This document shows, piece after piece, positions 1 to 64,000 of a DNA stretch of 64,000 nt. Source of the DNA: Myxosarcina sp. GI1 (GTDB lineage: Bacteria > Cyanobacteriota > Cyanobacteriia > Cyanobacteriales > Xenococcaceae); contig NZ_JRFE01000009.1 of assembly GCF_000756305.1 (NCBI RefSeq), positions 13,243-77,242 of the forward strand. The letters run 5' to 3'. The notes beneath the pieces are model-generated. The model saw only the letters and a program-made list of their open reading frames with translations, did no database searches and had not been told where the DNA came from. Within the stretch, counting starts at the first letter, position 1, and each line of letters opens with the position of its first letter. A program made the translations under genes and the position numbers.

Positions 1-594
1 CACGAAACCACTGCTACTGCTCTAGCCTGGGCTTTATATTGGATTCACAAGCAGCCCGAAGTCAAACAAAAGTTATTAGCCGAATTAGATAGTGTAGATG
101 ACAATATCGATCCCTTAGCCATTTCTCGTTTGCCCTATTTAACTGCCGTATGTAATGAAACTTTGCGGATTTATCCCGTCGCTTTTATGGCTTTTTTACG
201 AATAGCTAAGATGCCCGTAGAAATTATGGGTTATCAAATTTCCCCTGAAACTATGTTGGCTCCCGCAATTTATCTAACTCACCGACGCGAAGATCTTTAC
301 CCCGAACCCCATCTATTCAAACCAGAAAGGTTTTTAGAAAGACAGTATTCCCCCTATGAGTTTTTGCCTTTTGGTGGAGGAAATCGCCGCTGTATCGGTT
401 ATGCTCTGGCTTTACTAGAAATGAAACTAGTTTTGGCTAAGATTTTAACCGAGTGGAAATTGGATTTAGCTAGTAAACATCCCTCAGTTCCCAAACGTCG
501 CGGTGCTACAGTCGCCCCTCATAATGGCGTTCCTTTAACAATCGAAGGAAAACGCGCTCATAAATTCACCAAACAATTATCAATAAGTAAGTAG
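1..594 (+). CDS. Cytochrome P450, C-terminal part (5' end outside window)
   Basis: The frame is open from base 1 and encodes the last 197 residues of a P450. It begins at the I-helix oxygen-activation motif (HETT), contains the K-helix ExxR motif (ETLR), the PERF motif (FKPERF) and the haem-binding loop FGGGNRRCIG with the thiolate cysteine. The wording closely matches the complete P450 at 48679-50058, and both look like the cyanobacterial CYP110 group, which oxidises hydrophobic chains (family knowledge; the substrate here is unknown). An ATG at 130 is in frame but is internal to the domain, so it is not the start. Confidence 0.93.
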   Translation, partial: HETTATALAWALYWIHKQPEVKQKLLAELDSVDDNIDPLAISRLPYLTAVCNETLRIYPVAFMAFLRIAKMPVEIMGYQISPETMLAPAIYLTHRREDLYPEPHLFKPERFLERQYSPYEFLPFGGGNRRCIGYALALLEMKLVLAKILTEWKLDLASKHPSVPKRRGATVAPHNGVPLTIEGKRAHKFTKQLSISK

Positions 595-612
595 AGACAA
601 TTAAAATTGTCT
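595..612. other. Perfect inverted repeat after the P450 stop
   Basis: AGACAATT and AATTGTCT face each other across two bases, starting directly after the stop codon. It could act as a transcript-end hairpin, but there is no U-tract, so the role is uncertain. Confidence 0.3.
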
Positions 613-714
613 GTGGTACTAAAGGATAGAGGTGCAAAAAAAGTTTGTCTCGTACTTGGATTTATTTTTTTCCCTGCTCCTCTACTTTCCTTGTTCCCGA
701 TGCTTTAAAAGTTT

Positions 715-1782
715 ATGTCTCTTCCTTTTGATGCCGACTCAACTTATGCCAGAATAGATCGCTTTTGGTGTCTTCCTGCTAGCTTTGGTATGGAAAGAAC
801 GGCATATCACAACTATCTCAACGAAATTGTCAGCGATCGCTACGTTTTGATTAATGGCTTGCAGTTGCTACGGGACGAACTTCAGTTTGCGGCATCTCAT
901 CCTACCGATATGCACGCCTGTGGGGCGGATTTGAGTTTGCCTAGCGTAGTTACTACCTTAGCCTATACCAACTGTGGCGATCGCATCCATCAGGGAGAAG
1001 TTACCAAACGCTATCGCGATGTAGTGGCGGCTCGTTTTGCTACTCTTTCGGAAATTGGCGAACTCAAACTTGAAGCTTTTTTCCCCGCAGGTGGCGGCAC
1101 GGACAACGGTGCGACTCTGGCACACGTTACCGTTGCCCATCAGCTAGACGAACTGCTACGCCGCCGACTATATGAGGGAAATCCCCAATCGATTGTCCTG
1201 GTGGCAACGGATCTTAAAACTCATGTTGGTCGTTTGGAGGAAGGAGAAAAACGCATCTATGGTAAAACTCGCGAATCTCCCTGGCGAGAACCTCGTAATG
1301 CCTGTGGTGCGATTGTCGGAGCATTAACCGACTATCATCCTCACAATACAATCCATCAGCGTATTCGTGACGATTTAAGCGAACGAAATTTTCAATATCT
1401 TTCCAACCAAAAAATTTTTACCGAGGATGGTACAGACATCACAATGGCAGTAGCGTCGGCAATTGTGGCGATTCGAGGCATTCGCAATACGGCAATGGCA
1501 ATGACCCAGGAAATAGACGAGCGAGGGGTCGCTCATTTAACCGCCAGCACCACTGTCAATCGTCCCTCAAGAGACGATTTAGTAATCTATTTAGCCAGAG
1601 CTACGGTATTTGGGGGTAAAGTACGGATTCAAAGCTTGGGAACTAAAGCCGAACTATATAGTGGTAAGTTAGTCAAATATGCAGGGGAACGACGGCTTCA
1701 GTTAATTTACAACAACCTCGATGGAGATTCCCTACCTATTGAGGAGATACCCTACAAAGTCAAGCGATCGGGTCTAGATTGA
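715..1782 (+). CDS. Conserved-looking hypothetical protein, 355 aa
   Basis: An intact 355-residue soluble protein with ordinary cyanobacterial codon use and HIP1 sites inside the frame. I do not recognise the family. Visible features are a Gly-rich segment (PAGGGTDNG, about residues 123-131), a basic patch ELLRRRLYEG, and a C-terminal half rich in beta-like stretches. There is no signal peptide, membrane segment or obvious metal site. It starts at an ATG 120 bases after the P450 stop. The long, well-formed frame makes it a real gene; its function is unknown. Confidence 0.75.
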   Translation: MSLPFDADSTYARIDRFWCLPASFGMERTAYHNYLNEIVSDRYVLINGLQLLRDELQFAASHPTDMHACGADLSLPSVVTTLAYTNCGDRIHQGEVTKRYRDVVAARFATLSEIGELKLEAFFPAGGGTDNGATLAHVTVAHQLDELLRRRLYEGNPQSIVLVATDLKTHVGRLEEGEKRIYGKTRESPWREPRNACGAIVGALTDYHPHNTIHQRIRDDLSERNFQYLSNQKIFTEDGTDITMAVASAIVAIRGIRNTAMAMTQEIDERGVAHLTASTTVNRPSRDDLVIYLARATVFGGKVRIQSLGTKAELYSGKLVKYAGERRLQLIYNNLDGDSLPIEEIPYKVKRSGLD

Positions 1783-2111
1783 ATCTGCTGTTAATTTATT
1801 CAATTAATTTAATGGGCAATAAGGCGATCGCGCTAGATTAATTGATTATCATCCCCAACTCATAAAGTGCGATCTGTACGGTCTATTTCTCATTACGAGC
1901 GAGCTATAGTATAGAGCGTCTAACCTTCCCCAGGTGTCAAGTGTTGGCGATCCCAGGATTGTAATGCTTAACTATCAATATCTTTACCAGTCTGAGAATG
2001 TTGTTGCTGTATGTGACAATTTTGGGTATTTATTAAAAAACATCAAAAAAGCTAGACATAGCTGCTAGATTGTGGATGTACTCGATCGGCTGTTTGCCGA
2101 GGAGCAAAATT
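1783..2111. other. Intergenic region, nothing definite
   Basis: About 330 bases between the 355-aa gene and a tiny membrane-peptide ORF. It contains one HIP1 site and AT-rich stretches that may hold the promoter of the downstream small genes. I see no gene, RNA or clear terminator. Confidence 0.5.
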
Positions 2112-2204
2112 GTGACAACAATATTAGCAAGCGTTTTGTTTTTGGGCTGGTTATTAGCTGTTACCATCGGCACTTATGCCTATTTCGCTAACGAACAAAA
2201 TTAA
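2112..2204 (+). CDS. Very short single-span membrane peptide, 30 aa
   Basis: A GTG-initiated ORF of 30 codons preceded by GAGGAG with a 7-base spacer, which is ideal for a cyanobacterial start. The peptide is a short N-terminus, one hydrophobic helix (about residues 4-25) and a polar tail ending NEQN. This is the architecture of the small subunits of photosynthetic and respiratory complexes (Pet, Psb, Ndh small subunits). The sequence does not match any I can recall, so no symbol is given. The ribosome-binding site and composition argue for a real gene; homologue conservation would decide. Confidence 0.5.
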   Translation: MTTILASVLFLGWLLAVTIGTYAYFANEQN

Positions 2205-2259
2205 AAATAAGTTCGAGGCTATTCCTCATCGTTTCAAATTTTTAGCATAGGAGGTAAAA

Positions 2260-2454
2260 ATGTCATATTTACCAGAGAGCAAACATCAATTATTTTTTCT
2301 ACATTGCTTGGCAGATAGCGAGAGAGAAAATTTAAGTATTCGCCAAGTACAAATTCTAAAATTGAAATTGAAAGAAGAAAAATTGAGAGATAAGATAGTT
2401 TATCAGTCGATTAAAGACAAAATGTCTAAAAAAGAAAAAATAGCCACAGACTAA
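2260..2454 (+). CDS. Small charged hypothetical protein, 64 aa
   Basis: The ORF starts at an ATG preceded by a near-perfect AGGAGG with a 6-base spacer. The C-terminal half is Lys/Glu-rich and probably helical (KLKLKEEKLRDKI). It lies 55 bases after the 30-aa membrane peptide on the same strand and may be co-transcribed with it. No family recognised. Confidence 0.55.
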   Translation: MSYLPESKHQLFFLHCLADSERENLSIRQVQILKLKLKEEKLRDKIVYQSIKDKMSKKEKIATD

Positions 2455-2490
2455 TAAATAAGCTAGAACTATGCGAACTTAGCAGTTATC

Positions 2491-2553
2491 AATGAGCAAT
2501 GAGCAATGAGCAACGGAGCGGTAAACATTGTTAACTGTTCACTATTCATTGTT
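2491..2553. repeat. Heptamer tandem repeat (STRR), AATGAGC type
   Basis: Three perfect tandem AATGAGC heptamers at 2491-2511 are followed by a partly complementary arm (actgttcactattcattg). Similar arrays occur at 22237, 25879 and 56279. This matches the short tandemly repeated repetitive sequences known from cyanobacterial genomes. Confidence 0.75.
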
Positions 2554-2571
2554 GAATTAGTTCGCAGCCAG

Positions 2572-3876
2572 TTATGCAGGTTTCATTACCACAACACCAT
2601 AAGCATGGGGATCGAGGTATTTTTGTGCTGCTGCCTGTAAATCTTCTGCGGTTACGGTGCGGACGCGATCGGGATAATTTAAGGCTGGAGTCAAACTTTG
2701 CAGTTGAGAATAATAATAACCGTAAAGATTGGCGCGATCGCTCGGTCGTTCGCTGGCGAAGACAAAACGGTTGGCAACTTGGGTACGAATACGAGCAATT
2801 TCTGGTTCGGAAACACCTGCGGTACAAATTGTTTGCAAATGTTCGGCAACTGCTGTTTCTACTGCGGAAATATTTGCCGCTGGCAATCGCGCTGAGATAT
2901 AAAATACACCTTGATAGGTTTGAGTCATATTGCTAACGCCAATTTGCGAAACCAAACCTCTTTCTTCTCTTAAGTCTCTGAACAGACGCGAAACTTTACC
3001 CTGTCCTAAAATTGCCGATAGCACGTCTAAAGCATAAGTTGCTTCTAATTCCATCATGCCAGGTACGCGCCACATCATTACCAGTCGCGCCTGCTGTAAA
3101 TTTTCATCGGTGTATTCGCGACGCACTATTTCTTTAAAAGCAGGTTCTGCTGCTAAAGATCTAGAATTTTGCTGCCGTTCCTGACGATAGTTAGTTTCAA
3201 CAATATTAGTATCGGCTTTGGTTTCTGACGCGGCTTTGGCAATAATATCGATTAGCTGGGTTTCGGGTAAATTGCCTACCGCTACTACCGTCATTGACTG
3301 AGGCTGATACCAGGAAGCATGAAAATCGCGCATTTGTTGCGATCGCATGTTGGCAATTACCGATGCGGGACCCAATACGGGACGGCGATAGGGCAATGTC
3401 TCAAAACAAGTTTCCATCGAACGATAGAAAGTACGTTTGCTAGGATTATCTTCCGAACGGCGAATTTCTTCTAAAACGACTAATTTTTCACGCTCGAACG
3501 CTTCATCTTCAATACTGGGATTTAGAGCTACATCTAGCTGTAGGGGTGCTAGTTCGGCAAAATCTTTAGGAGCAGTAGTAATGTAATAGTGAGTGTAATC
3601 TTGACTGGTAGCGGCGTTGGTAACTGCCCCTCTTTCTTCAATTAAATGCTCGAACTCTCCCATTTTCAGGCTGGGAGTGCCTTTAAAAACTATATGCTCT
3701 AAAAAATGCGCCATGCCGTTAATTTCGTCAGTTTCTCTAGTCGAACCAACATTAAGCCAGACATTGAGATTTATTGCTTCGATTGGCATTTGTTCGACAA
3801 TTACAGTCAAACCATTATCTAGTTTTTCAACTGTAGGAGCGTTTAATTGCGGTTTGGTGATAAGATTGGAGGTCAT
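2572..3876 (-). CDS. M16 family zinc metallopeptidase, 434 aa
   Basis: An insulinase/processing-peptidase-type protein. The inverted zinc motif HxxEH is visible as HFLEH near residue 58, followed by the EEIRRSEDNP segment that supplies the third ligand glutamate. The C-terminal half shows the typical second M16 domain (REERGLVSQIG, then ASERPSDRANLYGYY). Length fits the roughly 430-residue single-subunit bacterial forms. There is no signal peptide, so it is probably cytoplasmic. Cyanobacteria commonly carry two M16 genes in tandem; only one is seen here. Start ATG at 3876. The adjacent gene on the same strand, tsaB, ends well upstream and is separately promoted or loosely linked. Confidence 0.9.
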   Translation of the reverse strand: MTSNLITKPQLNAPTVEKLDNGLTVIVEQMPIEAINLNVWLNVGSTRETDEINGMAHFLEHIVFKGTPSLKMGEFEHLIEERGAVTNAATSQDYTHYYITTAPKDFAELAPLQLDVALNPSIEDEAFEREKLVVLEEIRRSEDNPSKRTFYRSMETCFETLPYRRPVLGPASVIANMRSQQMRDFHASWYQPQSMTVVAVGNLPETQLIDIIAKAASETKADTNIVETNYRQERQQNSRSLAAEPAFKEIVRREYTDENLQQARLVMMWRVPGMMELEATYALDVLSAILGQGKVSRLFRDLREERGLVSQIGVSNMTQTYQGVFYISARLPAANISAVETAVAEHLQTICTAGVSEPEIARIRTQVANRFVFASERPSDRANLYGYYYSQLQSLTPALNYPDRVRTVTAEDLQAAAQKYLDPHAYGVVVMKPA

Positions 3877-3994
3877 TCTGCTCGAATTGGACGCGAGGAG
3901 TTACATTATAAATCGCAGTCGAGCCTGTTTGCTGCCTCGACACGCTTCTACATTTTGACACTTATTTAATAAAGATCTAAAAACTAATCGCTCT

Positions 3995-4624
3995 TTAGAC
4001 TGGACTTTGTCCGTAAAAAGGTATGACTTCCGACCAATAAGAAAATTTTTGCTGTTGCCATTGTTGCTCTGCTAGTTCTATCAGTGCAGTGACGGTAGTT
4101 GCCAAATTTTCTGGAGCTTCTATTGTTTGGTATGGTTCGGTCAAACTAGCTAAAGTTGCTTGCCAGTTTTCTAGGGTCATTGTCGTGTCTGCTAGCCGTA
4201 CCTGCAAAGTGTGGCTAGAGTCGAATTGATATATCGCTACAAACAATTGTCCCTGTCTGGCTGGCATTTGAACTGCCAAAAGCTTATTAGAGTTGTAATT
4301 TTTAACGGCGGCAAAAGCTATAGCGGCTAAAGTAGAAATGCCGAATAAGGGAATGTCTAGCTGTTGGGCAATAGTACGAGCAGTAGCCACACCCACTCTA
4401 GTTCCCGTAAAGCCTCCAGGTCCTCTAGCAACGGCAACATATTTAAGATCTTGCCAAGTCTGCGGTTGCAGCATTTCTTGAAGATATAGGTGTAAGTGCG
4501 ATGATAGATCTCGTCCCAAATTCCAGGTTTGTTCTCGGCAATCGCCCAGACGATTATCGATTGCTATACCTAAATAGGGCGTAGTAGTATGCAGTGCCAA
4601 AGCATATTTATCACTTGAAGACAT
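3995..4624 (-). CDS. tsaB: TsaB, tRNA threonylcarbamoyladenosine biosynthesis subunit
   Basis: A 209-residue ASKHA-fold protein. It carries the signature ARGPGGFTGTRVGVATARTI in the middle of the N-terminal domain and an N-terminal ALHTTTPYLGIAI strand, as in TsaB (YeaZ). It partners TsaD and TsaE to make t6A at position 37 of ANN-decoding tRNAs. TsaB lacks the metal-binding histidines of TsaD, and none are seen. It starts at an ATG at 4624, 38 bases downstream of the end of the GAF-LuxR gene on the same strand, so the two may be co-transcribed. Confidence 0.92.
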   Translation of the reverse strand: MSSSDKYALALHTTTPYLGIAIDNRLGDCREQTWNLGRDLSSHLHLYLQEMLQPQTWQDLKYVAVARGPGGFTGTRVGVATARTIAQQLDIPLFGISTLAAIAFAAVKNYNSNKLLAVQMPARQGQLFVAIYQFDSSHTLQVRLADTTMTLENWQATLASLTEPYQTIEAPENLATTVTALIELAEQQWQQQKFSYWSEVIPFYGQSPV

Positions 4625-4662
4625 TAGAGTGTTAGTTAGATTACCGTAAGATTCTACATAAT

Positions 4663-5790
4663 TTATAGACCCAAAAAACCTTTTGAATATGCTTTGTATA
4701 TAGCTTGAATGCGCGTACGAGCCTGAAGCTTATTTACGGCATTATTAACGTGAAACTTGACGGTGCGATCGCTGATAAATAATTTTTGAGCAATTTCGCG
4801 ATCGCGCAGTCCCTCAGCTAGAAGTTGCACGATTTCTCGTTCTCGATGAGAAAGAGAAGACTCTGTTTTTGATTTGTAGGTGTAGGGGATAAATAATCTC
4901 AACCTGACTAAATTACGTTCGGATTTGGCAGTTTGTACTTCACCCCCCATGCTAGTAATTACTAAAGTAATGTTTTTCCAAGCTGCTTGTTGCTGAAAAT
5001 TTGTCTCTGAAAGCGACATTGCCTCCAAACACAGGCGATCTCCTTCATAAGTCAAACGGCAATAACTACACTTGTTGGCTTTAAGGATTTCTGCGGTGCG
5101 TAGCAAGATATAGTTAACTGAAATAGTTAGAGATTGTTCTGTACCTACCAGAGTTAACCGCACCTCGCTCAAAATTTCTGATATTTGTTCTGAAAGTGGC
5201 GTATCTAGCAGAGATTCCGAGTCAATATCCTGTGATTTATGGCGATACAATCGAGCGTTATTTAACGCTACAGCTACCGAACTACAGAGAATTCTTAAGG
5301 CTTCTAAAAATTCTGCATTCATTGGCTGATGGCTAAAAACTGCCAGTACTCCAATGACGCGATCGGCAATTTTTTCTGTATTGTCACTTATTGCTAAGGG
5401 CAAACCTGCAAAACCACAAAGATTGTTAGCAATTGCCCACTGCCGATCTTTAACCCATGATTCTGCCGCTAGCTGATTGCTTAAAAAAGGAATACCGTGT
5501 TGCGCTATTTTGCCTACCTTATAGGCGCCCATTGGCACTTTGGCAAATTCACCATCAAGACGGGTATACATTCCCGATGAGGCTACCAGGGTTAGTGCGT
5601 TGCGATCGCTGTCTACTAGCCAAATACGAGCAAACGCACAGTCAAAATTATCTACCAAACCATCAGTTATGCGACGGGCGATCGCTTCTGGTTCGAGATT
5701 GCCTGCCAAACTTTGATTTAACCGATTGATGTTTTGCAGTTCGAATAACAGCCGAGTCGGATCTAAAAAAGCCGAACCTAATTCGTACAC
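4663..5790 (-). CDS. GAF domain and LuxR-type HTH transcriptional regulator
   Basis: A 375-residue protein with a GAF-like sensory domain (about residues 20-185, with GLPLAIS and VIGVLAVFS strands) and a C-terminal LuxR/FixJ helix-turn-helix (about 312-370: LSHREREIVQLLAEG, then IAQKLFISDRTVKFHV). There is no receiver domain, so it is not a phosphorelay regulator; the GAF domain is probably the input. Two CxxC-like cysteines lie near the linker (KCSYCR), possibly redox or metal related. The start is a GTG with no clear ribosome-binding site, so the exact N-terminus is uncertain. Targets unknown. Confidence 0.85.
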   Translation of the reverse strand: MYELGSAFLDPTRLLFELQNINRLNQSLAGNLEPEAIARRITDGLVDNFDCAFARIWLVDSDRNALTLVASSGMYTRLDGEFAKVPMGAYKVGKIAQHGIPFLSNQLAAESWVKDRQWAIANNLCGFAGLPLAISDNTEKIADRVIGVLAVFSHQPMNAEFLEALRILCSSVAVALNNARLYRHKSQDIDSESLLDTPLSEQISEILSEVRLTLVGTEQSLTISVNYILLRTAEILKANKCSYCRLTYEGDRLCLEAMSLSETNFQQQAAWKNITLVITSMGGEVQTAKSERNLVRLRLFIPYTYKSKTESSLSHREREIVQLLAEGLRDREIAQKLFISDRTVKFHVNNAVNKLQARTRIQAIYKAYSKGFLGL

Positions 5791-5986
5791 GGGATACTTA
5801 GTACAAGACAGTCGTAATTTTATTTACGTTCAGGTCAAAGTTTTTCACTGTATCATCGAATACTAACGTAGCAATTCTCGTTTGGCTGCAATACACTTCT
5901 TACAGGCATCAGTTGTTAACAGCTAAGTATTAAAAGTCGTGAATTCAGAGAAATTCGGATTTTTTAATCTTTCTATCGAGGCTTAA

Positions 5987-6024
5987 TTACCAAATAGTAT
6001 AATTAAAAGTATAATTATTGGTAA
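5987..6024. promoter_or_regulatory. Likely operator of the toxin-antitoxin operon
   Basis: TTACCAA (5987) and TTGGTAA (6018) form an inverted repeat that encloses two direct copies of AGTATAATTA (5996 and 6008) separated by two bases. It ends 10 bases before the antitoxin ATG. Ribbon-helix-helix antitoxins normally bind such symmetric sites to autoregulate; the assignment is inference from position and symmetry. Confidence 0.55.
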
Positions 6025-6034
6025 AACTTAAAAA

Positions 6035-6283
6035 ATGGCTAAAGTCAAAACCGCAGTATCCCTTTCAGAGGAAGTATTGTTAAATGCTGACAAACTAGCA
6101 GAATCGCTATCGACTTCCCGCAGTCAAATATTTGAACTTGCTTTATCAGAGTTTATTTCTCGCCATCAAAATCAACAGATGTTAGCGCAATTGGACGCTG
6201 TGTATTGCGAAGACTCAGCCGATGAGATCGAACTGACTCGACAGATGAAGTCCGTTCACCAGTCTGTCGTTGAAGAATGGTAA
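6035..6283 (+). CDS. Ribbon-helix-helix antitoxin, MazE/CopG-like
   Basis: 82 residues. The N-terminal stretch VKTAVSLSEEVLLNADKLAE followed by STSRSQIFELALSEFI is a ribbon-helix-helix DNA-binding domain. The acidic C-terminus is the likely toxin-neutralising tail. The stop codon overlaps the start of the toxin gene, the usual translational coupling of toxin-antitoxin pairs. An inverted repeat lies directly upstream. Confidence 0.88.
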   Translation: MAKVKTAVSLSEEVLLNADKLAESLSTSRSQIFELALSEFISRHQNQQMLAQLDAVYCEDSADEIELTRQMKSVHQSVVEEW

Positions 6284-6630
6284 TCAAACAAGGCGATATT
6301 TATTGGATAGACTTAGGCGAACCTATTGGCGCACAGTCCGCTTATCGTCATCCTCATGTAGTTATTCAAAATAATGTTTTTAATCAGTCGCGCATTGCTA
6401 CTGTAATTGTCTGCGCTTTAACTTCTAATTTAAAAAGAGCCAATGCACCAGGAAATATTTTATTAGAAAAAGACGAGGCTAATTTGCCCAAACAGAGTAT
6501 CGTTAACGTATCGCAGATTTTTACTGTTAGCAAAGAACAGCTACAGCAGAAAATTGGAACTTTAAGTAAGGTAAGAATCGAGCAGATTTTAGCGGGAATT
6601 CAACTCGTAATTGAACCAAAAGATGTTTGA
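6277..6630 (+). CDS. MazF/PemK-like mRNA interferase toxin
   Basis: 117 residues with the MazF signature: IKQGDIYWIDLGEP at the N-terminus, RHPHVVIQNNVFN, then VIVCALTSNLKRANAPGN and the later strand PKQSIVNVSQIFTVSK. MazF toxins cut mRNA at short sequence motifs and are held inactive by the partner antitoxin. The ATG lies within the last codons of the antitoxin (7-base overlap). The 3' end abuts a truncated macro-domain gene on the opposite strand, suggesting that the pair landed beside or in that gene. Confidence 0.9.
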   Translation: MVIKQGDIYWIDLGEPIGAQSAYRHPHVVIQNNVFNQSRIATVIVCALTSNLKRANAPGNILLEKDEANLPKQSIVNVSQIFTVSKEQLQQKIGTLSKVRIEQILAGIQLVIEPKDV

Positions 6631-7025
6631 TAATGCGATATCGTTTGATGTTGAGGATGTCCTGTTTCAATAATAAATGAAGTACCTACTGGTTGTTCGC
6701 CACGAAATTCTCTAATGATGTATTCCTGTACTTTATCCATTAAATCTATTCCAAAATAACGGATAATAGCTAAATCTACTCCATCATCCATCAAGCCAAA
6801 AGAATTACCAGCACTGACCATACAATCATATTCTGGAATATTTTCAAAGCGGTCGTTTATAACTAAAACAGATTCAATTTGTGCAAATCTCTCTTGTAGT
6901 TCCGAACAAAGCTCAGTAATGGGATCGACGATAATTAATTTAATATCTTGAGCTTCAATTTGCTTATAATCCAGTTTTTGAATTGCTATCCATAAGATTA
7001 GTTCTAGTTTAAAGCCGAAATCACT
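6600..7025 (-). pseudogene. Macro-domain protein remnant, no start and truncated C-terminus
   Basis: Reading the minus strand from 7025 gives an open frame with the macro-domain core: a strand IKLIIVDP, then CMVSAGNSFGLMDDGVDLAI (ADP-ribose-binding loop) and GEQPVGTSFIIETGHP. No ATG, GTG or TTG precedes the first strand; the only ATG (6821) is inside the core. After ETGHP the sequence departs from the family, which normally continues into a LIxAPTMR-like strand, and the frame runs into the 3' end of the toxin gene. I call it a decayed gene cut at about 6640-6660. Confidence 0.6.
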
Positions 7026-7138
7026 TTACACTTTACTTTGCATCGTAAATTATAAATTTAGTTTAATTAGTTCGCGTTAAATGACCAAATAAAAAAATTC
7101 TACGAAAAGTCAATTATGAGATAAATATGAAAAAACGA

Positions 7139-7144
7139 TATAAT
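7139..7144 (+). promoter_or_regulatory. Possible -10 element of the mntC operon
   Basis: A TATAAT hexamer sits 30 bases before the mntC ATG. No convincing -35 element is seen 17 bases upstream, so the promoter may need an activator. Confidence 0.3.
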
Positions 7145-7173
7145 GATGAAATCGAGGGTCACTTACTTTTTAT

Positions 7174-8166
7174 ATGGCGGAAACTTTTTTCAGGCGAAGC
7201 ATTATTTTGTTTTTTAGCATCACACTAAGTATGTGGCTTACAGGCTGTGATGGAACAGAGCAAACTTCGTCAACAGCTAGCTCGAACAGTACCAGTACCA
7301 CTGATGTTGCCAGTGACTCATCAACTGATAAAAAGAAAGTTTTAACTACCTTTAGCGTTTTAGCCGATATTGCTCAAAACGTAGCAGGGGATAAGCTAAA
7401 TGTAGAGTCAATTACGCGCATCGGTGCGGAAATTCACGGCTACGAACCCACACCCAGCGACATTGTTAAAGTCCAGAATGCCGACTTAATTCTTTACAAC
7501 GGTATGGATTTGGAGCGTTGGTTCGAGCAGTTTTTAGGTAATGTAAAGGGTGTCCCTTCGGCATTATTAACAGAAGGTATCGAGCCAATCCCAATTTCTG
7601 AAGGATCTTACACTAACAAACCCAACCCTCATGCCTGGATGTCCCCTCGCAACGCGCTAGTTTACGTGGAGAACATTCGTCAAGCCTTTGTCAAACTCGA
7701 TCCCGAAAATGCCGATACTTATAATGCTAATGCCAAAGCCTACAGCGCAAAGCTCAGCACCATTGATGAAACGCTAGAGGCAGATTTAAGTAAAGTACCC
7801 GAACAGCAAAGGTATTTAGTAAGTTGCGAAGGTGCGTTTTCTTATCTGGCTCGCGACTATGATATGGAAGAAATCTATATCTGGCCTATAAACGCCGAAC
7901 AGCAGTATACTCCCAAGCAGATACAAAGGGTAATTGAGGAAGTAAAAACTAATAATATACCCACGATTTTTTGTGAAACTACCGTCAGCGATGAAGGACA
8001 AAAACAAGTGGCTCAAACAACGGGGGCAAATTTTGGGGGCAACCTCTATGTAGATTCCCTTTCTAATAAAGAAGGAGCCGTTCCCACCTTTATTGATTTG
8101 CTCGAATACGATGCCCGTACCATTACCAATGGCTTATTAGCGGGTAGTAACACTGGCAAGCAGTAA
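7174..8166 (+). CDS. mntC: MntC, manganese ABC transporter substrate-binding lipoprotein
   Basis: 330 residues. The N-terminus is a hydrophobic signal with lipobox LTGC (lipidated Cys25), followed by a Ser/Thr-rich tether. The metal ligands of the Mn-type family are visible as His88 (EIHGYE), His153 (NPHAW), Glu219 (SCEGAF) and Asp294. Cys218 and Cys267 correspond to the disulfide known in Synechocystis MntC, and the Glu next to the Cys separates it from Zn-type ZnuA, which has His there. It binds Mn(II) in the periplasm and delivers it to the permease. It is the first gene of an operon with mntB; the ATPase gene between them appears deleted. Confidence 0.92.
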   Translation: MAETFFRRSIILFFSITLSMWLTGCDGTEQTSSTASSNSTSTTDVASDSSTDKKKVLTTFSVLADIAQNVAGDKLNVESITRIGAEIHGYEPTPSDIVKVQNADLILYNGMDLERWFEQFLGNVKGVPSALLTEGIEPIPISEGSYTNKPNPHAWMSPRNALVYVENIRQAFVKLDPENADTYNANAKAYSAKLSTIDETLEADLSKVPEQQRYLVSCEGAFSYLARDYDMEEIYIWPINAEQQYTPKQIQRVIEEVKTNNIPTIFCETTVSDEGQKQVAQTTGANFGGNLYVDSLSNKEGAVPTFIDLLEYDARTITNGLLAGSNTGKQ

Positions 8167-8173
8167 TAAAATC

Positions 8174-8260
8174 ATGTCAACAGTAACTCCAAACCTCGAT
8201 ATCAGCATGACTTTCGACGGTTATCCTTTGAATATATACCAAAACTCTGAGGTAGAGTAA
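8174..8260 (+). pseudogene. 28-codon ORF, likely in-frame remnant of the ATPase gene mntA
   Basis: A short ORF starts 7 bases after the mntC stop and ends TAATG, overlapping the mntB start by one base. This is where the ATPase gene mntA normally lies in the cyanobacterial mntCAB operon, and it keeps the coupling of both junctions. The peptide begins MSTVTPNLDIS and ends MTFDGYPLNIYQNSEVE. From memory these resemble the N-terminal and C-terminal ends of MntA, with no Walker A, signature or Walker B motif between. The simplest reading is an in-frame internal deletion. It could also be a real small protein or an assembly collapse. Confidence 0.5.
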
Positions 8261-9159
8261 TGAGCGATATAATGGTTGCCATTCCCGTTATCGACTGGCT
8301 GATCGAACCCTTACAGTATCCTTTTTTAGTTCGGGCAATCTGGGTTAGTGCCTTTGTGGGTTTAGTCTGTGCGGTACTTTCTTGCTATATTACTCTTAAA
8401 GGTTGGTCGCTTATGGGAGATGCGGTTTCTCATGCGGTCGTACCAGGGGTAGTAGTAGCCTATGCTCTAAACATTCCCTTTGCTATTGGAGCCTTTCTAT
8501 TTGGGTTTGGGGCAACTGTTGCCATTGGCTACATCAAATCAAAAACTCGTCTCAAAGAAGATGCAGTTATTGGCGTAGTTTTTACGGGCTTTTTTGCCTT
8601 CGGTTTGGTGTTGATTACCAAAATTCCCAGCAACATCGACCTGTTTCACATTCTATTTGGTAATGTGCTGGGTATTTCTCAAGAAGATATCATTCAAACT
8701 TTAATTGCAGGTATTATCACTCTGGTAATAATTACGATCCGCCGCAAAGACCTGTTGCTATTCTGTTTCGACCCCAACCACGCCAAAGCCATTGGTCTAA
8801 ACACCCAGCTTATGTTTTATACTTTGCTTTCGGTACTGGCTTTAACCATTGTCACCGCTCTGCAAACCGCAGGTATTATTCTGGTTATTGCCATGTTAGT
8901 AACCCCTGGCTCGACGGCATATTTACTAACAGACCGCTTTGACCGTATGCTATGGATTTCAATTGCTACCAGCGTCTTCTCTTGCGTAGGTGGAACTTAC
9001 CTTAGCTACCATTTTGACGTATCTACAGGTGGCGCGATCGTGGTACTGTTAACGGTATTGTTTATGGTTGCAATGATATTTGCTCCCAAGTACGGTATTT
9101 TGGCTCAGAATTCCCATCGTCATCAACCAGTTTTAGATGGAATGCAGGATAAAGGTTAA
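8260..9159 (+). CDS. mntB: MntB, manganese ABC transporter permease
   Basis: 299 residues, with seven to nine hydrophobic segments and the ABC-3 family pattern: LVRAIWVSAFVGLVCAVLSC, then GWSLMGDAVSHAVVPGVVVAY (the conserved loop that contacts the ATPase) and later FDPNHAKAIGL and VTALQTAGIILVIAMLVTPG. It forms the membrane channel for Mn(II) delivered by MntC. The start overlaps the stop of the mntA remnant (TAATG). Without a neighbouring ATPase it would need one supplied elsewhere, or the operon is non-functional. Confidence 0.9.
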   Translation: MSDIMVAIPVIDWLIEPLQYPFLVRAIWVSAFVGLVCAVLSCYITLKGWSLMGDAVSHAVVPGVVVAYALNIPFAIGAFLFGFGATVAIGYIKSKTRLKEDAVIGVVFTGFFAFGLVLITKIPSNIDLFHILFGNVLGISQEDIIQTLIAGIITLVIITIRRKDLLLFCFDPNHAKAIGLNTQLMFYTLLSVLALTIVTALQTAGIILVIAMLVTPGSTAYLLTDRFDRMLWISIATSVFSCVGGTYLSYHFDVSTGGAIVVLLTVLFMVAMIFAPKYGILAQNSHRHQPVLDGMQDKG

Positions 9160-9197
9160 CTAGTTTTAGTGATTTTTGGTGTATCAGCGAGTGTTAA

Positions 9198-9344
9198 ATG
9201 GTTGAGCTAGTTTTTAGCAATGGTTTTCAAATAGTTGAATTATGGATAGAGCAATCTAACACATCATCAGCAACATTTGGCATACTTATAACTGAAGAAC
9301 CTTTAATCTTAATTGGGATATTTTTAGCCACATTAGTAATTTAA
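9198..9344 (+). CDS. Possible 48-aa hydrophobic peptide
   Basis: An ATG-initiated ORF downstream of mntB with a polar N-terminal half and a hydrophobic C-terminus (LILIGIFLATLVI) that could span the membrane. No good ribosome-binding site and no recognised family. It may be chance. Confidence 0.2.
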   Translation: MVELVFSNGFQIVELWIEQSNTSSATFGILITEEPLILIGIFLATLVI

Positions 9345-9390
9345 TTATAATACCTTTGAACACTTAGCATTAGATCGAGGTAGCTCTTTG

Positions 9391-9416
9391 AAGGTCTTCA
9401 TATAGAAGACCTTTTT
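9391..9416. terminator. Rho-independent terminator, probably for the mnt operon
   Basis: A perfect 9-bp stem AAGGTCTTC/GAAGACCTT with a 5-base ATATA loop, followed by a run of T. It lies between convergent genes and may also serve the minus-strand gene ending at 9440. Confidence 0.85.
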
Positions 9417-9439
9417 ATCGCATAATGCGCTCTAAATTT

Positions 9440-10081
9440 TTAACCGTTGAAATTAGCAGCAACACCGACTACAGCATTGGTATCATCATTGCCAAAAGCA
9501 TCGTAATTGATGTTGGCGTTAGCTGTTAAACGTTTATTAATTGGGTAATCTACACCAGCAGTTATAACTCCGCCGACGCTACCATCATTTTCGGTACTAC
9601 CACCCAATCCCGCGCCAGCGTAAGGCTGAAGTTTGTTACCAAAAACTGGCTGAAAATCGTAGGTAACTGGCACCGTAAAATCTCCATTTTGATTGTCTGA
9701 ATCTAAATCGCCAATTGCCATCGGTCTTATAGAAAAACGGTTGCTTAAAGCAAACTTGGAATCTAAAGCTATACCGCGGTTACTACCACCCAATCCTACG
9801 TAATTAGGAACTATGGGCTCAGTAGTTTCACTAGAATTGGTGTAGTTTTGATTTTGTGGTATGACTGGTTTCTCGTAGTCAAAAGAATCTTGAGGAGTAT
9901 TGACGGGATAGTCAGTTGAATCTTGGGGGTTAATTGTATCGGGATAGCTATGAGGCACAGTTGTTTGGGAATAGTTATTTTCTCGTCCAGAAATATTAGT
10001 TTGTGCCGAAGCAACTAGAGGAGTGGCTAGAATAGCCAAACCTGCTGCTATGGGAACGAATGGAACAAGTTTGAATGACAT
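9440..10081 (-). CDS. Exported protein with C-terminal beta-barrel-like domain
   Basis: I place the start at the ATG at 10081, which follows GGAG and gives a clean signal peptide ending in VASA. The upstream extension to 10120 would spoil it. The mature N-terminus is low-complexity, rich in Asn, Ser, Pro and Gln (about residues 27-90). The C-terminal half alternates short strands with Gly-rich turns (LQPYAGAGLGG, GGVITAGVDYPINKRLTANANINY) and ends in ANFNG, typical of small outer-membrane barrels. Function unknown; the outer membrane is the likely location. Confidence 0.65.
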   Translation of the reverse strand: MSFKLVPFVPIAAGLAILATPLVASAQTNISGRENNYSQTTVPHSYPDTINPQDSTDYPVNTPQDSFDYEKPVIPQNQNYTNSSETTEPIVPNYVGLGGSNRGIALDSKFALSNRFSIRPMAIGDLDSDNQNGDFTVPVTYDFQPVFGNKLQPYAGAGLGGSTENDGSVGGVITAGVDYPINKRLTANANINYDAFGNDDTNAVVGVAANFNG

Positions 10082-10390
10082 GGTTATTAAGCTCCAATAA
10101 AAGAGAAGTGGTTTAACCAAGGAAATTGAAGCTCTAACAAAATTTAATATTAAGCGGTTCTTCTTATATTAGTTAATCTGCTTTAAATGAAGAAGTTTGG
10201 CTTAAATATAGCTTTTTTCCTTGTAAATCCGCACATTTATTAGTTTATGGAGCATATATGTCGATTTAGTGTCAATTTAATCAAAACTCTGTGGCAAAAA
10301 AATAAATTTGTAGTTCGAGCTTTTAAAGAGCGATCGCGACGTTGCCAACTTATAGCAATTTTCACATTAGTTATGTCTGAAGCCTAAAGC

Positions 10391-10537
10391 TTGGAATATT
10401 TAAAAAGCTACCTCATCAAGCAAAATTTGACAGCATTGAGACATTCTCGTCAAGAGCATGACACAACTTTAGTTTTAAATAAGGGCAAATCACTTCAGGA
10501 AATCGAATACTATAATTTTCTAAGTTTAAACAGTTAG
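10391..10537 (+). CDS. Possible 48-aa ORF
   Basis: A TTG-initiated ORF (begins LEYLKSYLIKQ) ending 10 bases before the ATG of the next gene, with coding-like composition but no ribosome-binding site. An in-frame stop lies two codons before it. The region 10121-10390 upstream is AT-rich with one HIP1 site and no gene. Confidence 0.2.
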   Translation: MEYLKSYLIKQNLTALRHSRQEHDTTLVLNKGKSLQEIEYYNFLSLNS

Positions 10538-10547
10538 GTAAATTAAA

Positions 10548-10802
10548 ATGCGTACTATTAAAAAGCAACCTCGCGCGATCTCAAAGGCAAACAAAAGTAA
10601 TTTCTTAGAATCAAAATACTGGAGTGTGAACGATTCTGCCGACATTGGCGGTCTGGAAATAAGTCTCGAACTAATAAGCAATCGACTTCGTACTCAAGCT
10701 TTGCTCGGAGAAATAGCTCTTCCCGTTCCCGAAAGTAAAGTTGAGTCAGCAGCATTTGAAAATACCAGCCTCATCTACATTCGCGAAAAAGCTTTAAATT
10801 GA
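10548..10802 (+). CDS. Hypothetical protein, 84 aa
   Basis: A basic N-terminus (MRTIKKQPRAISKANKSN) is followed by a mixed region (SADIGGLEISLELISNRLR) and an acidic C-terminal part. No signal peptide or membrane segment. It ends close to the convergent prfC gene. No family recognised. Confidence 0.4.
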   Translation: MRTIKKQPRAISKANKSNFLESKYWSVNDSADIGGLEISLELISNRLRTQALLGEIALPVPESKVESAAFENTSLIYIREKALN

Positions 10803-10830
10803 ATTAAATTAACAATTCAGTATTTATTTA

Positions 10831-12459
10831 TCAGTCCTTCTCTGGTTCTAAACCCGCGCCTACAGGTGCAGTAGAGTTAAGCTTTAAATCTGGTTGGTCT
10901 TGCTGTACCTGACGTAAATTCCATTCATTTTTAAACAGTAATACAGGTCTGCCCCAGTTATCTTTAACAGCGATCGCATTAAAGATTCTGCCTGCTTTCT
11001 TTAAAGCCGACCACCCGCCTTCAACCCAACGCGCCACACTATAGGGTAATAGTTCTAATTTAGTTTCTACGTTATATTCACTACTCATGCGGAACTGGAC
11101 TACTTCAAACTGAAGCTGTCCTACTGCTGCCAAAATCGGGTCGCGTTTGAATTCGTCGGTAGAATACATAATCTGCACCGCGCCTTCTTCTCGCAGTTCT
11201 TTAATACCTTTTTGAAACTGTTTAAATTTAGAAGGGTTGGGATTTTTAAGATAGGCAAACATTTCGGGAGAAAAACAAGGTATGCCCTCATACTCTAGCT
11301 TTTTACCCTGATAGATTGTATCGCCGATCGCAAATACCCCAGGATTATTCAAACCAATAACATCTCCTGGATATGCCTCATCCAATGATTCTCTACCTTG
11401 CGCGAAAAGCTTCTGAGGACGGGATAAACGCACCGTTTTACCCGTTCTGGCGTGCTGTACGTTCATGTCTTTTTCAAATTTCCCCGTACAGACACGGACA
11501 AAAGCTACACGATCGCGGTGTTTGGGATCCATGTTCGCCTGAAGCTTAAATACAAATCCCGTAAATTCGGGATAGGTAGGCTCGACTTCTCCGATAGATG
11601 AATTGTGGGGTTCTGGCTGTAGTGCATATTCTAAAAAAGCCTCTAGAAATAACTCTACTCCAAAGTTGGTCATGGCACTGCCAAAAAATACAGGGGTCAT
11701 TTTTCCCGCCTGTACCTGTTCTAAGTCAAAGTCAGAGCCGACTTCGTCGAGAATTTCTAATTCTTCTTTTAGCTGATAGTAGAGGTCTTGTTCTAAAAAC
11801 TCTTCGATGCGCGGATCGCCAAGGTCGATAACCAAGTCTTGTGCGGCTTTACTACCGTGTGCGCGACGCTCAAACAAGTGTATTTGTCGTTTGCGGCGAT
11901 CGAACACTCCTTTAAAGCGATCGCCCATACCGATAGGCCAATTGACGGCATAAGTTTGTAGTCCGAGTTCCTGTTCGATTTCGTCGATTAGTTCAAATGC
12001 TTCGCGTCCAGGGCGGTCTAGCTTGTTAACAAAGGTAAAAATTGGCAGCGATCGCATCTGGCAAACTTCAAATAGTTTGCGCGTCTGTGGCTCCAGACCT
12101 TTTGCCACGTCAATTAACATTACTGAATTATCTGCTGCTGCCAGGGTACGGTAGGTATCTTCACTAAAGTCCTGGTGTCCTGGGGTATCTAATAAATTGA
12201 TTTGATAGTCGTTATAAATAAACTGCAATACAGTCGAGGTAATCGAAATACCCCGTTGTTGCTCCATTTCCATCCAGTCTGAAGTTGCTTTGCGCTGCGC
12301 TCGTCTGGCTTTTACCGCACCCGCTTCGTGGATCGCGCCTCCGTAGAGTAATAATTTTTCGGTTAAGGTGGTTTTCCCTGCGTCGGGGTGGGAAATAATT
12401 GCAAAATTACGACGGCTGGCTACGGCTTGTTCGATTTCGGTTTGAAGTTCTACGGGCAT
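10831..12459 (-). CDS. prfC: Peptide chain release factor 3 (RF3)
   Basis: A translational GTPase of about 542 residues that recycles RF1/RF2 from the ribosome after termination. The G-domain motifs are clear: [16 protein letters not shown] (P-loop), the switch region [26 protein letters not shown] and NKLD. The RF3-specific domains 2 and 3 follow ([12 protein letters not shown] near the end). The frame can be extended to a TTG at 12477, but the ATG at 12459 gives the usual family start MPVELQTEI and is preferred. Confidence 0.95.
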
Positions 12460-12630
12460 GAAGCAGTTTTTAGGCAATATTAACTATTAACTAAAGATAT
12501 TATATCTTTTTCTTTATTGACTTAATTTGATAGAGTGCGATTGCGTTATGGCTTTTTAGTTATTATGTATTGACTCTAAATAAAAATTTTATACTTACAC
12601 ATTACTTACTGATTAATCTATGGGGCGATC

Positions 12631-12918
12631 GTGCTGGACAACAACATAGATAGAACTACTGTATATCCCGATCTTACAACTGCTGCCAAAGTAGTTTGCC
12701 TGCGATGGTGTCAGGAGCATGGCTATTGCGAACCTTTTTGTCTGGTAGGAGAGTGGTGGGCATATCCTGTTAATGGAGTAATGCCTGTAAAAGTTAGAGA
12801 CGTAATGGATATTGCTCGTACCAAAGCTCAACGAGTTCGCATACGTTATTTTTCTATTGCCCTGTTACCAGATGGTTCTTTAGCTCCCCACAGCCATCCC
12901 GAACTGGATCGAGCGTAA
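12631..12918 (+). CDS. Small hypothetical protein, 95 aa
   Basis: GTG start. A compact soluble protein with four cysteines (VVCLRWC, YCEPFC), two Trp-rich segments (EWWAYP) and a histidine-rich C-terminus (PHSHPELD), which could suggest metal binding. No named family recognised. It is convergent with the gene ending at 13008. Confidence 0.55.
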   Translation: MLDNNIDRTTVYPDLTTAAKVVCLRWCQEHGYCEPFCLVGEWWAYPVNGVMPVKVRDVMDIARTKAQRVRIRYFSIALLPDGSLAPHSHPELDRA

Positions 12919-12931
12919 ATACGCTATCGAC

Positions 12932-12968
12932 AAAAAACAAAAAACTAGATGCAACGAGGCATTCTAGT
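12932..12968 (-). terminator. Terminator for the BON-like gene
   Basis: On the minus strand a hairpin ACTAGAATGC/GCATCTAGT (one bulge, 6-base loop) is followed by TTTTTGTTTTTTG. It sits just beyond the stop of the gene ending at 13008. Confidence 0.7.
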
Positions 12969-13007
12969 ATTTAAATTAATATTTAATTAGCCGACTCGTA
13001 CTAAAAG

Positions 13008-13343
13008 TTAGGCGTTGGGCATAGTTTCTACCCCAGATGCTCCGTCTACACCTTTAGCTACTTGTTCTGCTCTATCTAAGATACTTTTAGCATCTTCATT
13101 ATATTTTAGTATGACTTTGCTGCCTGACTGAGCTACCCAGAGTCCTACTTCATCGGAAATATTGGCATCATCTAAAGCTTTGGCAACTCGCTTTGCCAAA
13201 CCGCTTTCATCAAATTTGCCGTCTAATCCTACTTTCTCTGGAGGAATAGAATTTTCCTTGGCGGCTGATGAAACCGATACCTTTGGCGATTTTGCTGCTT
13301 TTTCTTCTTCTTTTTTGCCGAATAGCTTACTTAAAAAACCCAT
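13008..13343 (-). CDS. Small protein with BON-like domain
   Basis: The ATG at 13343 follows an AGAGG ribosome-binding site, so the 16-codon upstream extension is dropped (111 aa). The N-terminus MGFLSKLFGKKEEEKAAKSP is basic and amphipathic. The C-terminal 65 residues show the alpha-beta-beta-alpha-beta pattern of BON domains (AKRVAKALDD, GLWVAQSGSKVILKYNED, AEQVAKGVDGASGVETM). BON domains associate with membranes or other proteins; the specific role is unknown. Confidence 0.6.
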   Translation of the reverse strand: MGFLSKLFGKKEEEKAAKSPKVSVSSAAKENSIPPEKVGLDGKFDESGLAKRVAKALDDANISDEVGLWVAQSGSKVILKYNEDAKSILDRAEQVAKGVDGASGVETMPNA

Positions 13344-13459
13344 AAAATTTTTTCCTCTTAATTGCGGTCGATCGCAAATATAAAGCCACATAGTTTGATA
13401 GAGTATCTAGCCAAAGCTGTAGTTTTGGTTATCGAAACCAAATATTTGCAGTTGTTTAT

Positions 13460-14149
13460 TTATTCGCAATGCTTGAGGACTAGCATCGAATTAGCTCCTT
13501 TTTGCAATTCATAAGCTACTGGTTCGATCGCGACATCGTAGCCTCGATCTAGAAATTCCAAAGTTACTAATTCAAGATAAGGAGATAATTCTAGATTTAG
13601 AGTTAGTAGGGGAAAAATTCGTATTTCTCGGCTAACCCTAAGTAGTTCGCGAATTGATTCTAGATGAAAGGTGCGGTCTAGCTGTTGAGAATATAAAAAC
13701 AACAAATGGGAACACAAAGCTAAATCGAAGCTGAGGTCGCTAAACTCTAATTTTGGTAAAGCTCGAACTTGATATCTTCCTGTTCGTTTGCCCCGTTCGT
13801 AGTCTGCTAAAAAGGTTTTAAGACTGCGGATGCGACTGGTTTTTAAAGCTTGAGGAGATTTATGATACGACCATACCCAATCATTGGGACTATTAATAAC
13901 TTGAGTGATAATGTTATCTACTACAGCGTCAAATCTGCGCTGAATTTCCGCACCGCTAAATTGATAAATTGGATCTATTGAGGTAATGCAAGCCGAAATT
14001 TGAGTAGCTTCGGCGTTAAAGCTAGCAGGTCCATCACCCACCCCCAAAATTTTTTTGCTGGCAAGCTCTTGTGAAGTAAGAGCAAACATCTGTCTGTATT
14101 CATCTAACGATCGCCCAAAAGGAACGATTCGATCTAGATTCATTGCCAT
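13460..14149 (-). CDS. SAM-dependent methyltransferase-like protein
   Basis: 229 residues. A Rossmann-like motif I, KKILGVGDGPASFNAEAT, lies near residue 33, then an acidic strand end (ITSIDPIY), and DLSFDLALCSHLLFLYS matches the motif IV region of class I methyltransferases. The C-terminus carries IREL(L)RVSREIRIFPLL, the usual post-motif strand. The substrate cannot be told. Start ATG at 14149 (a second in-frame ATG two codons later). It lies downstream of the peroxiredoxin gene on the same strand. Confidence 0.7.
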   Translation of the reverse strand: MAMNLDRIVPFGRSLDEYRQMFALTSQELASKKILGVGDGPASFNAEATQISACITSIDPIYQFSGAEIQRRFDAVVDNIITQVINSPNDWVWSYHKSPQALKTSRIRSLKTFLADYERGKRTGRYQVRALPKLEFSDLSFDLALCSHLLFLYSQQLDRTFHLESIRELLRVSREIRIFPLLTLNLELSPYLELVTLEFLDRGYDVAIEPVAYELQKGANSMLVLKHCE

Positions 14150-14200
14150 TAATTTAAACTAGTAGCTGTTTTTGGACAATTTTTATTATTAACGGCTAGT

Positions 14201-14800
14201 TTAATTAGTTGAAGAGAAATAAACTTTTGAGTCTTTGGGATCGGGAATCATGGTTTTGTCGCCTTCTACCCATTCAGCAGGACAAACTTCTTCGGGATGA
14301 GCCTGAACGTATTGAATTGCTTTGAGAGTACGGAGAGTTTCTTCAACGCTGCGACCAAAGGAAAGATTGTTAATTGTCGAGTGTTGGATAATACCATCTC
14401 GGTCGATGATAAATAATCCCCTTAAAGCAACTCCCGCTTCTGGATCGAGAACGTTGTAGTCAGTGCTAAGTTCTTTTTTGATATCAGAAATCAAAGGATA
14501 TTCGATATCACCAATACCGCCTTCTTTACGGGGAGTTTGAATCCAGGCTAGATGGGAAAATTCGCTATCTACAGATACGCCTAAAATTTCTGTATCTAGC
14601 TCTTGAAATTCGTTATAGCGATCGCTAAAAGCAATAATTTCTGTCGGACAAACAAAAGTAAAGTCTAAGGGATAAAAAAACAAAACTACGTAGCGATCGC
14701 GATAGTCAGATAGTTTAACAATTTTAAATTCTTGGTCGAATACAGCCGTAGCAGTAAACTCGGGAGCTTGTTGTCCGACTCGCAAACATCCTTCACTCAT
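14201..14800 (-). CDS. 2-Cys peroxiredoxin
   Basis: 199 residues, AhpC/TSA family. The peroxidatic cysteine is in FVCPTEI (about residue 50) and the resolving cysteine in EEVCPAEW (about residue 172), with the C-terminal tail typical of typical 2-Cys enzymes. It reduces hydrogen and alkyl peroxides using thioredoxin. A GAGGAG box precedes the ATG at 14800. The sensitive-type GG(I)G motif region is present ([10 protein letters not shown]). Confidence 0.93.
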
Positions 14801-14926
14801 ATTTTTAGTCTCCTCAAATATTTATTAATTCTAATTCGATCGCCGTTTGTAAAATAATAGTTACTATTCTTAAAAAATATATCACGATTGCAAAAATTGC
14901 ATTGTTCTCCTTAAGCGATCGCTAAT

Positions 14927-16426
14927 TCATTCGGGCGATCGCTCTGAAGGAATTGCGGCGATGATAGCATCGATCACTCTAGAAATAGCTACTATCTCTA
15001 GTCCGATATCGTCAGGTAGGCTTTGTCCTTTAGGCACGATCGCCCTTCTAAAGCCTAATTTTGCTGCTTCTTTAAGCCTCAATTCCATCTGCGATACCAA
15101 TCTTACCTGTCCTCCCAAACCGACTTCGCCGATAGCCACGGTGCGCGGATCGACGATGCGATCGCGAAAACTGGCAACGATGGCGATCGCTACTCCCAAA
15201 TCGGCGGCGGGTTCTCCTACTCCCAATCCTCCTACGGAAGATACGTAAGCATCTAGTTTGGACAGGGGAATGCCGACTCTTTTTTCTAATACTGCCAAAA
15301 TCTGCTGGAGGCGATTGTAATCGATACCCGTAGTAGAACGACGGGGTGAAGTATAGCTGGTAGGACTGACTAATGCCTGAATTTCTACTACCAAAGGACG
15401 AGTACCTTCACAGGCGACGACGATTGAGGTACCAGGGGAGACTTCATCGCGGTTGCCCAAAAACAGCTTGGAAGGATTGTCTACTTCGACCAAACCCTTA
15501 TCTGCCATTTCAAAAATGCCGATTTCATGGGTTGCCCCAAAGCGGTTTTTAACCGAACGCAAGAGACGATGAGAAGCATAGCGATCGCCCTCAAAATACA
15601 GTACTGTATCTACTAAGTGTTCTAAAACCCTGGGACCTGCGATCGCGCCTTCTTTGGTTACGTGACCGACAATTAATAGGGTGATATTTTCTCTTTTGCC
15701 TACCTGCATTAATGCCGAAGTACATTCTCTTACCTGCGCTACCGATCCTGGTGCGGAAGTCAATGCCGCAAAATGTAGAGTTTGAATACTATCAATTACC
15801 GCTACCTGGGGTTTTAAAGATTCTAGTTCCCGCAAAATTTCCTCCAGGTCGGTTTCTGGCATTACATAGAGGTTGCTTTCGGGTTCTGACAATTCACTCG
15901 CCCTATCTAACTTACCGTTACCATTATTTCGAGATTCTACTAAAACTGGTTCGGGTGTTTTATCTACATCCAATCGCGATGCCCTTAATTTTACCTGCTG
16001 TCCCGATTCTTCTGCAGAAACGTATAGAATACGTGGCAAACGATAAGATAGCTGATTGGCTACTTGTAATAATAATGTCGATTTGCCAATGCCAGGATCG
16101 CCCCCAATCAAGACCAGGGAACCAGGTACGACTCCACCTCCCAAAACTCGGTCTAATTCGCCATAACCCGACGGAAAACGAGCCTGTACGTCATTATTAA
16201 TTTGGGAAAATTTTAACGATACCCTTGGCTTAGCAGGGGTTGCAGCTTTGGCAGTTCCTCTAGTCTGAGATTGCCAGCCAGCGCGACTATAGCCGCCACT
16301 AGGAGAAACTTCTATTGGTTCTTCAGAAATCGTGCCAAATTCATTACACTCCTTACAAAGTCCAAACCATTGAGTGTATTCAGCACCACATTCGCTACAA
16401 ACATATATTTGTTTGGATTTAGCCAT
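14927..16426 (-). CDS. radA: RadA/Sms, DNA repair and recombination protein
   Basis: 499 residues with the three RadA parts. An N-terminal C4 zinc finger (CSECGAEY, CKECNEFG, residues about 10-28). A RecA-like ATPase with Walker A GGDPGIGKSTLLLQ, and the RadA-specific KNRFG motif. A C-terminal Lon-protease-like domain (SVGGLGVGEPAADLGVA) without the catalytic Ser-Lys pair needed for proteolysis. It promotes branch migration of recombination intermediates. Confidence 0.95.
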   Translation of the reverse strand: MAKSKQIYVCSECGAEYTQWFGLCKECNEFGTISEEPIEVSPSGGYSRAGWQSQTRGTAKAATPAKPRVSLKFSQINNDVQARFPSGYGELDRVLGGGVVPGSLVLIGGDPGIGKSTLLLQVANQLSYRLPRILYVSAEESGQQVKLRASRLDVDKTPEPVLVESRNNGNGKLDRASELSEPESNLYVMPETDLEEILRELESLKPQVAVIDSIQTLHFAALTSAPGSVAQVRECTSALMQVGKRENITLLIVGHVTKEGAIAGPRVLEHLVDTVLYFEGDRYASHRLLRSVKNRFGATHEIGIFEMADKGLVEVDNPSKLFLGNRDEVSPGTSIVVACEGTRPLVVEIQALVSPTSYTSPRRSTTGIDYNRLQQILAVLEKRVGIPLSKLDAYVSSVGGLGVGEPAADLGVAIAIVASFRDRIVDPRTVAIGEVGLGGQVRLVSQMELRLKEAAKLGFRRAIVPKGQSLPDDIGLEIVAISRVIDAIIAAIPSERSPE

Positions 16427-16698
16427 CGTAATCTAGGGTTATAAAAAAATATTGTGAAAATATCTTGGATAGATCGATTAAATGTCGGACAATAAACATA
16501 TATATATAAATCTCAGAAAAATTCAAATGGTTTTAAAGCTAAATTCAATCTAAAAAAAGCCAGGGGTAGCGATCGCAATTGCAATAGAATAAATACCTGA
16601 CCTCAATAGTTAGTTGATAAAAAGGTAGTCTAAAATTCAAGCATAAAAAACAGAAACTAAATTAAAAATTTTACTTTAAATAAGGAGAGAGTAGTAGT

Positions 16699-17427
16699 TT
16701 GGAAACTCATAAAGAAAAAATTTTAGTTGTTGATGATGAAGCTAGTATCCGCCGCATTTTGGAAACTCGCCTATCAATGATTGGCTATGATGTCGTTACC
16801 GCAGCAGATGGTGAAGAGGCTTTAGAAACTTTCCGCACCAGCGAACCTAGTTTGGTAGTTCTAGACGTAATGATGCCTAAGTTGGATGGCTATGGTGTCT
16901 GTCAGGAACTACGTAAAGAGTCAGATATCCCCATTATTATGCTAACAGCTTTAGGTGATGTTGCCGATCGCATTACGGGTTTGGAGTTGGGTGCCGATGA
17001 TTACGTAGTCAAACCTTTTTCACCCAAGGAATTAGAAGCCAGAATTCGTTCGGTCTTGCGTCGGGTAGACAAAGATGGCGCACCAGGCATTCCTAGTTCG
17101 GGAGTAATTCACGTCGGTTCGATTAGAATCGATACCAACAAAAGACAGGTATACAAAGGCGACGAACGCATTCGACTAACTGGTATGGAGTTTAGTCTCT
17201 TAGAACTATTGGTAAGTCGCTCTGGAGAACCTTTTTCTCGCTCGGAAATTTTGCAGGAAGTTTGGGGGTATACTCCCGAACGTCATGTAGACACTCGCGT
17301 TGTAGACGTTCACATTTCTCGCCTTCGTGCCAAACTAGAAGACGATCCTAGTAATCCAGAACTGATTCTTACAGCTAGAGGAACGGGTTACTTATTCCAG
17401 CGTATTCTAGAAGATGGGGAACAGTAA
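16699..17427 (+). CDS. rpaB: RpaB-type OmpR-family response regulator
   Basis: 242 residues: receiver domain (VVDDEASIRR acidic pocket, phospho-Asp in VVLDVMMPKLDGYG, conserved Lys in YVVKPFSPKE) followed by a winged-helix DNA-binding domain (LTGMEFSLLELLV, VVDVHISRLRAKLEDDPSNPELI, RGTGYLFQ). The spelling matches RpaB (Ycf27), the essential high-light regulator of cyanobacteria. The start is a TTG with GGAG 11 bases upstream; no in-frame ATG is available before the receiver. I did not find a clear HLR1 box upstream. Confidence 0.92.
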   Translation: METHKEKILVVDDEASIRRILETRLSMIGYDVVTAADGEEALETFRTSEPSLVVLDVMMPKLDGYGVCQELRKESDIPIIMLTALGDVADRITGLELGADDYVVKPFSPKELEARIRSVLRRVDKDGAPGIPSSGVIHVGSIRIDTNKRQVYKGDERIRLTGMEFSLLELLVSRSGEPFSRSEILQEVWGYTPERHVDTRVVDVHISRLRAKLEDDPSNPELILTARGTGYLFQRILEDGEQ

Positions 17428-17430
17428 AAA

Positions 17431-17562
17431 AAGTAGAAAGTAGGAAGTAGAGAGTAATTTAGGGGCTAGAGAACAGGGAATGGGGAATAGGCAACAGGCA
17501 AGAGCATAAAGTTTTTACTCGCTACTCACTACTTTCTACTCGCTACTCACTACTTGCTACTT
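17431..17562. repeat. Heptamer tandem repeat (STRR), CTACTCG type, as complementary arms
   Basis: A left arm agtagaaagtaggaagtag and a right arm of tandem heptamers (CTACTCG, CTACTCA, CTACTTT variants) flank a spacer with GGGAATGGGGAATAGG. The arms can pair into a long hairpin. The right arm runs right up to the ATG of the next gene. A sister copy lies at 50891. Confidence 0.75.
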
Positions 17563-18210
17563 ATGAACGATCCCAATCGCATTTTACGTTTGTTACCAAT
17601 TTTTGCTGGCGGATTGGGAGGACTACTATTATTAATAAATCGCTTGCTAAGTGTTGGGCTAACCGATGCACAAGCTCGCTCAGATGTCGTGGGAGTTATT
17701 GAAGCAGCAGTATTGATTTTAGTTGGCTTGATTTGGCAGCAGATTCAGCCGCGATCGCCAGATGTGGTAACTTTAATTGGCGAACGAGGGTTAGAATTTG
17801 CCCCCGAACTTTCCGAGCCAATTAAAACCGAGCTAGCCTGGGCTTCTCATTTACTTTTAAGTAATACGGCAACGCGATCTCTAGTCGTATACGACCGAGG
17901 CAAAACTTTATTGCGGCGCGGTGTTTTGGGAAAAAATGCCACAGTCAAACCAGGGGCAATTTTACAGCGAGTTTTAGACAAGCAACAACCCGTTTATTTA
18001 GTCAATCTAGCTCTCTACCCTGGCAGAGTTGAATTTGATTATCTACCAGAAAATACGCAAGGAGTAATCTGTCAGCCTTTGGGCAAACATGGCGTTTTGA
18101 TCTTAGGGGCAAATGCGCCCCGCAGCTATACCAAGCAAGATGAACGCTGGATTGAGGGCATAGCTGACAAGCTAGGGGAAACTTTAAAAGCGATCGATTT
18201 AGAAGCTTAA
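17563..18210 (+). CDS. Cofactor assembly of complex C protein, CCB2/CCB4-like
   Basis: 215 residues. Two transmembrane helices at the N-terminus (LLPIFAGGLGGLLLLI and VIEAAVLILVGLIW) are followed by a soluble domain. I recognise the family as the CCB2/CCB4-like proteins, which in chloroplasts help attach the unusual haem to cytochrome b6. The frame opens at a TTG at 17554, but those codons belong to the heptamer repeat; the ATG at 17563 is chosen. It lies after rpaB on the same strand. Confidence 0.75.
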   Translation: MNDPNRILRLLPIFAGGLGGLLLLINRLLSVGLTDAQARSDVVGVIEAAVLILVGLIWQQIQPRSPDVVTLIGERGLEFAPELSEPIKTELAWASHLLLSNTATRSLVVYDRGKTLLRRGVLGKNATVKPGAILQRVLDKQQPVYLVNLALYPGRVEFDYLPENTQGVICQPLGKHGVLILGANAPRSYTKQDERWIEGIADKLGETLKAIDLEA

Positions 18211-18477
18211 AAAAACACAGTGAGGAGAAGCAGCAAGAAAAGCATGCTTTCTAAAATGTAATCGGAAACGCGATTGTTTTTATTTTATCTCATTACTTTC
18301 TTCTCTTTAGCACATTTGATCGACCATTGACTATTAACGACCGAGACTTTTCCTTCCAAGTCGTAAGCAACCTGGGATGAATTTAACAGTATATCAATAA
18401 CCTGTCGGACGATAGTAATTTATCAGTTGCTTTTGGGAATCTTAATGTATATTAAGTCTATTTAAATTTTAAGCTAA

Positions 18478-21033
18478 ATGTCAATTAATAATCTTGATAA
18501 CGCCAGACATTTCTTGATTGTTGAAGATGGTAAAAGCAAAAGTATTATTAAACTAGAGTCTGAAGCCTGCTCTATCGGACGCGATCCTCGCAACACAATT
18601 GTCTTAAATTCTACAAAAATTTCTCGCTACCATGCTTTTTTGCTCCGAATTCCCATAACAAATAACGCTTATCAGTTTCGCATTATTGATGGCGATCCTC
18701 AAGGAAATCGCAGTACGAACGGTTTTAAAGTCAATGGGAATGTTTGTCTCTCATACGATTTAGAGGATGGCGACCGCATTGCTTTTGCCGATGATATTAC
18801 CGCTACTTACAATATCTCTATAGAACAAAATAATTATAATTTTGTACCAGATGAAGAAGTTACTTGTCTGATGTCTAGTTCGGATAGAGCTAAATCTTCA
18901 TCTCATCAAACTGGAGCTATATCTGCTGAAGAACGCAGAGAACTCATTCAAAATTCTCTAGAACGATTAGCTTCTATTCCCGAACTGTTTTCTGCGCCAA
19001 TTGTGGAAATGGATTTAAAAGGTAACATTACTTATCTCAATCCAGTCGCACTAAAATATTTTCCAGACATCAAAAAAAATAAATTGCAACATCCAGTTTT
19101 ATCTGGAATAATTGCGCTGGTAGAAAAAGCAGAGCAAGACGTTTCGGTACGTGAAGTTACAGTAGACAAACGAATTTTTGAGCAGTCCATACATCTAATT
19201 GCCAGTAGCCAAACAATTAGATGTTATTTCTCTGAGATTACCGAGCGCAAACAAGCAGAAAACGATCTTAAAAAAGCACATGAGGATCTAGAAAATAGAG
19301 TTGTAGAGCGTACTTCACAATTAGCCGCAAGTAATCAAAACTTAAAATCTGAAATTATTAGGCGGAAGCAAGTAGAGCGCGAAATACGTTTCTTACATCA
19401 AATTATTCAATCTGCATCAAAAGCTGAAGACTTTACCGAAGCAATTTTTTCTGCTTTACAGGAAATAAGTGAATATATTAGCTGGGCTTATGCTGAGGCT
19501 TGGATTCCAGATTTAAAAGAGAACAAACTTAAACTGAGTCCAGCTTACTTTAGCAATACATCAGAAATCGCTATTTTAAGAAAAATTAGTCAAAAAATTA
19601 GTTTTGCTAGCAACGTTGGTATTCCAGGGCAAGTTTGGGCTACCAAACAGCTAGTATGGATTGAAGATCTTGCTACCACAATGATTGAGATAGTTTCCCA
19701 TAGAGAAAAAACAATTAGTCGATTACAACTACAAACTGCTTTAGGAGTTCCTATAATTGCTGATGAGAAAGTTGTTGCAGTATTTATCTTCTTTGATTTT
19801 GCCAATCGCCCAGAAAATGAAGAAACGCTGCGCTTACTTCAATCTGTTGCTTCTCAAATAGGTTCGATCCTGCAAAAGAAAAAATCTGAGGATGCACTGC
19901 GCTCCAGCATGGCAACCAATCGCGCCTTGCTCGATACTATTCCTGATTGGATGTTTCGGATTAGTGAAGATTGTAAATTAATCAATTTTAAAGCTTCTAA
20001 AGATACTAGAGTTCCTCTTACATGTACGAGCGACATTATTGGCAAAAGACTAGACGAAGTTTTGCCTCCAGAAGTAGCCGATGTTATGACGAATAGTATC
20101 ATCGCAGCTTTAGCTACTCAGAAAGTTCAGCTTTGCGAGTATCACTTGTCAATTGACGGTGAAACTCGATATTACGAGGCTCGGATAGCTGTTAGTGACG
20201 CTAGAGAACTAATGGCGATTATTCGCGATATTACCGAAAAAAAACGCATAGAGCAAGAAATTCGCAATACTTTAGAACAAGAAAAGAAACTTAACGAGCT
20301 TAAAAGCCGCTTTGTTAATATGGCATCGCACGATCTACGTACGCCTCTGACATCTATATTGACATCTACCGAGTTACTCGAACACTATGGCTACAAATGG
20401 AACGAAGAAAAAAAGCTCAATCACTTACGCCGTATTCAAAGTTCTGTCAAACACATGACCGAATTATTAAACGATGTGCTGTTATTAGGTAAAGCAGACG
20501 CAGGAAAACTAGAGCTAAACCCAACCGAAGTAAATTTGCTCCAATTTTGCTATGAATTAGTCGAAGAAATGCAGTTGACTACCAAGACACATCAGATTAT
20601 GTTTCAAAATAATAGTTATTCAGAATTTGGCGGCAATTGCCTTCCACAAGACGAAACCGTTTCAAAGCAACCATTAAATATAAACAATGTGTGTTTAGAC
20701 AAAAAGTTACTCAGGCTTATTTTGCAAAATTTACTTTCTAATGCGATCAAATATTCACCTAACAGCAACAAAGTAAATTTTGATTTGTGCTGTGAACCAG
20801 AACGAGCAATTTTTCAAATTCGGGATTTTGGGATTGGGGTTCCTCCCTCAGAACAAGACAGATTATTTGAAACTTTTCATCGCTGCAATAATGTAGGTTT
20901 AATTCCAGGTACTGGATTGGGTTTGCCTATTGTTAAAAGAGCAGTAGATTTAAATGGCGGTTTTATTTCGGTTGAAAGCGAAATAGGAGTGGGTACTACT
21001 TTTATCATTACTTTGCCCTACTTGGCAGCCTAG
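18478..21033 (+). CDS. Multidomain sensor histidine kinase (FHA, PAS, GAF, PAS, HisKA, HATPase)
   Basis: 851 residues. Order: FHA domain (residues about 20-115; SIGRDPRNTIVL, SRYHAFLL), PAS (about 170-255), a coiled-coil linker (ENRVVERTSQL), GAF (about 310-470), PAS (about 480-600), HisKA with phospho-acceptor His618 in MASHDLRTPL, and HATPase (N box NLLSNAIKYSP, G1 DFGIGVP, G2 GTGLGLPIV). No membrane segments, so it is cytoplasmic. An FHA domain on a histidine kinase suggests cross-talk with Ser/Thr phosphorylation. No cognate response regulator is adjacent. Confidence 0.9.
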   Translation: MSINNLDNARHFLIVEDGKSKSIIKLESEACSIGRDPRNTIVLNSTKISRYHAFLLRIPITNNAYQFRIIDGDPQGNRSTNGFKVNGNVCLSYDLEDGDRIAFADDITATYNISIEQNNYNFVPDEEVTCLMSSSDRAKSSSHQTGAISAEERRELIQNSLERLASIPELFSAPIVEMDLKGNITYLNPVALKYFPDIKKNKLQHPVLSGIIALVEKAEQDVSVREVTVDKRIFEQSIHLIASSQTIRCYFSEITERKQAENDLKKAHEDLENRVVERTSQLAASNQNLKSEIIRRKQVEREIRFLHQIIQSASKAEDFTEAIFSALQEISEYISWAYAEAWIPDLKENKLKLSPAYFSNTSEIAILRKISQKISFASNVGIPGQVWATKQLVWIEDLATTMIEIVSHREKTISRLQLQTALGVPIIADEKVVAVFIFFDFANRPENEETLRLLQSVASQIGSILQKKKSEDALRSSMATNRALLDTIPDWMFRISEDCKLINFKASKDTRVPLTCTSDIIGKRLDEVLPPEVADVMTNSIIAALATQKVQLCEYHLSIDGETRYYEARIAVSDARELMAIIRDITEKKRIEQEIRNTLEQEKKLNELKSRFVNMASHDLRTPLTSILTSTELLEHYGYKWNEEKKLNHLRRIQSSVKHMTELLNDVLLLGKADAGKLELNPTEVNLLQFCYELVEEMQLTTKTHQIMFQNNSYSEFGGNCLPQDETVSKQPLNINNVCLDKKLLRLILQNLLSNAIKYSPNSNKVNFDLCCEPERAIFQIRDFGIGVPPSEQDRLFETFHRCNNVGLIPGTGLGLPIVKRAVDLNGGFISVESEIGVGTTFIITLPYLAA

Positions 21034-21210
21034 CAAATACGAAATTTTAAAGTTATTCGATGTAATCGAAATACTGCAAGAGATGCCATGAACTGTCATT
21101 CACAACCCAAAAATGAAAATAGAATTGTGAACGAATCTACGTTATTCTAGCTTTTACTTTCAGGACAGAATCTATAATAACTCAAGTAACAATGATTATT
21201 AATTTTGCTG

Positions 21211-21519
21211 TTATAATCTTTTTTTCAGATCGGCAGCATAGTTTTCATAAGGTCGTAGTGGTGTTACGACAAGATGTACGTGATGACCTAGTTCTTTCAT
21301 AATTGGTAAATCGAGCAGCAGAGTATCTAAAGCGTCATTTGAATCAATATCGACTATAGCAATAACCCGACGAGTACCGACACATTTCCACAGATCTACA
21401 ATCGTACCTGCTTTTTTAGCTTCTAAAGCTGCTTCTGCTTCTTGCGTCCAAATAGTAAATAAATCTTTTTGACTCATAGTAGCTGGATATTCTACCCGAA
21501 AATCAAGGTGGTAAAGCAT
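21211..21519 (-). CDS. Muconolactone delta-isomerase-like protein
   Basis: 102 residues, the usual length of the muconolactone isomerase fold (ferredoxin-like). Visible family features: MLYHLDFRVEYP start, EAEAALEAKKAG, DLWKCVGTRRVIAIVDIDSNDALDTLLLDLPIM and a C-terminal VTPLRPY. Muconolactone isomerase acts in catechol breakdown, but no other gene of that pathway is near, so the role here is open. Confidence 0.75.
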   Translation of the reverse strand: MLYHLDFRVEYPATMSQKDLFTIWTQEAEAALEAKKAGTIVDLWKCVGTRRVIAIVDIDSNDALDTLLLDLPIMKELGHHVHLVVTPLRPYENYAADLKKRL

Positions 21520-21757
21520 TTTTCATTAGTACTTAGTATTGTTGTTAATACTTATAATGGTTTTTAATAAAACTAGAAAGAGTTCGACACTTTAAATTTT
21601 TTGATGTAACTTTGAGGGCGTATCGATCGCCTCGATTTGTAGAGGTTTGGTAAATCTCTAAATTTTGTTTTAGCCAAAAACAAAAATCAGGAACATATAC
21701 AGTAAAAAACAACTCAAAATAATACAGCAATCCGTTTTAATTTTTGTGTTCGCGATT

Positions 21758-22222
21758 ATGTCTATTGGTAACTCAAGTAAAATTTTAATTCGTATTTCTA
21801 CTACGGGCATTATGGCGGCAATGGGGATCATGTGCGGCTTAATACCAGAAGTATCTGTCCGCTCTTTTCCTCTTACTGGCATTACTTACGCTTATGCAAG
21901 AGATTATACCGAAGATGAAGCTCGTAATTATGCTAGAGCGGGTTTTGAAGTGGAATTATTGAGACAAAAGGCATATCAAGAAATTAAATCGTCAATCTCT
22001 GGAGCGCCACCCAATATCGTCTGCAATCAACCCGAAACTCTTCAAGATCTCGATCGCCAAGTTCGCCAAATTGCCGAGCGTTACTGTAATGAATCGCGGC
22101 AAATTGTTAGAGAACACAACCTAACTATAGATCGGTTTAACGAATTAAAACAATATTACGATCGCGGCGATGATTTTTATCAGCAAGTACAAAATATTCT
22201 CATCGATCTACAAAACCAATAG
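21758..22222 (+). CDS. Exported DUF4168-like protein
   Basis: The ATG at 21758 is preferred over the GTG four codons earlier. An N-terminal hydrophobic segment (TTGIMAAMGIMCGLIPEVSV) acts as signal or anchor. The rest is helical with the pattern ARAGFEVELLRQKAYQEIK, IAERYCNES and LTIDRFNEL, which I recognise as DUF4168-like. Two cysteines (C in PNIVCNQ and ERYCN) may form a disulfide. Function unknown; likely periplasmic. Confidence 0.6.
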   Translation: MSIGNSSKILIRISTTGIMAAMGIMCGLIPEVSVRSFPLTGITYAYARDYTEDEARNYARAGFEVELLRQKAYQEIKSSISGAPPNIVCNQPETLQDLDRQVRQIAERYCNESRQIVREHNLTIDRFNELKQYYDRGDDFYQQVQNILIDLQNQ

Positions 22223-22236
22223 ACTCAATTTAAATC

Positions 22237-22295
22237 AATGAGCAATGAGCATTTAGCAATGAGCAACTGTTCACTGTTCACTGTTCATTGTTCTA
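22237..22295. repeat. Heptamer tandem repeat (STRR)
   Basis: AATGAGC units are followed by three ACTGTTC heptamers and ATTGTTC, giving complementary arms, as at 2491 and 25879. Confidence 0.7.
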
Positions 22296-22400
22296 CGACT
22301 TTGGGGTGATGTTTATCTAGTCGGCTTTAAGACATTCTTAAAACAAGATGGTCGAGAAATATTTTAGCTTGTGACCATTTATTGTTAGTAGGATATCGCT

Positions 22401-23336
22401 ATGTTTATACCACCAGGTTTCGAGCAAAAATCTCTAAATACCAGTTTAGGTGAAATCGTTTATTACACTAATGAAGGACAACCTTGGGATAGTAATGACA
22501 ACAGTAACGATATAAGACCGAGTTTGGTGTTTTTGCATGGATTGGGAGGCGGTTCTTCTGCTTATGAATGGTCGAAGGTTTATCCAGCTTTTGCCGCAGA
22601 ATATCGTATTGTCGCTCCCGATATGCTGGGTTGGGGAAGATCGGAACATCCAGAGCGAGACTATAAAGTAGAAGACTACGTTACTACTATTGAAGAATTT
22701 ATTGCTAAAGCTTGTACTAGTCCCGTTACGGTAATTGGTTCGGCATTGACGGCAGCGTTTACGATTAAGGTGGCGATCTCCCGTCCCGAATTATTTAAGT
22801 CGTTAATTTTGACTACGGCAGCAGGTTTATTAGAGTTTGGTAACAATTATCAAGATAACTTTTTTACTCAACTTGCAGGTACGCCAATTATCGACCGCGT
22901 CCTTTACACTACTGGTGTTGCTAATAGTTTTGGCATTCGCAGTTTTCTCGAACAGCGACAGTTTGCGAATAAAGATCGGGTCTATCCAGAAATGGTAGAA
23001 GCTTACTTGCAGTCGGCTCGACAACCCAATGCTGAATATGCGGCACTTTCATTTGTCAGAGGCGATCTTTGTTTCGATCTGGCAGAGCATATTTCTCAAT
23101 TAACAGTTCCTACTGCCTTGATTTGGGGAAGGTCTTCTAAGTTCACGGGTCCCGAAGTCGGTAGTCGTTTGGCAGAACTAAATCCCCAGGCAATTCGCAT
23201 TTTGTACACTTTAGATGATGTCGGATTTACCCCTCAATTAGAACTGCCTGCGGTTACTGTAGGCTTAATCCGTAAGTTTTTGCCCCTGCTTGATGCCAGC
23301 AATGAAACTACTCCCGAAACTGCTGTAGCTAGTTAG
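22401..23336 (+). CDS. Alpha/beta-hydrolase-fold protein lacking the catalytic triad
   Basis: 311 residues with a complete alpha/beta-hydrolase fold: HG oxyanion motif (FLHGLGGG, residues 45-52), DMLGWGRSEHP, and a C-terminal WGRSS/LDDVG block. The nucleophile elbow, normally GxSxG, reads G113-S-A115-L-T117. The acid position in the WGxxD region is Ser/Lys (255-257). The usual catalytic His in the GH of the last strand is Phe286 (DDVGFTPQ). All three positions are changed although the reading frame is intact, so a non-enzymatic role is likely. It is 22 bases upstream of the next gene and probably co-transcribed. Confidence 0.85.
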   Translation: MFIPPGFEQKSLNTSLGEIVYYTNEGQPWDSNDNSNDIRPSLVFLHGLGGGSSAYEWSKVYPAFAAEYRIVAPDMLGWGRSEHPERDYKVEDYVTTIEEFIAKACTSPVTVIGSALTAAFTIKVAISRPELFKSLILTTAAGLLEFGNNYQDNFFTQLAGTPIIDRVLYTTGVANSFGIRSFLEQRQFANKDRVYPEMVEAYLQSARQPNAEYAALSFVRGDLCFDLAEHISQLTVPTALIWGRSSKFTGPEVGSRLAELNPQAIRILYTLDDVGFTPQLELPAVTVGLIRKFLPLLDASNETTPETAVAS

Positions 23337-23358
23337 ATTAATTAAATTTTGAATTATT

Positions 23359-23856
23359 ATGCCCAAATTAATTATTGGCGTAATGGGTGCGGGAGAAAAA
23401 GCCACTGCCCTGGATATTAAAAACGCCTATGAGTTAGGTAAATTAATTGCCGATCGCGGTTGGGTGTTGTTGACTGGAGGCAGGAAAGCTGGCGTAATGG
23501 ATGCCGCTAGTAAAGGAGCAAAAGCCTCAGACGGATTGACGATTGGGATCTTGCCTGGCAAAGATACTACAGACATTTCCGAAGCTGTAGATCTCGCTAT
23601 TATTACCGACTTGGGAAATGCTCGTAATAATATTAACGTGCTTACTGCTAAGGTAGTAATTGCCTGCGGAATGGGTGCGGGAACGGCTTCTGAAGTGGCT
23701 TTAGCCATAAAAAACGGTAAAAAGGTCATTTTGCTAACCGAAGATATTTCTAGTAAGGAGTTTTTTACTAATTTGTCTCCAGAAAATGTCTTAATTGCTA
23801 ACAACGCCCGAGACGCGATCGCTCTAGTACGGCAAATTGTGGCGCAATCTAATTAA
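23359..23856 (+). CDS. LOG/DprA-like Rossmann protein (TIGR00725 type)
   Basis: 165 residues with IIGVMGAGEKA at the N-terminus, the motif LLTGGRKAGVMDAASKGA typical of SLOG-superfamily nucleotide-binding proteins, and GMGAGTASEVALAIKNGKKVILL. Related LOG proteins release cytokinin-like bases from nucleotides; for this subfamily no function is established. It follows the hydrolase-fold gene at 22 bases. Confidence 0.8.
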   Translation: MPKLIIGVMGAGEKATALDIKNAYELGKLIADRGWVLLTGGRKAGVMDAASKGAKASDGLTIGILPGKDTTDISEAVDLAIITDLGNARNNINVLTAKVVIACGMGAGTASEVALAIKNGKKVILLTEDISSKEFFTNLSPENVLIANNARDAIALVRQIVAQSN

Positions 23857-23906
23857 ACTAGTAGTTATAGCAGTAGACAGAAGAAATAGGACACCTCGGT
23901 ATCATT

Positions 23907-23926
23907 GAACAGAGAACAGTGAACAC
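23907..23926. repeat. Short heptamer-type repeat fragment
   Basis: GAACAGAGAACAGTGAACAC, a short member of the same repeat group as 22237, in the gap before the PHP gene. The remainder of this 187-base gap shows no gene. Confidence 0.4.
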
Positions 23927-24043
23927 TACAGTCGATAAATGCTTAACAATAATTGCTCTGTCAATTGTCAACAAGTTAAACATCTTAGGGCGCGATTTTT
24001 GACTTTTAACTTTTGACTTTTGCTATAGTTGCCACTAATAACC

Positions 24044-24880
24044 ATGCTCGAACTACACGCTCACACTACTTATTCTGACGGAACATTAACGCCACAACAG
24101 TTAGTTTCTGCTGCGGCTAATGCTGGTGTCAAAGCTTTAGCTATTACCGACCACGATACGATAGCGGGTTGGGATGAAGCTAAGACGGCAGCTAGATCGT
24201 ACCAGATAGAAATCGTGCCTGGAATCGAACTCAGTACAGTTCACAATGGGCGATCGCTGCATATTTTAGGTTATTATCCTCAAGCGGAGTTATTAAGCGA
24301 ACCCGTAACAGAAAGAATAGCAGGCAGAAAAAGAAGAGCCGCAGAAATGATAGCTATTCTAGCTGAAATGGGATTTCCCATTACCTTACCTGAAATGTCG
24401 GGCAACATGGCAATTGCTCGTCCCCACATTGCTCGCGCTATGGTAGAAGCAGGCTATGTCAAGTCAACTAAAGAAGCATTCGATCGCTTTTTAGGTGAAG
24501 ATAAACCTGCCTACGTTCATTACGAAAAATTTTCGGTAATAGAAGGTATTGCTCTACTTCGAGACTGTGGTGCCGTACCTGTTTGGGCGCATCCCTATTT
24601 ATTTCGCGGTGGTAAATTTGAAGAGGTGTTACCAGAATTATTGGCTGGGGGGTTGTTAGGAATTGAGGTATATCATCCCCATCATTCTGCAATTAGAATC
24701 AATAAATTAAGAGAGTTTTGTCGCGCTAACAATTTATTGGTTACTGGTGGAGTAGATTATCATGGTTTCAATTTAGATTCATCCGAGCCTAAAAAGTATC
24801 GATTAAATAAATTTCAGCTTTCTCTTAGTTTACTCGAACCCCTTAAACAAGCAGCAGCAGAATTACAAAGCAGTTTTTAG
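24044..24880 (+). CDS. PHP-domain phosphoesterase
   Basis: 278 residues from the ATG at 24044 (the frame opens at a TTG at 24029, but the ATG gives the usual MLELHAHTTYSDG start). Metal ligands visible: HAHTTYSDG, ITDHDT, GIELST, and later PVWAHPY, GIEVYHPHHS and TGGVDYHG. It matches the PHP family of the YciV/RNase AM type, which acts on 3',5'-bisphosphates or short RNA 5' ends. Which substrate applies here is not certain. Confidence 0.85.
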   Translation: MLELHAHTTYSDGTLTPQQLVSAAANAGVKALAITDHDTIAGWDEAKTAARSYQIEIVPGIELSTVHNGRSLHILGYYPQAELLSEPVTERIAGRKRRAAEMIAILAEMGFPITLPEMSGNMAIARPHIARAMVEAGYVKSTKEAFDRFLGEDKPAYVHYEKFSVIEGIALLRDCGAVPVWAHPYLFRGGKFEEVLPELLAGGLLGIEVYHPHHSAIRINKLREFCRANNLLVTGGVDYHGFNLDSSEPKKYRLNKFQLSLSLLEPLKQAAAELQSSF

Positions 24881-24894
24881 ACAAAATAATAACT

Positions 24895-25896
24895 ATGCAG
24901 GCATATATAATCGAACAGTTTGGCGATCCTGATGTTTTCCAAGCAAGAGAGCTACCGCAGCCAGAAGTTAATCTAGGTCAGGTGTTAATTCGCGTTATGG
25001 CAACCAGCGTCAATCCCGTAGACTGTAAAATTCGTAGTGGCAAAGCTCCTCAAATTGCCCCAGATTTTCCTGCTGTTTTACACGGAGATGTGGCAGGTGT
25101 TATCGAAGCCGTTGGTACAGATGTTACCGAATTTCAGCCAGGAGATGAAGTTTATGGCTGCGCTGGCGGAGTAAAAGGTTATGGAGGAGCGTTAGCAGAG
25201 TTTATGGTTGCCGACGTGAGCTTAATTGCTCGCAAACCTAAATCTCTTAATTGGCAACAGGCAGCAGCCTTACCTTTAGTATCGATTACCGCCTGGGAAG
25301 GATTAATCGATCGCGCTAAAGTGCGTCCGCAGCAAAAAGTTTTAGTCTATGGCGGAACTGGCGGAGTCGGTCATCTAGGGGTACAGTTAGCCAAATGGGC
25401 AGGTGCGACGGTATATGCTACCGTTTCCGATGCAGAAAAAGCCCAACTCGCTAATCAACTCGGTGCGGACTATGTTATTAACTATCGCCAACAGTCGGTA
25501 GAAGCATACATAGATGAATATACCAACGGCAAAGGTTTTGATGTTGTCTTCGATACTGTTGGTAACGACCATTTGTCAAGTGCGTTTCAGGCAGCGGCTT
25601 TGAATGGAACAGTAGTTTCTACAGTGGCTCGTTCGTCGCCAGATCTGTCATTACTTCATGCCAAAGGATTAACTCTGCATTTAGTGTTTATGTTAATTCC
25701 CATGCTGCATAAACTTGGTAAAGAGCATCACGGAGAAATTTTGACTCAATTGGTAAAAGCTGTCGATGAGGGTCAGGTAAAACCCCTTGTCGATCGCCAT
25801 ACATTTACTCTGGCAGAAGTTGCCGCCGCCCATCGACTGTTAGAATCGGGTAAAGCAATAGGAAAAGTTACTTTAACAGTGAACAATGAACAGTAA
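24895..25896 (+). CDS. Medium-chain dehydrogenase/reductase, NADPH:quinone reductase-like
   Basis: 333 residues. N-terminal GroES-like domain (GDVAGVIEAVGTDVTEFQPGDEVYGCAGG) and a nucleotide-binding domain with VYGGTGGVGHLGVQLAKW. No structural zinc cysteine cluster is seen, consistent with the quinone-reductase branch, which uses NADPH and needs no zinc. The last residues VNNEQ and the stop codon are encoded by the adjacent heptamer repeat. It is 14 bases after the PHP gene and likely in one operon with it. Confidence 0.88.
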   Translation: MQAYIIEQFGDPDVFQARELPQPEVNLGQVLIRVMATSVNPVDCKIRSGKAPQIAPDFPAVLHGDVAGVIEAVGTDVTEFQPGDEVYGCAGGVKGYGGALAEFMVADVSLIARKPKSLNWQQAAALPLVSITAWEGLIDRAKVRPQQKVLVYGGTGGVGHLGVQLAKWAGATVYATVSDAEKAQLANQLGADYVINYRQQSVEAYIDEYTNGKGFDVVFDTVGNDHLSSAFQAAALNGTVVSTVARSSPDLSLLHAKGLTLHLVFMLIPMLHKLGKEHHGEILTQLVKAVDEGQVKPLVDRHTFTLAEVAAAHRLLESGKAIGKVTLTVNNEQ

Positions 25897-25980
25897 GCAG
25901 TTAGACTTAACTGCTGAGTTTAGCTGTTGAATAAAGAATTGTTCATTGTAGTTCTGCTCATTGCTCATTGCTCATTGCTT
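25879..25980. repeat. Heptamer tandem repeat (STRR) overlapping a gene end
   Basis: A left arm GTGAACAATGAACAGTAAG forms the last codons of the dehydrogenase gene. A right arm has three GCTCATT heptamers. Together they fill the gap before rnc. Confidence 0.75.
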
Positions 25981-25995
25981 AATGTTGCTGAAAAT

Positions 25996-26748
25996 ATGAA
26001 TCCCAAACTTCCTATATTGCGCGATCGCGCTTTATTCGATCTGGCTTTAACTCACCGTTCTTATGTCAACGAGAATTCTGGGACTTTTGGAGATAACGAA
26101 CGTCTGGAATTTTTGGGCGATGCGGTATTGGGTTTTTTGGTAGGAGAGATGCTCTACCAACTCTATCCAAAGATGAATGAAGCACAGTTAACTCACTTGC
26201 GATCGCGTTTGGTAGACGAAAAACAGTTGGGAAAACTCGGTGCGGAGTTGAGTTTGGGTGAACTGATGCGCCTGGGTAGAGGAGCGGAAAAAATGGGTGG
26301 CAGAAGTAATCCTTCTTTACTCAACGATACTTTTGAAGCCGTAATTGGGGCATATTTTTTAGATGCGGGGATAGATGCCGTCCGCGCTTATGTCACGCCA
26401 ATATTTACCGCTCTAGCCAGAGAACAAGTGGGAGATTACAATCTGGGAGCTAGCGTTCGAGGAAAGACAGAAACTTTTATCGACAGTAAAAATCGCTTTC
26501 AGCAATGGGCATTATCAAATTGCGGTACGACTCCTACCTATGAAATTATTGATGCCACAGGACCAGACCATGCCAAGCAGTTTACTGCAAGAGTGCTAGT
26601 TAATGGCAAAGTTTACGGTATTGGTAAAGGAAGACGCAAACAAGAAGCTCAAAAACGTGCCGCCGAAATTGCTCTCCAACAGATAAATAAAGAGGGAGTG
26701 TCGAAGCTAAAAACCACAGATGAAATATATGGGGATCGACAGATTTAA
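25996..26748 (+). CDS. rnc: Ribonuclease III
   Basis: 250 residues from the ATG at 25996. The frame can be followed upstream to 25927, but those codons are heptamer repeat. The signature NERLEFLGDAVLGFL and the acidic residues of the RNase III domain are present, and a double-stranded-RNA-binding domain (GKGRRKQEAQKRAAEIAL) fills the C-terminus. It processes rRNA precursors and structured mRNAs. Cyanobacteria often have two RNase III-type enzymes. Confidence 0.93.
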   Translation: MNPKLPILRDRALFDLALTHRSYVNENSGTFGDNERLEFLGDAVLGFLVGEMLYQLYPKMNEAQLTHLRSRLVDEKQLGKLGAELSLGELMRLGRGAEKMGGRSNPSLLNDTFEAVIGAYFLDAGIDAVRAYVTPIFTALAREQVGDYNLGASVRGKTETFIDSKNRFQQWALSNCGTTPTYEIIDATGPDHAKQFTARVLVNGKVYGIGKGRRKQEAQKRAAEIALQQINKEGVSKLKTTDEIYGDRQI

Positions 26749-26931
26749 CACGATCGCTAGACGATTTAAAGTTTTGCAAAGAAGTTTGTCGTTATCAATA
26801 TTTTGCTATTTATTTAACACTTTCAATCGACGGCTGAACTATAATATAAGAAAGATAAATAAAATATATAAAAATAATTTATCTAATTACCAAATAACTT
26901 TTTGTTCCCTTACTAAAAAAGGAGGTCGAGA

Positions 26932-27162
26932 GTGGCGATCCCCATGTTTCCAATTTTATTATTTGCAGCCGCATTAGTTAGCATAATTTTATACCTACGC
27001 ACTAACTATGAAATTTATGGCTTATTGGCTGTAGGAATGTCGATTGCCTGCCTGATTTGGGGTTTGGTCATTGCTCATTGGTCGGTTCATCTGCTTGCAT
27101 TACTAGCCTTATTTGTTCTCCGCAAACCTTTGGCAATCGCTACAGCTACGATTGAAAAATAA
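26932..27162 (+). CDS. Small membrane protein, 76 aa
   Basis: GTG start preceded by an optimal AAAGGAGGT box. Three hydrophobic segments (FPILLFAAALVSIILYL, LLAVGMSIACLIWGLVIA, LLALLALFVL) indicate a small polytopic membrane protein. No family recognised. It is 13 bases from the convergent flavoprotein gene's 3' end. Confidence 0.7.
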   Translation: MAIPMFPILLFAAALVSIILYLRTNYEIYGLLAVGMSIACLIWGLVIAHWSVHLLALLALFVLRKPLAIATATIEK

Positions 27163-27175
27163 GCTAGATGCCAGT

Positions 27176-28720
27176 TTAAGATAACTTGGTCAAAAATCTT
27201 AAAAAAGTTTTAGTTTTGGCAGTTAGTAAAGTACGTCGATAGGCATCGGCGGCTTTTTTTATGGCTTCGGCTTGCGTGGGATAGGGATGAATAACGGCAG
27301 CCAGATCGCTCAAACCCAGACCACCTACCATAGCAGTTGTAATTTCACTTATCATTTCTCCAGCATGATTGGCTACGATAGTCGCTCCTAAAATTTTGTC
27401 CGAACCTCGTTTATGAACTATTTTAAAAAACCCAGCTTCTCCGTCTGCTAGAGCGCGGTCTACATCGTCAAAATCGATTTTAATAGTATTGCAATCTATA
27501 CCTTTAGACCGAGCGTCATGCTCGTACATTCCTACATGAGCAATTTCGGGAGCGGTATAAGTTACCCAGGGCATCACTAAATTGCTAAGTTTGGATTGTC
27601 CCAGTCCAAAAGGAGCAAATAAAGTATTTTTAATGACGATTCTAGCTGCGGCATCGGCAGCGTGGGTAAATTTCCAACTCATGCAAATATCCCCCGCAGC
27701 ATATATTTTAGGGTTGCTAGTTTGCAGATTATCGTTAACTTTTACTCCTTTTTTTGCATCGTACTCTACTCCTGCTGCTTCTAAATTCAAACCTTCTACA
27801 TTAGGTTGCCTTCCCACACCAGCTAAAATCTCATCGACTAAAACTGAATCTTCTCGACCGCCGCTGCTAAAATAAATTTCTTTACCTTCGTCAGTTAACT
27901 CTACTCTTTGTATCTGGCAATCCAACACCAAACTAATACCTTCTTGGGTAAATACTTTGCTCACCATTGAGGCAGCTTCAAGATCTTCTTTATTTAAAAT
28001 TTGAGAACTTTTATGCAACAAAATAACTTCACCACCCAACCGCCTAAACGCCTGTGCTAATTCGCAACCAATAGGACCACCGCCAATAACTGCCAATCTT
28101 TGAGGAAGTTCGGTTAGGGAAAAAACGGTTTCATTAGTTAAATAGCCAGCTTCTGCCAAACCCTCAATTTGAGGATTTACGGCTCTAGCTCCAGTGGCAA
28201 TTACAGCTTTTTTAAATTTTAGAGTTTGGTTACCGACAGTAATTTTATTGTCGCCAGCAAAACTAGCCTCGCCAAAAAAGACATCTACCCCATCCTTTTT
28301 AGCACTAGCTGCCGAATCAACAGGACTGATTTTAGTTCTAATGGCGCGCATTCTAGACATGACTTTAGCAAAATCAATATCGATCTCGTTGGACGACCGC
28401 ACGCCGTAAGCTTCGGCTTGTTTTACTGTTGCTGCCACGCGCGAAGAACGAATGATGCATTTTGATGGTACGCACCCGACATTAAGACAGTCTCCTCCCA
28501 TGAGATTTTTTTCAATTAAAGCTACTTTGACCCCAATACCCAAGCCTGCTGCTCCCTTGGCAGTAACTAAACCTGCGGTACCAGCACCAATTACAACTAA
28601 GTCATAGCAACTGGCTGGGTTGGGATTTTGCCACTCAGGCGGATGAACATTTGCCAGCAGTTGTCGATTGTATTCGTCTAAAGGAGCAATAGTGACTGCA
28701 TGATTTTGGATATTAGACAT
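27176..28720 (-). CDS. FAD-dependent pyridine nucleotide-disulfide oxidoreductase, mercuric-reductase-like
   Basis: 514 residues. FAD-binding VVIGAGTAGLVTAKGAAGLG, redox-active disulfide GGDCLNVGCVPSK, NAD(P)H-binding VIGGGPIGCELAQAFRRLGG, FAD motif YAAGDIC, and a C-terminal dimerisation domain with HPYPTQAEAI. This is the merA-like type found in cyanobacteria. It lacks an N-terminal metal-binding domain and the paired C-terminal cysteines of mercuric reductase, so mercury is probably not its substrate; a dihydrolipoamide- or disulfide-type reductase role is possible. Confidence 0.87.
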   Translation of the reverse strand: MSNIQNHAVTIAPLDEYNRQLLANVHPPEWQNPNPASCYDLVVIGAGTAGLVTAKGAAGLGIGVKVALIEKNLMGGDCLNVGCVPSKCIIRSSRVAATVKQAEAYGVRSSNEIDIDFAKVMSRMRAIRTKISPVDSAASAKKDGVDVFFGEASFAGDNKITVGNQTLKFKKAVIATGARAVNPQIEGLAEAGYLTNETVFSLTELPQRLAVIGGGPIGCELAQAFRRLGGEVILLHKSSQILNKEDLEAASMVSKVFTQEGISLVLDCQIQRVELTDEGKEIYFSSGGREDSVLVDEILAGVGRQPNVEGLNLEAAGVEYDAKKGVKVNDNLQTSNPKIYAAGDICMSWKFTHAADAAARIVIKNTLFAPFGLGQSKLSNLVMPWVTYTAPEIAHVGMYEHDARSKGIDCNTIKIDFDDVDRALADGEAGFFKIVHKRGSDKILGATIVANHAGEMISEITTAMVGGLGLSDLAAVIHPYPTQAEAIKKAADAYRRTLLTAKTKTFLRFLTKLS

Positions 28721-28796
28721 AGTGATTAAATTTATTAACTTGATTATGGCGTTGCTGGCTTTAGGTATGATTCTACGATCTTTATTTCTTATGAAC

Positions 28797-29222
28797 CTAT
28801 CCCACTAATAATCGATCGATCCAAATGTGGATAGTAGCTAGAAATAAGAAGGCATCAAAATTAGCTTTTTGCCGCTCCCATCTAATGACAAGGCGACGAT
28901 ATTTTCTTTGATACCAAGCAAAACACCACTCTTGTTTAAATCTGGGAACAGATATTTTAATTGGTCTACCTCGATTTTTCTGGGTTTGGTAGCTTGGTTT
29001 GGGAAATTGGGAACGAATATCTTTAATTCTTAATGCAGAACGCTTTTCTTTCGAGTCGTAACCAATGGGGTGCCGCTAAAATTTTAACTCTTCTTTTTGG
29101 ATTACCTGGCTTGAGGATTTTGAGTTTTACACTGTCAAGTAAAGGAAAAATTTGTTTCTTACTTCTGTTAGCAGCAGTAGTGAGGTTGGCAATGGGCATT
29201 CCATGCCCTTTATTTAAGGCAT
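28797..29222 (-). pseudogene. Transposase remnant, IS5-like
   Basis: The minus strand encodes the C-terminal part of a transposase: KGHGMPIANLTTAAN, then after a +1 frameshift GYDSKEKRSALRI, PRGRPIK-like NRGRPIKISVPRF, and WYQRKYRRLVIRWERQKANF to IHIWIDRLLVG and a stop at 28797-28799. The 5' half is missing. The frameshift lies near 29071 (an extra base in AAPIGYD). No terminal inverted repeats were identified. It sits between the flavoprotein gene and the thiC terminator. Confidence 0.75.
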
Positions 29223-29231
29223 GAATTAAAA

Positions 29232-29276
29232 TTCCTTAAAAAAATAAACGCTGTAAGCAAAACCATACAGCGTTTA
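29232..29276 (-). terminator. Rho-independent terminator of thiC
   Basis: On the minus strand an 11-bp perfect stem TAAACGCTGTA/TACAGCGTTTA with a 10-base loop (29245-29276) is followed by TTTTTTT-rich sequence. Confidence 0.9.
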
Positions 29277-29301
29277 CATACAAATCATTAATTCAGCGTA
29301 A

Positions 29302-30785
<1,484 letters not shown>

Positions 30786-30840
30786 ATCTGAGAGGATTGT
30801 AACACTATTTAGAAATAAGAATTCTATTTAAGATATTAAG

Positions 30841-30893
30841 AAAAACAAAAAAGCTCCCAAAAATGACAGAGTAAATCTAACATTTTTAGGAGC
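30841..30893 (-). terminator. Rho-independent terminator of the RRM gene
   Basis: On the minus strand GCTCCTAAAAATG pairs with CATTTTTGGGAGC (13 bp, one mismatch), followed by TTTTTTGTTTTT. It lies 24 bases after the stop at 30917. Confidence 0.88.
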
Positions 30894-30916
30894 GTGATTT
30901 AGATTAATATATGAGC

Positions 30917-31159
30917 TTAACGAGGTCTAGCTTTATTGACTTTTAGCTCGCGTCCCATCCATTCTGCACCGTTTAAAGTGGCAATTGCTTTTTCTTCTTC
31001 AGCTTCGTTTTCTAATTCTACAAAGCCAAAACCTCTAACACGACCTGTCTCGCGGTCTGTTGGTAGATGAACTCTTTTGACAGTGCCATATTCAGCGAAT
31101 ACTTCGCTTAGGTCTTGCTTGTTAATCTCATAGTTGAGATTGCCTACATAAATTGACAT
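30917..31159 (-). CDS. RNA-binding protein with one RRM, cyanobacterial Rbp type
   Basis: 80 residues, a single RRM: RNP2 IYVGNL at the N-terminus and RNP1 RGFGFVEL. It lacks the glycine-rich tail of some Rbp proteins. These proteins are often cold-induced or redox-regulated in cyanobacteria. Its own terminator follows at 30841-30893, so it is monocistronic. Confidence 0.93.
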   Translation of the reverse strand: MSIYVGNLNYEINKQDLSEVFAEYGTVKRVHLPTDRETGRVRGFGFVELENEAEEEKAIATLNGAEWMGRELKVNKARPR

Positions 31160-31366
31160 AAGTTTTTTGTTGCCTTCTCAGCGATCGTTGTGTTTCGAGA
31201 GACAAGATTACTCGGAAAAAGAACTAGCTCAATACTTCGCGGAAAAACTCAATACTGAAATGCAAACTTTATCGTTAATCTTTTTATTCTCACCGCTATA
31301 TGATAGCTATTAAAAAGAACAGATTGTAGCTTGTCAACAAAACTTAAACAAAGTTGCGCTCGTATT

Positions 31367-32551
31367 TCAAAAACGCAATATTTCCGATCGCTCGTTGTCG
31401 GGACTTGGTTCTACCTGCCAAACTAAACCTTCGCCAGAGTCCAAGCTAACTTCAAGGTAAAGTAACTCTACAGCTTCAATTGCTACATCTTCGTTATCGG
31501 GAAAATTCTGCATATCCTCAGTTAGTAGTCTGAGTTTAAACCCTTTGGGAATCGTACCGCCTAAAGTGAGGCTTCGCAGTTCAAACCGCCACGTTCCTCG
31601 TTCTTCGACTATAGGCATAATTTTTAGTTCGTAGGGACGGTTCTCAATCGTAAGCTGTTTGACTAAAGCCAAAGCAGTATCGCTTGCGGTTGCTGCATCT
31701 CTAGCACCGATCGCGCTGGGTTGAAACTGAATTTGTCGCCAGCCCAACTCTGTTAGTTTGGATACTTCTTCTGACAAATTAGATATTTCATTGTGCAACC
31801 ATCGAGCTACAGAAAAAGAAGAAATTGCCCCGCGCCTTTTATTAGCCAAACTTTGACACCAGTTGGGATTTTGAATCAATCCAGCCCAAATTTCAAAAGG
31901 AATTGCCAATCTCGGTAAAATAATATCGTCATTGCCCAAACGTTGAATTAAATTATTAGCTTGTGCTGCTGATATTTCAGGTATAACTGTCGCTTCGGCT
32001 TGAGTTGGTTCGTCGGGACAAACCTCTCTTGCTACCCACAGCACATCTAAGTCGGCAATCATTTGAGTTTCTGTTAGAGAATAGGTGCGATCGCTATGAC
32101 TGTAAATTCCTTCTTGTTTAAGTTTTTGATGGGTAGTATATCCCCAAACTCGCAGATAACCTTCATCTACATTTACCTGTACTGCTAAGTAGTAATCTGC
32201 TACCCATTCAGGAATATCTAACCACTCTCTAGCCACTCTAAATTCACTAAAATCTTCTGTTTCCGAAGCAATCAAAACCAGCTTGGCATCTCCATAAACT
32301 ATAGAGGTACCACCAACTAGTTCCCAAATACTTTCTCTGGTAGTTTTGTTCGTTGAAGTCTCGACTACAATACCTTCTGCTTCCGATCGCAACCAGGGTA
32401 AAAAAACAGCTAGCACAACACGATCAAAATAAGATTGCCAACGACTGTTAGAATTAGCTGTCGCCTGACTTTTAGTCCAAGCAGACTGTAAGATAGATTG
32501 TGGAAAATCTAATACTAGGTGAGCGGGATTGAAAAGATCGATCGCAGTCAT
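31367..32551 (-). CDS. DUF1822 family protein
   Basis: 394 residues, recognised as DUF1822 from the layout FNPAHLVLDFPQSI, WVADYYLAVQVNVDEGYLRVWGYTTHQ and the C-terminal VEERGTWRFELRSLTLGGTIPKGFKLRLL. No known activity. It starts 31 bases after the end of the sigma-factor gene on the same strand, preceded by AGGAGTC, so the two form an operon. The pairing with a sigma factor suggests a regulatory role, but this is inference. Confidence 0.8.
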   Translation of the reverse strand: MTAIDLFNPAHLVLDFPQSILQSAWTKSQATANSNSRWQSYFDRVVLAVFLPWLRSEAEGIVVETSTNKTTRESIWELVGGTSIVYGDAKLVLIASETEDFSEFRVAREWLDIPEWVADYYLAVQVNVDEGYLRVWGYTTHQKLKQEGIYSHSDRTYSLTETQMIADLDVLWVAREVCPDEPTQAEATVIPEISAAQANNLIQRLGNDDIILPRLAIPFEIWAGLIQNPNWCQSLANKRRGAISSFSVARWLHNEISNLSEEVSKLTELGWRQIQFQPSAIGARDAATASDTALALVKQLTIENRPYELKIMPIVEERGTWRFELRSLTLGGTIPKGFKLRLLTEDMQNFPDNEDVAIEAVELLYLEVSLDSGEGLVWQVEPSPDNERSEILRF

Positions 32552-32582
32552 GGCGGAAGGACTCCTGGTTAATTTCGAGCGT

Positions 32583-33764
32583 TTATTCTTTGCTGTAGTA
32601 ACTAGCTAGCCATTCTTCTAATAACGAGCTAATGCTTTTTAGTATGTCCGAGGTTAGGGATATATGCATAGTATCCTTACTCCAAACAGCCAAAGATTTG
32701 AGGAGCGTTTTTCTGACTTTTGATAACTTGCGCGAAATGCTATATTGCTGGGTGTTTAACTGTTTGGCTATTTGAGATTGTTTTAACTGCCGTGCGTAAT
32801 AAAGTTCTAGTAGTTCGCGGTCTTCTGCATTTAAAGCCTCAATAGTCGTGGTTAAAAATTGATTGATGTCTGTCTGCTGTTGGCTGCGACGAGCAACTTC
32901 TTCGCTAGCGATCATTTCAGTTAACAGAGAATCATCTACTTCTCCTACTAAACTATCGGCTATAGTTCCAGAATCATACCCAGGCTTTGGTTTGTCAATT
33001 GAGGTAACGCTGGGAAATAAATAGGAGCGAGCCGCTCGAACACAGGCAAATACCGCTTTTTCTATACTTGCAGCTGTAGCAGAGTCTCCAGGAGAAGATA
33101 GTTTTTGTCGCTCTTGGTTGTATAATTCGGCGATCGCCTGCCAGGTCTCTGGTTGGGGTTTTGGCAGTTTGCGTGTCGAGTTTGCTCGTTCGGGAACGTA
33201 AATAGTTTTCAAACAATTACAGGCTAAAACGTAGCGTTCGATGGCTGTTTCATCTAATCCTGCATTGCTCAAAGATTCGGTTAACCGCTTTTGACTGAGT
33301 TTTCGCAACAGCGACCAATCCGAACAGATATCGAGTTCTTTTTTTTGGCGCAACAGTTCGCGAATAACATTGCCAAAAGTAATGCTGGCATAGCTTTTTA
33401 AATTAAACCCTCGTTCGCGATCGAAACCGTTGAGAACTCGCTCGATTTCTAAAATTGCCAGTTGAAAACAGTCGGCAACTCCATATTGAGTATTGCTAAA
33501 ACCAGTAATTGTCTTACTTGCCGACCAGTAGCAAACCTCTTGTAAATAAGCAGCTAAATGCTGTTTGGCTATACTTTGTGGTTGTTGATGCCAAAGCTTG
33601 TGCCAGTATATTGTCCAAAAATTTTCTGAAGCTCGCTCTACTTGTGAATGGTGTTGCTGCATACTGCGGCGCAAACGGGGATCGGTTGCCCAACTATTAA
33701 AGCGATCGCAGTCAAACTGAACAAAAGTAGAAAAAATTGTAACTATATCTTGGCGAGGAAGCAT
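32583..33764 (-). CDS. Sigma-70-family RNA polymerase sigma factor (alternative type)
   Basis: 393 residues. A region-2-like stretch is seen at LAILEIERVLNGFDRERGFNLKSYASI (about residues 102-128) and a region-4 helix-turn-helix at EALNAEDRELLELYYARQLKQSQIAKQLN, with SISRKLSKVRKTLL as recognition helix. Region 3 and the N-terminal extension of the primary sigma are absent, and the separation between regions 2 and 4 is long. It is an alternative or ECF-like sigma of a cyanobacterial type found with DUF1822 proteins. Targets unknown. Start ATG at 33764. Confidence 0.75.
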   Translation of the reverse strand: MLPRQDIVTIFSTFVQFDCDRFNSWATDPRLRRSMQQHHSQVERASENFWTIYWHKLWHQQPQSIAKQHLAAYLQEVCYWSASKTITGFSNTQYGVADCFQLAILEIERVLNGFDRERGFNLKSYASITFGNVIRELLRQKKELDICSDWSLLRKLSQKRLTESLSNAGLDETAIERYVLACNCLKTIYVPERANSTRKLPKPQPETWQAIAELYNQERQKLSSPGDSATAASIEKAVFACVRAARSYLFPSVTSIDKPKPGYDSGTIADSLVGEVDDSLLTEMIASEEVARRSQQQTDINQFLTTTIEALNAEDRELLELYYARQLKQSQIAKQLNTQQYSISRKLSKVRKTLLKSLAVWSKDTMHISLTSDILKSISSLLEEWLASYYSKE

Positions 33765-33971
33765 CGAGCGCTAGACCGATAAAATAAGAAAACTTTATAA
33801 AATAAAATTTCGCCAACTTAACCGATCGTTATGAAGATTCAGAGAGTTGACGTTAATTTAGTTCTTGGTTTTTCAGATTATCTCACAATTACGCTCGAAA
33901 TATAAGCGCGGCGTATTCGACATATTTAAGTTATGTCGTTACCACAAGTCAGCTAGCTTTTGTTAGTTTAT

Positions 33972-34400
33972 TTATTCTCCACCGACTGCAATTCCAGTAT
34001 TGGAAATTTGAGCGTTGGTTAGATTTAAATCATTCATAGATGCACCTGCAACGTCAGCATCGTGAATAGTGGCAGCAGTCAGATCGACGCGATCCAAATC
34101 GGCTTGGCTGAGAATAGCGTTAGTTAAGAAAGCTGATTCTAAGTTTGCTCCTTCTAGATCGGCACCAGATAAATCTGCGCCTTCTAAATTAGCCCCAGAT
34201 AAATTTGCACCTTCCAAATTGGCATCTCTCAAATCTACACCAATTAAATGAGCATTTTGTAGATCTGCTCCTGAAAGATCGCATCCTCTACATTCACCTG
34301 TGTTTAGTAGCCGTTCGGCTGGTTGAGATTCTGCCTTGACGGGATTGACTAAAGTTAGTGTAGCGAATAATCCCAAAATTGCTGCGGTAGTGAATTTCAT
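33972..34400 (-). CDS. Exported pentapeptide-repeat protein
   Basis: 142 residues. A signal peptide (ILGLFATLTLVNPVKA) is followed by about 16 pentapeptide repeats of A(D/N)LxX type (SGADLQNAHLIGVDLRDANL), which fold into a right-handed square beta-helix. Start ATG at 34400 after GAGG. Two cysteines (CRGC) lie near the mature N-terminus. Role unknown; periplasm or thylakoid lumen. Confidence 0.85.
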   Translation of the reverse strand: MKFTTAAILGLFATLTLVNPVKAESQPAERLLNTGECRGCDLSGADLQNAHLIGVDLRDANLEGANLSGANLEGADLSGADLEGANLESAFLTNAILSQADLDRVDLTAATIHDADVAGASMNDLNLTNAQISNTGIAVGGE

Positions 34401-34835
34401 AATTTTTTCCTCTAGTGATAGCTATTTAGCTAACTTAAGTTTTCAAACCTCCTTGATTTAAGCTAAACAAATGTTTTTTATTTGTTTTCTTTAGTTAATT
34501 TATATCCTCATCTTCTCACAAAGCCAGCTATCTAAAGTCAGAATATCCCCTCGTAATAACCGAACTAACCATCGATTTAACTACCACTAAAGATATACAG
34601 CACTAAATGCTAATTTTTTATCCAGGCAAACTAATTTTTCAGATCGAGAGAAAAACATTATAGATAAATCAGTGGTTTATCATTGTCAAAATGGTTGTGG
34701 CGATTGCCCAAAAACCGCTCGTTAACTAATGAATTTCTTTTACAGCACCAAATGAATTCAAAATTATATTCGATCGTTTGAACTAATTTTCTGGGAAGTA
34801 TAAGCAAGGCAATCAAAAAATAAGTCTATTTTAGA
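34401..34835. other. Divergent intergenic region
   Basis: 435 AT-rich bases between the pentapeptide gene (minus) and the barrel gene (plus); it must carry both promoters. I see no gene, and no clear operator. Confidence 0.45.
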
Positions 34836-35600
34836 ATGAGTCTCAAAAATACTTCCATAGTAACTGGTATGGCAAGCTGCATAGTGCTGGGTATTTATAA
34901 TCCTGCAAGTGCTAGAGATATTGAAAGTTACGAAGATTATAAGCAATATTGTAGTTCTTATGCCTATCAATATAAAGTTCAAAGCCCCGACTGCGATCGC
35001 TACCAAGAAATTTACCAAGAACGATACAATCGAGAACTAAATATACAGCAGCCTACTAGAAGAAATTTAGAGCAAGATGAAAAAATCAATGCAGGAATAG
35101 ATGGCTATGTTGGAGGAAGTTTAGGTTTATTTTTTCCTGACGATGATTCTCTGAATACTGACTTTGGTGGCAGTATTTATGCTGGAATTAAATTTAATAA
35201 ATATGTAGCCACCGATCTAGAAATTAGTCGATTTGGTGGTGATGTTGAAGGTTCGGATACTATTTCCAGTTTGGCGGCTGATACTTATGGTTTGACAGCA
35301 ATATTTATAAATTCCAGATTTATCTTACCGCTTGAGAATAAATCTCATGGTGTTTCTTTGTATATCAGTCCAGGAATTGGTATATCTCAGTTAGATTCTC
35401 GATTCGAGCTAGCAGATAATTTCGACCTAGTTTTTTCTGACGATACTCGTTTTACCTGGCAAATTAAATCTGGCGTATCTATTCCAGTTAGTCGTAAATT
35501 AGATATTTTCGGACAGTTACGATATGTCGATCGCGCTGGAGATGATAAAAATGCATTTAATTATTTCGCGACTGAAATAGGCATTGATTTTCAATTTTAA
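34836..35600 (+). CDS. Exported outer-membrane beta-barrel-like protein
   Basis: 254 residues with a signal peptide (MASCIVLGIYNPASA) and then a Tyr/Gln/Asp-rich region (about residues 27-80). From about residue 85 the sequence alternates strands with Gly-rich turns (GYVGGSLGLFFPDDD, ISPGIGISQLD, SIPVSRKLDIFGQLRYVDR) and ends in a terminal FQF, typical for outer-membrane barrels assembled by BAM. No specific family recognised. Confidence 0.65.
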   Translation: MSLKNTSIVTGMASCIVLGIYNPASARDIESYEDYKQYCSSYAYQYKVQSPDCDRYQEIYQERYNRELNIQQPTRRNLEQDEKINAGIDGYVGGSLGLFFPDDDSLNTDFGGSIYAGIKFNKYVATDLEISRFGGDVEGSDTISSLAADTYGLTAIFINSRFILPLENKSHGVSLYISPGIGISQLDSRFELADNFDLVFSDDTRFTWQIKSGVSIPVSRKLDIFGQLRYVDRAGDDKNAFNYFATEIGIDFQF

Positions 35601-35915
35601 ATTAATAAATAAAAAAAGTTTATACTGATTTTTTGTAAAGATTTTTGTTTACTGTAATATTTTGTATTTTCTATTATTTATAATAAATAGTATATTTTAA
35701 TACAATACAAACATCTATGGTATAGCCTAGAGTCTGTATTTAGTTTTCAGTGCTGTTTTAAAGGCAAATAGCTGCCATTAATCGATCTTTTAGCACGAAA
35801 CAAGACAAGACAAGTTTTTTAGATAATTAAAAATTGTCCTTTTATTTTTTGATGAAAATTAGTGGCGGCTTCGGTAGCGCACTTATCGATCGAAAATTAA
35901 TTGGGAGAATTAGCC
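35601..35915. other. AT-rich intergenic region
   Basis: About 315 very AT-rich bases upstream of the RTX gene. Nothing is recognised except a probable promoter region. A ribosome-binding site GGGAGA lies just before the ATG at 35916. Confidence 0.45.
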
Positions 35916-37397
35916 ATGAGTACTCATACTCATTCACATCATAGTTCAAATCACAATCATAATCATACTGAAACAAGCAAGTCTGCTGCCCCATTATTGA
36001 CTGTTCCCGACTTCAATGGAGACGGTAATGTAGACAATGCCGATATCAGAGATATTATCGCTCGTTACGAAGCAGTAGAGGGAGACGAATTATATCATCC
36101 TTTATACGACACAAATATTAATGGAGAAATAGACAGCTATGACATAGAAAATGTAATCCATGCTCTAGGAGAAAATGTACCTCTTATAGACCAACAAATT
36201 GCCCAGGCGACTCAAGCCACCATGAAATATTATGGTGCCGACGGTCTGGAAAATGCGATCGCCAATGGCTATATACCTTTTACCCAAGAAGTAGAAGGTC
36301 ACGGTATTCACTACTTTAACGCTTCTTTGGCTATTGAAATTGCAAATTCAAAAGAGTCAGATATTAAACGTCCTGTAGGTTTGAACTACGATTTTGACGG
36401 AAATCTTTTGGCTGTGTTTTATATACGTGTACCTAATACACAGGAAGTAACACCAGACAATCCTTTGGGAAATCTTATGGTTGACTCAGCAGATGATTTT
36501 CCGCCCTCTTCATTTAATACTCTAAATGCTGATGACTGGCATATCCATCAAAACTTTTGGATGACAGGACTTGGAAGTTTAAACTCCGAATCAGTATATG
36601 GATTTGAAGAAGGGGTACCTATCGAAGCAACAGTTTCACGCTTACAAAATGTTGATTTTAAACTATTCCCAGAATCAGATAAACTCTTTAGTGCTAAATT
36701 CTGGATGTTACACGGATGGTTTCATTCGTTAAATTCAGAGGGAACTTTTGCTAATACTGACCCTGATGTAGGCATTTATGCGCCAGAAGAATTAGGCGTA
36801 CATGGCGGACATCATTCAGGAAGTACCGATCTAATTTCTGGAACCGATGCAGGGGAAAAACTATTAGGTACCGATCGAAACGAACGCTTCAATGGTTTTG
36901 ACGGTGACGATATAATACGTGGTGGACTTGGGGATGATTCTATTTGGGGTGGTCATGGTGATGACATAATAAGAGGAGATCTAAACAAATCCTCCACAGG
37001 TGGCAACGACATGCTTTATGGAGGACCTGATAAGGATAAAATTTACGGACAAAAAGGAAGCGATCGCCTGTTTGGTGGTACGGAAGACGATAAAATTTAC
37101 GGTGGAGCAGGAAACGATCTAATTAGAGGTGGTTTGGGAGACGATTGGTTAAGAGGTGGTAGTGGCAAAGATACTTTTGTTTTAGCTAAAGGTGAAGGTA
37201 CCGATACTATTACCGATTTAAAAATCGATAAAGATACGATCGTACTCTATGGTGGTATTGCTAGCGAAGATTTGTCTATTAACCAAATGAATAGCAATAC
37301 GGAAATCAGCTTTGCCGATCGAACTCTAGCAGTTTTAAAAGGTATCGATGCCGATAAATTAATCGCTGCTAGTAATGATGTCTTTATGGCTGTTTAG
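35916..37397 (+). CDS. Secreted RTX-type calcium-binding protein with His-rich N-terminus and EF-hand pair
   Basis: 493 residues from the ATG at 35916 (the TTG at 35901 covers the ribosome-binding site). Residues 1-19 are His-rich (THTHSHHSSNHNHNHTE). Residues about 29-75 hold two EF-hand/dockerin-like loops (DFNGDGNVDNADIR, DTNINGEIDSYDIE). A central domain carries conserved histidines (DDWHIHQNFW, WMLHGWFHS). Residues about 325-430 are RTX nonapeptides (GGLGDDSIWGGHGDDIIRG). There is no Sec signal; RTX proteins are exported by type I secretion through a C-terminal signal. No exporter gene is in the window. Confidence 0.8.
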   Translation: MSTHTHSHHSSNHNHNHTETSKSAAPLLTVPDFNGDGNVDNADIRDIIARYEAVEGDELYHPLYDTNINGEIDSYDIENVIHALGENVPLIDQQIAQATQATMKYYGADGLENAIANGYIPFTQEVEGHGIHYFNASLAIEIANSKESDIKRPVGLNYDFDGNLLAVFYIRVPNTQEVTPDNPLGNLMVDSADDFPPSSFNTLNADDWHIHQNFWMTGLGSLNSESVYGFEEGVPIEATVSRLQNVDFKLFPESDKLFSAKFWMLHGWFHSLNSEGTFANTDPDVGIYAPEELGVHGGHHSGSTDLISGTDAGEKLLGTDRNERFNGFDGDDIIRGGLGDDSIWGGHGDDIIRGDLNKSSTGGNDMLYGGPDKDKIYGQKGSDRLFGGTEDDKIYGGAGNDLIRGGLGDDWLRGGSGKDTFVLAKGEGTDTITDLKIDKDTIVLYGGIASEDLSINQMNSNTEISFADRTLAVLKGIDADKLIAASNDVFMAV

Positions 37398-37438
37398 TCG
37401 TTGTTTAGATTTTTAGGCGATCGCCCGTCAACTTATTA

Positions 37439-38788
37439 TTAGGAATTCTCTCGACCCACTTCATCCAAACTAGAATATAGAGCATTTTTAGCTGAATGTT
37501 GCGAACAGAGATAATCTACTTCTTCTTCCAGGCGATCGCAACAGTAACGCACTAAAGCCAGACCGTCTTCTCGATCTATTTCCCCTGTTGTCGTACTAAA
37601 CTTATTTAATAGTTGAGCTTCAGTAGTAGTATATTCTCCCAATGCGGTTTTAAAGTGAGCCAGGCGATCGGAAAGCTCGCTACGATCGAAGCTAAATTCT
37701 ACAATTGAATCGAGATAATCTCTAACTGCGGCATTGTTAACTCCTTCTGTTACCGCAGCGTAGAGTAACTCACCATTAAGATAGTCAAAATCGGGTACAT
37801 TTAATTCATTGTCTTGTAATTTAAAAGTCTTAATGCCCTTTTTTGGTTTAACTGTCAAACCTTCACGGCGCAATCGATTAGCAGCTTCGGAAACTAAAGC
37901 CACGAGTGATAGTGTAAGTTCGGGATAGTTACTATCCATGCCTCTAAGTTCGACAGTGCCGACAGAATTGAGACGAATGGGATTCCACCCCGCAGTTAAC
38001 AGTTCGCCGCCAGAGTCTAAAAACATTTCTCTAGGTACTCCAGCGCGATCCATTGCCTGTAGCCAACAATGGTAGCGATTGAATAGCTGTTCGCTTAGTT
38101 CTTCTGCTGTTTCTACATAGGGCAGCAAACCACCTACAGTTTGCATTTTAGTATACACACCCTGCCAGGCATAGCGATCGCTACCTCGGTAGTGAATGGT
38201 TCGCATGGCTTTTCCCGCTACTTTACCATCGTAAAAAGGACAGGCGCGGGATAAAGCAATTATTGCCGCATCAAAGGCAGTAGCCAGATTGTAAATATTT
38301 ACCAGTAGCGATCGCGCTTCGGGAGAAGAATTGTAAGCAATACCAACTTTACGATCTACTACGTTGTCGGGTAGGTCTAAATGAACGTGAGTACCAGTAC
38401 ACTTGGCTGCATTGTCAAATCTTCCCTCTCCTACGGTACGTACTTGCAAATGATAGTTGGGTTTATTCCTCATTACTGGCGTGGTGTATAAAGGATAGGT
38501 AGATAGGGGATAAAGCCTTAGATCTAGCCGATCGGCTACTTTTAGCAAGATTTGTAGCAGGTCGAGATATTCTTGAGTTAATTCGCTAAGATTATTAACT
38601 GGAACGGTGTTAATTTCAATAATACTTTTGACAAACTCAGGGGCAAAACATTCTGTCTTACGGTTTTGCGATTCTGCTATTTCATGACAGAGTTGCAAAA
38701 ATTCATCGGCGCGATTGGATAAAAAACCCTCGGTATCTACGATGAAAAATTCTTGTTCTAGACCGAGACGAGAGTTGTCAAGCTGCAT
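37439..38788 (-). CDS. Glutamate-cysteine ligase-like carboxylate-amine ligase (GCS2 family)
   Basis: 449 residues. The nucleotide and metal sites of the GCS2 family are visible: LGLEQEFFIVDTEG, CTGTHVHLDLP, and later GTVELRGMDSNYPELTLSLVALVSEAANRL. The cyanobacterial GshA of about 380 residues has a different N-terminus as far as I recall, so this may be a second ligase of the family (YbdK-like) with an unknown acceptor. Start ATG at 38788. Confidence 0.7.
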   Translation of the reverse strand: MQLDNSRLGLEQEFFIVDTEGFLSNRADEFLQLCHEIAESQNRKTECFAPEFVKSIIEINTVPVNNLSELTQEYLDLLQILLKVADRLDLRLYPLSTYPLYTTPVMRNKPNYHLQVRTVGEGRFDNAAKCTGTHVHLDLPDNVVDRKVGIAYNSSPEARSLLVNIYNLATAFDAAIIALSRACPFYDGKVAGKAMRTIHYRGSDRYAWQGVYTKMQTVGGLLPYVETAEELSEQLFNRYHCWLQAMDRAGVPREMFLDSGGELLTAGWNPIRLNSVGTVELRGMDSNYPELTLSLVALVSEAANRLRREGLTVKPKKGIKTFKLQDNELNVPDFDYLNGELLYAAVTEGVNNAAVRDYLDSIVEFSFDRSELSDRLAHFKTALGEYTTTEAQLLNKFSTTTGEIDREDGLALVRYCCDRLEEEVDYLCSQHSAKNALYSSLDEVGRENS

Positions 38789-39074
38789 ATCGTTTATAGT
38801 AAAGTATTTTGTTTGAGATAGCGGTCGCCAGTTTTTAAATTTAGCAACTAGCTCGTTAAGTTACTTTAGATCGGCAATGCCAATTTCATTCAACTTAGAG
38901 AATAAATCTTAGACTTATCTAAATTTGTAGCAACTGCATCACTATGACAGTCAAACTCAATAAACCATAAAAGCGATCGATATATTTATACTAATTAGTT
39001 AGAGTCTTTATAGACTATTTTTTGCTGTTTTGGCACATTAGATATAATTTCGCTCACTCATATTTACCTCGATT

Positions 39075-42000
39075 ATGGCTTTTGCATCTATCGTTCGTGC
39101 GGTTGAAAAATCGCCTTTAACTAGAGAATTAATCGCAAAACTAAACAAAAATCAATCTTTACTGCTTAACGGGATGCCGCGCTTACCTAAAGGCATAGTT
39201 AGCTCTAGTTTGGCACGGGCAGAAGACAAAAACTTATTGATAGTTTGTCCGACTCTGGAAGAAGCAGGGCGTTGGACGGCGCAATTAGAGGCAATGGGCT
39301 GGCAGACGGTAAATTTTTACCCTACTTCTGAAGCTTCTCCTTATGACCCTTTCGACCCCGAATCTGAAATAATTTGGGGACAGATGCAGGTGTTGTCAGT
39401 TATTGATGTCAAGTCAGAAAATAAAGAGCAACCATTAGCAATTATTGCTACAGAGCGATCGCTACAGCCCCATTTACCATCCCCAGATGTATTTCAAGCT
39501 TATTGTCTGACACTGCAAAGAGGCATGAGTTTAGAATCTAAGCAGTTAGACGAGTCTTTAGCCAAGTTAGGTTACGATCGCGTTCCTTTAGTAGAGACTG
39601 AAGGACAGTGGAGTAGACGGGGGGATATTGTCGATATTTTTCCCGTTTCGGCAGAATTACCCGTGCGCTTAGAATGGTTTGGAGACGAACTAGAACGCCT
39701 GCAAGAGTTCGATCCTGCTACCCAAAGATCTTTAGATAAGATCGAGCAATTATTATTAACGCCGACTTCTTTTGCCAATATTATTAGCGATCGCATTTTA
39801 GAAATTAATAAAAACATCGATGCTTATTTAACCGATGCCGAATTAGAAGCTTTTGCCGAAGGTATTACTCCTGAAGGAATGCGACGTTTTTTAGGATTTG
39901 CTTTTACCAAACCCGCCTCGATTTTAGATTATTTACCAGACAATACTTTAATTGCGATCGACGAAATCGAACAGTGTCAGGCACATAGCGATCGCTGGAT
40001 TAAATTAGCCGAGGAACAGTGGCAGAGGATCGAACCAAACTTACCTAAAATTCACAGCGACTTTTTAGACTGCCTAGTTGATACCAAAAGCTTTTCCTGT
40101 ATTTATCTTTCCGAAATTGCTGAAGAAAGTCCCCGTTTGCCAATAGCTAACCCCGATGCAGTATCGGTTCACAATCTCAATAGCCGTCCCATTCCCATTA
40201 CCCCCCATCAGTTTGGCAAACTCGCGGCAATTCTTAGAGGCAAACAAGAAATCTATAGCCAGATGAATTTAGATAAATATCAAACCTGGCTGGTTTCAGC
40301 ACAACCTTCCCGTTCTGTGGCACTACTGCAAGAACACGACTGCCCCGTACAGTTTATCTCCAATCCTCGCGACTTTCGGGCAATTGAAAAAGCCCAGATC
40401 CAAAATACTGCTGTCGCTTTGAAATATTCTGGTTTAGCAGAACTATCGGGCTTTATTTTACCTACCTTCCGTATCGTCGTCGTTACCGATAGGGAATTTT
40501 TCGGACAGCAAACTCTAGCTACTGCAAGTTACGTTCGCAAACGCCGCCGCGCCGCTTCTAAGAAAGTAGACATAAACAAATTACGCCCTGGTGATTATGT
40601 GGTTCACAAACATCACGGCATCGGTAAGTTTCTCAAACTCGAACCCCTATCACATAGAGAATATTTAGTAGTACAGTATGCCGATGGTACTTTGCGCGTT
40701 CCTGCAGACTCTTTAGATATGCTGTCGCGGTTTCGTCAGACGGGAAGCCGTCCGCCAGAACTCAATAAGATGGCAAACGCTTCTTGGTCGAAAACTAAAA
40801 CTAAAGTCCGCAAATCGATTAAGAAACTGGCAGTAGATTTACTTAAACTCTACGCCAAACGTTCTAAGCAGTCTGGTTATGCCTATCCTCACGATAATCC
40901 CTGGCAACAAGAATTAGAAGACTCTTTCCCCTATCAACCCACACCAGATCAGCTAAAAGCCACTCAAGATATCAAAATAGATCTAGAGAGCGATCGCCCG
41001 ATGGATCGTTTGGTATGTGGTGATGTCGGCTTTGGTAAAACCGAAGTAGCAATTCGGGCAATTTTTAAAGTGATTACTAGCGGCAACAAACAGGTGGCGT
41101 TTCTCGCCCCGACTACTATTCTTACCCAGCAGCACTATCACACCCTCAAAGAAAGATTTGCCCCCTATCCTATCAATGTTGGCTTGCTTAATCGTTTCCG
41201 CACTCCTGCCGAAAAAAAAGAAATTATGCAGCGTTTGGCGACAGGAGAATTAGATGTAGTAGTAGGTACGCACCAGCTATTAAATAAAGATGTCAAGTTT
41301 AAAAATCTGGGAATGCTGGTAATAGATGAAGAACAGCGTTTTGGAGTCAATCAAAAAGAAAAAATCAAAGCTTTTAAATCTCAGGTAGACGTTTTAACTC
41401 TCTCTGCCACACCCATTCCTCGTACCTTATATATGTCCCTATCGGGTATTCGGGAAATGAGCTTAATTACTACCCCTCCGCCATCTCGCCGCCCGATTAA
41501 AACCCATCTTTCCCCCTATAATCCTGAAGTAGTTCGCAACGCCATCCGCAACGAACTAGACAGAGGCGGACAGGTATTTTATGTCGTTCCCAGAGTCGAA
41601 GGCATCGAAGAAATTAGCGCGCAGCTAAGAGAAATGATACCAAGTGCCAGAATTGCGATCGCTCACGGACAGATGCCAGAATCGGAATTAGAGTCTACCA
41701 TGCTGACTTTTAGCAACGGCGAAGCAGATATTCTCGTCTGTACCACCATCATCGAATCTGGTTTGGATATTCCCCGCGTCAATACAATTATTATTGAAGA
41801 CTCACAAAAATTTGGTCTATCGCAACTATATCAGTTGAGAGGACGTGTTGGGCGATCGGGCATCCAGGCACACGCTTGGTTACTCTATCCAGGCAAACAA
41901 ACCTTATCCGACACTGCCAGAAAAAGACTCAGGGCATTACAAGAATTTTCGCAATTGGGTTCGGGCTATCAACTAGCTACTAGAGATATGGAAATACGCG

Positions 42001-42587
42001 GTGTTGGTAACTTATTAGGTGCAGAACAGTCGGGGCAAATGACCACTGTAGGTTTCGATCTCTATATGGAAATGTTGCAAGAAGCCATCCAGGAAATTCA
42101 GGGACAAGAAATACCCAAAGTCGAAGATACCCAAGTCGATCTCAAACTAACTTCCTTTATTCCTGCCAACTACATTCCCGATACCGACCAAAAAATGGAT
42201 GCCTATCGGGCAGTCGCTACCGCCACCTCTAAAAAAGAACTACTGCAAATTGCTGCCGAATGGGAAGATCGCTACGGTAGCATTCCCGCCCCAACTCAAC
42301 AGCTAATCCAGGTAATGGAACTCAAACAAATTGCCAAAGCGATCGGTTTTTCGCGCATTAAACCAGAAGGACAGCAAAACATCGTCTTAGAAACCCCAAT
42401 GGCAGAACCCGCCTGGAATCTCTTGGCTGAAAACATTCCCCCGCATTTAAAATCGCGCTTTGTCTACGCACCCAAAAAAGTCATCGTGCGCGGTTTGGGT
42501 GTGGTTAAACCGCAAAGACAGTTAGATAACTTAATTGAATGGTTAGGAGCGATTCATAAGGGTTTGCCAGAGTTGGAATTGGTTTAA
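39075..42587 (+). CDS. mfd: Mfd, transcription-repair coupling factor
   Basis: 1170 residues. N-terminal UvrB-like part ([34 protein letters not shown]), the RNA-polymerase-interacting CarD-like module ([17 protein letters not shown], about residue 508), the SF2 translocase ([52 protein letters not shown]) and the C-terminal TRCF domain. It removes stalled RNA polymerase and recruits UvrA. Length is normal. Confidence 0.97.
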
Positions 42588-42660
42588 TTTAAACCGAGAC
42601 TAAGAAAAGAAAATATATTTATTAATTCGTACAAAGCAATTTAAAAAACTGATAAACAAA

Positions 42661-43575
42661 ATGGAAAGTACAGAAGAATATCGCAAATTAATTTTGAATA
42701 TTCTTAAAGGATTTATTAAAACTCCATACCAATATCAAAATGTTACTTCCAAATTGATGATTAGCGAGGATCTTAATAATTATTTGATTATGATTTGGGG
42801 AATACATGATACTGTACCAATTCATAAATGTATTGTTCATGTTGAAATTTGTAATGGAAAAATTTGTATACGTCGCCAACATAAAAGATATGACGTTTAT
42901 GCCAAAATACCCTACACTATCCCCCAACATGACTATGAATTATGTGATTACGCTTGTCGAGAAGATATAGATTTTGCAATAAGTCTCGAAAAAATATACC
43001 AGTTTCATCAAACTTTGTTTGTATTTAAAACTGCACCAGAATCTGATTATGGACAGCCATCAATAAAAACAAATGCTACGTCAGCAGAATTAATAAAATT
43101 AGCTAGTGTTGGTCACGATTTTATTAATAACAAAATAGCACAACATCCTAATACACCGCCCGAACTATTAATCAAACTTTTTTCCAAGTTTCCCGTACAA
43201 GTACTGACCAACAGTAATTTAGATTTAATAATAATAGAAAACCAGAATTTTTTAGAACAACTATATGAATCTTTTCCTAATTGTTTTTATCAAAAATATA
43301 TAGATATACCTACATTTTTTATTGAATGGGCTGCTAATCACCTACGCAAAGACATACGTGCAAAAGTAGCAAGTAGTTATCAAATTCCCGATCTTCTTTT
43401 GAAAAAGTTAATTAATGATGATAGTTGTGAAATAATCAACAATTTGTACATAAATAGTAGTATAAAAGGAGAAATTAAAAAACAGATTGAAAAAAAACGA
43501 TCTCAGTTTATAGATAGTTGCCAAAAGAGAAAAAATAAAGAGTGTGAATGCAATGGTGAGTACCTTCCTTTTTAA
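42661..43575 (+). CDS. Hypothetical protein, 304 aa, with LRV-like repeats
   Basis: An intact AT-rich gene. The C-terminal half has helical units resembling leucine-rich-variant repeats (NTPPELLIKLF, LRKDIRAKVASSYQIPDLLLKKL). The N-terminal half is a mixed domain with several cysteines (CNGKICIRRQ, CDYACRED). Codon use is more AT-biased than mfd, suggesting an accessory gene. No function can be assigned. Confidence 0.6.
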   Translation: MESTEEYRKLILNILKGFIKTPYQYQNVTSKLMISEDLNNYLIMIWGIHDTVPIHKCIVHVEICNGKICIRRQHKRYDVYAKIPYTIPQHDYELCDYACREDIDFAISLEKIYQFHQTLFVFKTAPESDYGQPSIKTNATSAELIKLASVGHDFINNKIAQHPNTPPELLIKLFSKFPVQVLTNSNLDLIIIENQNFLEQLYESFPNCFYQKYIDIPTFFIEWAANHLRKDIRAKVASSYQIPDLLLKKLINDDSCEIINNLYINSSIKGEIKKQIEKKRSQFIDSCQKRKNKECECNGEYLPF

Positions 43576-43647
43576 AAGCTTGTTCGCAAGTTAGCAGTAA
43601 AATAAACGATGTTTTACTTTACCAATATTGTGGTTAATCAGTTTAAA

Positions 43648-43749
43648 GCGATCGCTTTATCTCATAAAATGTCGTAAGCGATCGCTACACATTCGAGTCG
43701 TAAAGACAGTTTGATAACCTAAATTAAAATTAGTGTAGGTGCGATCGCA
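43648..43749. repeat. Island repeat copy A (~100 bp, three HIP1 sites)
   Basis: It begins GCGATCGC, has TCTCATAAAAT.TCGT, a second HIP1 site, ACATTCGAGTCGTAAAGACA, GATAACCTAAATTAAAATTA and ends GGTGCGATCGC. Copies B, C and D (44239, 45598, 46317) share this order. Copy A lies just upstream of hicB. Confidence 0.85.
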
Positions 43750-43793
43750 CGATCGATAAATTTAGTAAAATAAGAACAAACTTCTAAACTTAA

Positions 43794-44000
43794 ATGAAAA
43801 CATTCACCGCCATTATTGAAAAAGACCGCGATACAAACTTATATGTCGGTTATGTTCCTGGTTTTCCTGGCGCACATTCTCAAGGAGAAACCATAGACGA
43901 ACTACAAGAGAACTTGAGAGAAGTTATTGAAATGCTTTTAGAAGATGACGAACCCAACTTTGAGACAGAGTTTGTCGGTACGCAACTAATTACAATTTAA
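43794..44000 (+). CDS. hicB: HicB-like antitoxin
   Basis: 68 residues with the HicB fold: FTAIIEKDRDTNLYVGYVPGFPGAHSQGETIDEL. It lacks an extra DNA-binding domain, as in the short HicB forms. Its stop is 6 bases before the hicA start. Confidence 0.85.
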   Translation: MKTFTAIIEKDRDTNLYVGYVPGFPGAHSQGETIDELQENLREVIEMLLEDDEPNFETEFVGTQLITI

Positions 44001-44005
44001 TTAGT

Positions 44006-44230
44006 ATGGGCAATATACCCGTTTTAAAGCCGCAAGAAGTTGTCAAAATCTTAAATAAACTTGGTTTTGCTGAAATACGGCAAAAAGGTTCGCATAAGCA
44101 GTTTCGTCATCCAGATGGAAGAGGTACGACAGTTCCATTTCACAAAGGAAAGGATATATCACCAACGCTGTTAAGAAAAATTGCCAGCGATATTGACATG
44201 ACAGTAGATAAATTGCTGGAGTCACGATAG
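44006..44230 (+). CDS. hicA: HicA-like mRNA interferase toxin
   Basis: 74 residues with a double-stranded-RNA-binding-like HicA fold and the catalytic histidine in KGSHKQFRHPDG. HicA cleaves mRNA and is neutralised by HicB, here encoded directly upstream. Confidence 0.88.
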   Translation: MGNIPVLKPQEVVKILNKLGFAEIRQKGSHKQFRHPDGRGTTVPFHKGKDISPTLLRKIASDIDMTVDKLLESR

Positions 44231-44238
44231 ACAATAAT

Positions 44239-44339
44239 GCGATCGCTTTGTCTCATAAAATATCGTGTGCGATCGCAATACAGTCGAGTCCTAAAGATAG
44301 TTGGATAATCTAAATTAAAATTAGTATAAGTGCGATCGC
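44239..44339. repeat. Island repeat copy B
   Basis: Same element order as copy A (GCGATCGC, TCTCATAAAATATCGT, HIP1, CAGTCGAGTCCTAAAGATAG, ATCTAAATTAAAATTAG, GTGCGATCGC), right after hicA. Confidence 0.85.
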
Positions 44340-44374
44340 GTTGCTTTAGGTATTATTATAATTTTCACTGGTTT

Positions 44375-44784
44375 TTATTGGTTTTGGTTTTCTACCTTAA
44401 TTTCGGCTTTTGCAACATCAATTATCGCGCCTACTTCTCTTAGAAACTCTATTCCTAACAAACCATCTACGAAGCTACTGGCTGGTAAATCTAATCCTGC
44501 GACGAGATAATTTTTTCGCTTAATTCCCAAGCAGTTAAACCAAGGCACTGTTACTATTGGGACATCAATCGTACCATTAGCAGTGACAATTTTTTTCTTT
44601 GTTGATGCTCGGTCTAAATTACAGCCTGCTTTTTGCAATATCCGTGTCGGTAGACTGTATAGCTTGCTCCTGTATCTACCAATAGCCTAACAATTATCGG
44701 CTTATTTTCACTGCTTCCTACCGCCACCCTCAACCACAATAAATTCTGTTGTCGATAACACCGATAAATAATTTTATTGCTCAT
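44375..44784 (-). pseudogene. Retropepsin-like aspartic protease gene with a frameshift
   Basis: Two minus-strand frames together give a retropepsin-like protein: MSNKIIYRCYRQQ start at 44784, the active-site LVDTGASYTV, then after a lost base near 44657 LPTRILQKAGCNL to GLDLPASSFVDGLLGIEFLRE. The intact downstream ORF (44375-44638) alone lacks the catalytic Asp, so the gene is broken unless the base is a sequencing error. Its start overlaps the stop of the upstream gene (ATGA), showing former translational coupling. Confidence 0.7.
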
Positions 44785-45008
44785 AGAATATAAGCTACAT
44801 CTTCTGGTACTCGACCTAGATATTCAATTGCTAGAGCTTGCTCCTCTGCCGTTTCTAAAGCTTGATAAATGTCTTGTTTATTTACAGAATGGGCTATTAC
44901 TTTTCCTTTAACAACTTGTAAATTTTCATCGGTTTCGGTATAGGCAATCAACACCCATTGCCCATTATAATTTTGCTCAATTTCTTCAAAAGTCATGGTT
45001 TTCGACAT
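44781..45008 (-). CDS. DUF5678-like small protein, retropepsin partner
   Basis: The ATG at 45008 follows AAGGA and is preferred over the start at 45038 (75 aa). The pattern FEEIEQNYNGQWVLIAY, VVKGKVIAHSVNKQDIY, GRVPEDVAYI resembles DUF5678 proteins, which sit beside retropepsin-like genes in many bacteria. Its stop overlaps the start of the retropepsin pseudogene. Confidence 0.6.
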   Translation of the reverse strand: MSKTMTFEEIEQNYNGQWVLIAYTETDENLQVVKGKVIAHSVNKQDIYQALETAEEQALAIEYLGRVPEDVAYIL

Positions 45009-45064
45009 TGTTTTCAATCCTTTATTTGCTCTAATCATTACCGCTTTTAGCTGTATTTTACTCC

Positions 45065-45090
45065 ATTAAAATTAGCGTATGTGCGCTCGC
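45065..45090. repeat. Fragment of the island repeat
   Basis: ATTAAAATTAGCGTATGTGCGCTCGC matches the 3' end of repeats A-D with three changes. It lies upstream of the minus-strand DUF5678-like gene. Confidence 0.5.
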
Positions 45091-45237
45091 CAGACTCAAT
45101 CAATTCAGTGAGATAAAAATAAATAATGCGATTCGAACTCAACAAAGAAGACTTGTACATTCTGCTGCAACGTGGTTGTTAGAAGGATGCGAGAAGTCGC
45201 TCGAGGCATTTACGGAATGCTTTTGTAACGCTTGATT

Positions 45238-45468
45238 TCATGGCTCAATTGGAAAAACTTTGTCCAGCGAAGAAGTGTCGCCACTTAAAATTTCTTGCCG
45301 CACCAGATCGGCTAATCGATCCCACTGTTCATCTGTGGTTGATTCAAACTGCTCTGTCCATCGCTGTTCGTCTTTCAATTCAGCCATGAGACGAGATGCG
45401 ATCGCATCCTACTGGTCGGCAGGAAGCTTCTGAATTTCTGAAATGACTTGCTGAAGAAGTTCTGTCAT
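45238..45468 (-). pseudogene. Antitoxin-like gene with an in-frame stop
   Basis: The minus strand from the ATG at 45468 reads MTELLQQVISEIQKLPADQ, then TAG at 45409-45411, then continues as DAIASRLMAELKDEQRW and an acidic tail ending KVFPIEP. The stop replaces what is probably a CAG codon. It resembles antitoxins of the RelB/DUF2281-like type; no toxin gene follows. It is probably decayed. Confidence 0.6.
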
Positions 45469-45597
45469 GACTTGCAGTAATGGGTAAAATATCGAATCTA
45501 TAGCCTCATTTTAACTAATCTGGTTTTTGCCAGTCTCGAAGCAGATTGTGGCATTACTTTCTTACCCATTTTCGCGATCGGCACAAAAATTAAATCT

Positions 45598-45688
45598 TTT
45601 TGTCTCATAAAATACCGTGAGCGATCGCGATACATTCGATTCATAAAAACAGTTGGATAACCTAAATTAGAATTAGTGTGGGTGCGAT
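45598..45688. repeat. Island repeat copy C
   Basis: TTTGTCTCATAAAATACCGT, HIP1, ACATTCGATTCATAAAAACA, GATAACCTAAATTAGAATTAG, GTGGGTGCGAT. The first HIP1 site is replaced by CGCGATCGG further upstream. It is directly upstream of the DUF2281 antitoxin start. Confidence 0.85.
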
Positions 45689-45713
45689 TAATTTTTACAG
45701 ATTAGCTATAGTC

Positions 45714-45911
45714 ATGAACGAGAAAGAATCTCTCTTAACCGAACTAGAACAAATTCCAGAATCACTGTATCCAGAAATATTAAATTTTGTTCGATATCTA
45801 AAATATAAACATCTTACAAAAGAGAAATTAGAAACTACCTTACTTAGTGAAGCAGCATTAGCTAAGGATTGGTCATCTCCAGAAGAGGATGAAGCGTGGC
45901 AACATTTGTAA
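45714..45911 (+). CDS. DUF2281-type antitoxin
   Basis: 65 residues from the ATG at 45714; the GTG at 45678 belongs to the repeat. EKESLLTELEQIPESLYPEI and FVRYLKYKHLTKE, with an acidic C-terminus ending DEAWQHL, are typical of DUF2281-like antitoxins paired with MazF-like toxins. Its end overlaps the start of the toxin gene. Confidence 0.75.
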   Translation: MNEKESLLTELEQIPESLYPEILNFVRYLKYKHLTKEKLETTLLSEAALAKDWSSPEEDEAWQHL

Positions 45912-46280
45912 AGGGAGATGTGGTTATCGTTCCTTTTCCATCTTGGTCAGCATTCCCTTGCGTCTTACGCCGACGCGGGGTCTGACCGCTTTTCCGATTT
46001 AAGCCAAACCAAACGTCGTCCAGCTTTGGTTGTCGCTAGTTTATCAGGAAATGATTTAATTCTCTGTCAGATCACCAGTCAAGTTAAAACAGATCGTTAT
46101 GCCGTAGCAATTACAAACGCCGACTTTTCTAATGGTGGACTAAACAAAAATAGTAATATTTGTCCCAACCGTCTATTTACTGCCGATAAAGGAATAATTC
46201 TCTACAAAGCAGGTAGTTTAAAAGCAGAAAAGCTAAAGGCAGTAGTCAACAAAATTGTTGAGATAATTAGTGATGATTAA
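45896..46280 (+). pseudogene. MazF/PemK-like toxin gene split by a small insertion
   Basis: From the GTG at 45896 the frame reads VATFVKGDVVIVPFP, then a stop inside a 49-base insertion (45941-45989). The normal sequence resumes as FSDLSQTKRRPALVVASL to IISDD*, so removing the insert restores the classic PFPFSDLSxxKRRPAL motif in frame. A different start at 45918 gives an ORF through the insert into the toxin frame, but without the N-terminal strand. The toxin is probably inactive. Confidence 0.75.
45941..45989. mobile_element. 49-bp palindromic insertion in the toxin gene
   Basis: The segment carries GGTCAG near one end and CTGACC near the other. It is G+C-richer than its surroundings (ACGCCGACGCGGGG) and flanked by CTTTTCC-like repeats. 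Its wording resembles the G+C-rich repeat at 54196 (CGACGCGGG). I read it as a small dispersed, possibly mobile palindromic repeat. Confidence 0.5.
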
Positions 46281-46316
46281 AAACTAAAATGCTCGAATTA
46301 GTCTTACCCATCAAAA

Positions 46317-46417
46317 GCGATCGCTTTGTCTGACAAAATATCGTGCGCGATCGCAACACATTCGAGTTGTAAAGACGGTTGGATAACCTAAATTAGAATT
46401 AGTATAGGTGCGGTCGC
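46317..46417. repeat. Island repeat copy D
   Basis: GCGATCGC, TCTGACAAAATATCGT, HIP1, ACATTCGAGTTGTAAAGACG, GATAACCTAAATTAGAATTAG, GTGCGGTCGC. It closes the island after the broken toxin gene. Confidence 0.85.
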
Positions 46418-46546
46418 TTTTTCAGAGAAGTAAATCTAATGCTCAATTCTTAGCAATCTGCTGAAACTTGCCAATAACAATTATAGAAAGTTATATCATG
46501 GAGAGAAACGCTACTCAGCTAGTAGTTAAGAAGATGTAGATGTCCG

Positions 46547-47413
46547 TCAAACGTTTGAATCAAAGCTCAATGCAGTCACTGTGACCAAAATCAGTCCCAT
46601 GCCGAAGATTTGTGAACCCACCAGACTTTCATTTAAAATCACTACGCCGAATAGTGATGCGATGAGGGGTTCGAGCATTGCCACAATTGAAGCCACAGCT
46701 GGCGCGATATTGTTCAAGCCAACGATATAAAGAACGAATGATAATCCCGCGCCAAAGACACCCAGTGCTGCGAACAGCGGCAAATCTGGGGTGCTCAACA
46801 CTGCAACGATTCGATCGACATCGCTTGGCCAGATCGTGATGGTGGCAAGTACCGCGAACGCTATCGTGAGAATCGCCTGCGGACTGCCGTGTGGTGCCGC
46901 ATACTTAAAGCCGAAAATGAATACTGCGTAGGACAGACCGGCAAGCAATCCAGCACCCACGCCGAGCGGTGTGACACTGCCTGCGCTGATGTCATAAATC
47001 TGGGTAAGCAACACGATGCCAAACATCACCACAGCGATTGCGGTCAACTTCAGTGGGGTAGGACTTTCAAGCTTTAGTGCAAATGATACAAGATACACAA
47101 ACACTGGCGCGCAGTACATCAACGTAACCGCAACCGCGACGCTGCCCTGCGCCATGCTCATAAAATAAAACGCGAAGTTGCCAGTTACGCCGAGACCAGC
47201 GATCGCTGACCAGAACCATAATCGGCGACTAGCCAATCCACTGCCGTTCGGGCGCAACGCTAACCAGACGAGGACGAACAGCAGTCCGATCGCGCCTCGG
47301 TAGAACGAAACCACAAATGCGTCCCAGCCGTCTGCCATCAAAATACCACCGATTCCGCCTGATAACCCCCAGCAGAGAGCCGCCAGCACCACGTAAAGCT
47401 TACTTGCGACCAT
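46547..47413 (-). CDS. EamA/DMT-family transporter
   Basis: 288 residues with about ten transmembrane helices in two EamA repeats (ALCWGLSGGIGG; GLNNIAPAVASIVAMLEPLIASLFGVVILNE). Such proteins export metabolites or amino acids; the substrate is unknown. The gene is clearly richer in G+C than its neighbours (36 of 60 bases in 47221-47280), which suggests transfer from a high-G+C donor. The ATG at 47413 follows AAGAGAT. It lies beside the repeat island. Confidence 0.88.
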   Translation of the reverse strand: MVASKLYVVLAALCWGLSGGIGGILMADGWDAFVVSFYRGAIGLLFVLVWLALRPNGSGLASRRLWFWSAIAGLGVTGNFAFYFMSMAQGSVAVAVTLMYCAPVFVYLVSFALKLESPTPLKLTAIAVVMFGIVLLTQIYDISAGSVTPLGVGAGLLAGLSYAVFIFGFKYAAPHGSPQAILTIAFAVLATITIWPSDVDRIVAVLSTPDLPLFAALGVFGAGLSFVLYIVGLNNIAPAVASIVAMLEPLIASLFGVVILNESLVGSQIFGMGLILVTVTALSFDSNV

Positions 47414-47483
47414 AATTAATCTCTTGTTGCATGGTGAAAACTAGAAAGTTAGAGGTAGCGAGTTCCATATCACTGTAAAAAGG

Positions 47484-48581
47484 TTACTGCAAATTAAGAA
47501 AACACCGAATTAGCCGTTGCTGATGAAGAATACGGGCTTCTAATTGATTGGCGATACCGCCCGAATAAACACCACTGGCATAGCCTTGTTGCACTCCTTC
47601 GGTAATTTCCATATCTTCTTTCATAAAGGCTTCAAAATCTTTTTCTAGTTCGGCGGCAGGAGGACTAAAATTGGGAATACCGTAAATTTCTAAATTTATC
47701 CGACAAGTATCTACAGTCATGGGATCGATACGCAGCCAAGCCAAAACACCGTTGGGTAAAGCCAATAGATGTAAATTTGGAAAAATACCGTAGGTAAAAA
47801 ATCCCTGTCTGGCGCGATCGCTGAGAGAACCTAAAACCCGATGTTGCGATCGCCATTCTTTGGTAGTTGGGGTGTAGAGTAAATTGACATATTCATCAAA
47901 AAAATGTTCGTAATGGCGTACTGCACCCTGAATCGGATCGAGGGTATGAGGATGAACCACTCGAACATGATAGTCGCACAGAGTGTTATCGTGATAGTTT
48001 TTCCAGTTACAGGCTACAGAATACTGTTTTTTGACTAATAGCGTGGTGAGATCGCTATAGTGCTGTTTTATATTGCAATGAACTTCTCCCAAATGTTCGG
48101 CTAAACTAGGGGCATCTTCGCTAAAGCAAACAAAAATAAATCCTAACCACTGTTCGCAACGAATTGCTTTTAAAGAAAAATCTTCATAGTGAAAACATTC
48201 GGGAAAACCATCTTTGGCAGGTGTTCCTTGTAACTGTCCATCCAACTCATAAACCCAGGCATGATAGGGACAAACAATTTTTTTAAGTGAATGAATTCCA
48301 GATTGAGAAACCAATACAGAAGCACGATGGGGACAGACGTTGTAAAAAGCTTTAAGAATATTATTATTGTCGCGAGTAACTAGAATGCTACAGTTGGCGG
48401 CTTCCGTTACCCAAACATTATTTTGTGTAGATAAGTTGGCAGCATCTCCTACATAAAGCCAGGTTCGCCGAAAAATGGCTTGCATTTCTTGAGGAAGTAA
48501 ATCTGGATCTGTATAGTAGCGTGCGGCTAAAAAAGTAGATTTGGTGTCGGATAATAGAGAATCTGGTAAATCTTGCTTCAT
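47484..48581 (-). CDS. Rieske-type aromatic-ring-hydroxylating oxygenase, alpha-subunit-like
   Basis: 365 residues. The Rieske [2Fe-2S] motif CPHRAS..CPYHAWVYELDG (CxH, CxxH) is followed by the mononuclear iron site NWKNYHDNTLCDYHVRVVHPHT. No beta subunit or ferredoxin/reductase gene is adjacent. Together with the P450 next to it on the same strand (97 bases) it suggests oxidative tailoring of a hydrophobic compound. Confidence 0.87.
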   Translation of the reverse strand: MKQDLPDSLLSDTKSTFLAARYYTDPDLLPQEMQAIFRRTWLYVGDAANLSTQNNVWVTEAANCSILVTRDNNNILKAFYNVCPHRASVLVSQSGIHSLKKIVCPYHAWVYELDGQLQGTPAKDGFPECFHYEDFSLKAIRCEQWLGFIFVCFSEDAPSLAEHLGEVHCNIKQHYSDLTTLLVKKQYSVACNWKNYHDNTLCDYHVRVVHPHTLDPIQGAVRHYEHFFDEYVNLLYTPTTKEWRSQHRVLGSLSDRARQGFFTYGIFPNLHLLALPNGVLAWLRIDPMTVDTCRINLEIYGIPNFSPPAAELEKDFEAFMKEDMEITEGVQQGYASGVYSGGIANQLEARILHQQRLIRCFLNLQ

Positions 48582-48678
48582 ATTCGATGTCGATCGCGTA
48601 TTTTACTATCCTGTAGTTTTAGTTAGAAAAATTCTGTAGTCGATCGCCTGTTTTTTCTAATTGCTCATTTTAAAAGAA

Positions 48679-50058
48679 CTAAAAGTCTAAATTTAGATTT
48701 TTAACTTTCATTTTGACCCCACCAGCAGGAGTAAAAGTAATACCGCGACGCAAAGACTTTAAAGGACGTTTATCTAAAAGTTCTAGTTCTACTTTAGACA
48801 ATATAGTTGCCAAAACTAACTTCATTTCAAACAATGCGAAGGCATAACCCAAACAGCGACGATTGCCTCCACCAAAAGGGATGAACTCATAAGGTGAAAA
48901 CTGTTTTTCTAAAAATCTTTCTGGTTTAAACTGTTTGGGTTGGGAATAGATATCTTCTCGTTGATGAGTTAAATAGATGCAGGGCAACAAAGAAGTACCT
49001 GCTTCTAGCTGATATCCCATTAGATTAAATGGTTGTTTCAACTGACGACCGACAAAAGCGACGACGGGATTGAGTCTTAGGGTTTCGGATACTACAGCAT
49101 TTAGATAGGGTAACCTGGCGATCTCGTTAGAGTCAGTATTTTTATTCAAACTATTTAACTCAGCTTGCAATTTTTGACCTACTTCAGGAAGATAATGTAG
49201 CCAATAAAACGACCAGGCTAGTGTATTGGCGGTTGTTTCATGACCTGCGAACAGCATCGTCATCAACTCATCGCAAATTTCCCTATCGCTCATGGGTTGT
49301 TCATCTTCGTCTTTGACAGACAGCAGCAAACTTAAAATATCTTCTCCTTGCAAAGTAAGATTTTGGCGACGGCGATCGATTTCAGTTTGCAGAATACTAT
49401 AAATAATTTGCTTTTGTCTGACAAACTTACCCCAGGGAGTTAGCGCACCCAAGTCTTTTTGCAACCAGGGGAAAAAGAGAAAAATAGATTTTACAGGAGA
49501 ATTAAATATTTCTAGCCAGTCAAGCAAAACTTTTTTGAGATAGAGATATCGTTCTCCTTCATCGATACCGAAAATAGTCCGTATAATAACTTGCAGTGAA
49601 ATTTCTTGAGTGTAGTTGCGAATAATGATAGTTTGACCGACTTGCCACTGACTAATAACTTTATTGACAACATCAACCATTGTCCGACCGTAACTTTTCA
49701 TTCTTTCGCCATGAAAAGGAGGCATTAATAGCTTGCGCTGTCTTTGGTGGCGAACTCCATCTAATAACACCAAAGAATTATCTCCCAGTAAAGCTTTAAC
49801 AGGTGCAGAAGTTTGTTTGCCTACCTCAAATAAATTAGGATTGGCAGTAAATACCCGTTCGATCGCCTGGGGATTGCTAAAAATTACTAAAGGCGGAAAT
49901 CCCATCGACTTGGGAATGTAAAATATGTCTCCATATTTTTGCTCGTATTTATCTAAAGAACCAAACTGGTCGATAATAGCCCGTAGGTTAGCGAGAAAAA
50001 TAAACTTTTTGGGTCCATCGAGAAGTTTGGCTGTTGGGGAAATAGCAGAAGAAGACAT
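48679..50058 (-). CDS. Cytochrome P450, CYP110-like
   Basis: 459 residues, full length: I-helix FAGHETTANTLAW, ETLRLNP, FKPERF and haem loop FGGGNRRCLGYA. The N-terminus has no membrane anchor, as usual for bacterial forms. A second member of the group starts the window (1-594). CYP110 enzymes are reported to hydroxylate alkanes, fatty acids or terpenes (family knowledge). Confidence 0.94.
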   Translation of the reverse strand: MSSSAISPTAKLLDGPKKFIFLANLRAIIDQFGSLDKYEQKYGDIFYIPKSMGFPPLVIFSNPQAIERVFTANPNLFEVGKQTSAPVKALLGDNSLVLLDGVRHQRQRKLLMPPFHGERMKSYGRTMVDVVNKVISQWQVGQTIIIRNYTQEISLQVIIRTIFGIDEGERYLYLKKVLLDWLEIFNSPVKSIFLFFPWLQKDLGALTPWGKFVRQKQIIYSILQTEIDRRRQNLTLQGEDILSLLLSVKDEDEQPMSDREICDELMTMLFAGHETTANTLAWSFYWLHYLPEVGQKLQAELNSLNKNTDSNEIARLPYLNAVVSETLRLNPVVAFVGRQLKQPFNLMGYQLEAGTSLLPCIYLTHQREDIYSQPKQFKPERFLEKQFSPYEFIPFGGGNRRCLGYAFALFEMKLVLATILSKVELELLDKRPLKSLRRGITFTPAGGVKMKVKNLNLDF

Positions 50059-50337
50059 AAAGCTTATATTGCTAAGTCAACAAAGACACTGAGTTTCTCT
50101 AGCAATACCAATTTTATTTATTTTATCTTTCTGTAAGTTGAAAATGCCAAATTTTTCCTAAAACAGACTTTTGTTTTCTTTCGGCGATCGCTATTGGCTT
50201 ACAAACTTGTTTGCACCGAAATATTTTTTTCAAATTTGTTTTTTACTCCCGACTCCTTTTCTGTAAATTTTTAAATTACAAACAGTTAAATATTCAACTC
50301 AAGAGAAAAAAAACATGTTTTAAGTAAGGGAAGTCTA

Positions 50338-50877
50338 TTATTTGAGAGGCGTTCCCAACACACTGAGATTTAGAGCGTGTCCACCAGTAACCAAATAAAC
50401 TGTATTTGCAATGCTACCTGTTTGTCGGATTAAATCTCCCAGGCGATCGCGAAATATTCTACCAGATTTATAAGCAGGTACGACTCCCCAGCCAGTTTCT
50501 TCTGCAACTAAAATTATTTTGGCTGAAGACGTTTGCAAACTAGTCAATAAAGTCTCGCTAGTTTTAGACCAGGAGTCTGCATCTAATTCTAATAAATTAG
50601 CTACCCAGGTTCCTAAAGAATCAATTAACAAACATTCGGAAGCTAGAGCTTTTGTTATTGTTGCAGACAATTCGTGCGTTGCCGATACAGTTTGCCATTT
50701 ATTCGGTCTTCTTTGCCGATGTTTGAGAATTCTGTCCTGCCACTCTTTATCTTCGGGATTGATTATTGAGGTAGCAACGTAAACAACAGATTTACTCGTT
50801 TTAGCTGCCAAACTTTCTGCCCACTCACTTTTTCCCGATCGCGCCGCACCAGTTACCAGAACTATTCTCTCGTTCAT
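50338..50877 (-). CDS. cobU: CobU/CobP, adenosylcobinamide kinase / phosphate guanylyltransferase
   Basis: 179 residues with P-loop VTGAARSGKSEWAE, YVATSIINPEDKEW..RILKHRQRRP and LIDSLGTWVANLLE, as in the bifunctional cobalamin-assembly enzyme. It acts in nucleotide-loop assembly of B12. The gap after it, 50059-50337 on the other side, is AT-rich and shows nothing. Confidence 0.92.
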   Translation of the reverse strand: MNERIVLVTGAARSGKSEWAESLAAKTSKSVVYVATSIINPEDKEWQDRILKHRQRRPNKWQTVSATHELSATITKALASECLLIDSLGTWVANLLELDADSWSKTSETLLTSLQTSSAKIILVAEETGWGVVPAYKSGRIFRDRLGDLIRQTGSIANTVYLVTGGHALNLSVLGTPLK

Positions 50878-50890
50878 TTCTCGTTAAAAA

Positions 50891-51020
50891 AAGTAGAAGG
50901 TATAGAGTAGGAAGTAATATTAGGCTTTAGAAAAGTAATGGGTAATGGGTAATGGGTAAATTATTTTTACCGACTACTTGCTACTTGCTGCTTGCTACTT
51001 GCTACTCTCTACTTATTACT
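50891..51020. repeat. Heptamer tandem repeat (STRR), CTACTTG type
   Basis: Left arm AGTAGAAGG..GAAGTA, a middle GGGTAAT tandem, and right arm CTACTTG/CTGCTTG heptamers. It pairs into complementary arms as at 17431 and encodes the last codons and stop of malQ. Confidence 0.75.
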
Positions 51021-52526
51021 TATCTTCGGAGTCCTGCCATAAAGATAGGTAAGATAGCGCAGACGACCGCTTAGTTCTTGATTAAATGCTTCCCTACGGC
51101 AACGCCATTCCCAGTTGTGACCTACTTTTGAAGGGGTATTCATTTTAGCATCCGCTCCCAAACCCAAAATGTCCTGAAAGGGAAAAATTGCGGTTTTAGC
51201 TACCGAACCTAGCGCGAGGCGAATTAAAGCCCAGTGAATGCCTTCATCGCACAGGCAACCCAAATAATCTACTACTCTAGCTTGCTCTTCTGGCGATCGC
51301 TCGTAAAACCAGCCAATTGTAGTGTTATTATCGTGAGTTCCCGTATAGACAACACAGTTATGATTTTCGTAATTAAAAGGTAGAAAACCATTTTCGCGAT
51401 TGTCGTCAAAAGCAAAATGTAAAATTTTCATCCCAGGAAAATTAAACTTATCGCGCAATTCTTCAACCTCTGGGGTAATTACTCCCAAATCTTCAGCCAC
51501 AATCGGTAGTTTACCCATCTGCTGTTCGAGAATGGTGAAAAATTCTGCTCCCGGAGCTTCGAGCCAGGTGCCATTGGTAGCAACTTTTTCCCCCTGTTTT
51601 ACTGCCCAAAATGCTTCAAATCCCCTAAAGTGATCGATGCGAATAATATCCACATATTCGAGCATAATTCTGACTCGTCTGACCCACCAGTGAAAGTCGG
51701 TTTTTTGCAGTTGTTCCCATTTATAGACGGGGTTGCCCCAGAGTTGTCCCGTTTCGCTAAAATAATCGGGTGGTACCCCTGCCATTAACGAGGCTTCACC
51801 CGTTACTGGATCGAGGTGGAAGATATCCGAATGCGCCCAAACATCTACGCTATCGTGAGCGACATAAATCGGAATATCGCCAAAAATGCTAATTCCTTTA
51901 CTATTGGCATGATGTTTTAATTCTTGCCACTGGCGAAAAAACTGATACTGTAAAAACTTATGGTAAAAAATGCGATCGCTCAAACGACTCGCCCATTCGG
52001 TCATCGCTTCGGGTTGACGCTTGGCGATGCTTTTATCCCATTGATACCAACTGCCTCCATTATGGGCTTCTTTGAGGGACATAAACAAAGCATAGTCGCT
52101 CAACCAATCGTTGTGGCGATTGTCAAACTGATGAAAGTCATCTAGCTGTTCGTGAGTCGCCCGTTCTTGAAACACTCGACAGGCTTTTTCTAGTAGCGGC
52201 AGCTTAGTAGCATGTACTAAATCGTAATCGACGCGATCGACAGGGTATTCTGGTAAGTTGTTTAAATCTTCTTCCGTCAGCAATCCTTGGACTTTCAATA
52301 TAGTAGGACTAATTAACAGCGGATTACCTGCTAAAGCCGAATACGATAAATAGGGAGAATTACCAAAACCAGTCGGTCCAATTGGCAAAATTTGCCATAC
52401 TTGCTGGTGACTATCAGCCAAAAAATCAACAAACTCATGCGCGCTCTCACCCAAATCGCCAATACCATAACGGCTGGGTAAAGAAGTTGGATGTAATAAA
52501 ATACCGCTGGCTCTAGAATCTAACAT
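51009..52526 (-). CDS. malQ: 4-alpha-glucanotransferase (disproportionating enzyme)
   Basis: 505 residues, GH77. Conserved stretches: LLHPTSLPSRYGIGDLG, GIPIYVAHDS-like IFGDIPIYVAHDSVDVW, IRIDHFRGFEAFW, VAEDLGVITPEVEELR and YTGTHDNNTTIGW. It rearranges malto-oligosaccharides in glycogen metabolism. The last four residues (ISNK) and the stop come from the heptamer repeat. Confidence 0.95.
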   Translation of the reverse strand: MLDSRASGILLHPTSLPSRYGIGDLGESAHEFVDFLADSHQQVWQILPIGPTGFGNSPYLSYSALAGNPLLISPTILKVQGLLTEEDLNNLPEYPVDRVDYDLVHATKLPLLEKACRVFQERATHEQLDDFHQFDNRHNDWLSDYALFMSLKEAHNGGSWYQWDKSIAKRQPEAMTEWASRLSDRIFYHKFLQYQFFRQWQELKHHANSKGISIFGDIPIYVAHDSVDVWAHSDIFHLDPVTGEASLMAGVPPDYFSETGQLWGNPVYKWEQLQKTDFHWWVRRVRIMLEYVDIIRIDHFRGFEAFWAVKQGEKVATNGTWLEAPGAEFFTILEQQMGKLPIVAEDLGVITPEVEELRDKFNFPGMKILHFAFDDNRENGFLPFNYENHNCVVYTGTHDNNTTIGWFYERSPEEQARVVDYLGCLCDEGIHWALIRLALGSVAKTAIFPFQDILGLGADAKMNTPSKVGHNWEWRCRREAFNQELSGRLRYLTYLYGRTPKISNK

Positions 52527-52881
52527 TTATTAACGCAAAACTGTTTCCGCTCCATATTCATCAGTCACCTTAGCTTTTTGCTCGCGTCAGTTTAAACTTA
52601 ATTTACAAATCTTTAAAAAACGTCATCTATTTTTGGTAGTTCCAAGAGTTATTTATACTCAACATTGGATATGTCTTCTCAGATGTAGCCACTTTTTGGT
52701 AGCGTAATACTCAGGAAAAAAAATTTACGAAGTTAGAGTAAGCCTCGTATTGGAGCGCGTTCTTTGGATGAAATTTTCTCACCAGGTTCGTTTTTCTTGT
52801 TCGAGTCAAGTCTATCTGACCAAATTAAAATTTTATTAAACGCTCTGCTAATTTTGCATGACAGTCTAAGGAGAATAAACT
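52527..52881. other. Intergenic region before psbZ
   Basis: 355 bases between malQ (minus) and psbZ (plus), AT-rich, carrying both promoters. No other gene is convincing; an ORF at 52764 overlaps psbZ out of frame. Confidence 0.45.
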
Positions 52882-53070
52882 ATGACTTTTTTGTTTCAAT
52901 TGACATTATCCGTGTTAGTTTTGTTTTCATTTGTAATGGTGATTGGCGTACCTGTAGCCTACGCTTCACCTCAAAATTGGGAGCAGTCTAAAACTCTGTT
53001 GTATATAGGTTCTGGCATTTGGACTGCTTTAGTAGTGCTAGTGGCAATTCTCAATTTTTTCGTTATCTAA
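52882..53070 (+). CDS. psbZ: PsbZ, photosystem II subunit (Ycf9)
   Basis: 62 residues with two transmembrane helices ([21 protein letters not shown] and [21 protein letters not shown]) joined by [10 protein letters not shown], the standard PsbZ layout. An AAGGAG box precedes the ATG. It is a peripheral subunit of the photosystem II core. ribH follows, an arrangement also known from other cyanobacteria. Confidence 0.95.
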
Positions 53071-53373
53071 GACGACTGTCACGAGTAAACTTAGAGGCTT
53101 TACGCATTGCGTCTGAAGCTTCAGGTTTCTAACTATAAGAACCAAAGAACCTTCGATGGGAAATAGTGGCTCACCAGCAGCTTGGTTATTTATAATGCGT
53201 AATTTGTGGCGATTGCTTCTCACTCTCAAGCGATCGCTTCATTCATACCAGGTAAAAAGCAAAATGCTAAATATGTTTAAACTGTATAAAACAGAGTTTA
53301 CTTACTCGCGCGGTCGTAAATTAATGTGCGATCGTTGGTAAATATAATATGCAAATTATTACCTGGTATTTAC
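53071..53373. other. psbZ-ribH spacer
   Basis: About 300 bases with one HIP1 site. The ORF at 53156 overlaps the ribH start region in another frame and is not supported. No terminator is obvious, so read-through to ribH is possible. Confidence 0.4.
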
Positions 53374-53946
53374 ATGACCATTTTTGAAGGTACTTTTACA
53401 GAAGATACATCTACTTGGCGTTTGGCAATTGTCATTGGGCGTTTTAACGATTTAGTGACTGATAAATTACTAGCAGGGTGCCAAGATTGTCTCAAACGTC
53501 ACGGAATTGACGTAAATCCCAATAGCACTCAAGTTGATTACGTTTGGGTACCAGGTAGCTTTGAAATTGCTATGGTGGCTCGCCAAATGGCACTTTCGCA
53601 ACGTTACAACGCCATAATTTGTTTGGGTGCGGTAATTCGCGGACAAACGCCTCATTTTGATTATGTCGCTTCTGAGGCAGCCAAAGGAGTCGCAGCCGCT
53701 AGCTATCAAACAGGAATACCTGTAGTTTTTGGCGTTCTCACAGTAGATTCGATGCAGCAAGCTCTCGAACGAGCCGGTATCAAAAGTAACCTTGGTTGGA
53801 ATTATGCTCTCAGCGCTTTGGAAATGGCAAGTTTGATGCAGCAGCTAGGTAAAAATATGCCTGAATTTCAACAAACATTAGAAGGAGATGTTGTTTCTCC
53901 AATATTACCATCGGTAACTAATCAGAATTTGGCTAACGGAGAATAA
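53374..53946 (+). CDS. ribH: RibH, lumazine synthase
   Basis: 190 residues from the ATG at 53374 (the upstream extension to 53326 is not homologous). [56 protein letters not shown] and [20 protein letters not shown] are diagnostic. It condenses ribityl-aminouracil with dihydroxybutanone phosphate in riboflavin synthesis. Confidence 0.96.
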
Positions 53947-53968
53947 ACTTTACTGCTACAACACTTTT

Positions 53969-54018
53969 CTGTCCCAGACGCTTCACTTTGGTCTTTTAGA
54001 CACTAAGGATTGGGACAG
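53969..54018. other. Inverted repeat after ribH
   Basis: CTGTCCCA and TGGGACAG frame a 34-base loop. It is a plausible 3'-end hairpin of the psbZ-ribH transcript but has no U-tract. A second inverted pair, GAGGTAATGA/TCATTACCTC, lies at 54106 and 54158. Confidence 0.4.
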
Positions 54019-54195
54019 GGGGGCGGAAGTCGAAAGCCATACATATAGATACCCAGACTGTTCTGGATTTTTCCAAATTAATTTTAACTTTTGTACAATC
54101 CTCTGGAGGTAATGATTAGGATAAATCCTCTACTTATTCTGGTTTGGTTACATTTGTTCATTACCTCTAAAGACGCTCATTAATCTTGTCTGCCG

Positions 54196-54425
54196 ACTAA
54201 ATGGCTTCAGTCTAAAAGCGATGCAGCGCGGTGCGCGACGCGGGAGCGTCGTCTGCGACGACTGGCGACGCTCTGCGCGTATGCGCTGCCGTACTTCGAG
54301 CGCAGCCTCTGAAAGAAGCAAGTCGCGTGGAGCGCACATCGCCTTTTCCATAAGGAAAGTCGGCAGCCTCCAGACTGCAAACCTTTTGTCTTTGCCTCGT
54401 GCAGCGACTGCATCAAGACAGTGAT
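54196..54425. repeat. G+C-rich palindromic intergenic repeat
   Basis: The block is much richer in G+C than its surroundings and full of nested palindromes (GAGCGTCGTC..GACGAC..CGACGCTC) and CTTTTCCATAAGGAAAG. ORFs in several frames and both strands are arginine-rich artefacts. Similar G+C-rich words occur in the insertion at 45941. It looks like a dispersed cyanobacterial repeat. 54426-54637 shows nothing else. Confidence 0.55.
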
Positions 54426-54637
54426 GTAATTTATCGTAAGTTACCCCTACTAAATCAGAAATGAGTGGCTATAGAGCAGCCAAAATAATTAACCGAAAAA
54501 GTGCGATCGCCTCTGCATATGCGAATCTATTGAAAATTTTGAACTGATTGATTGCCTGAGTTGCTTTTCTATATTGAGTTTGAGCTATTAATGCTAGAAC
54601 GAAATAATGCCTTCTCCAAGAAATTTTTGCGGTAAAA

Positions 54638-54655
54638 GTGCATAAGTTGATGCAC
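54638..54655. promoter_or_regulatory. Palindrome upstream of copy 1
   Basis: GTGCATAAGTTGATGCAC, with 6-bp arms, ends 63 bases before the ATG. It could be an operator or the base of a leader hairpin. Confidence 0.4.
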
Positions 54656-54718
54656 CGAGACATACAAGTAAACAAGAAACAAAATTCACTTAAATCAAGC
54701 AAAATTGGAGACAAAATC

Positions 54719-55012
54719 ATGAAAAACTCTGTAATTGGTCTACTGGCTCTTTCTACCATCGGTTTAATGTCTGTACCTGCTTTAGCAGATGAGGCAAACG
54801 TGCAAACTTCGGAACAGGTAACTACACAAATTGGCGATCGCAATAGCTCAACTCAAAGAACTAGCCAATCTAACTACAGCAACCGTCGCGGACGCAGTGA
54901 AAACGTTGGCAATGCACAAGATAGTTTTCAAGATTCCTTACAAGAAGGAAATGACAACCGAAGCGAGCAAACTGTCAATCAGCGTAACTCTAGCCGCCGC
55001 AGTCGTCGTTAA
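54719..55012 (+). CDS. Exported Gln/Asn/Ser-rich repeat protein, copy 1
   Basis: 97 residues from the ATG at 54719, preceded by TTGGAG. A signal peptide ends at ALA (cleavage near residue 23). The mature part holds two exact copies of Q-x3-Q-x5-G-x2-N-x3-Q-x3-Q (Q29 to Q50 and Q67 to Q88) separated by an Arg-rich stretch (NRRGRSEN), and a basic tail (RRSRR). The pattern predicts strand-turn-strand units. It resembles curlin repeats in unit length but not in spacing. No named family recognised. Most likely secreted and structural. Confidence 0.7.
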   Translation: MKNSVIGLLALSTIGLMSVPALADEANVQTSEQVTTQIGDRNSSTQRTSQSNYSNRRGRSENVGNAQDSFQDSLQEGNDNRSEQTVNQRNSSRRSRR

Positions 55013-55066
55013 ACATTGCCTTCTAAGAGTATTTCGGCACTTTTTCAGTCAATGTCCGCTGTAAAA

Positions 55067-55084
55067 GTGCATAAATTTATGCAC
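55067..55084. promoter_or_regulatory. Perfect palindrome upstream of copy 2
   Basis: GTGCATAAATTTATGCAC is a perfect 18-bp palindrome at the same place as in copy 1 (64 bases before the ATG). Its conservation in both copies hints at an operator. Confidence 0.45.
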
Positions 55085-55148
55085 CGAGACATACAAGTAA
55101 ACAAGAAACAAAAATACAACTCAATCAAACAAAATTGGAGACAAAATC

Positions 55149-55442
55149 ATGAAAAACTCTGTAATTGGTCTACTGGCTCTTTCTACCATCGGTTTAATGT
55201 CTGTACCTGCTTTAGCAGATGAGGCAAACGTGCAAACTTCGGAACAGGTAACTACACAAATTGGCGATCGCAATAGCTCAACTCAAAGAACCAGTCAATC
55301 TAACTACAGCAACCGTCGCGGACGCAGTGAAAACGTTGGCAATGCACAAGATAGTTTTCAAGATTCCTTACAAGAAGGAAATGACAACCAAAGCGAGCAA
55401 ACTGTCAATCAGCGTAACTCTAGCCGCCGCAGTCGTCGTTAA
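55149..55442 (+). CDS. Exported Gln/Asn/Ser-rich repeat protein, copy 2
   Basis: 97 residues, identical to the upstream copy except Gln at residue 81. It has the same signal peptide and the same two Q-x3-Q-x5-G-x2-N-x3-Q-x3-Q motifs. It is followed at 42 bases by the next small exported protein, so the genes may form one operon. Confidence 0.7.
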   Translation: MKNSVIGLLALSTIGLMSVPALADEANVQTSEQVTTQIGDRNSSTQRTSQSNYSNRRGRSENVGNAQDSFQDSLQEGNDNQSEQTVNQRNSSRRSRR

Positions 55443-55484
55443 CTTAATTTCCCTAACTAATCAAAACTATGTGGGGTACGAGAA

Positions 55485-55844
55485 ATGAAACTAAAAAAAC
55501 TGGTGTTTCCAATCGCTATTGCAATTACTTGTTCGTCAGGGATCGTTTTAGCCGAACAGATAATAATGGAAGCAGGAGAGGTGACAATTGTTAAAGAAGA
55601 GAACGGTAGCATTGAAGTCGATACGGGAAATACTCAAATGCGAGTTCCACAGCGATCTATAGAGCATGAAATAGAAGATGATTACTCTATTAACAATAGT
55701 GCAATTAATTCATCAACTTCAAGGCAAATAAATCATGATTTTAGCTGTAGAACGAGAACCGTTCAATCAACTCACCAGAGCAACAATAGTGGGTCGAAAC
55801 AAACAGTAACCCAAACAAATATATCTACTAATATTTGCCAATAA
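55485..55844 (+). CDS. Small exported protein of the repeat cluster
   Basis: 119 residues with a signal peptide (LVFPIAIAITCSSGIVLA). The mature part has an acidic centre and a Ser/Asn/Gln-rich C-terminus with a shortened form of the cluster motif: Q94-x3-Q98 and Q106-x3-Q110. Two cysteines (FSCRT, NICQ) may bond. It is 19 bases before the next ORF's ATG and is probably co-transcribed. Confidence 0.6.
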   Translation: MKLKKLVFPIAIAITCSSGIVLAEQIIMEAGEVTIVKEENGSIEVDTGNTQMRVPQRSIEHEIEDDYSINNSAINSSTSRQINHDFSCRTRTVQSTHQSNNSGSKQTVTQTNISTNICQ

Positions 55845-55863
55845 TAAACTCAGGAGAACATAG

Positions 55864-56235
55864 ATGCAAATCATTCGCTTAAACGCAGGTTTATTGACAA
55901 TTGCCAGTTTACTTGCCATACCATTGTCAATAGCAGAATCAGCTTCCGCACAGTGCGTACAGTCTCATACAGGGATTCAGTTAAATATAGGAAAAACACC
56001 AGCAGAGCAAACCCATAATACTCAATTTGAAAAAGAAGAAAGCTGTACGGGTAATGTAAGTTCGAGCAATTCTACTCAAGTTAATGTAGGCGGTAAAAAC
56101 CCACGCCAGCATCAAGAAGTCCGTCATGAAACTCGTCGGGGTCGCAGCAATTCTTCTAGAGTTAATGGTCCTACAGTAAGCGTCGATGCGGTAGCTCCTG
56201 TTAACGTACAGACTCCTAAAAATTTCCCTTACTAA
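55864..56235 (+). CDS. Small exported Asn/Ser/Gln-rich protein
   Basis: 123 residues from an ATG preceded by AGGAGAAC. A signal peptide ends at ASA (about residue 29). The mature part is rich in Thr, Asn and Gln with short alternating strands (STQVNVGG, TGIQLNIGK), then an Arg-rich stretch. The exact motif of its neighbours is not present, but composition and context tie it to the cluster. Two cysteines (QCVQ, SCTG). Confidence 0.6.
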   Translation: MQIIRLNAGLLTIASLLAIPLSIAESASAQCVQSHTGIQLNIGKTPAEQTHNTQFEKEESCTGNVSSSNSTQVNVGGKNPRQHQEVRHETRRGRSNSSRVNGPTVSVDAVAPVNVQTPKNFPY

Positions 56236-56247
56236 AAGAAAATAGAA

Positions 56248-56276
56248 GGTGCTTGCATGTAAATAAAGTTTTACCA
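56248..56276. repeat. Direct repeat, left copy (right copy at 58256)
   Basis: GGTGCTTGCATGTAAATAA followed by TTACCA, almost repeated at 58256-58281. The pair brackets the two genes at 56381 and 57021. Confidence 0.55.
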
Positions 56277-56278
56277 AA

Positions 56279-56334
56279 AACGAGTAATGAGTAACTAACA
56301 ATAGATTATTTATTTTACTCATTGCTCGTCAAAA
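56279..56334. repeat. Heptamer-like complementary repeat
   Basis: CGAGTAATGAGTAA and TTACTCATTGCTCG form complementary arms around a short AT-rich loop, part of the heptamer repeat group or a hairpin in the operon. Confidence 0.5.
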
Positions 56335-56380
56335 AGATAGTTTCAAATTTGTAGCAGCAACAAATTTAAAAGGTATAGCT

Positions 56381-56944
56381 ATGAATAAAAAATACTTTTT
56401 ATTTTTTTCTTGTTTAGCTATTTTCTGTGTAGCTACTGGTAGTATAATTTTTGCTAGAAATAGCCAATCATCGATCGCAGCGAGTCAAGTAAACTTAGAT
56501 AGATCTTTTAGTAGTACATATAGGGCAGAAAGAGTTATTAACTCTAGAAAAAGACATCGAGAAGGCAGTGATACCGAGCAAAGAATTAGCTCTAAAAAAT
56601 ATTCATCTAAATCTTATCAAGAGCAACAAACAGCAGTCGATATAAGCTTATTAGATTTAAATGAAGCAAATTTACTCAGCATCAGTGCTTCACAACCAGA
56701 AACTCAATTAACAGCCACAGTATCCCTTAATGGTCAACACATAAAAAGTCTTACGAATGACGACAATGTACTCGATCTGTCTCCTTATTTGACTTTAGGC
56801 AAACAAGTAGTTTCAATTTCAGGTAATTATACCCCTGCTAATGCTTTCGTAAAAATTGAATTTCAAGGACAAACAACACATATTAGTCAGGAAACTCAAG
56901 GTAGTGGCAAACTACAACAACAATTGATTTTTCATGTCAAATAA
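56381..56944 (+). CDS. Anchored or exported protein with C-terminal beta-sandwich-like domain
   Basis: 187 residues with a hydrophobic N-terminal segment (FLFFSCLAIFCVATGSIIFA), a basic Ser/Arg/Gln-rich linker (about residues 40-85) and a C-terminal domain of short strands (TVSLNGQHIKSL, VLDLSPYLTLGKQVVSISG, FVKIEFQG, QLIFHVK). It may be a periplasmic binding or assembly factor for the neighbours; this is inference. Confidence 0.6.
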   Translation: MNKKYFLFFSCLAIFCVATGSIIFARNSQSSIAASQVNLDRSFSSTYRAERVINSRKRHREGSDTEQRISSKKYSSKSYQEQQTAVDISLLDLNEANLLSISASQPETQLTATVSLNGQHIKSLTNDDNVLDLSPYLTLGKQVVSISGNYTPANAFVKIEFQGQTTHISQETQGSGKLQQQLIFHVK

Positions 56945-57020
56945 TTAAAGTTTTATGGGATATACGGAACTCATAATCGGATAAATTCGTTAACTAGAGA
57001 TTAAATAAAGGAGTTAATTT

Positions 57021-58178
57021 ATGTCGCTCTCTGAAAATGCAATACCGCAACTGGCAATCCAAGAAGTTGATATTCCTGAAGGTGATAATAATTATATCGA
57101 ACAGGTCATCAATCAAGATATTATTGTCCATGTCTTAGAAATCCCCGATTTAGAAAATGTAACAGGAATTCAGAGTTTTATACAAACAGATAGCGATATT
57201 GGAACTGATAATCAGGTCTCTCAAAACATTCATCAAACTACAGTAGATTTTCCTTTATTTCCTTCTAACTATTCTCCATCAAACTCTAAATCTATTGATA
57301 GTAATAATTTTAGCTGGAATTTTGATGAATTTATTAATAATGATGATGTTTTAGATACTGTTCAATTTATTAATCAGCAAGCATTTGTCGAAGGCAACTG
57401 TAATAGTTTGAATTTTTATTCCGAACAAAGAATTTACGATCTATCTGGATATGGGGAGTTCGGGTTCGACCCAGATTATGTGTTTGATGAAAGTATAGCT
57501 TTTGATGATTTTCTGGAAAATTTTGCTAGTAGTAGTTTGCTGGATTCTACTCAATTTGGTGTCCAGGATGTTAGAGTTTTTGGCGATGACAATAAAATTG
57601 TTCAAGAATTAGACCAAAGTATTGATACATTTATTATCCTGGATGAAGATTATAGTCAGGAATTGACCGAAGAATCAGATTATTTGTCTCCCGTTCAATT
57701 TGCCATTCAAGAAAGCTTTTTAGACAATGACAATAATATTATAGAGCAAAATATCAGTCAGAATATTCAATTTGACTTTGGCTTTAGCGATCTAATAAGC
57801 GATAAACTGACAGGAATAGAGGGAGCAGAATTAGCCAATCCTGAGTTCGGCATCGACGACTTTGTTTTACCAATATTAGATAATAATATCGAAGGTTCTG
57901 AACTATTTGAAAATCATGAAGTATTAGCCAATCAGAAAAACCAGCAAACGGCTAATGTATTTGGCAATAATAATAAGGATGCTAAAAACAATAATCAAAT
58001 ACTAATTGCCAGCGAAGATGAAACTAGAGAATTAGTATTGAAAAATCCCGATAATATTTTTGAAGCAGGTTTAGCTGATTATTTTGACGGACAAAAGGAT
58101 TTTATATTTAACGATAGCGATAACAATGCGCTTTCGGATTGGCTATTTGATACAACTAACTCTGCGCTCAGTATATAA
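57021..58178 (+). CDS. 385-aa acidic protein with five Gln/Asn repeats of the cluster motif
   Basis: No Sec signal is seen. Five repeats of Q-x3-Q-x5/6-G-x2-N-x3-Q-x3-Q start at Q10, Q51, Q115, Q178 and Q226; the third has Phe for one Gln and the fifth has Asn for Gly. They are separated by Asp/Glu/Phe-rich linkers (DDFLENFASS). The C-terminus is acidic and Asn-rich. A strong AAGGAG precedes the ATG. It is the largest member of the cluster; the absence of a signal suggests another export route or a cytoplasmic partner. Unknown family. Confidence 0.65.
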   Translation: MSLSENAIPQLAIQEVDIPEGDNNYIEQVINQDIIVHVLEIPDLENVTGIQSFIQTDSDIGTDNQVSQNIHQTTVDFPLFPSNYSPSNSKSIDSNNFSWNFDEFINNDDVLDTVQFINQQAFVEGNCNSLNFYSEQRIYDLSGYGEFGFDPDYVFDESIAFDDFLENFASSSLLDSTQFGVQDVRVFGDDNKIVQELDQSIDTFIILDEDYSQELTEESDYLSPVQFAIQESFLDNDNNIIEQNISQNIQFDFGFSDLISDKLTGIEGAELANPEFGIDDFVLPILDNNIEGSELFENHEVLANQKNQQTANVFGNNNKDAKNNNQILIASEDETRELVLKNPDNIFEAGLADYFDGQKDFIFNDSDNNALSDWLFDTTNSALSI

Positions 58179-58600
58179 ACCTATCTGTTGGAGGTAGAAA
58201 ATTTAAGAACTTTTTTTAATGCTTTGTTGAGGAGCGCAATCTAAATAACGATCGGGGTACTTGCATGTAAATAACTTACCAGATAAAAAAGCCACTGAAA
58301 GAAAATATTTTAGGTCGTACTGACGAAGAAGTTAAAGCTCATATAAAAAAGGAAATAACTGACACATCCCATTGACCAAACCTATACTGGTAAAGTAGCT
58401 CAACCCTTTGTCGCTTATAATAAGCGCAATGCAGCGTGCGATCGCACTTTTAAGAGAGCAGTATATGAGAAGTAAAAAAGATAGTGCAAAGTTAATTGTT
58501 CAGTTAAACGTAAAAAAAATTTACGAAAAATAAAAATCTGCATAAAAGTAAAAGCACATCCTAAGTAATATTTAGAAGCTCAAAATAAGTGCTTTTTGTA
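58179..58600. other. Intergenic region with coding-like scraps
   Basis: It contains the right copy of a direct repeat (58256) and two short open stretches without proper starts (EEVKAHIKKEITD; TGKVAQPFVAYNKRNAA) that may be remnants of a small gene. A weak hairpin AAAAGCAC/GTGCTTTT spans 58550-58596. One HIP1-like site. Confidence 0.4.
58256..58281. repeat. Direct repeat, right copy
   Basis: GGTACTTGCATGTAAATAA then CTTACCA; pairs with 56248. Confidence 0.55.
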
Positions 58601-58627
58601 GTTTACAGATACATTCTGTCTGTAAAC
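58601..58627. promoter_or_regulatory. Inverted repeat upstream of the GG-leader peptide
   Basis: GTTTACAGA and TCTGTAAAC, a perfect 9-bp inverted repeat with a 9-base spacer, ending 35 bases before the ATG. It could be an operator or a leader hairpin. Confidence 0.45.
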
Positions 58628-58662
58628 AGTAAAAATTTATTACGATAAAAAGGAGACTCACA

Positions 58663-58884
58663 ATGTCTAATATTGCTATCTCAGACCTCCCAATCGAATT
58701 TGCCGAACTGAACAAACTAGAAGCCAACAGTATTACTGGAGGTTGTGAAATAAAATACAGGTTGAATGGAAAAGTAAAAAGTATTACAAACTGCTCGGCA
58801 GAACAAATTAAAGCTGTTACAAACCCAAAGCAAAATGCAGAGCAAGAGAACTTTCAATTAGCTAGTTTTCAATTGGCTAGTTGA
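58663..58884 (+). CDS. Double-glycine leader peptide, bacteriocin/RiPP-like precursor
   Basis: 73 residues from an ATG preceded by AAGGAG. The N-terminal leader ends in Gly26-Gly27 with the canonical pattern Leu16 (-12), Glu20 (-8), Ile24 (-4), so a C39-peptidase ABC exporter would cleave after residue 27. The core begins with Cys28, has a second Cys44 and ends in a doubled FQLAS. No exporter, cyclase or lanthipeptide synthase is in the window. It may be a bacteriocin, a signalling peptide or a matrix component of the cluster upstream. Confidence 0.65.
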   Translation: MSNIAISDLPIEFAELNKLEANSITGGCEIKYRLNGKVKSITNCSAEQIKAVTNPKQNAEQENFQLASFQLAS

Positions 58885-59008
58885 AATGATTAGCTGAGAA
58901 ATATTTTACTCAGCGTAGGCTTAAGAAATTTGCAACAATGGACAACTTAGTACAATTTCATATTTATCAGACCCATTGGAAGCTAATTTTTTTCTAAATT
59001 ACTTCTCT

Positions 59009-59043
59009 AAACATTGCCTGTTTTGTTCTTTTAGGCAATGTTT
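59009..59043. terminator. Strong hairpin after the GG-leader gene
   Basis: AAACATTGCCT pairs perfectly with AGGCAATGTTT (11 bp) across a 13-base T-rich loop. The downstream U-tract is weak. It probably ends the 58663 transcript. Confidence 0.6.
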
Positions 59044-59172
59044 ACCTTCAACCGCACCCCAGGCACTACCACCAGTAGAAAAAACTGAGGCTGCGATCGC
59101 CTCAAGCGAATCTGAACTAGAACTCAAACAAGAAGAAATAAGCTATCTCAAAGGAGTGAAAAACCTACACAG

Positions 59173-59319
59173 CTAATGGGATGAGGTTTTTTCATCGATC
59201 TGCGCTCTTTTGCAAGCTTGGTCGAGCATTTTATGGACTACCGATTTGTCCAAAATCCAATATTTAAGTCCAGGCTCAAAAGATCCTGGGGCGATCGCTA
59301 AACCAAAAGTAAAAAACAT
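59173..59319 (-). CDS. Possible small protein, 48 aa
   Basis: Minus-strand ORF from an ATG at 59319 with coding-like composition (APGSFEPGLKYWILDKSVV, MLDQACKRAQIDEKT). An AAAAACCT/AGGTTTTTT hairpin at 59159-59192 overlaps its stop and may terminate it. No family recognised. The remaining parts of 58885-59403 show no further gene. Confidence 0.35.
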   Translation of the reverse strand: MFFTFGLAIAPGSFEPGLKYWILDKSVVHKMLDQACKRAQIDEKTSSH

Positions 59320-59403
59320 TAATGCTTAATCTTCAGGTAAAATGCTTCATGGCTGCCAGATCGCAGTTTGAAACAGCTTAAAGTTATTTAGTTACAGGAT
59401 TTT

Positions 59404-59913
59404 ATGGACTTATCACTAATTCCCCCCCAACCCAAACCCGATGTAGTAAATGTCTTAATCGAAATTCCCGCAGGCAGTAAAAATAAATACGAGTTTGATA
59501 AAGATATGAACGCTTTCGCTTTAGACCGCGTTCTATATGCTTCGGTACAATATCCTTATGACTATGGCTTTATTCCCAATACTTTAGCCGACGATGGCGA
59601 TCCATTAGACGGTATGGTAATTATGGACCAGCCTACTTTTCCTGGCTGTGTAATTGCCTCTAGACCGATTGGCATGTTGGAAATGATCGACGGTGGCGAT
59701 CGCGATGAAAAAATTCTCTGCGTGCCTAATGACGATCCTCGCTACAAAGATGTCAATTCTCTCAAAGATATTGCCTCTCATCGCTTAGAAGAAATAGCCG
59801 AATTTTTTAGAACTTATAAAAATTTAGAAAAGAAAGTCACCGAAATTTTGGGCTGGAAAGACGTAGATGCAGTCAAGCCATTAGTAGAAGAGTGCATTAA
59901 AGCTTATAAATAA
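59404..59913 (+). CDS. ppa: Inorganic pyrophosphatase
   Basis: 169 residues, family I. The signature [10 protein letters not shown], the substrate-binding [11 protein letters not shown] and the C-terminal REKK-like helix are present. It hydrolyses pyrophosphate and drives biosynthesis. Length normal. Confidence 0.96.
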
Positions 59914-60153
59914 TTTATTTGCCAGCAATATAACAGTAAGAAAAACGGAGCGAATTTAAAACTCTACTGTAAAATGCAAGTAAGATTGAAGACGAAAAAT
60001 ATCGATATTAGTTGGCAGTTAATAACAACTGTCTAACCTACGAGCGTCTTCAAGCTCGCTTTTACCTCTTATCTTTAGCTTAGTTGGGTCTATAAATGTT
60101 CGCTCTACTAAACTAGATCTCTATTCTCGAATGTTAATTTTATAACTAGATCG

Positions 60154-60513
60154 ATGACGTATATCAAATCTACTACCCGCCACATTCGCATTTACACTGC
60201 TGAAGTTGAAAATAATGAGTTTGTTCCCAGCGATAATGTATTAACTCTCGATGTCGATCCAGATAATGAATTTAATTGGAGTGAAGATGCACTGCAAAAA
60301 GTCTATCGTAAATTCGACGATTTAGTAGAAGCAAGTAATGACAAGGAGCTAAATGAATATAACCTGCGTCGTATTGGTTCTACTTTAGAACATTTTATTC
60401 GTTCTCTACTTCAAGACGGCACTATTACCTATAACCTGGGGTCAAAAGTACGCAACTACACTATGGGTTTGCCCAAAATGGAAAGTCCCGATACCGAACA
60501 AAAATACTTTTAG
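60154..60513 (+). CDS. ndhM: NdhM, NDH-1 complex subunit
   Basis: 119 residues, spelled like NdhM: KSTTRHIRIYTAEVENNEFV, LTLDVDPDNEFNWSEDALQKVYRKF and NLRRIGSTLEHFIRSLLQDG. It is a peripheral subunit of the cyanobacterial NDH-1 complex. It ends 7 bases before the convergent mtnA. Confidence 0.94.
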   Translation: MTYIKSTTRHIRIYTAEVENNEFVPSDNVLTLDVDPDNEFNWSEDALQKVYRKFDDLVEASNDKELNEYNLRRIGSTLEHFIRSLLQDGTITYNLGSKVRNYTMGLPKMESPDTEQKYF

Positions 60514-60520
60514 CATGATT

Positions 60521-61585
60521 TTACTCGCCGTCGAGGATCTTATCGCGGCACTCAATCAAACCATCGGGTGCGATCGCTCCTAGTTCGGTAATAATAGCAG
60601 TAATTAAAGATGCTGGAGTAACGTCCCGATCTGGATTATAAAATTCTGCTTCTGGAGGACAAATATTAATTCTGTCAATCTTGTAAATCTCCGAAGCAGC
60701 TCGCTCTCTAACTAAAATTTGCTTTCCAGTAGATAATTCAAAATCGATTGTCGAAAAAGGGGCAGCGATATAAAAAGGTATCTTCTGGGCTTGAGCGGCT
60801 ATGGCTAAAGCATAAGTTCCTACGGTATTGGCGGTATCGCCATTTGCCGCAATTGAATCTGCCCCAACAATAACGGCATCGATCGCTTTTTGCTTCATGC
60901 AGTAAGCTGCCATGCTGTCGGTAATCACCGTAACGGGAATCTTTTCTTGCAGGCATTCCCAAGCAGTAAGTTTAGCTCCTTCAAAACCAGGGCGAGTTTC
61001 CCCAACATAGAGCATCTGCAAGCGGCGATCGCGCCAAGCCGCTCTAACTACACCCAAAGCAGTACCGTAACCAGCACTGGCTAATGCACCAGCATTACAG
61101 TGAGTTAAAAGGTTTAAGCCTTGTGATTTGGTTGGCAGAACCGATAAACCGCAGTTGCCAATCTGCCGACAAATTTTGAGGTTTTCTAGCTGTATCGATT
61201 GGGCTGTTTCTAATAGATTTTGTTCGATCTCGGCAATTGAACCTAAAGATTCATAGGCAACTTTTAACATTTGAGATACAGCCCATGATAAATTTACTAC
61301 AGTAGGGCGGGTCTGACGTAAAGCTCTGGCTACCGTTTCTAAATGCTGTAAAAATTTGTGACGCTCGCTGGTAGCAATTTCTAAGGCTCCCAAGTACATA
61401 CCGTAAGCTGCTGCGATGCCAATTGCCGAAGCACCACCAACGATTTTGGTTTCAATGGCTTTGATGATATCTTCACTGCGATCGATTTCGACAATGCTGT
61501 ATTCTTTCGGTAAACGAGTGCGGTCTATAAGCAATACTTTATTTTGTTGCCAAACTACAGGGTAGATGCGATCGGAAAAAGCCAT
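60521..61585 (-). CDS. mtnA: MtnA, methylthioribose-1-phosphate isomerase
   Basis: 354 residues with [21 protein letters not shown] and [22 protein letters not shown], as in the aldose-ketose isomerase of methionine salvage. The catalytic Cys and Asp are in these motifs. Start ATG at 61585. Confidence 0.93.
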
Positions 61586-61766
61586 ATGTAATATTAAAAT
61601 AATTAATACAAAATATTATTAATTTTAGCCGAAGCATAGATAGTTATTGTTTCCCAGACGCGATCGCGCTATATTTGTCTCTAAAACCATTAAGCTCTTC
61701 TGCCGTCGGTCAGTTAATTGCAGAGACAGAGTCATTGTATTATATTAATATTTTGTTGTAGTAATA

Positions 61767-61853
61767 ATGTCGCTCTCAAAGGCAAAAAAAGTTATAACCG
61801 AACGAGATTGCGATACACCCTCAACGCCAAAAAAAGTTACGATCGAAGAGTAA
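61767..61853 (+). CDS. Possible 28-aa peptide
   Basis: ATG-initiated, basic-acidic (SKAKKVITERD, PKKVTIEE), ending 27 bases before the DUF2839 gene. No ribosome-binding site of note. It may be chance. Confidence 0.2.
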   Translation: MSLSKAKKVITERDCDTPSTPKKVTIEE

Positions 61854-61880
61854 CAGTATTGTTAGTGGTTGATTAAAATT

Positions 61881-62093
61881 ATGGGAGAAGCAAAAAGGCG
61901 TAAAGCTGCATTAGGAGAAAAGTACGGGCAAGAATCTAAAGTCGTATCTTGGTTGCCAATTACCAAAAATCAAGCTGAAAAATTTGTTAAATGGACTACT
62001 ACAGGAGCCTGGTTGGGAATTGGGATCGCAATCGCCGTCTGGGTGACAGTTAGATTTATCGGTCCTGGCTTTGGTTGGTGGCAAGTATACTAA
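61881..62093 (+). CDS. DUF2839 small membrane protein
   Basis: 70 residues from the ATG at 61881. N-terminal basic GEAKRRKAALGEKYG, then one transmembrane segment (WLGIGIAIAVWVTVRFIG), recognised as DUF2839, a cyanobacterial family without known function. The next gene starts 87 bases later on the same strand. Confidence 0.85.
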   Translation: MGEAKRRKAALGEKYGQESKVVSWLPITKNQAEKFVKWTTTGAWLGIGIAIAVWVTVRFIGPGFGWWQVY

Positions 62094-62180
62094 ATAACTG
62101 CGATCGCGATATCATCGGGCAATTAAACATCAAACAAACAGAGTTAATCTAAATCGGTTAAAGACTGGAGAAAGCAAATT

Positions 62181-62789
62181 GTGAGCGAACAAAATCCATA
62201 CGAACAGCTTGGAGTCAATGAAAGTGCCTCTTTTGAGGAAATTCAAGCAGCTAAAAAACGGCTTTATGAAAAACACGGTAATGACAGCAATGTTTTAGAA
62301 AAAGTTGAAACTGCTTATGATTCAATTATTATGGATCGTTTAAAATTGCGGCAGGAAGGCAAAATTAAAGTTCCTGAAAAAATTCGCTTTCCCGATCGCG
62401 AGCGGGAAAAGCCATCCATTCCCGTTCCTACAATTAATACCAATGCTCCTGACTGGCTGGGACAGTTTCTCGATAATCCTTCTAAAACCGAGATTTTGCT
62501 GCCCTCGGCAGTATTTCTAGTATTAGTTAGTATTGCCGTTTTTTCTCAAAACAACCAGGCTTCGGCACTACCTTTGCTGATGGCATTGGGTTTTATTGCC
62601 AGCTTTTATTTCCTCAATCGCAAAGAAAACCGTTCTGGAAGAGCCGTACTGATGAGTTTGGCAGCCTTATTGTTGGGAATTGCGATCGGAACGGCTAGTG
62701 CCAATTTAGCTGTCAATCTGGATGCCAATCAGTCGGCTGCGGTAGTAACATTTTGCTTATATTGGCTGGCAAGCTGCTTTTTACGCTAA
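62181..62789 (+). CDS. CPP1-like protein with DnaJ-like N-terminus
   Basis: 202 residues with a GTG start after GGAGAAAG. The N-terminal J-like domain (NPYEQLGVNESASFEEIQAAKKRL) lacks the HPD motif, as in CPP1-like proteins. Four transmembrane segments follow. Plant CPP1 stabilises protochlorophyllide oxidoreductase. The last 9 bases overlap the convergent HAD gene. Confidence 0.88.
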   Translation: MSEQNPYEQLGVNESASFEEIQAAKKRLYEKHGNDSNVLEKVETAYDSIIMDRLKLRQEGKIKVPEKIRFPDREREKPSIPVPTINTNAPDWLGQFLDNPSKTEILLPSAVFLVLVSIAVFSQNNQASALPLLMALGFIASFYFLNRKENRSGRAVLMSLAALLLGIAIGTASANLAVNLDANQSAAVVTFCLYWLASCFLR

Positions 62790-63488
62790 TGGTGGAGAAG
62801 ACAATTTATAAGAGGTCGCGATCGCTTCTACAGCTTCTTGTAAGTCATTGACAATTAAATTTGGCTGATAGAGTTCTAAACGCTCGCGGTCTCGAATTCC
62901 CGATAGAACGCCGATTGACTTGATGTTGTGCGTTTTTGCAGCAACAATATCGGCTTCTGTATCTCCCACCATCCAAATATCTGCTGGTGGTGGTAACTCT
63001 TTTAAAGCTCTTGCCATTAGCTTCTGTTTGTCTTGTTCGTCAGTAGATTTTTCAAAATCGTCGGATAAATAGTAACGGCGATTTTCGGCAAAAAAGTGTT
63101 CGATATCGTATTGTTGAAAAGCTGCATTCAACTCTCGATCGCGTCTCATCGTCATCACAACTAGATCGAAACCCAAATATCGAGCTTTAGATAGTGCTTC
63201 TGTGGCACCAGCAACGAGTTTATCGTGTACTAAATAAGGTAAAGTGTGTACGGTTACTCTACGCAGTCGAGCAAATTCTCTGGCTTGCTCTTTATTTAAA
63301 CCAGATTGTTTGCCTATTTCCCGTTCGGGAACTCGCGCTCGTTTTAGCTGCCAAAACTCGGCTTTAGTCAGTCGCTGAATTTCTTGTTGGGGAAACTGCA
63401 CTTGTTCGAGACAGTATTGGTAAACACAATAATAGCGATCGCTTACGTCCATTATCGGTCCATCAAAATCAGTAATCAGTCGCAGCAT
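62781..63488 (-). CDS. HAD-family hydrolase
   Basis: 235 residues with the DFDGPIMD nucleophile motif at the N-terminus, VVMTMRRDREL (motif II) and MVGDTEADIVAAKTHNIKSIGV (motif IV). It is a phosphatase of the phosphoglycolate-phosphatase type by layout; the substrate is unknown. Note Pro at the position after DFDG. Confidence 0.87.
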   Translation of the reverse strand: MLRLITDFDGPIMDVSDRYYCVYQYCLEQVQFPQQEIQRLTKAEFWQLKRARVPEREIGKQSGLNKEQAREFARLRRVTVHTLPYLVHDKLVAGATEALSKARYLGFDLVVMTMRRDRELNAAFQQYDIEHFFAENRRYYLSDDFEKSTDEQDKQKLMARALKELPPPADIWMVGDTEADIVAAKTHNIKSIGVLSGIRDRERLELYQPNLIVNDLQEAVEAIATSYKLSSPPLA

Positions 63489-63622
63489 TCCCTATTAACC
63501 TAAATTATTAAGTTTTATATATTATTATACACGCATTGAGTTAGCAACCTTCAAACCCTTACAATTGCTAGCCTTTGTTAGTATTGTTTAATTTAGAAGC
63601 AGTAGACTTTAGAATAAGCAAC

Positions 63623-63916
63623 ATGAAAGTTAAACTCGAAGACGATATATTATTTATCGACTCAGAAGACGTACCACCGTTTAAAAAGGGTGGTTCGATA
63701 GTTCGTAACAACTATTTTTGGGCATTAAAGTCTATTGCCTGCTATACCTCTAGAGGAGGTGATTGGGAATTTGACAGAGAAGTCTGGATTGCTTTATCTC
63801 GGATGCTGCTATCTTTTACCGAGTCTGGATATTTGGGCGATAGCGAAACTAAATTAGAATTTAATGAAGATACTCAAATTCCGCCAGAACTAAGATCTGT
63901 TTCTACCTGGCTATAG
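63623..63916 (+). CDS. Hypothetical protein, 97 aa
   Basis: The ATG at 63623 gives MKVKLEDDILFIDSED; the frame can be extended to 63575. Contents: acidic, with FWALKSIACYTSRGGDWEFDREVW. It ends 16 bases before proB. No family recognised. Confidence 0.5.
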   Translation: MKVKLEDDILFIDSEDVPPFKKGGSIVRNNYFWALKSIACYTSRGGDWEFDREVWIALSRMLLSFTESGYLGDSETKLEFNEDTQIPPELRSVSTWL

Positions 63917-63932
63917 TCTCCTCAAAATATTT

Positions 63933-64000
63933 ATGTCTGCACAAACTATAGTTGTCAAAATTGGGACTTCCAGCCTAACGCGCACTAACGGGCAAATTGC
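63933..64000 (+). CDS. proB: ProB, glutamate 5-kinase (N-terminal fragment)
   Basis: The first 22 residues, TIVVKIGTSSLTR, match the glutamate 5-kinase N-terminus (VVKxGTSSL). The gene continues outside the window. Proline synthesis. Confidence 0.8.
   Translation, partial: MSAQTIVVKIGTSSLTRTNGQI

Follow-up and report, generated by a model that had tools for sequence, protein, structure and literature searches.

Gene content of the cluster

The window, i.e. the whole stretch of 64,000 nucleotides of Myxosarcina sp. GI1 DNA that was analysed, contains a cluster of genes, here termed A1, A2, B, C, F and E (Table 1), at the positions given for them in a preliminary description of this DNA. A1 and A2 stem from a recent tandem duplication that had been overlooked in that description, with 97% identity across 300 bp, upstream DNA included, and they are therefore counted as one observation and not as independent ones. 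For A, B, C, F and D (a single-unit protein found at some related loci), neither the proteins nor the alignments of their homologues scored above cut-off against Pfam or NCBIfam, and no recognised domain was present in E. By sequence inspection, the N-termini of A, B, C and D are hydrophobic, with sites of the A-x-A type in most of them, while that of F has a hydrophobic stretch that may act as a signal or an anchor. This bears out the export signals previously assigned to the small proteins, but the term exported fits the cluster only in part, since A, B and C carry putative signals whereas export of the E protein of the window is presumed.

A palindrome upstream of A1 and A2 (GTGCAT-N6-ATGCAC) was considered as a conserved operator and rejected, as it is missing upstream of A at all 24 other loci (see below), and the folding of the leader RNA was not exceptional (z -1.7).

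Table 1. Features of the cluster, in positions of the window.
Feature	Position	Strand	Description	Sequence
A1	54719..55012	+	97-aa Sec-type precursor; two Gln-ladder units (54803-54868, 54917-54982); Arg-rich linker and tail	
A2	55149..55442	+	duplicate of A1 in tandem (proteins 99% identical); units 55233-55298, 55347-55412	
B	55485..55844	+	119 aa, putatively exported; conserved position between A and C; no motif	
C	55864..56235	+	123 aa, putatively exported; two invariant Cys (alignment); most conserved member; no motif	
F	56381..56944	+	187 aa; N-terminal signal or anchor; homologues at 8 of 24 named loci and in the window	
E	57021..58178	+	385 aa, very acidic (net charge -65); no signal peptide; six units, mostly degenerate	
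E unit 1	57051..57116	+	4/6 anchors	LAIQEVDIPEGDNNYIEQVINQ
E unit 2	57171..57236	+	6/6 anchors	QSFIQTDSDIGTDNQVSQNIHQ
E unit 3	57363..57428	+	5/6 anchors	QFINQQAFVEGNCNSLNFYSEQ
E unit 4	57552..57617	+	6/6 anchors	QFGVQDVRVFGDDNKIVQELDQ
E unit 5	57696..57761	+	5/6 anchors	QFAIQESFLDNDNNIIEQNISQ
E unit 6	57933..57998	+	5/6 anchors	QKNQQTANVFGNNNKDAKNNNQ
RiPP-like precursor	58663-58884		short, putative ATP-grasp target, downstream	

Conservation and gene order

Homologues of A were detected in 28 of 100 related genomes (25 at E <= 1e-3), and homologues of E in 9 of the 100. A profile search with C returned, besides the window, 24 loci with organism names, distributed over Pleurocapsa, Hyella, Hydrococcus, Waterburya, Xenococcaceae, Nostoc, Fortiea, Argonema, Aphanothece, Cyanosarcina and a Leptolyngbyaceae genome; one contig bears the label Gracilibacteria, probably through mis-binning of a cyanobacterial fragment. 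At all 24 named loci A lies upstream of C, and the order A-B-C is kept at 22 of them (in Pleurocapsales, Nostoc and others), with F additionally present at eight, D at three and E at one. E adjoins the cluster not only in the window but also in L051 and in two loci from the C search, L087 and L088.

Across 386 cyanobacterial genomes, C was found in 22 (21 of 143 genera), A in 18 and both in 17 (p = 2.5e-24). These counts were obtained with separately built family models, a first merged model having pooled A, C, D and E through their shared low-complexity pattern. The A-C set is scattered among cyanobacteria yet travels together, and A-B-C constitutes a conserved gene set. Both the same gene neighbourhood elsewhere and homologues far beyond the strain, which the preliminary description had left to be looked for, were thereby found. 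The dN/dS ratios of A, B, C and E (0.09-0.37) point to purifying selection on these genes. A literature search yielded no paper describing the family and no Pfam or NCBIfam family covers the cluster, which is conserved in cyanobacteria yet has so far gone undescribed. When the flanks of A-B-C were compared over up to 10 kb per side, no other conserved neighbour was found, be it a secretion apparatus, an immunity gene, an enzyme or an outer-membrane exporter.

The 22-residue unit

The repeated unit follows the pattern Q-x3-Q-x5-G-x2-N-x3-Q-x3-Q, with its anchors, counted from G as 0, at Q-10, Q-6, G0, N+3, Q+7 and Q+11. The exact spacing claimed for both halves of the 97-residue twins was confirmed, as A1 and A2 contain two units apiece with all 6/6 anchors, laid out in the window as two 22-residue units and a 16-residue linker. 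Recurrence with small changes in the 385-residue E likewise held, with six units now counted compared to the five claimed, two of which retain 6/6 anchors, three 5/6 and one 4/6, at a spacing of 40 to 79 residues. The motif had been presented as shared by the exported cluster; this is true of A1, A2 and E, but not of B, C and F, in which the motif scan found no copy. Shuffling of the sequences (5,000 shuffles per protein) gave a mean of 0.003-0.004 sites with at least 5/6 anchors, and the observed count was reached by none, which disposes of the concern that shuffled Gln-rich proteins might yield the motif at similar rates.

At a threshold of at least 5/6 anchors, the unit was found in 101 proteins among 1634 distinct ORFs from 119 fetched loci, all of which, as far as inspected, are small exported or E-type proteins. 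The homologues provide 170 distinct units (at least 5 anchors), or 113 once near-duplicates are removed, and the evidence for the unit is therefore independent of the A1/A2 twins. A third Gln at -2, also overlooked earlier, extends the turn region of the window A proteins to Q-x-G-x2-N; most homologues have V or I at this position.

Structural support for the unit

Among the 170 distinct units, Cys occupies both -4 and +5 in 16 and both -8 and +9 in three, and two contain a lone Cys; Waterburya agarophytonicola is one carrier of an A protein with Cys. When only the non-redundant units with Cys were considered, 10 of 12 were paired in one of these two ways, compared to a maximum of 3 in 100,000 trials of random Cys scatter, a figure that serves as a guide only since such scatter ignores shared ancestry. 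The two kinds of pair follow one register, in which position n faces 1-n, and represent separate inventions of it; this register is consistent with a tight turn connecting two strands. On the Gln face (positions -8, -4, -2, +5 and +9), 1.6% of the residues are charged and 89% are small or beta-branched, compared to 26% charged residues on the opposite face.

The AF2 model of mature A (A2), made with 29 homologues, displays four strands (2-15, 20-34, 40-53 and 58-72) and a turn at each of the two G-x2-N sites, at a mean pLDDT of 71 and with the best ten-residue blocks reaching 84 and 83. For A, the prediction thus gave strands and not disorder, and the strand-turn-strand unit put forward earlier gains support from these strands and turns, from the covariation of the Cys pairs and from the inward/outward alternation. 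The E model (two sequences) had a pLDDT of 38, too weak to use, with local maxima and strands that coincide with the units. The sequence pattern, the Cys pairs, the alternation and the predicted structure of A indicate that the unit is a structural one, and A, D and E have in common a 22-residue unit fitting two strands around a G-x2-N turn, for A also according to the model.

A Foldseek search of the PDB with the A model returned seven matches, five of them amyloid fibrils (two of FapC, two of CsgA and one of HELLF). None was significant (all E >= 1.1, FapC at the top with E 1.1), and these matches are colour, not evidence. The earlier proposal that the units stack into a fibre did not find support in the structural data, given the confidence of the E model and the E values of the amyloid matches. 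A VIA search with the A model gave a single, uninformative match, to a SufBCD chain (Z 3.0), and sequence searches of the PDB with the A and C profiles resulted in chance matches only.

Proposed function

Our best reading, to which we assign a probability of roughly 0.55, is that these genes form a cyanobacterial operon whose products build an extracellular fibre or matrix from a new beta-arch repeat. A would be exported by Sec, and its two units would each contribute one rung to a flat beta-arch solenoid, the interior of which would be filled by the Gln/Asn ladders together with small or hydrophobic side chains. Monomers of A could stack end to end outside the outer membrane, as in curli or HET-s amyloid, leaving the Arg-rich linker and tail on the outside, where they could bind acidic sheath polysaccharide. 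The A tails have a median net charge of +5, and binding to anionic sheath polymers or to the acidic E could be envisaged from their composition. D, with one unit, and E, with up to six, would add rungs and may serve as nucleus, cap or cell-surface anchor of the fibre. B and C are guessed to be assembly partners, and any role of F would be equally conjectural.

Against the fibre reading count the absence of a conserved outer-membrane exporter from the flanks compared and the Cys pairs, which could be accommodated in a flat hairpin just as well as in an arch; such pairs would also suit a stable monomer. The A proteins might instead be soluble periplasmic or secreted beta-solenoid proteins that bind polysaccharide or wall and do not polymerise, with the Gln ladders as nothing but a core that is disulfide-locked in some species. 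Such binders would agree with the regular strand pattern of the AF2 model, the weak VIA match to the SufBCD chain and the basic A tails, which suit binding of anionic polymers. However, two arches in 74 residues would have exposed beta edges of a kind that usually promotes polymerisation, and the reuse of the unit in D and E suits co-assembly; we consider soluble binders rather unlikely.

A fibre operon would be of interest in sheath- and colony-forming cyanobacteria, whose tough extracellular coats have a largely unknown protein scaffold, and in a phylum from which classical curlin appears to be absent (0/292 genomes). The A-B-C core, the defined repeat and the natural Cys-paired variants provide directly testable candidates. 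Moreover, a second independent beta-arch repeat would help to separate what an amyloid-type repeat needs (turn, ladders, alternation) from accidents of curlin ancestry.

Relation to curli and other known systems

The cluster resembles curli (CsgA/CsgB, PF07012 Curlin_rpt) in its 22-residue Gln/Asn-rich strand-turn-strand repeat with a G-x2-N turn, in the small exported proteins and in an operon with two or more subunit genes. As the preliminary description had claimed, the spacing is not that of curlin: Gln lies at -10, -6, +7 and +11 in the window, but at -2 and +9 in curlin. CsgA and CsgB of E. coli K-12 follow S-8, Q-2, G0, N+3 and Q+9 and contain zero units with four anchors of the new motif, and only 17 of 118 new units reach 4/5 anchors of the curlin pattern S-x5-Q-x4-N-x5-Q. 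A differs further by having two units per protein together with an Arg-rich linker and tail. Common to both systems is the parity of the ladder, even before the turn and odd after it, by which both would put Gln/Asn inside.

Homology to curlin was rejected, as profile comparison and hhalign aligned only G-x2-N. PF07012 had no match in the own genome or in any of 292 cyanobacteria, with a positive E. coli control. The own genome encodes one CsgG-family protein only, far from the cluster. Among the 100 relatives, CsgG was found in 20 genomes and A in 25 (E <= 1e-3), with the own genome as the sole overlap; at 1/25 A-positive genomes compared to 19/75 others, CsgG is not co-distributed with A and was discarded as the exporter. 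The comparison of flanks revealed no CsgE/CsgF-type cluster among the conserved neighbours of A-B-C. Since PF07012 is not matched, the Gln spacing differs, the profile likeness is limited to the turn and CsgG does not co-occur, the likeness to curlin is one of the single unit, and the cluster does not belong to the curli system. On the PF07012, profile and CsgG results, we regard it as very improbable that A and its relatives are a divergent branch of curli, i.e. CsgA/CsgB homologues beyond current profiles that are exported by a CsgG-family pore. What speaks for such a branch is the same unit length and G-x2-N turn, the presence of Gln at -2 in 25 of the 113 non-redundant units, the CsgG-family protein in the own genome, and the Gln-rich repeats G-x-G-N-x-A-x-Q of L077, from another order, which look intermediate.

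The two-unit layout of A is also reminiscent of HET-s/HELLF (HRAM), with two ~21-residue pseudo-repeats and a Gly in the arch. In the HET-s domain, two 21-residue pseudo-repeats form one rung each and the Gly in the arch is conserved (PMC7889193). The layouts agree by length, and the Foldseek match to HELLF (E 4.5) was not significant. Unlike A, an exported stand-alone protein, the HET-s/HELLF motifs are fungal and lie behind a HeLo/HELL domain that triggers cell death; neither a HeLo, HELL or BELL effector nor an NLR partner gene was found among the conserved neighbours.

EbfG1-4 of Synechococcus elongatus are comparable as small secreted cyanobacterial proteins of one operon, which is needed for biofilm, and EbfG1-3 form amyloid (PMC9981879). 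Their hotspot motif is A-Phi-N-I-Pi and not a Gln ladder. They take a dedicated peptidase-transporter route with leaders of the double-glycine type, whereas A appears to use a Sec signal peptide, which by inspection ends in A-x-A in the precursors. Fap of Pseudomonas (FapC), finally, is an extracellular functional amyloid with repeated Gln/Asn-rich units and provided the top, non-significant Foldseek match, but no Fap operon partners were noticed beside A-B-C. We tentatively propose, at somewhat short of even odds, that the operon is a self-contained extracellular fibre system with its own Gln-ladder beta-arch repeat, conserved accessories B and C and E-type surface anchors, and that neither curli nor Fap nor EbfG shares its origin.

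A toxin, bacteriocin or signalling peptide system with the Gln-rich proteins as cargo, hinted at by the downstream RiPP-like precursor (Table 1), seems far-fetched, as the weak NCBIfam match of this precursor (E 0.0018) is below the curated cut-off, it is not kept with the operon in the clustered loci, and the conserved surroundings of A-B-C include neither an immunity gene nor a transporter or peptidase.

Variation among E-type proteins

By inspection, the E-type proteins of L037 and L051 have a signal peptide, a C-terminal hydrophobic segment and a basic tail, and PEP-CTERM models gave no match to the E-type tails. The E-type protein of L034 carries a Calx-beta domain. In a fibre, the membrane tail or the Calx-beta domain of these relatives could serve as a surface anchor. 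These variants, together with the E-type protein of L035, which is closely followed by an RTX stretch in a different reading frame, make E plausible as a surface or type I secreted partner.

Repeat proteins and a CsgG-family protein

At locus L077, from another cyanobacterial order, a gene for the small exported protein C is accompanied by two proteins with repeats of type QNIVQNGSGNVAVQ, neither of which is matched by any Pfam family. Judged from sequence, these repeats look intermediate between the Gln-ladder unit and curlin. Curlin is absent from the genome of Myxosarcina sp. GI1, which encodes a CsgG-family protein (PF03783, E 1.1e-42) in which no evident lipobox was seen.

Features of the window and of other loci
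Feature	Location	Strand	Remark
Repeat protein	L077:2063-2569	minus	adjoins C gene
Repeat protein	L077:2745-3284	minus	adjoins C gene
CsgG-family protein	L091:6864-7886		contig C24, own genome; PF03783
Palindrome GTGCAT-N6-ATGCAC	54639-54656		5' of A1
Palindrome GTGCAT-N6-ATGCAC	55068-55085		5' of A2
Short ORF, putative ATP-grasp target RiPP precursor-like	58663-58884		3' of E; TIGR04497

Putative regulatory elements and neighbouring features

Both copies of A, the 97-residue Gln-ladder protein, are preceded in the window by the palindrome at a distance of ~65–80 bp, and it was not found 5' of A in 24 other loci; it is possibly an operator of the A copies. Immediately 5' of A-B-C-A' in four Nostoc-type loci (L059–L062, ~8020–8630) lies a gene assigned by eye as Crp/Fnr-like, a possible regulator. 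The short ORF 3' of E matched TIGR04497 weakly (E 0.0018, under the cut-off).

At L035:1489-3241, a stop ends the E-type protein and an RTX calcium-binding stretch resumes shortly 3' in a different frame; either the record contains a frameshift or the gene is split. A cyanobacterial A-B-C-F locus (L044) lies on a contig labelled Candidatus Gracilibacteria, which is probably mis-binned.
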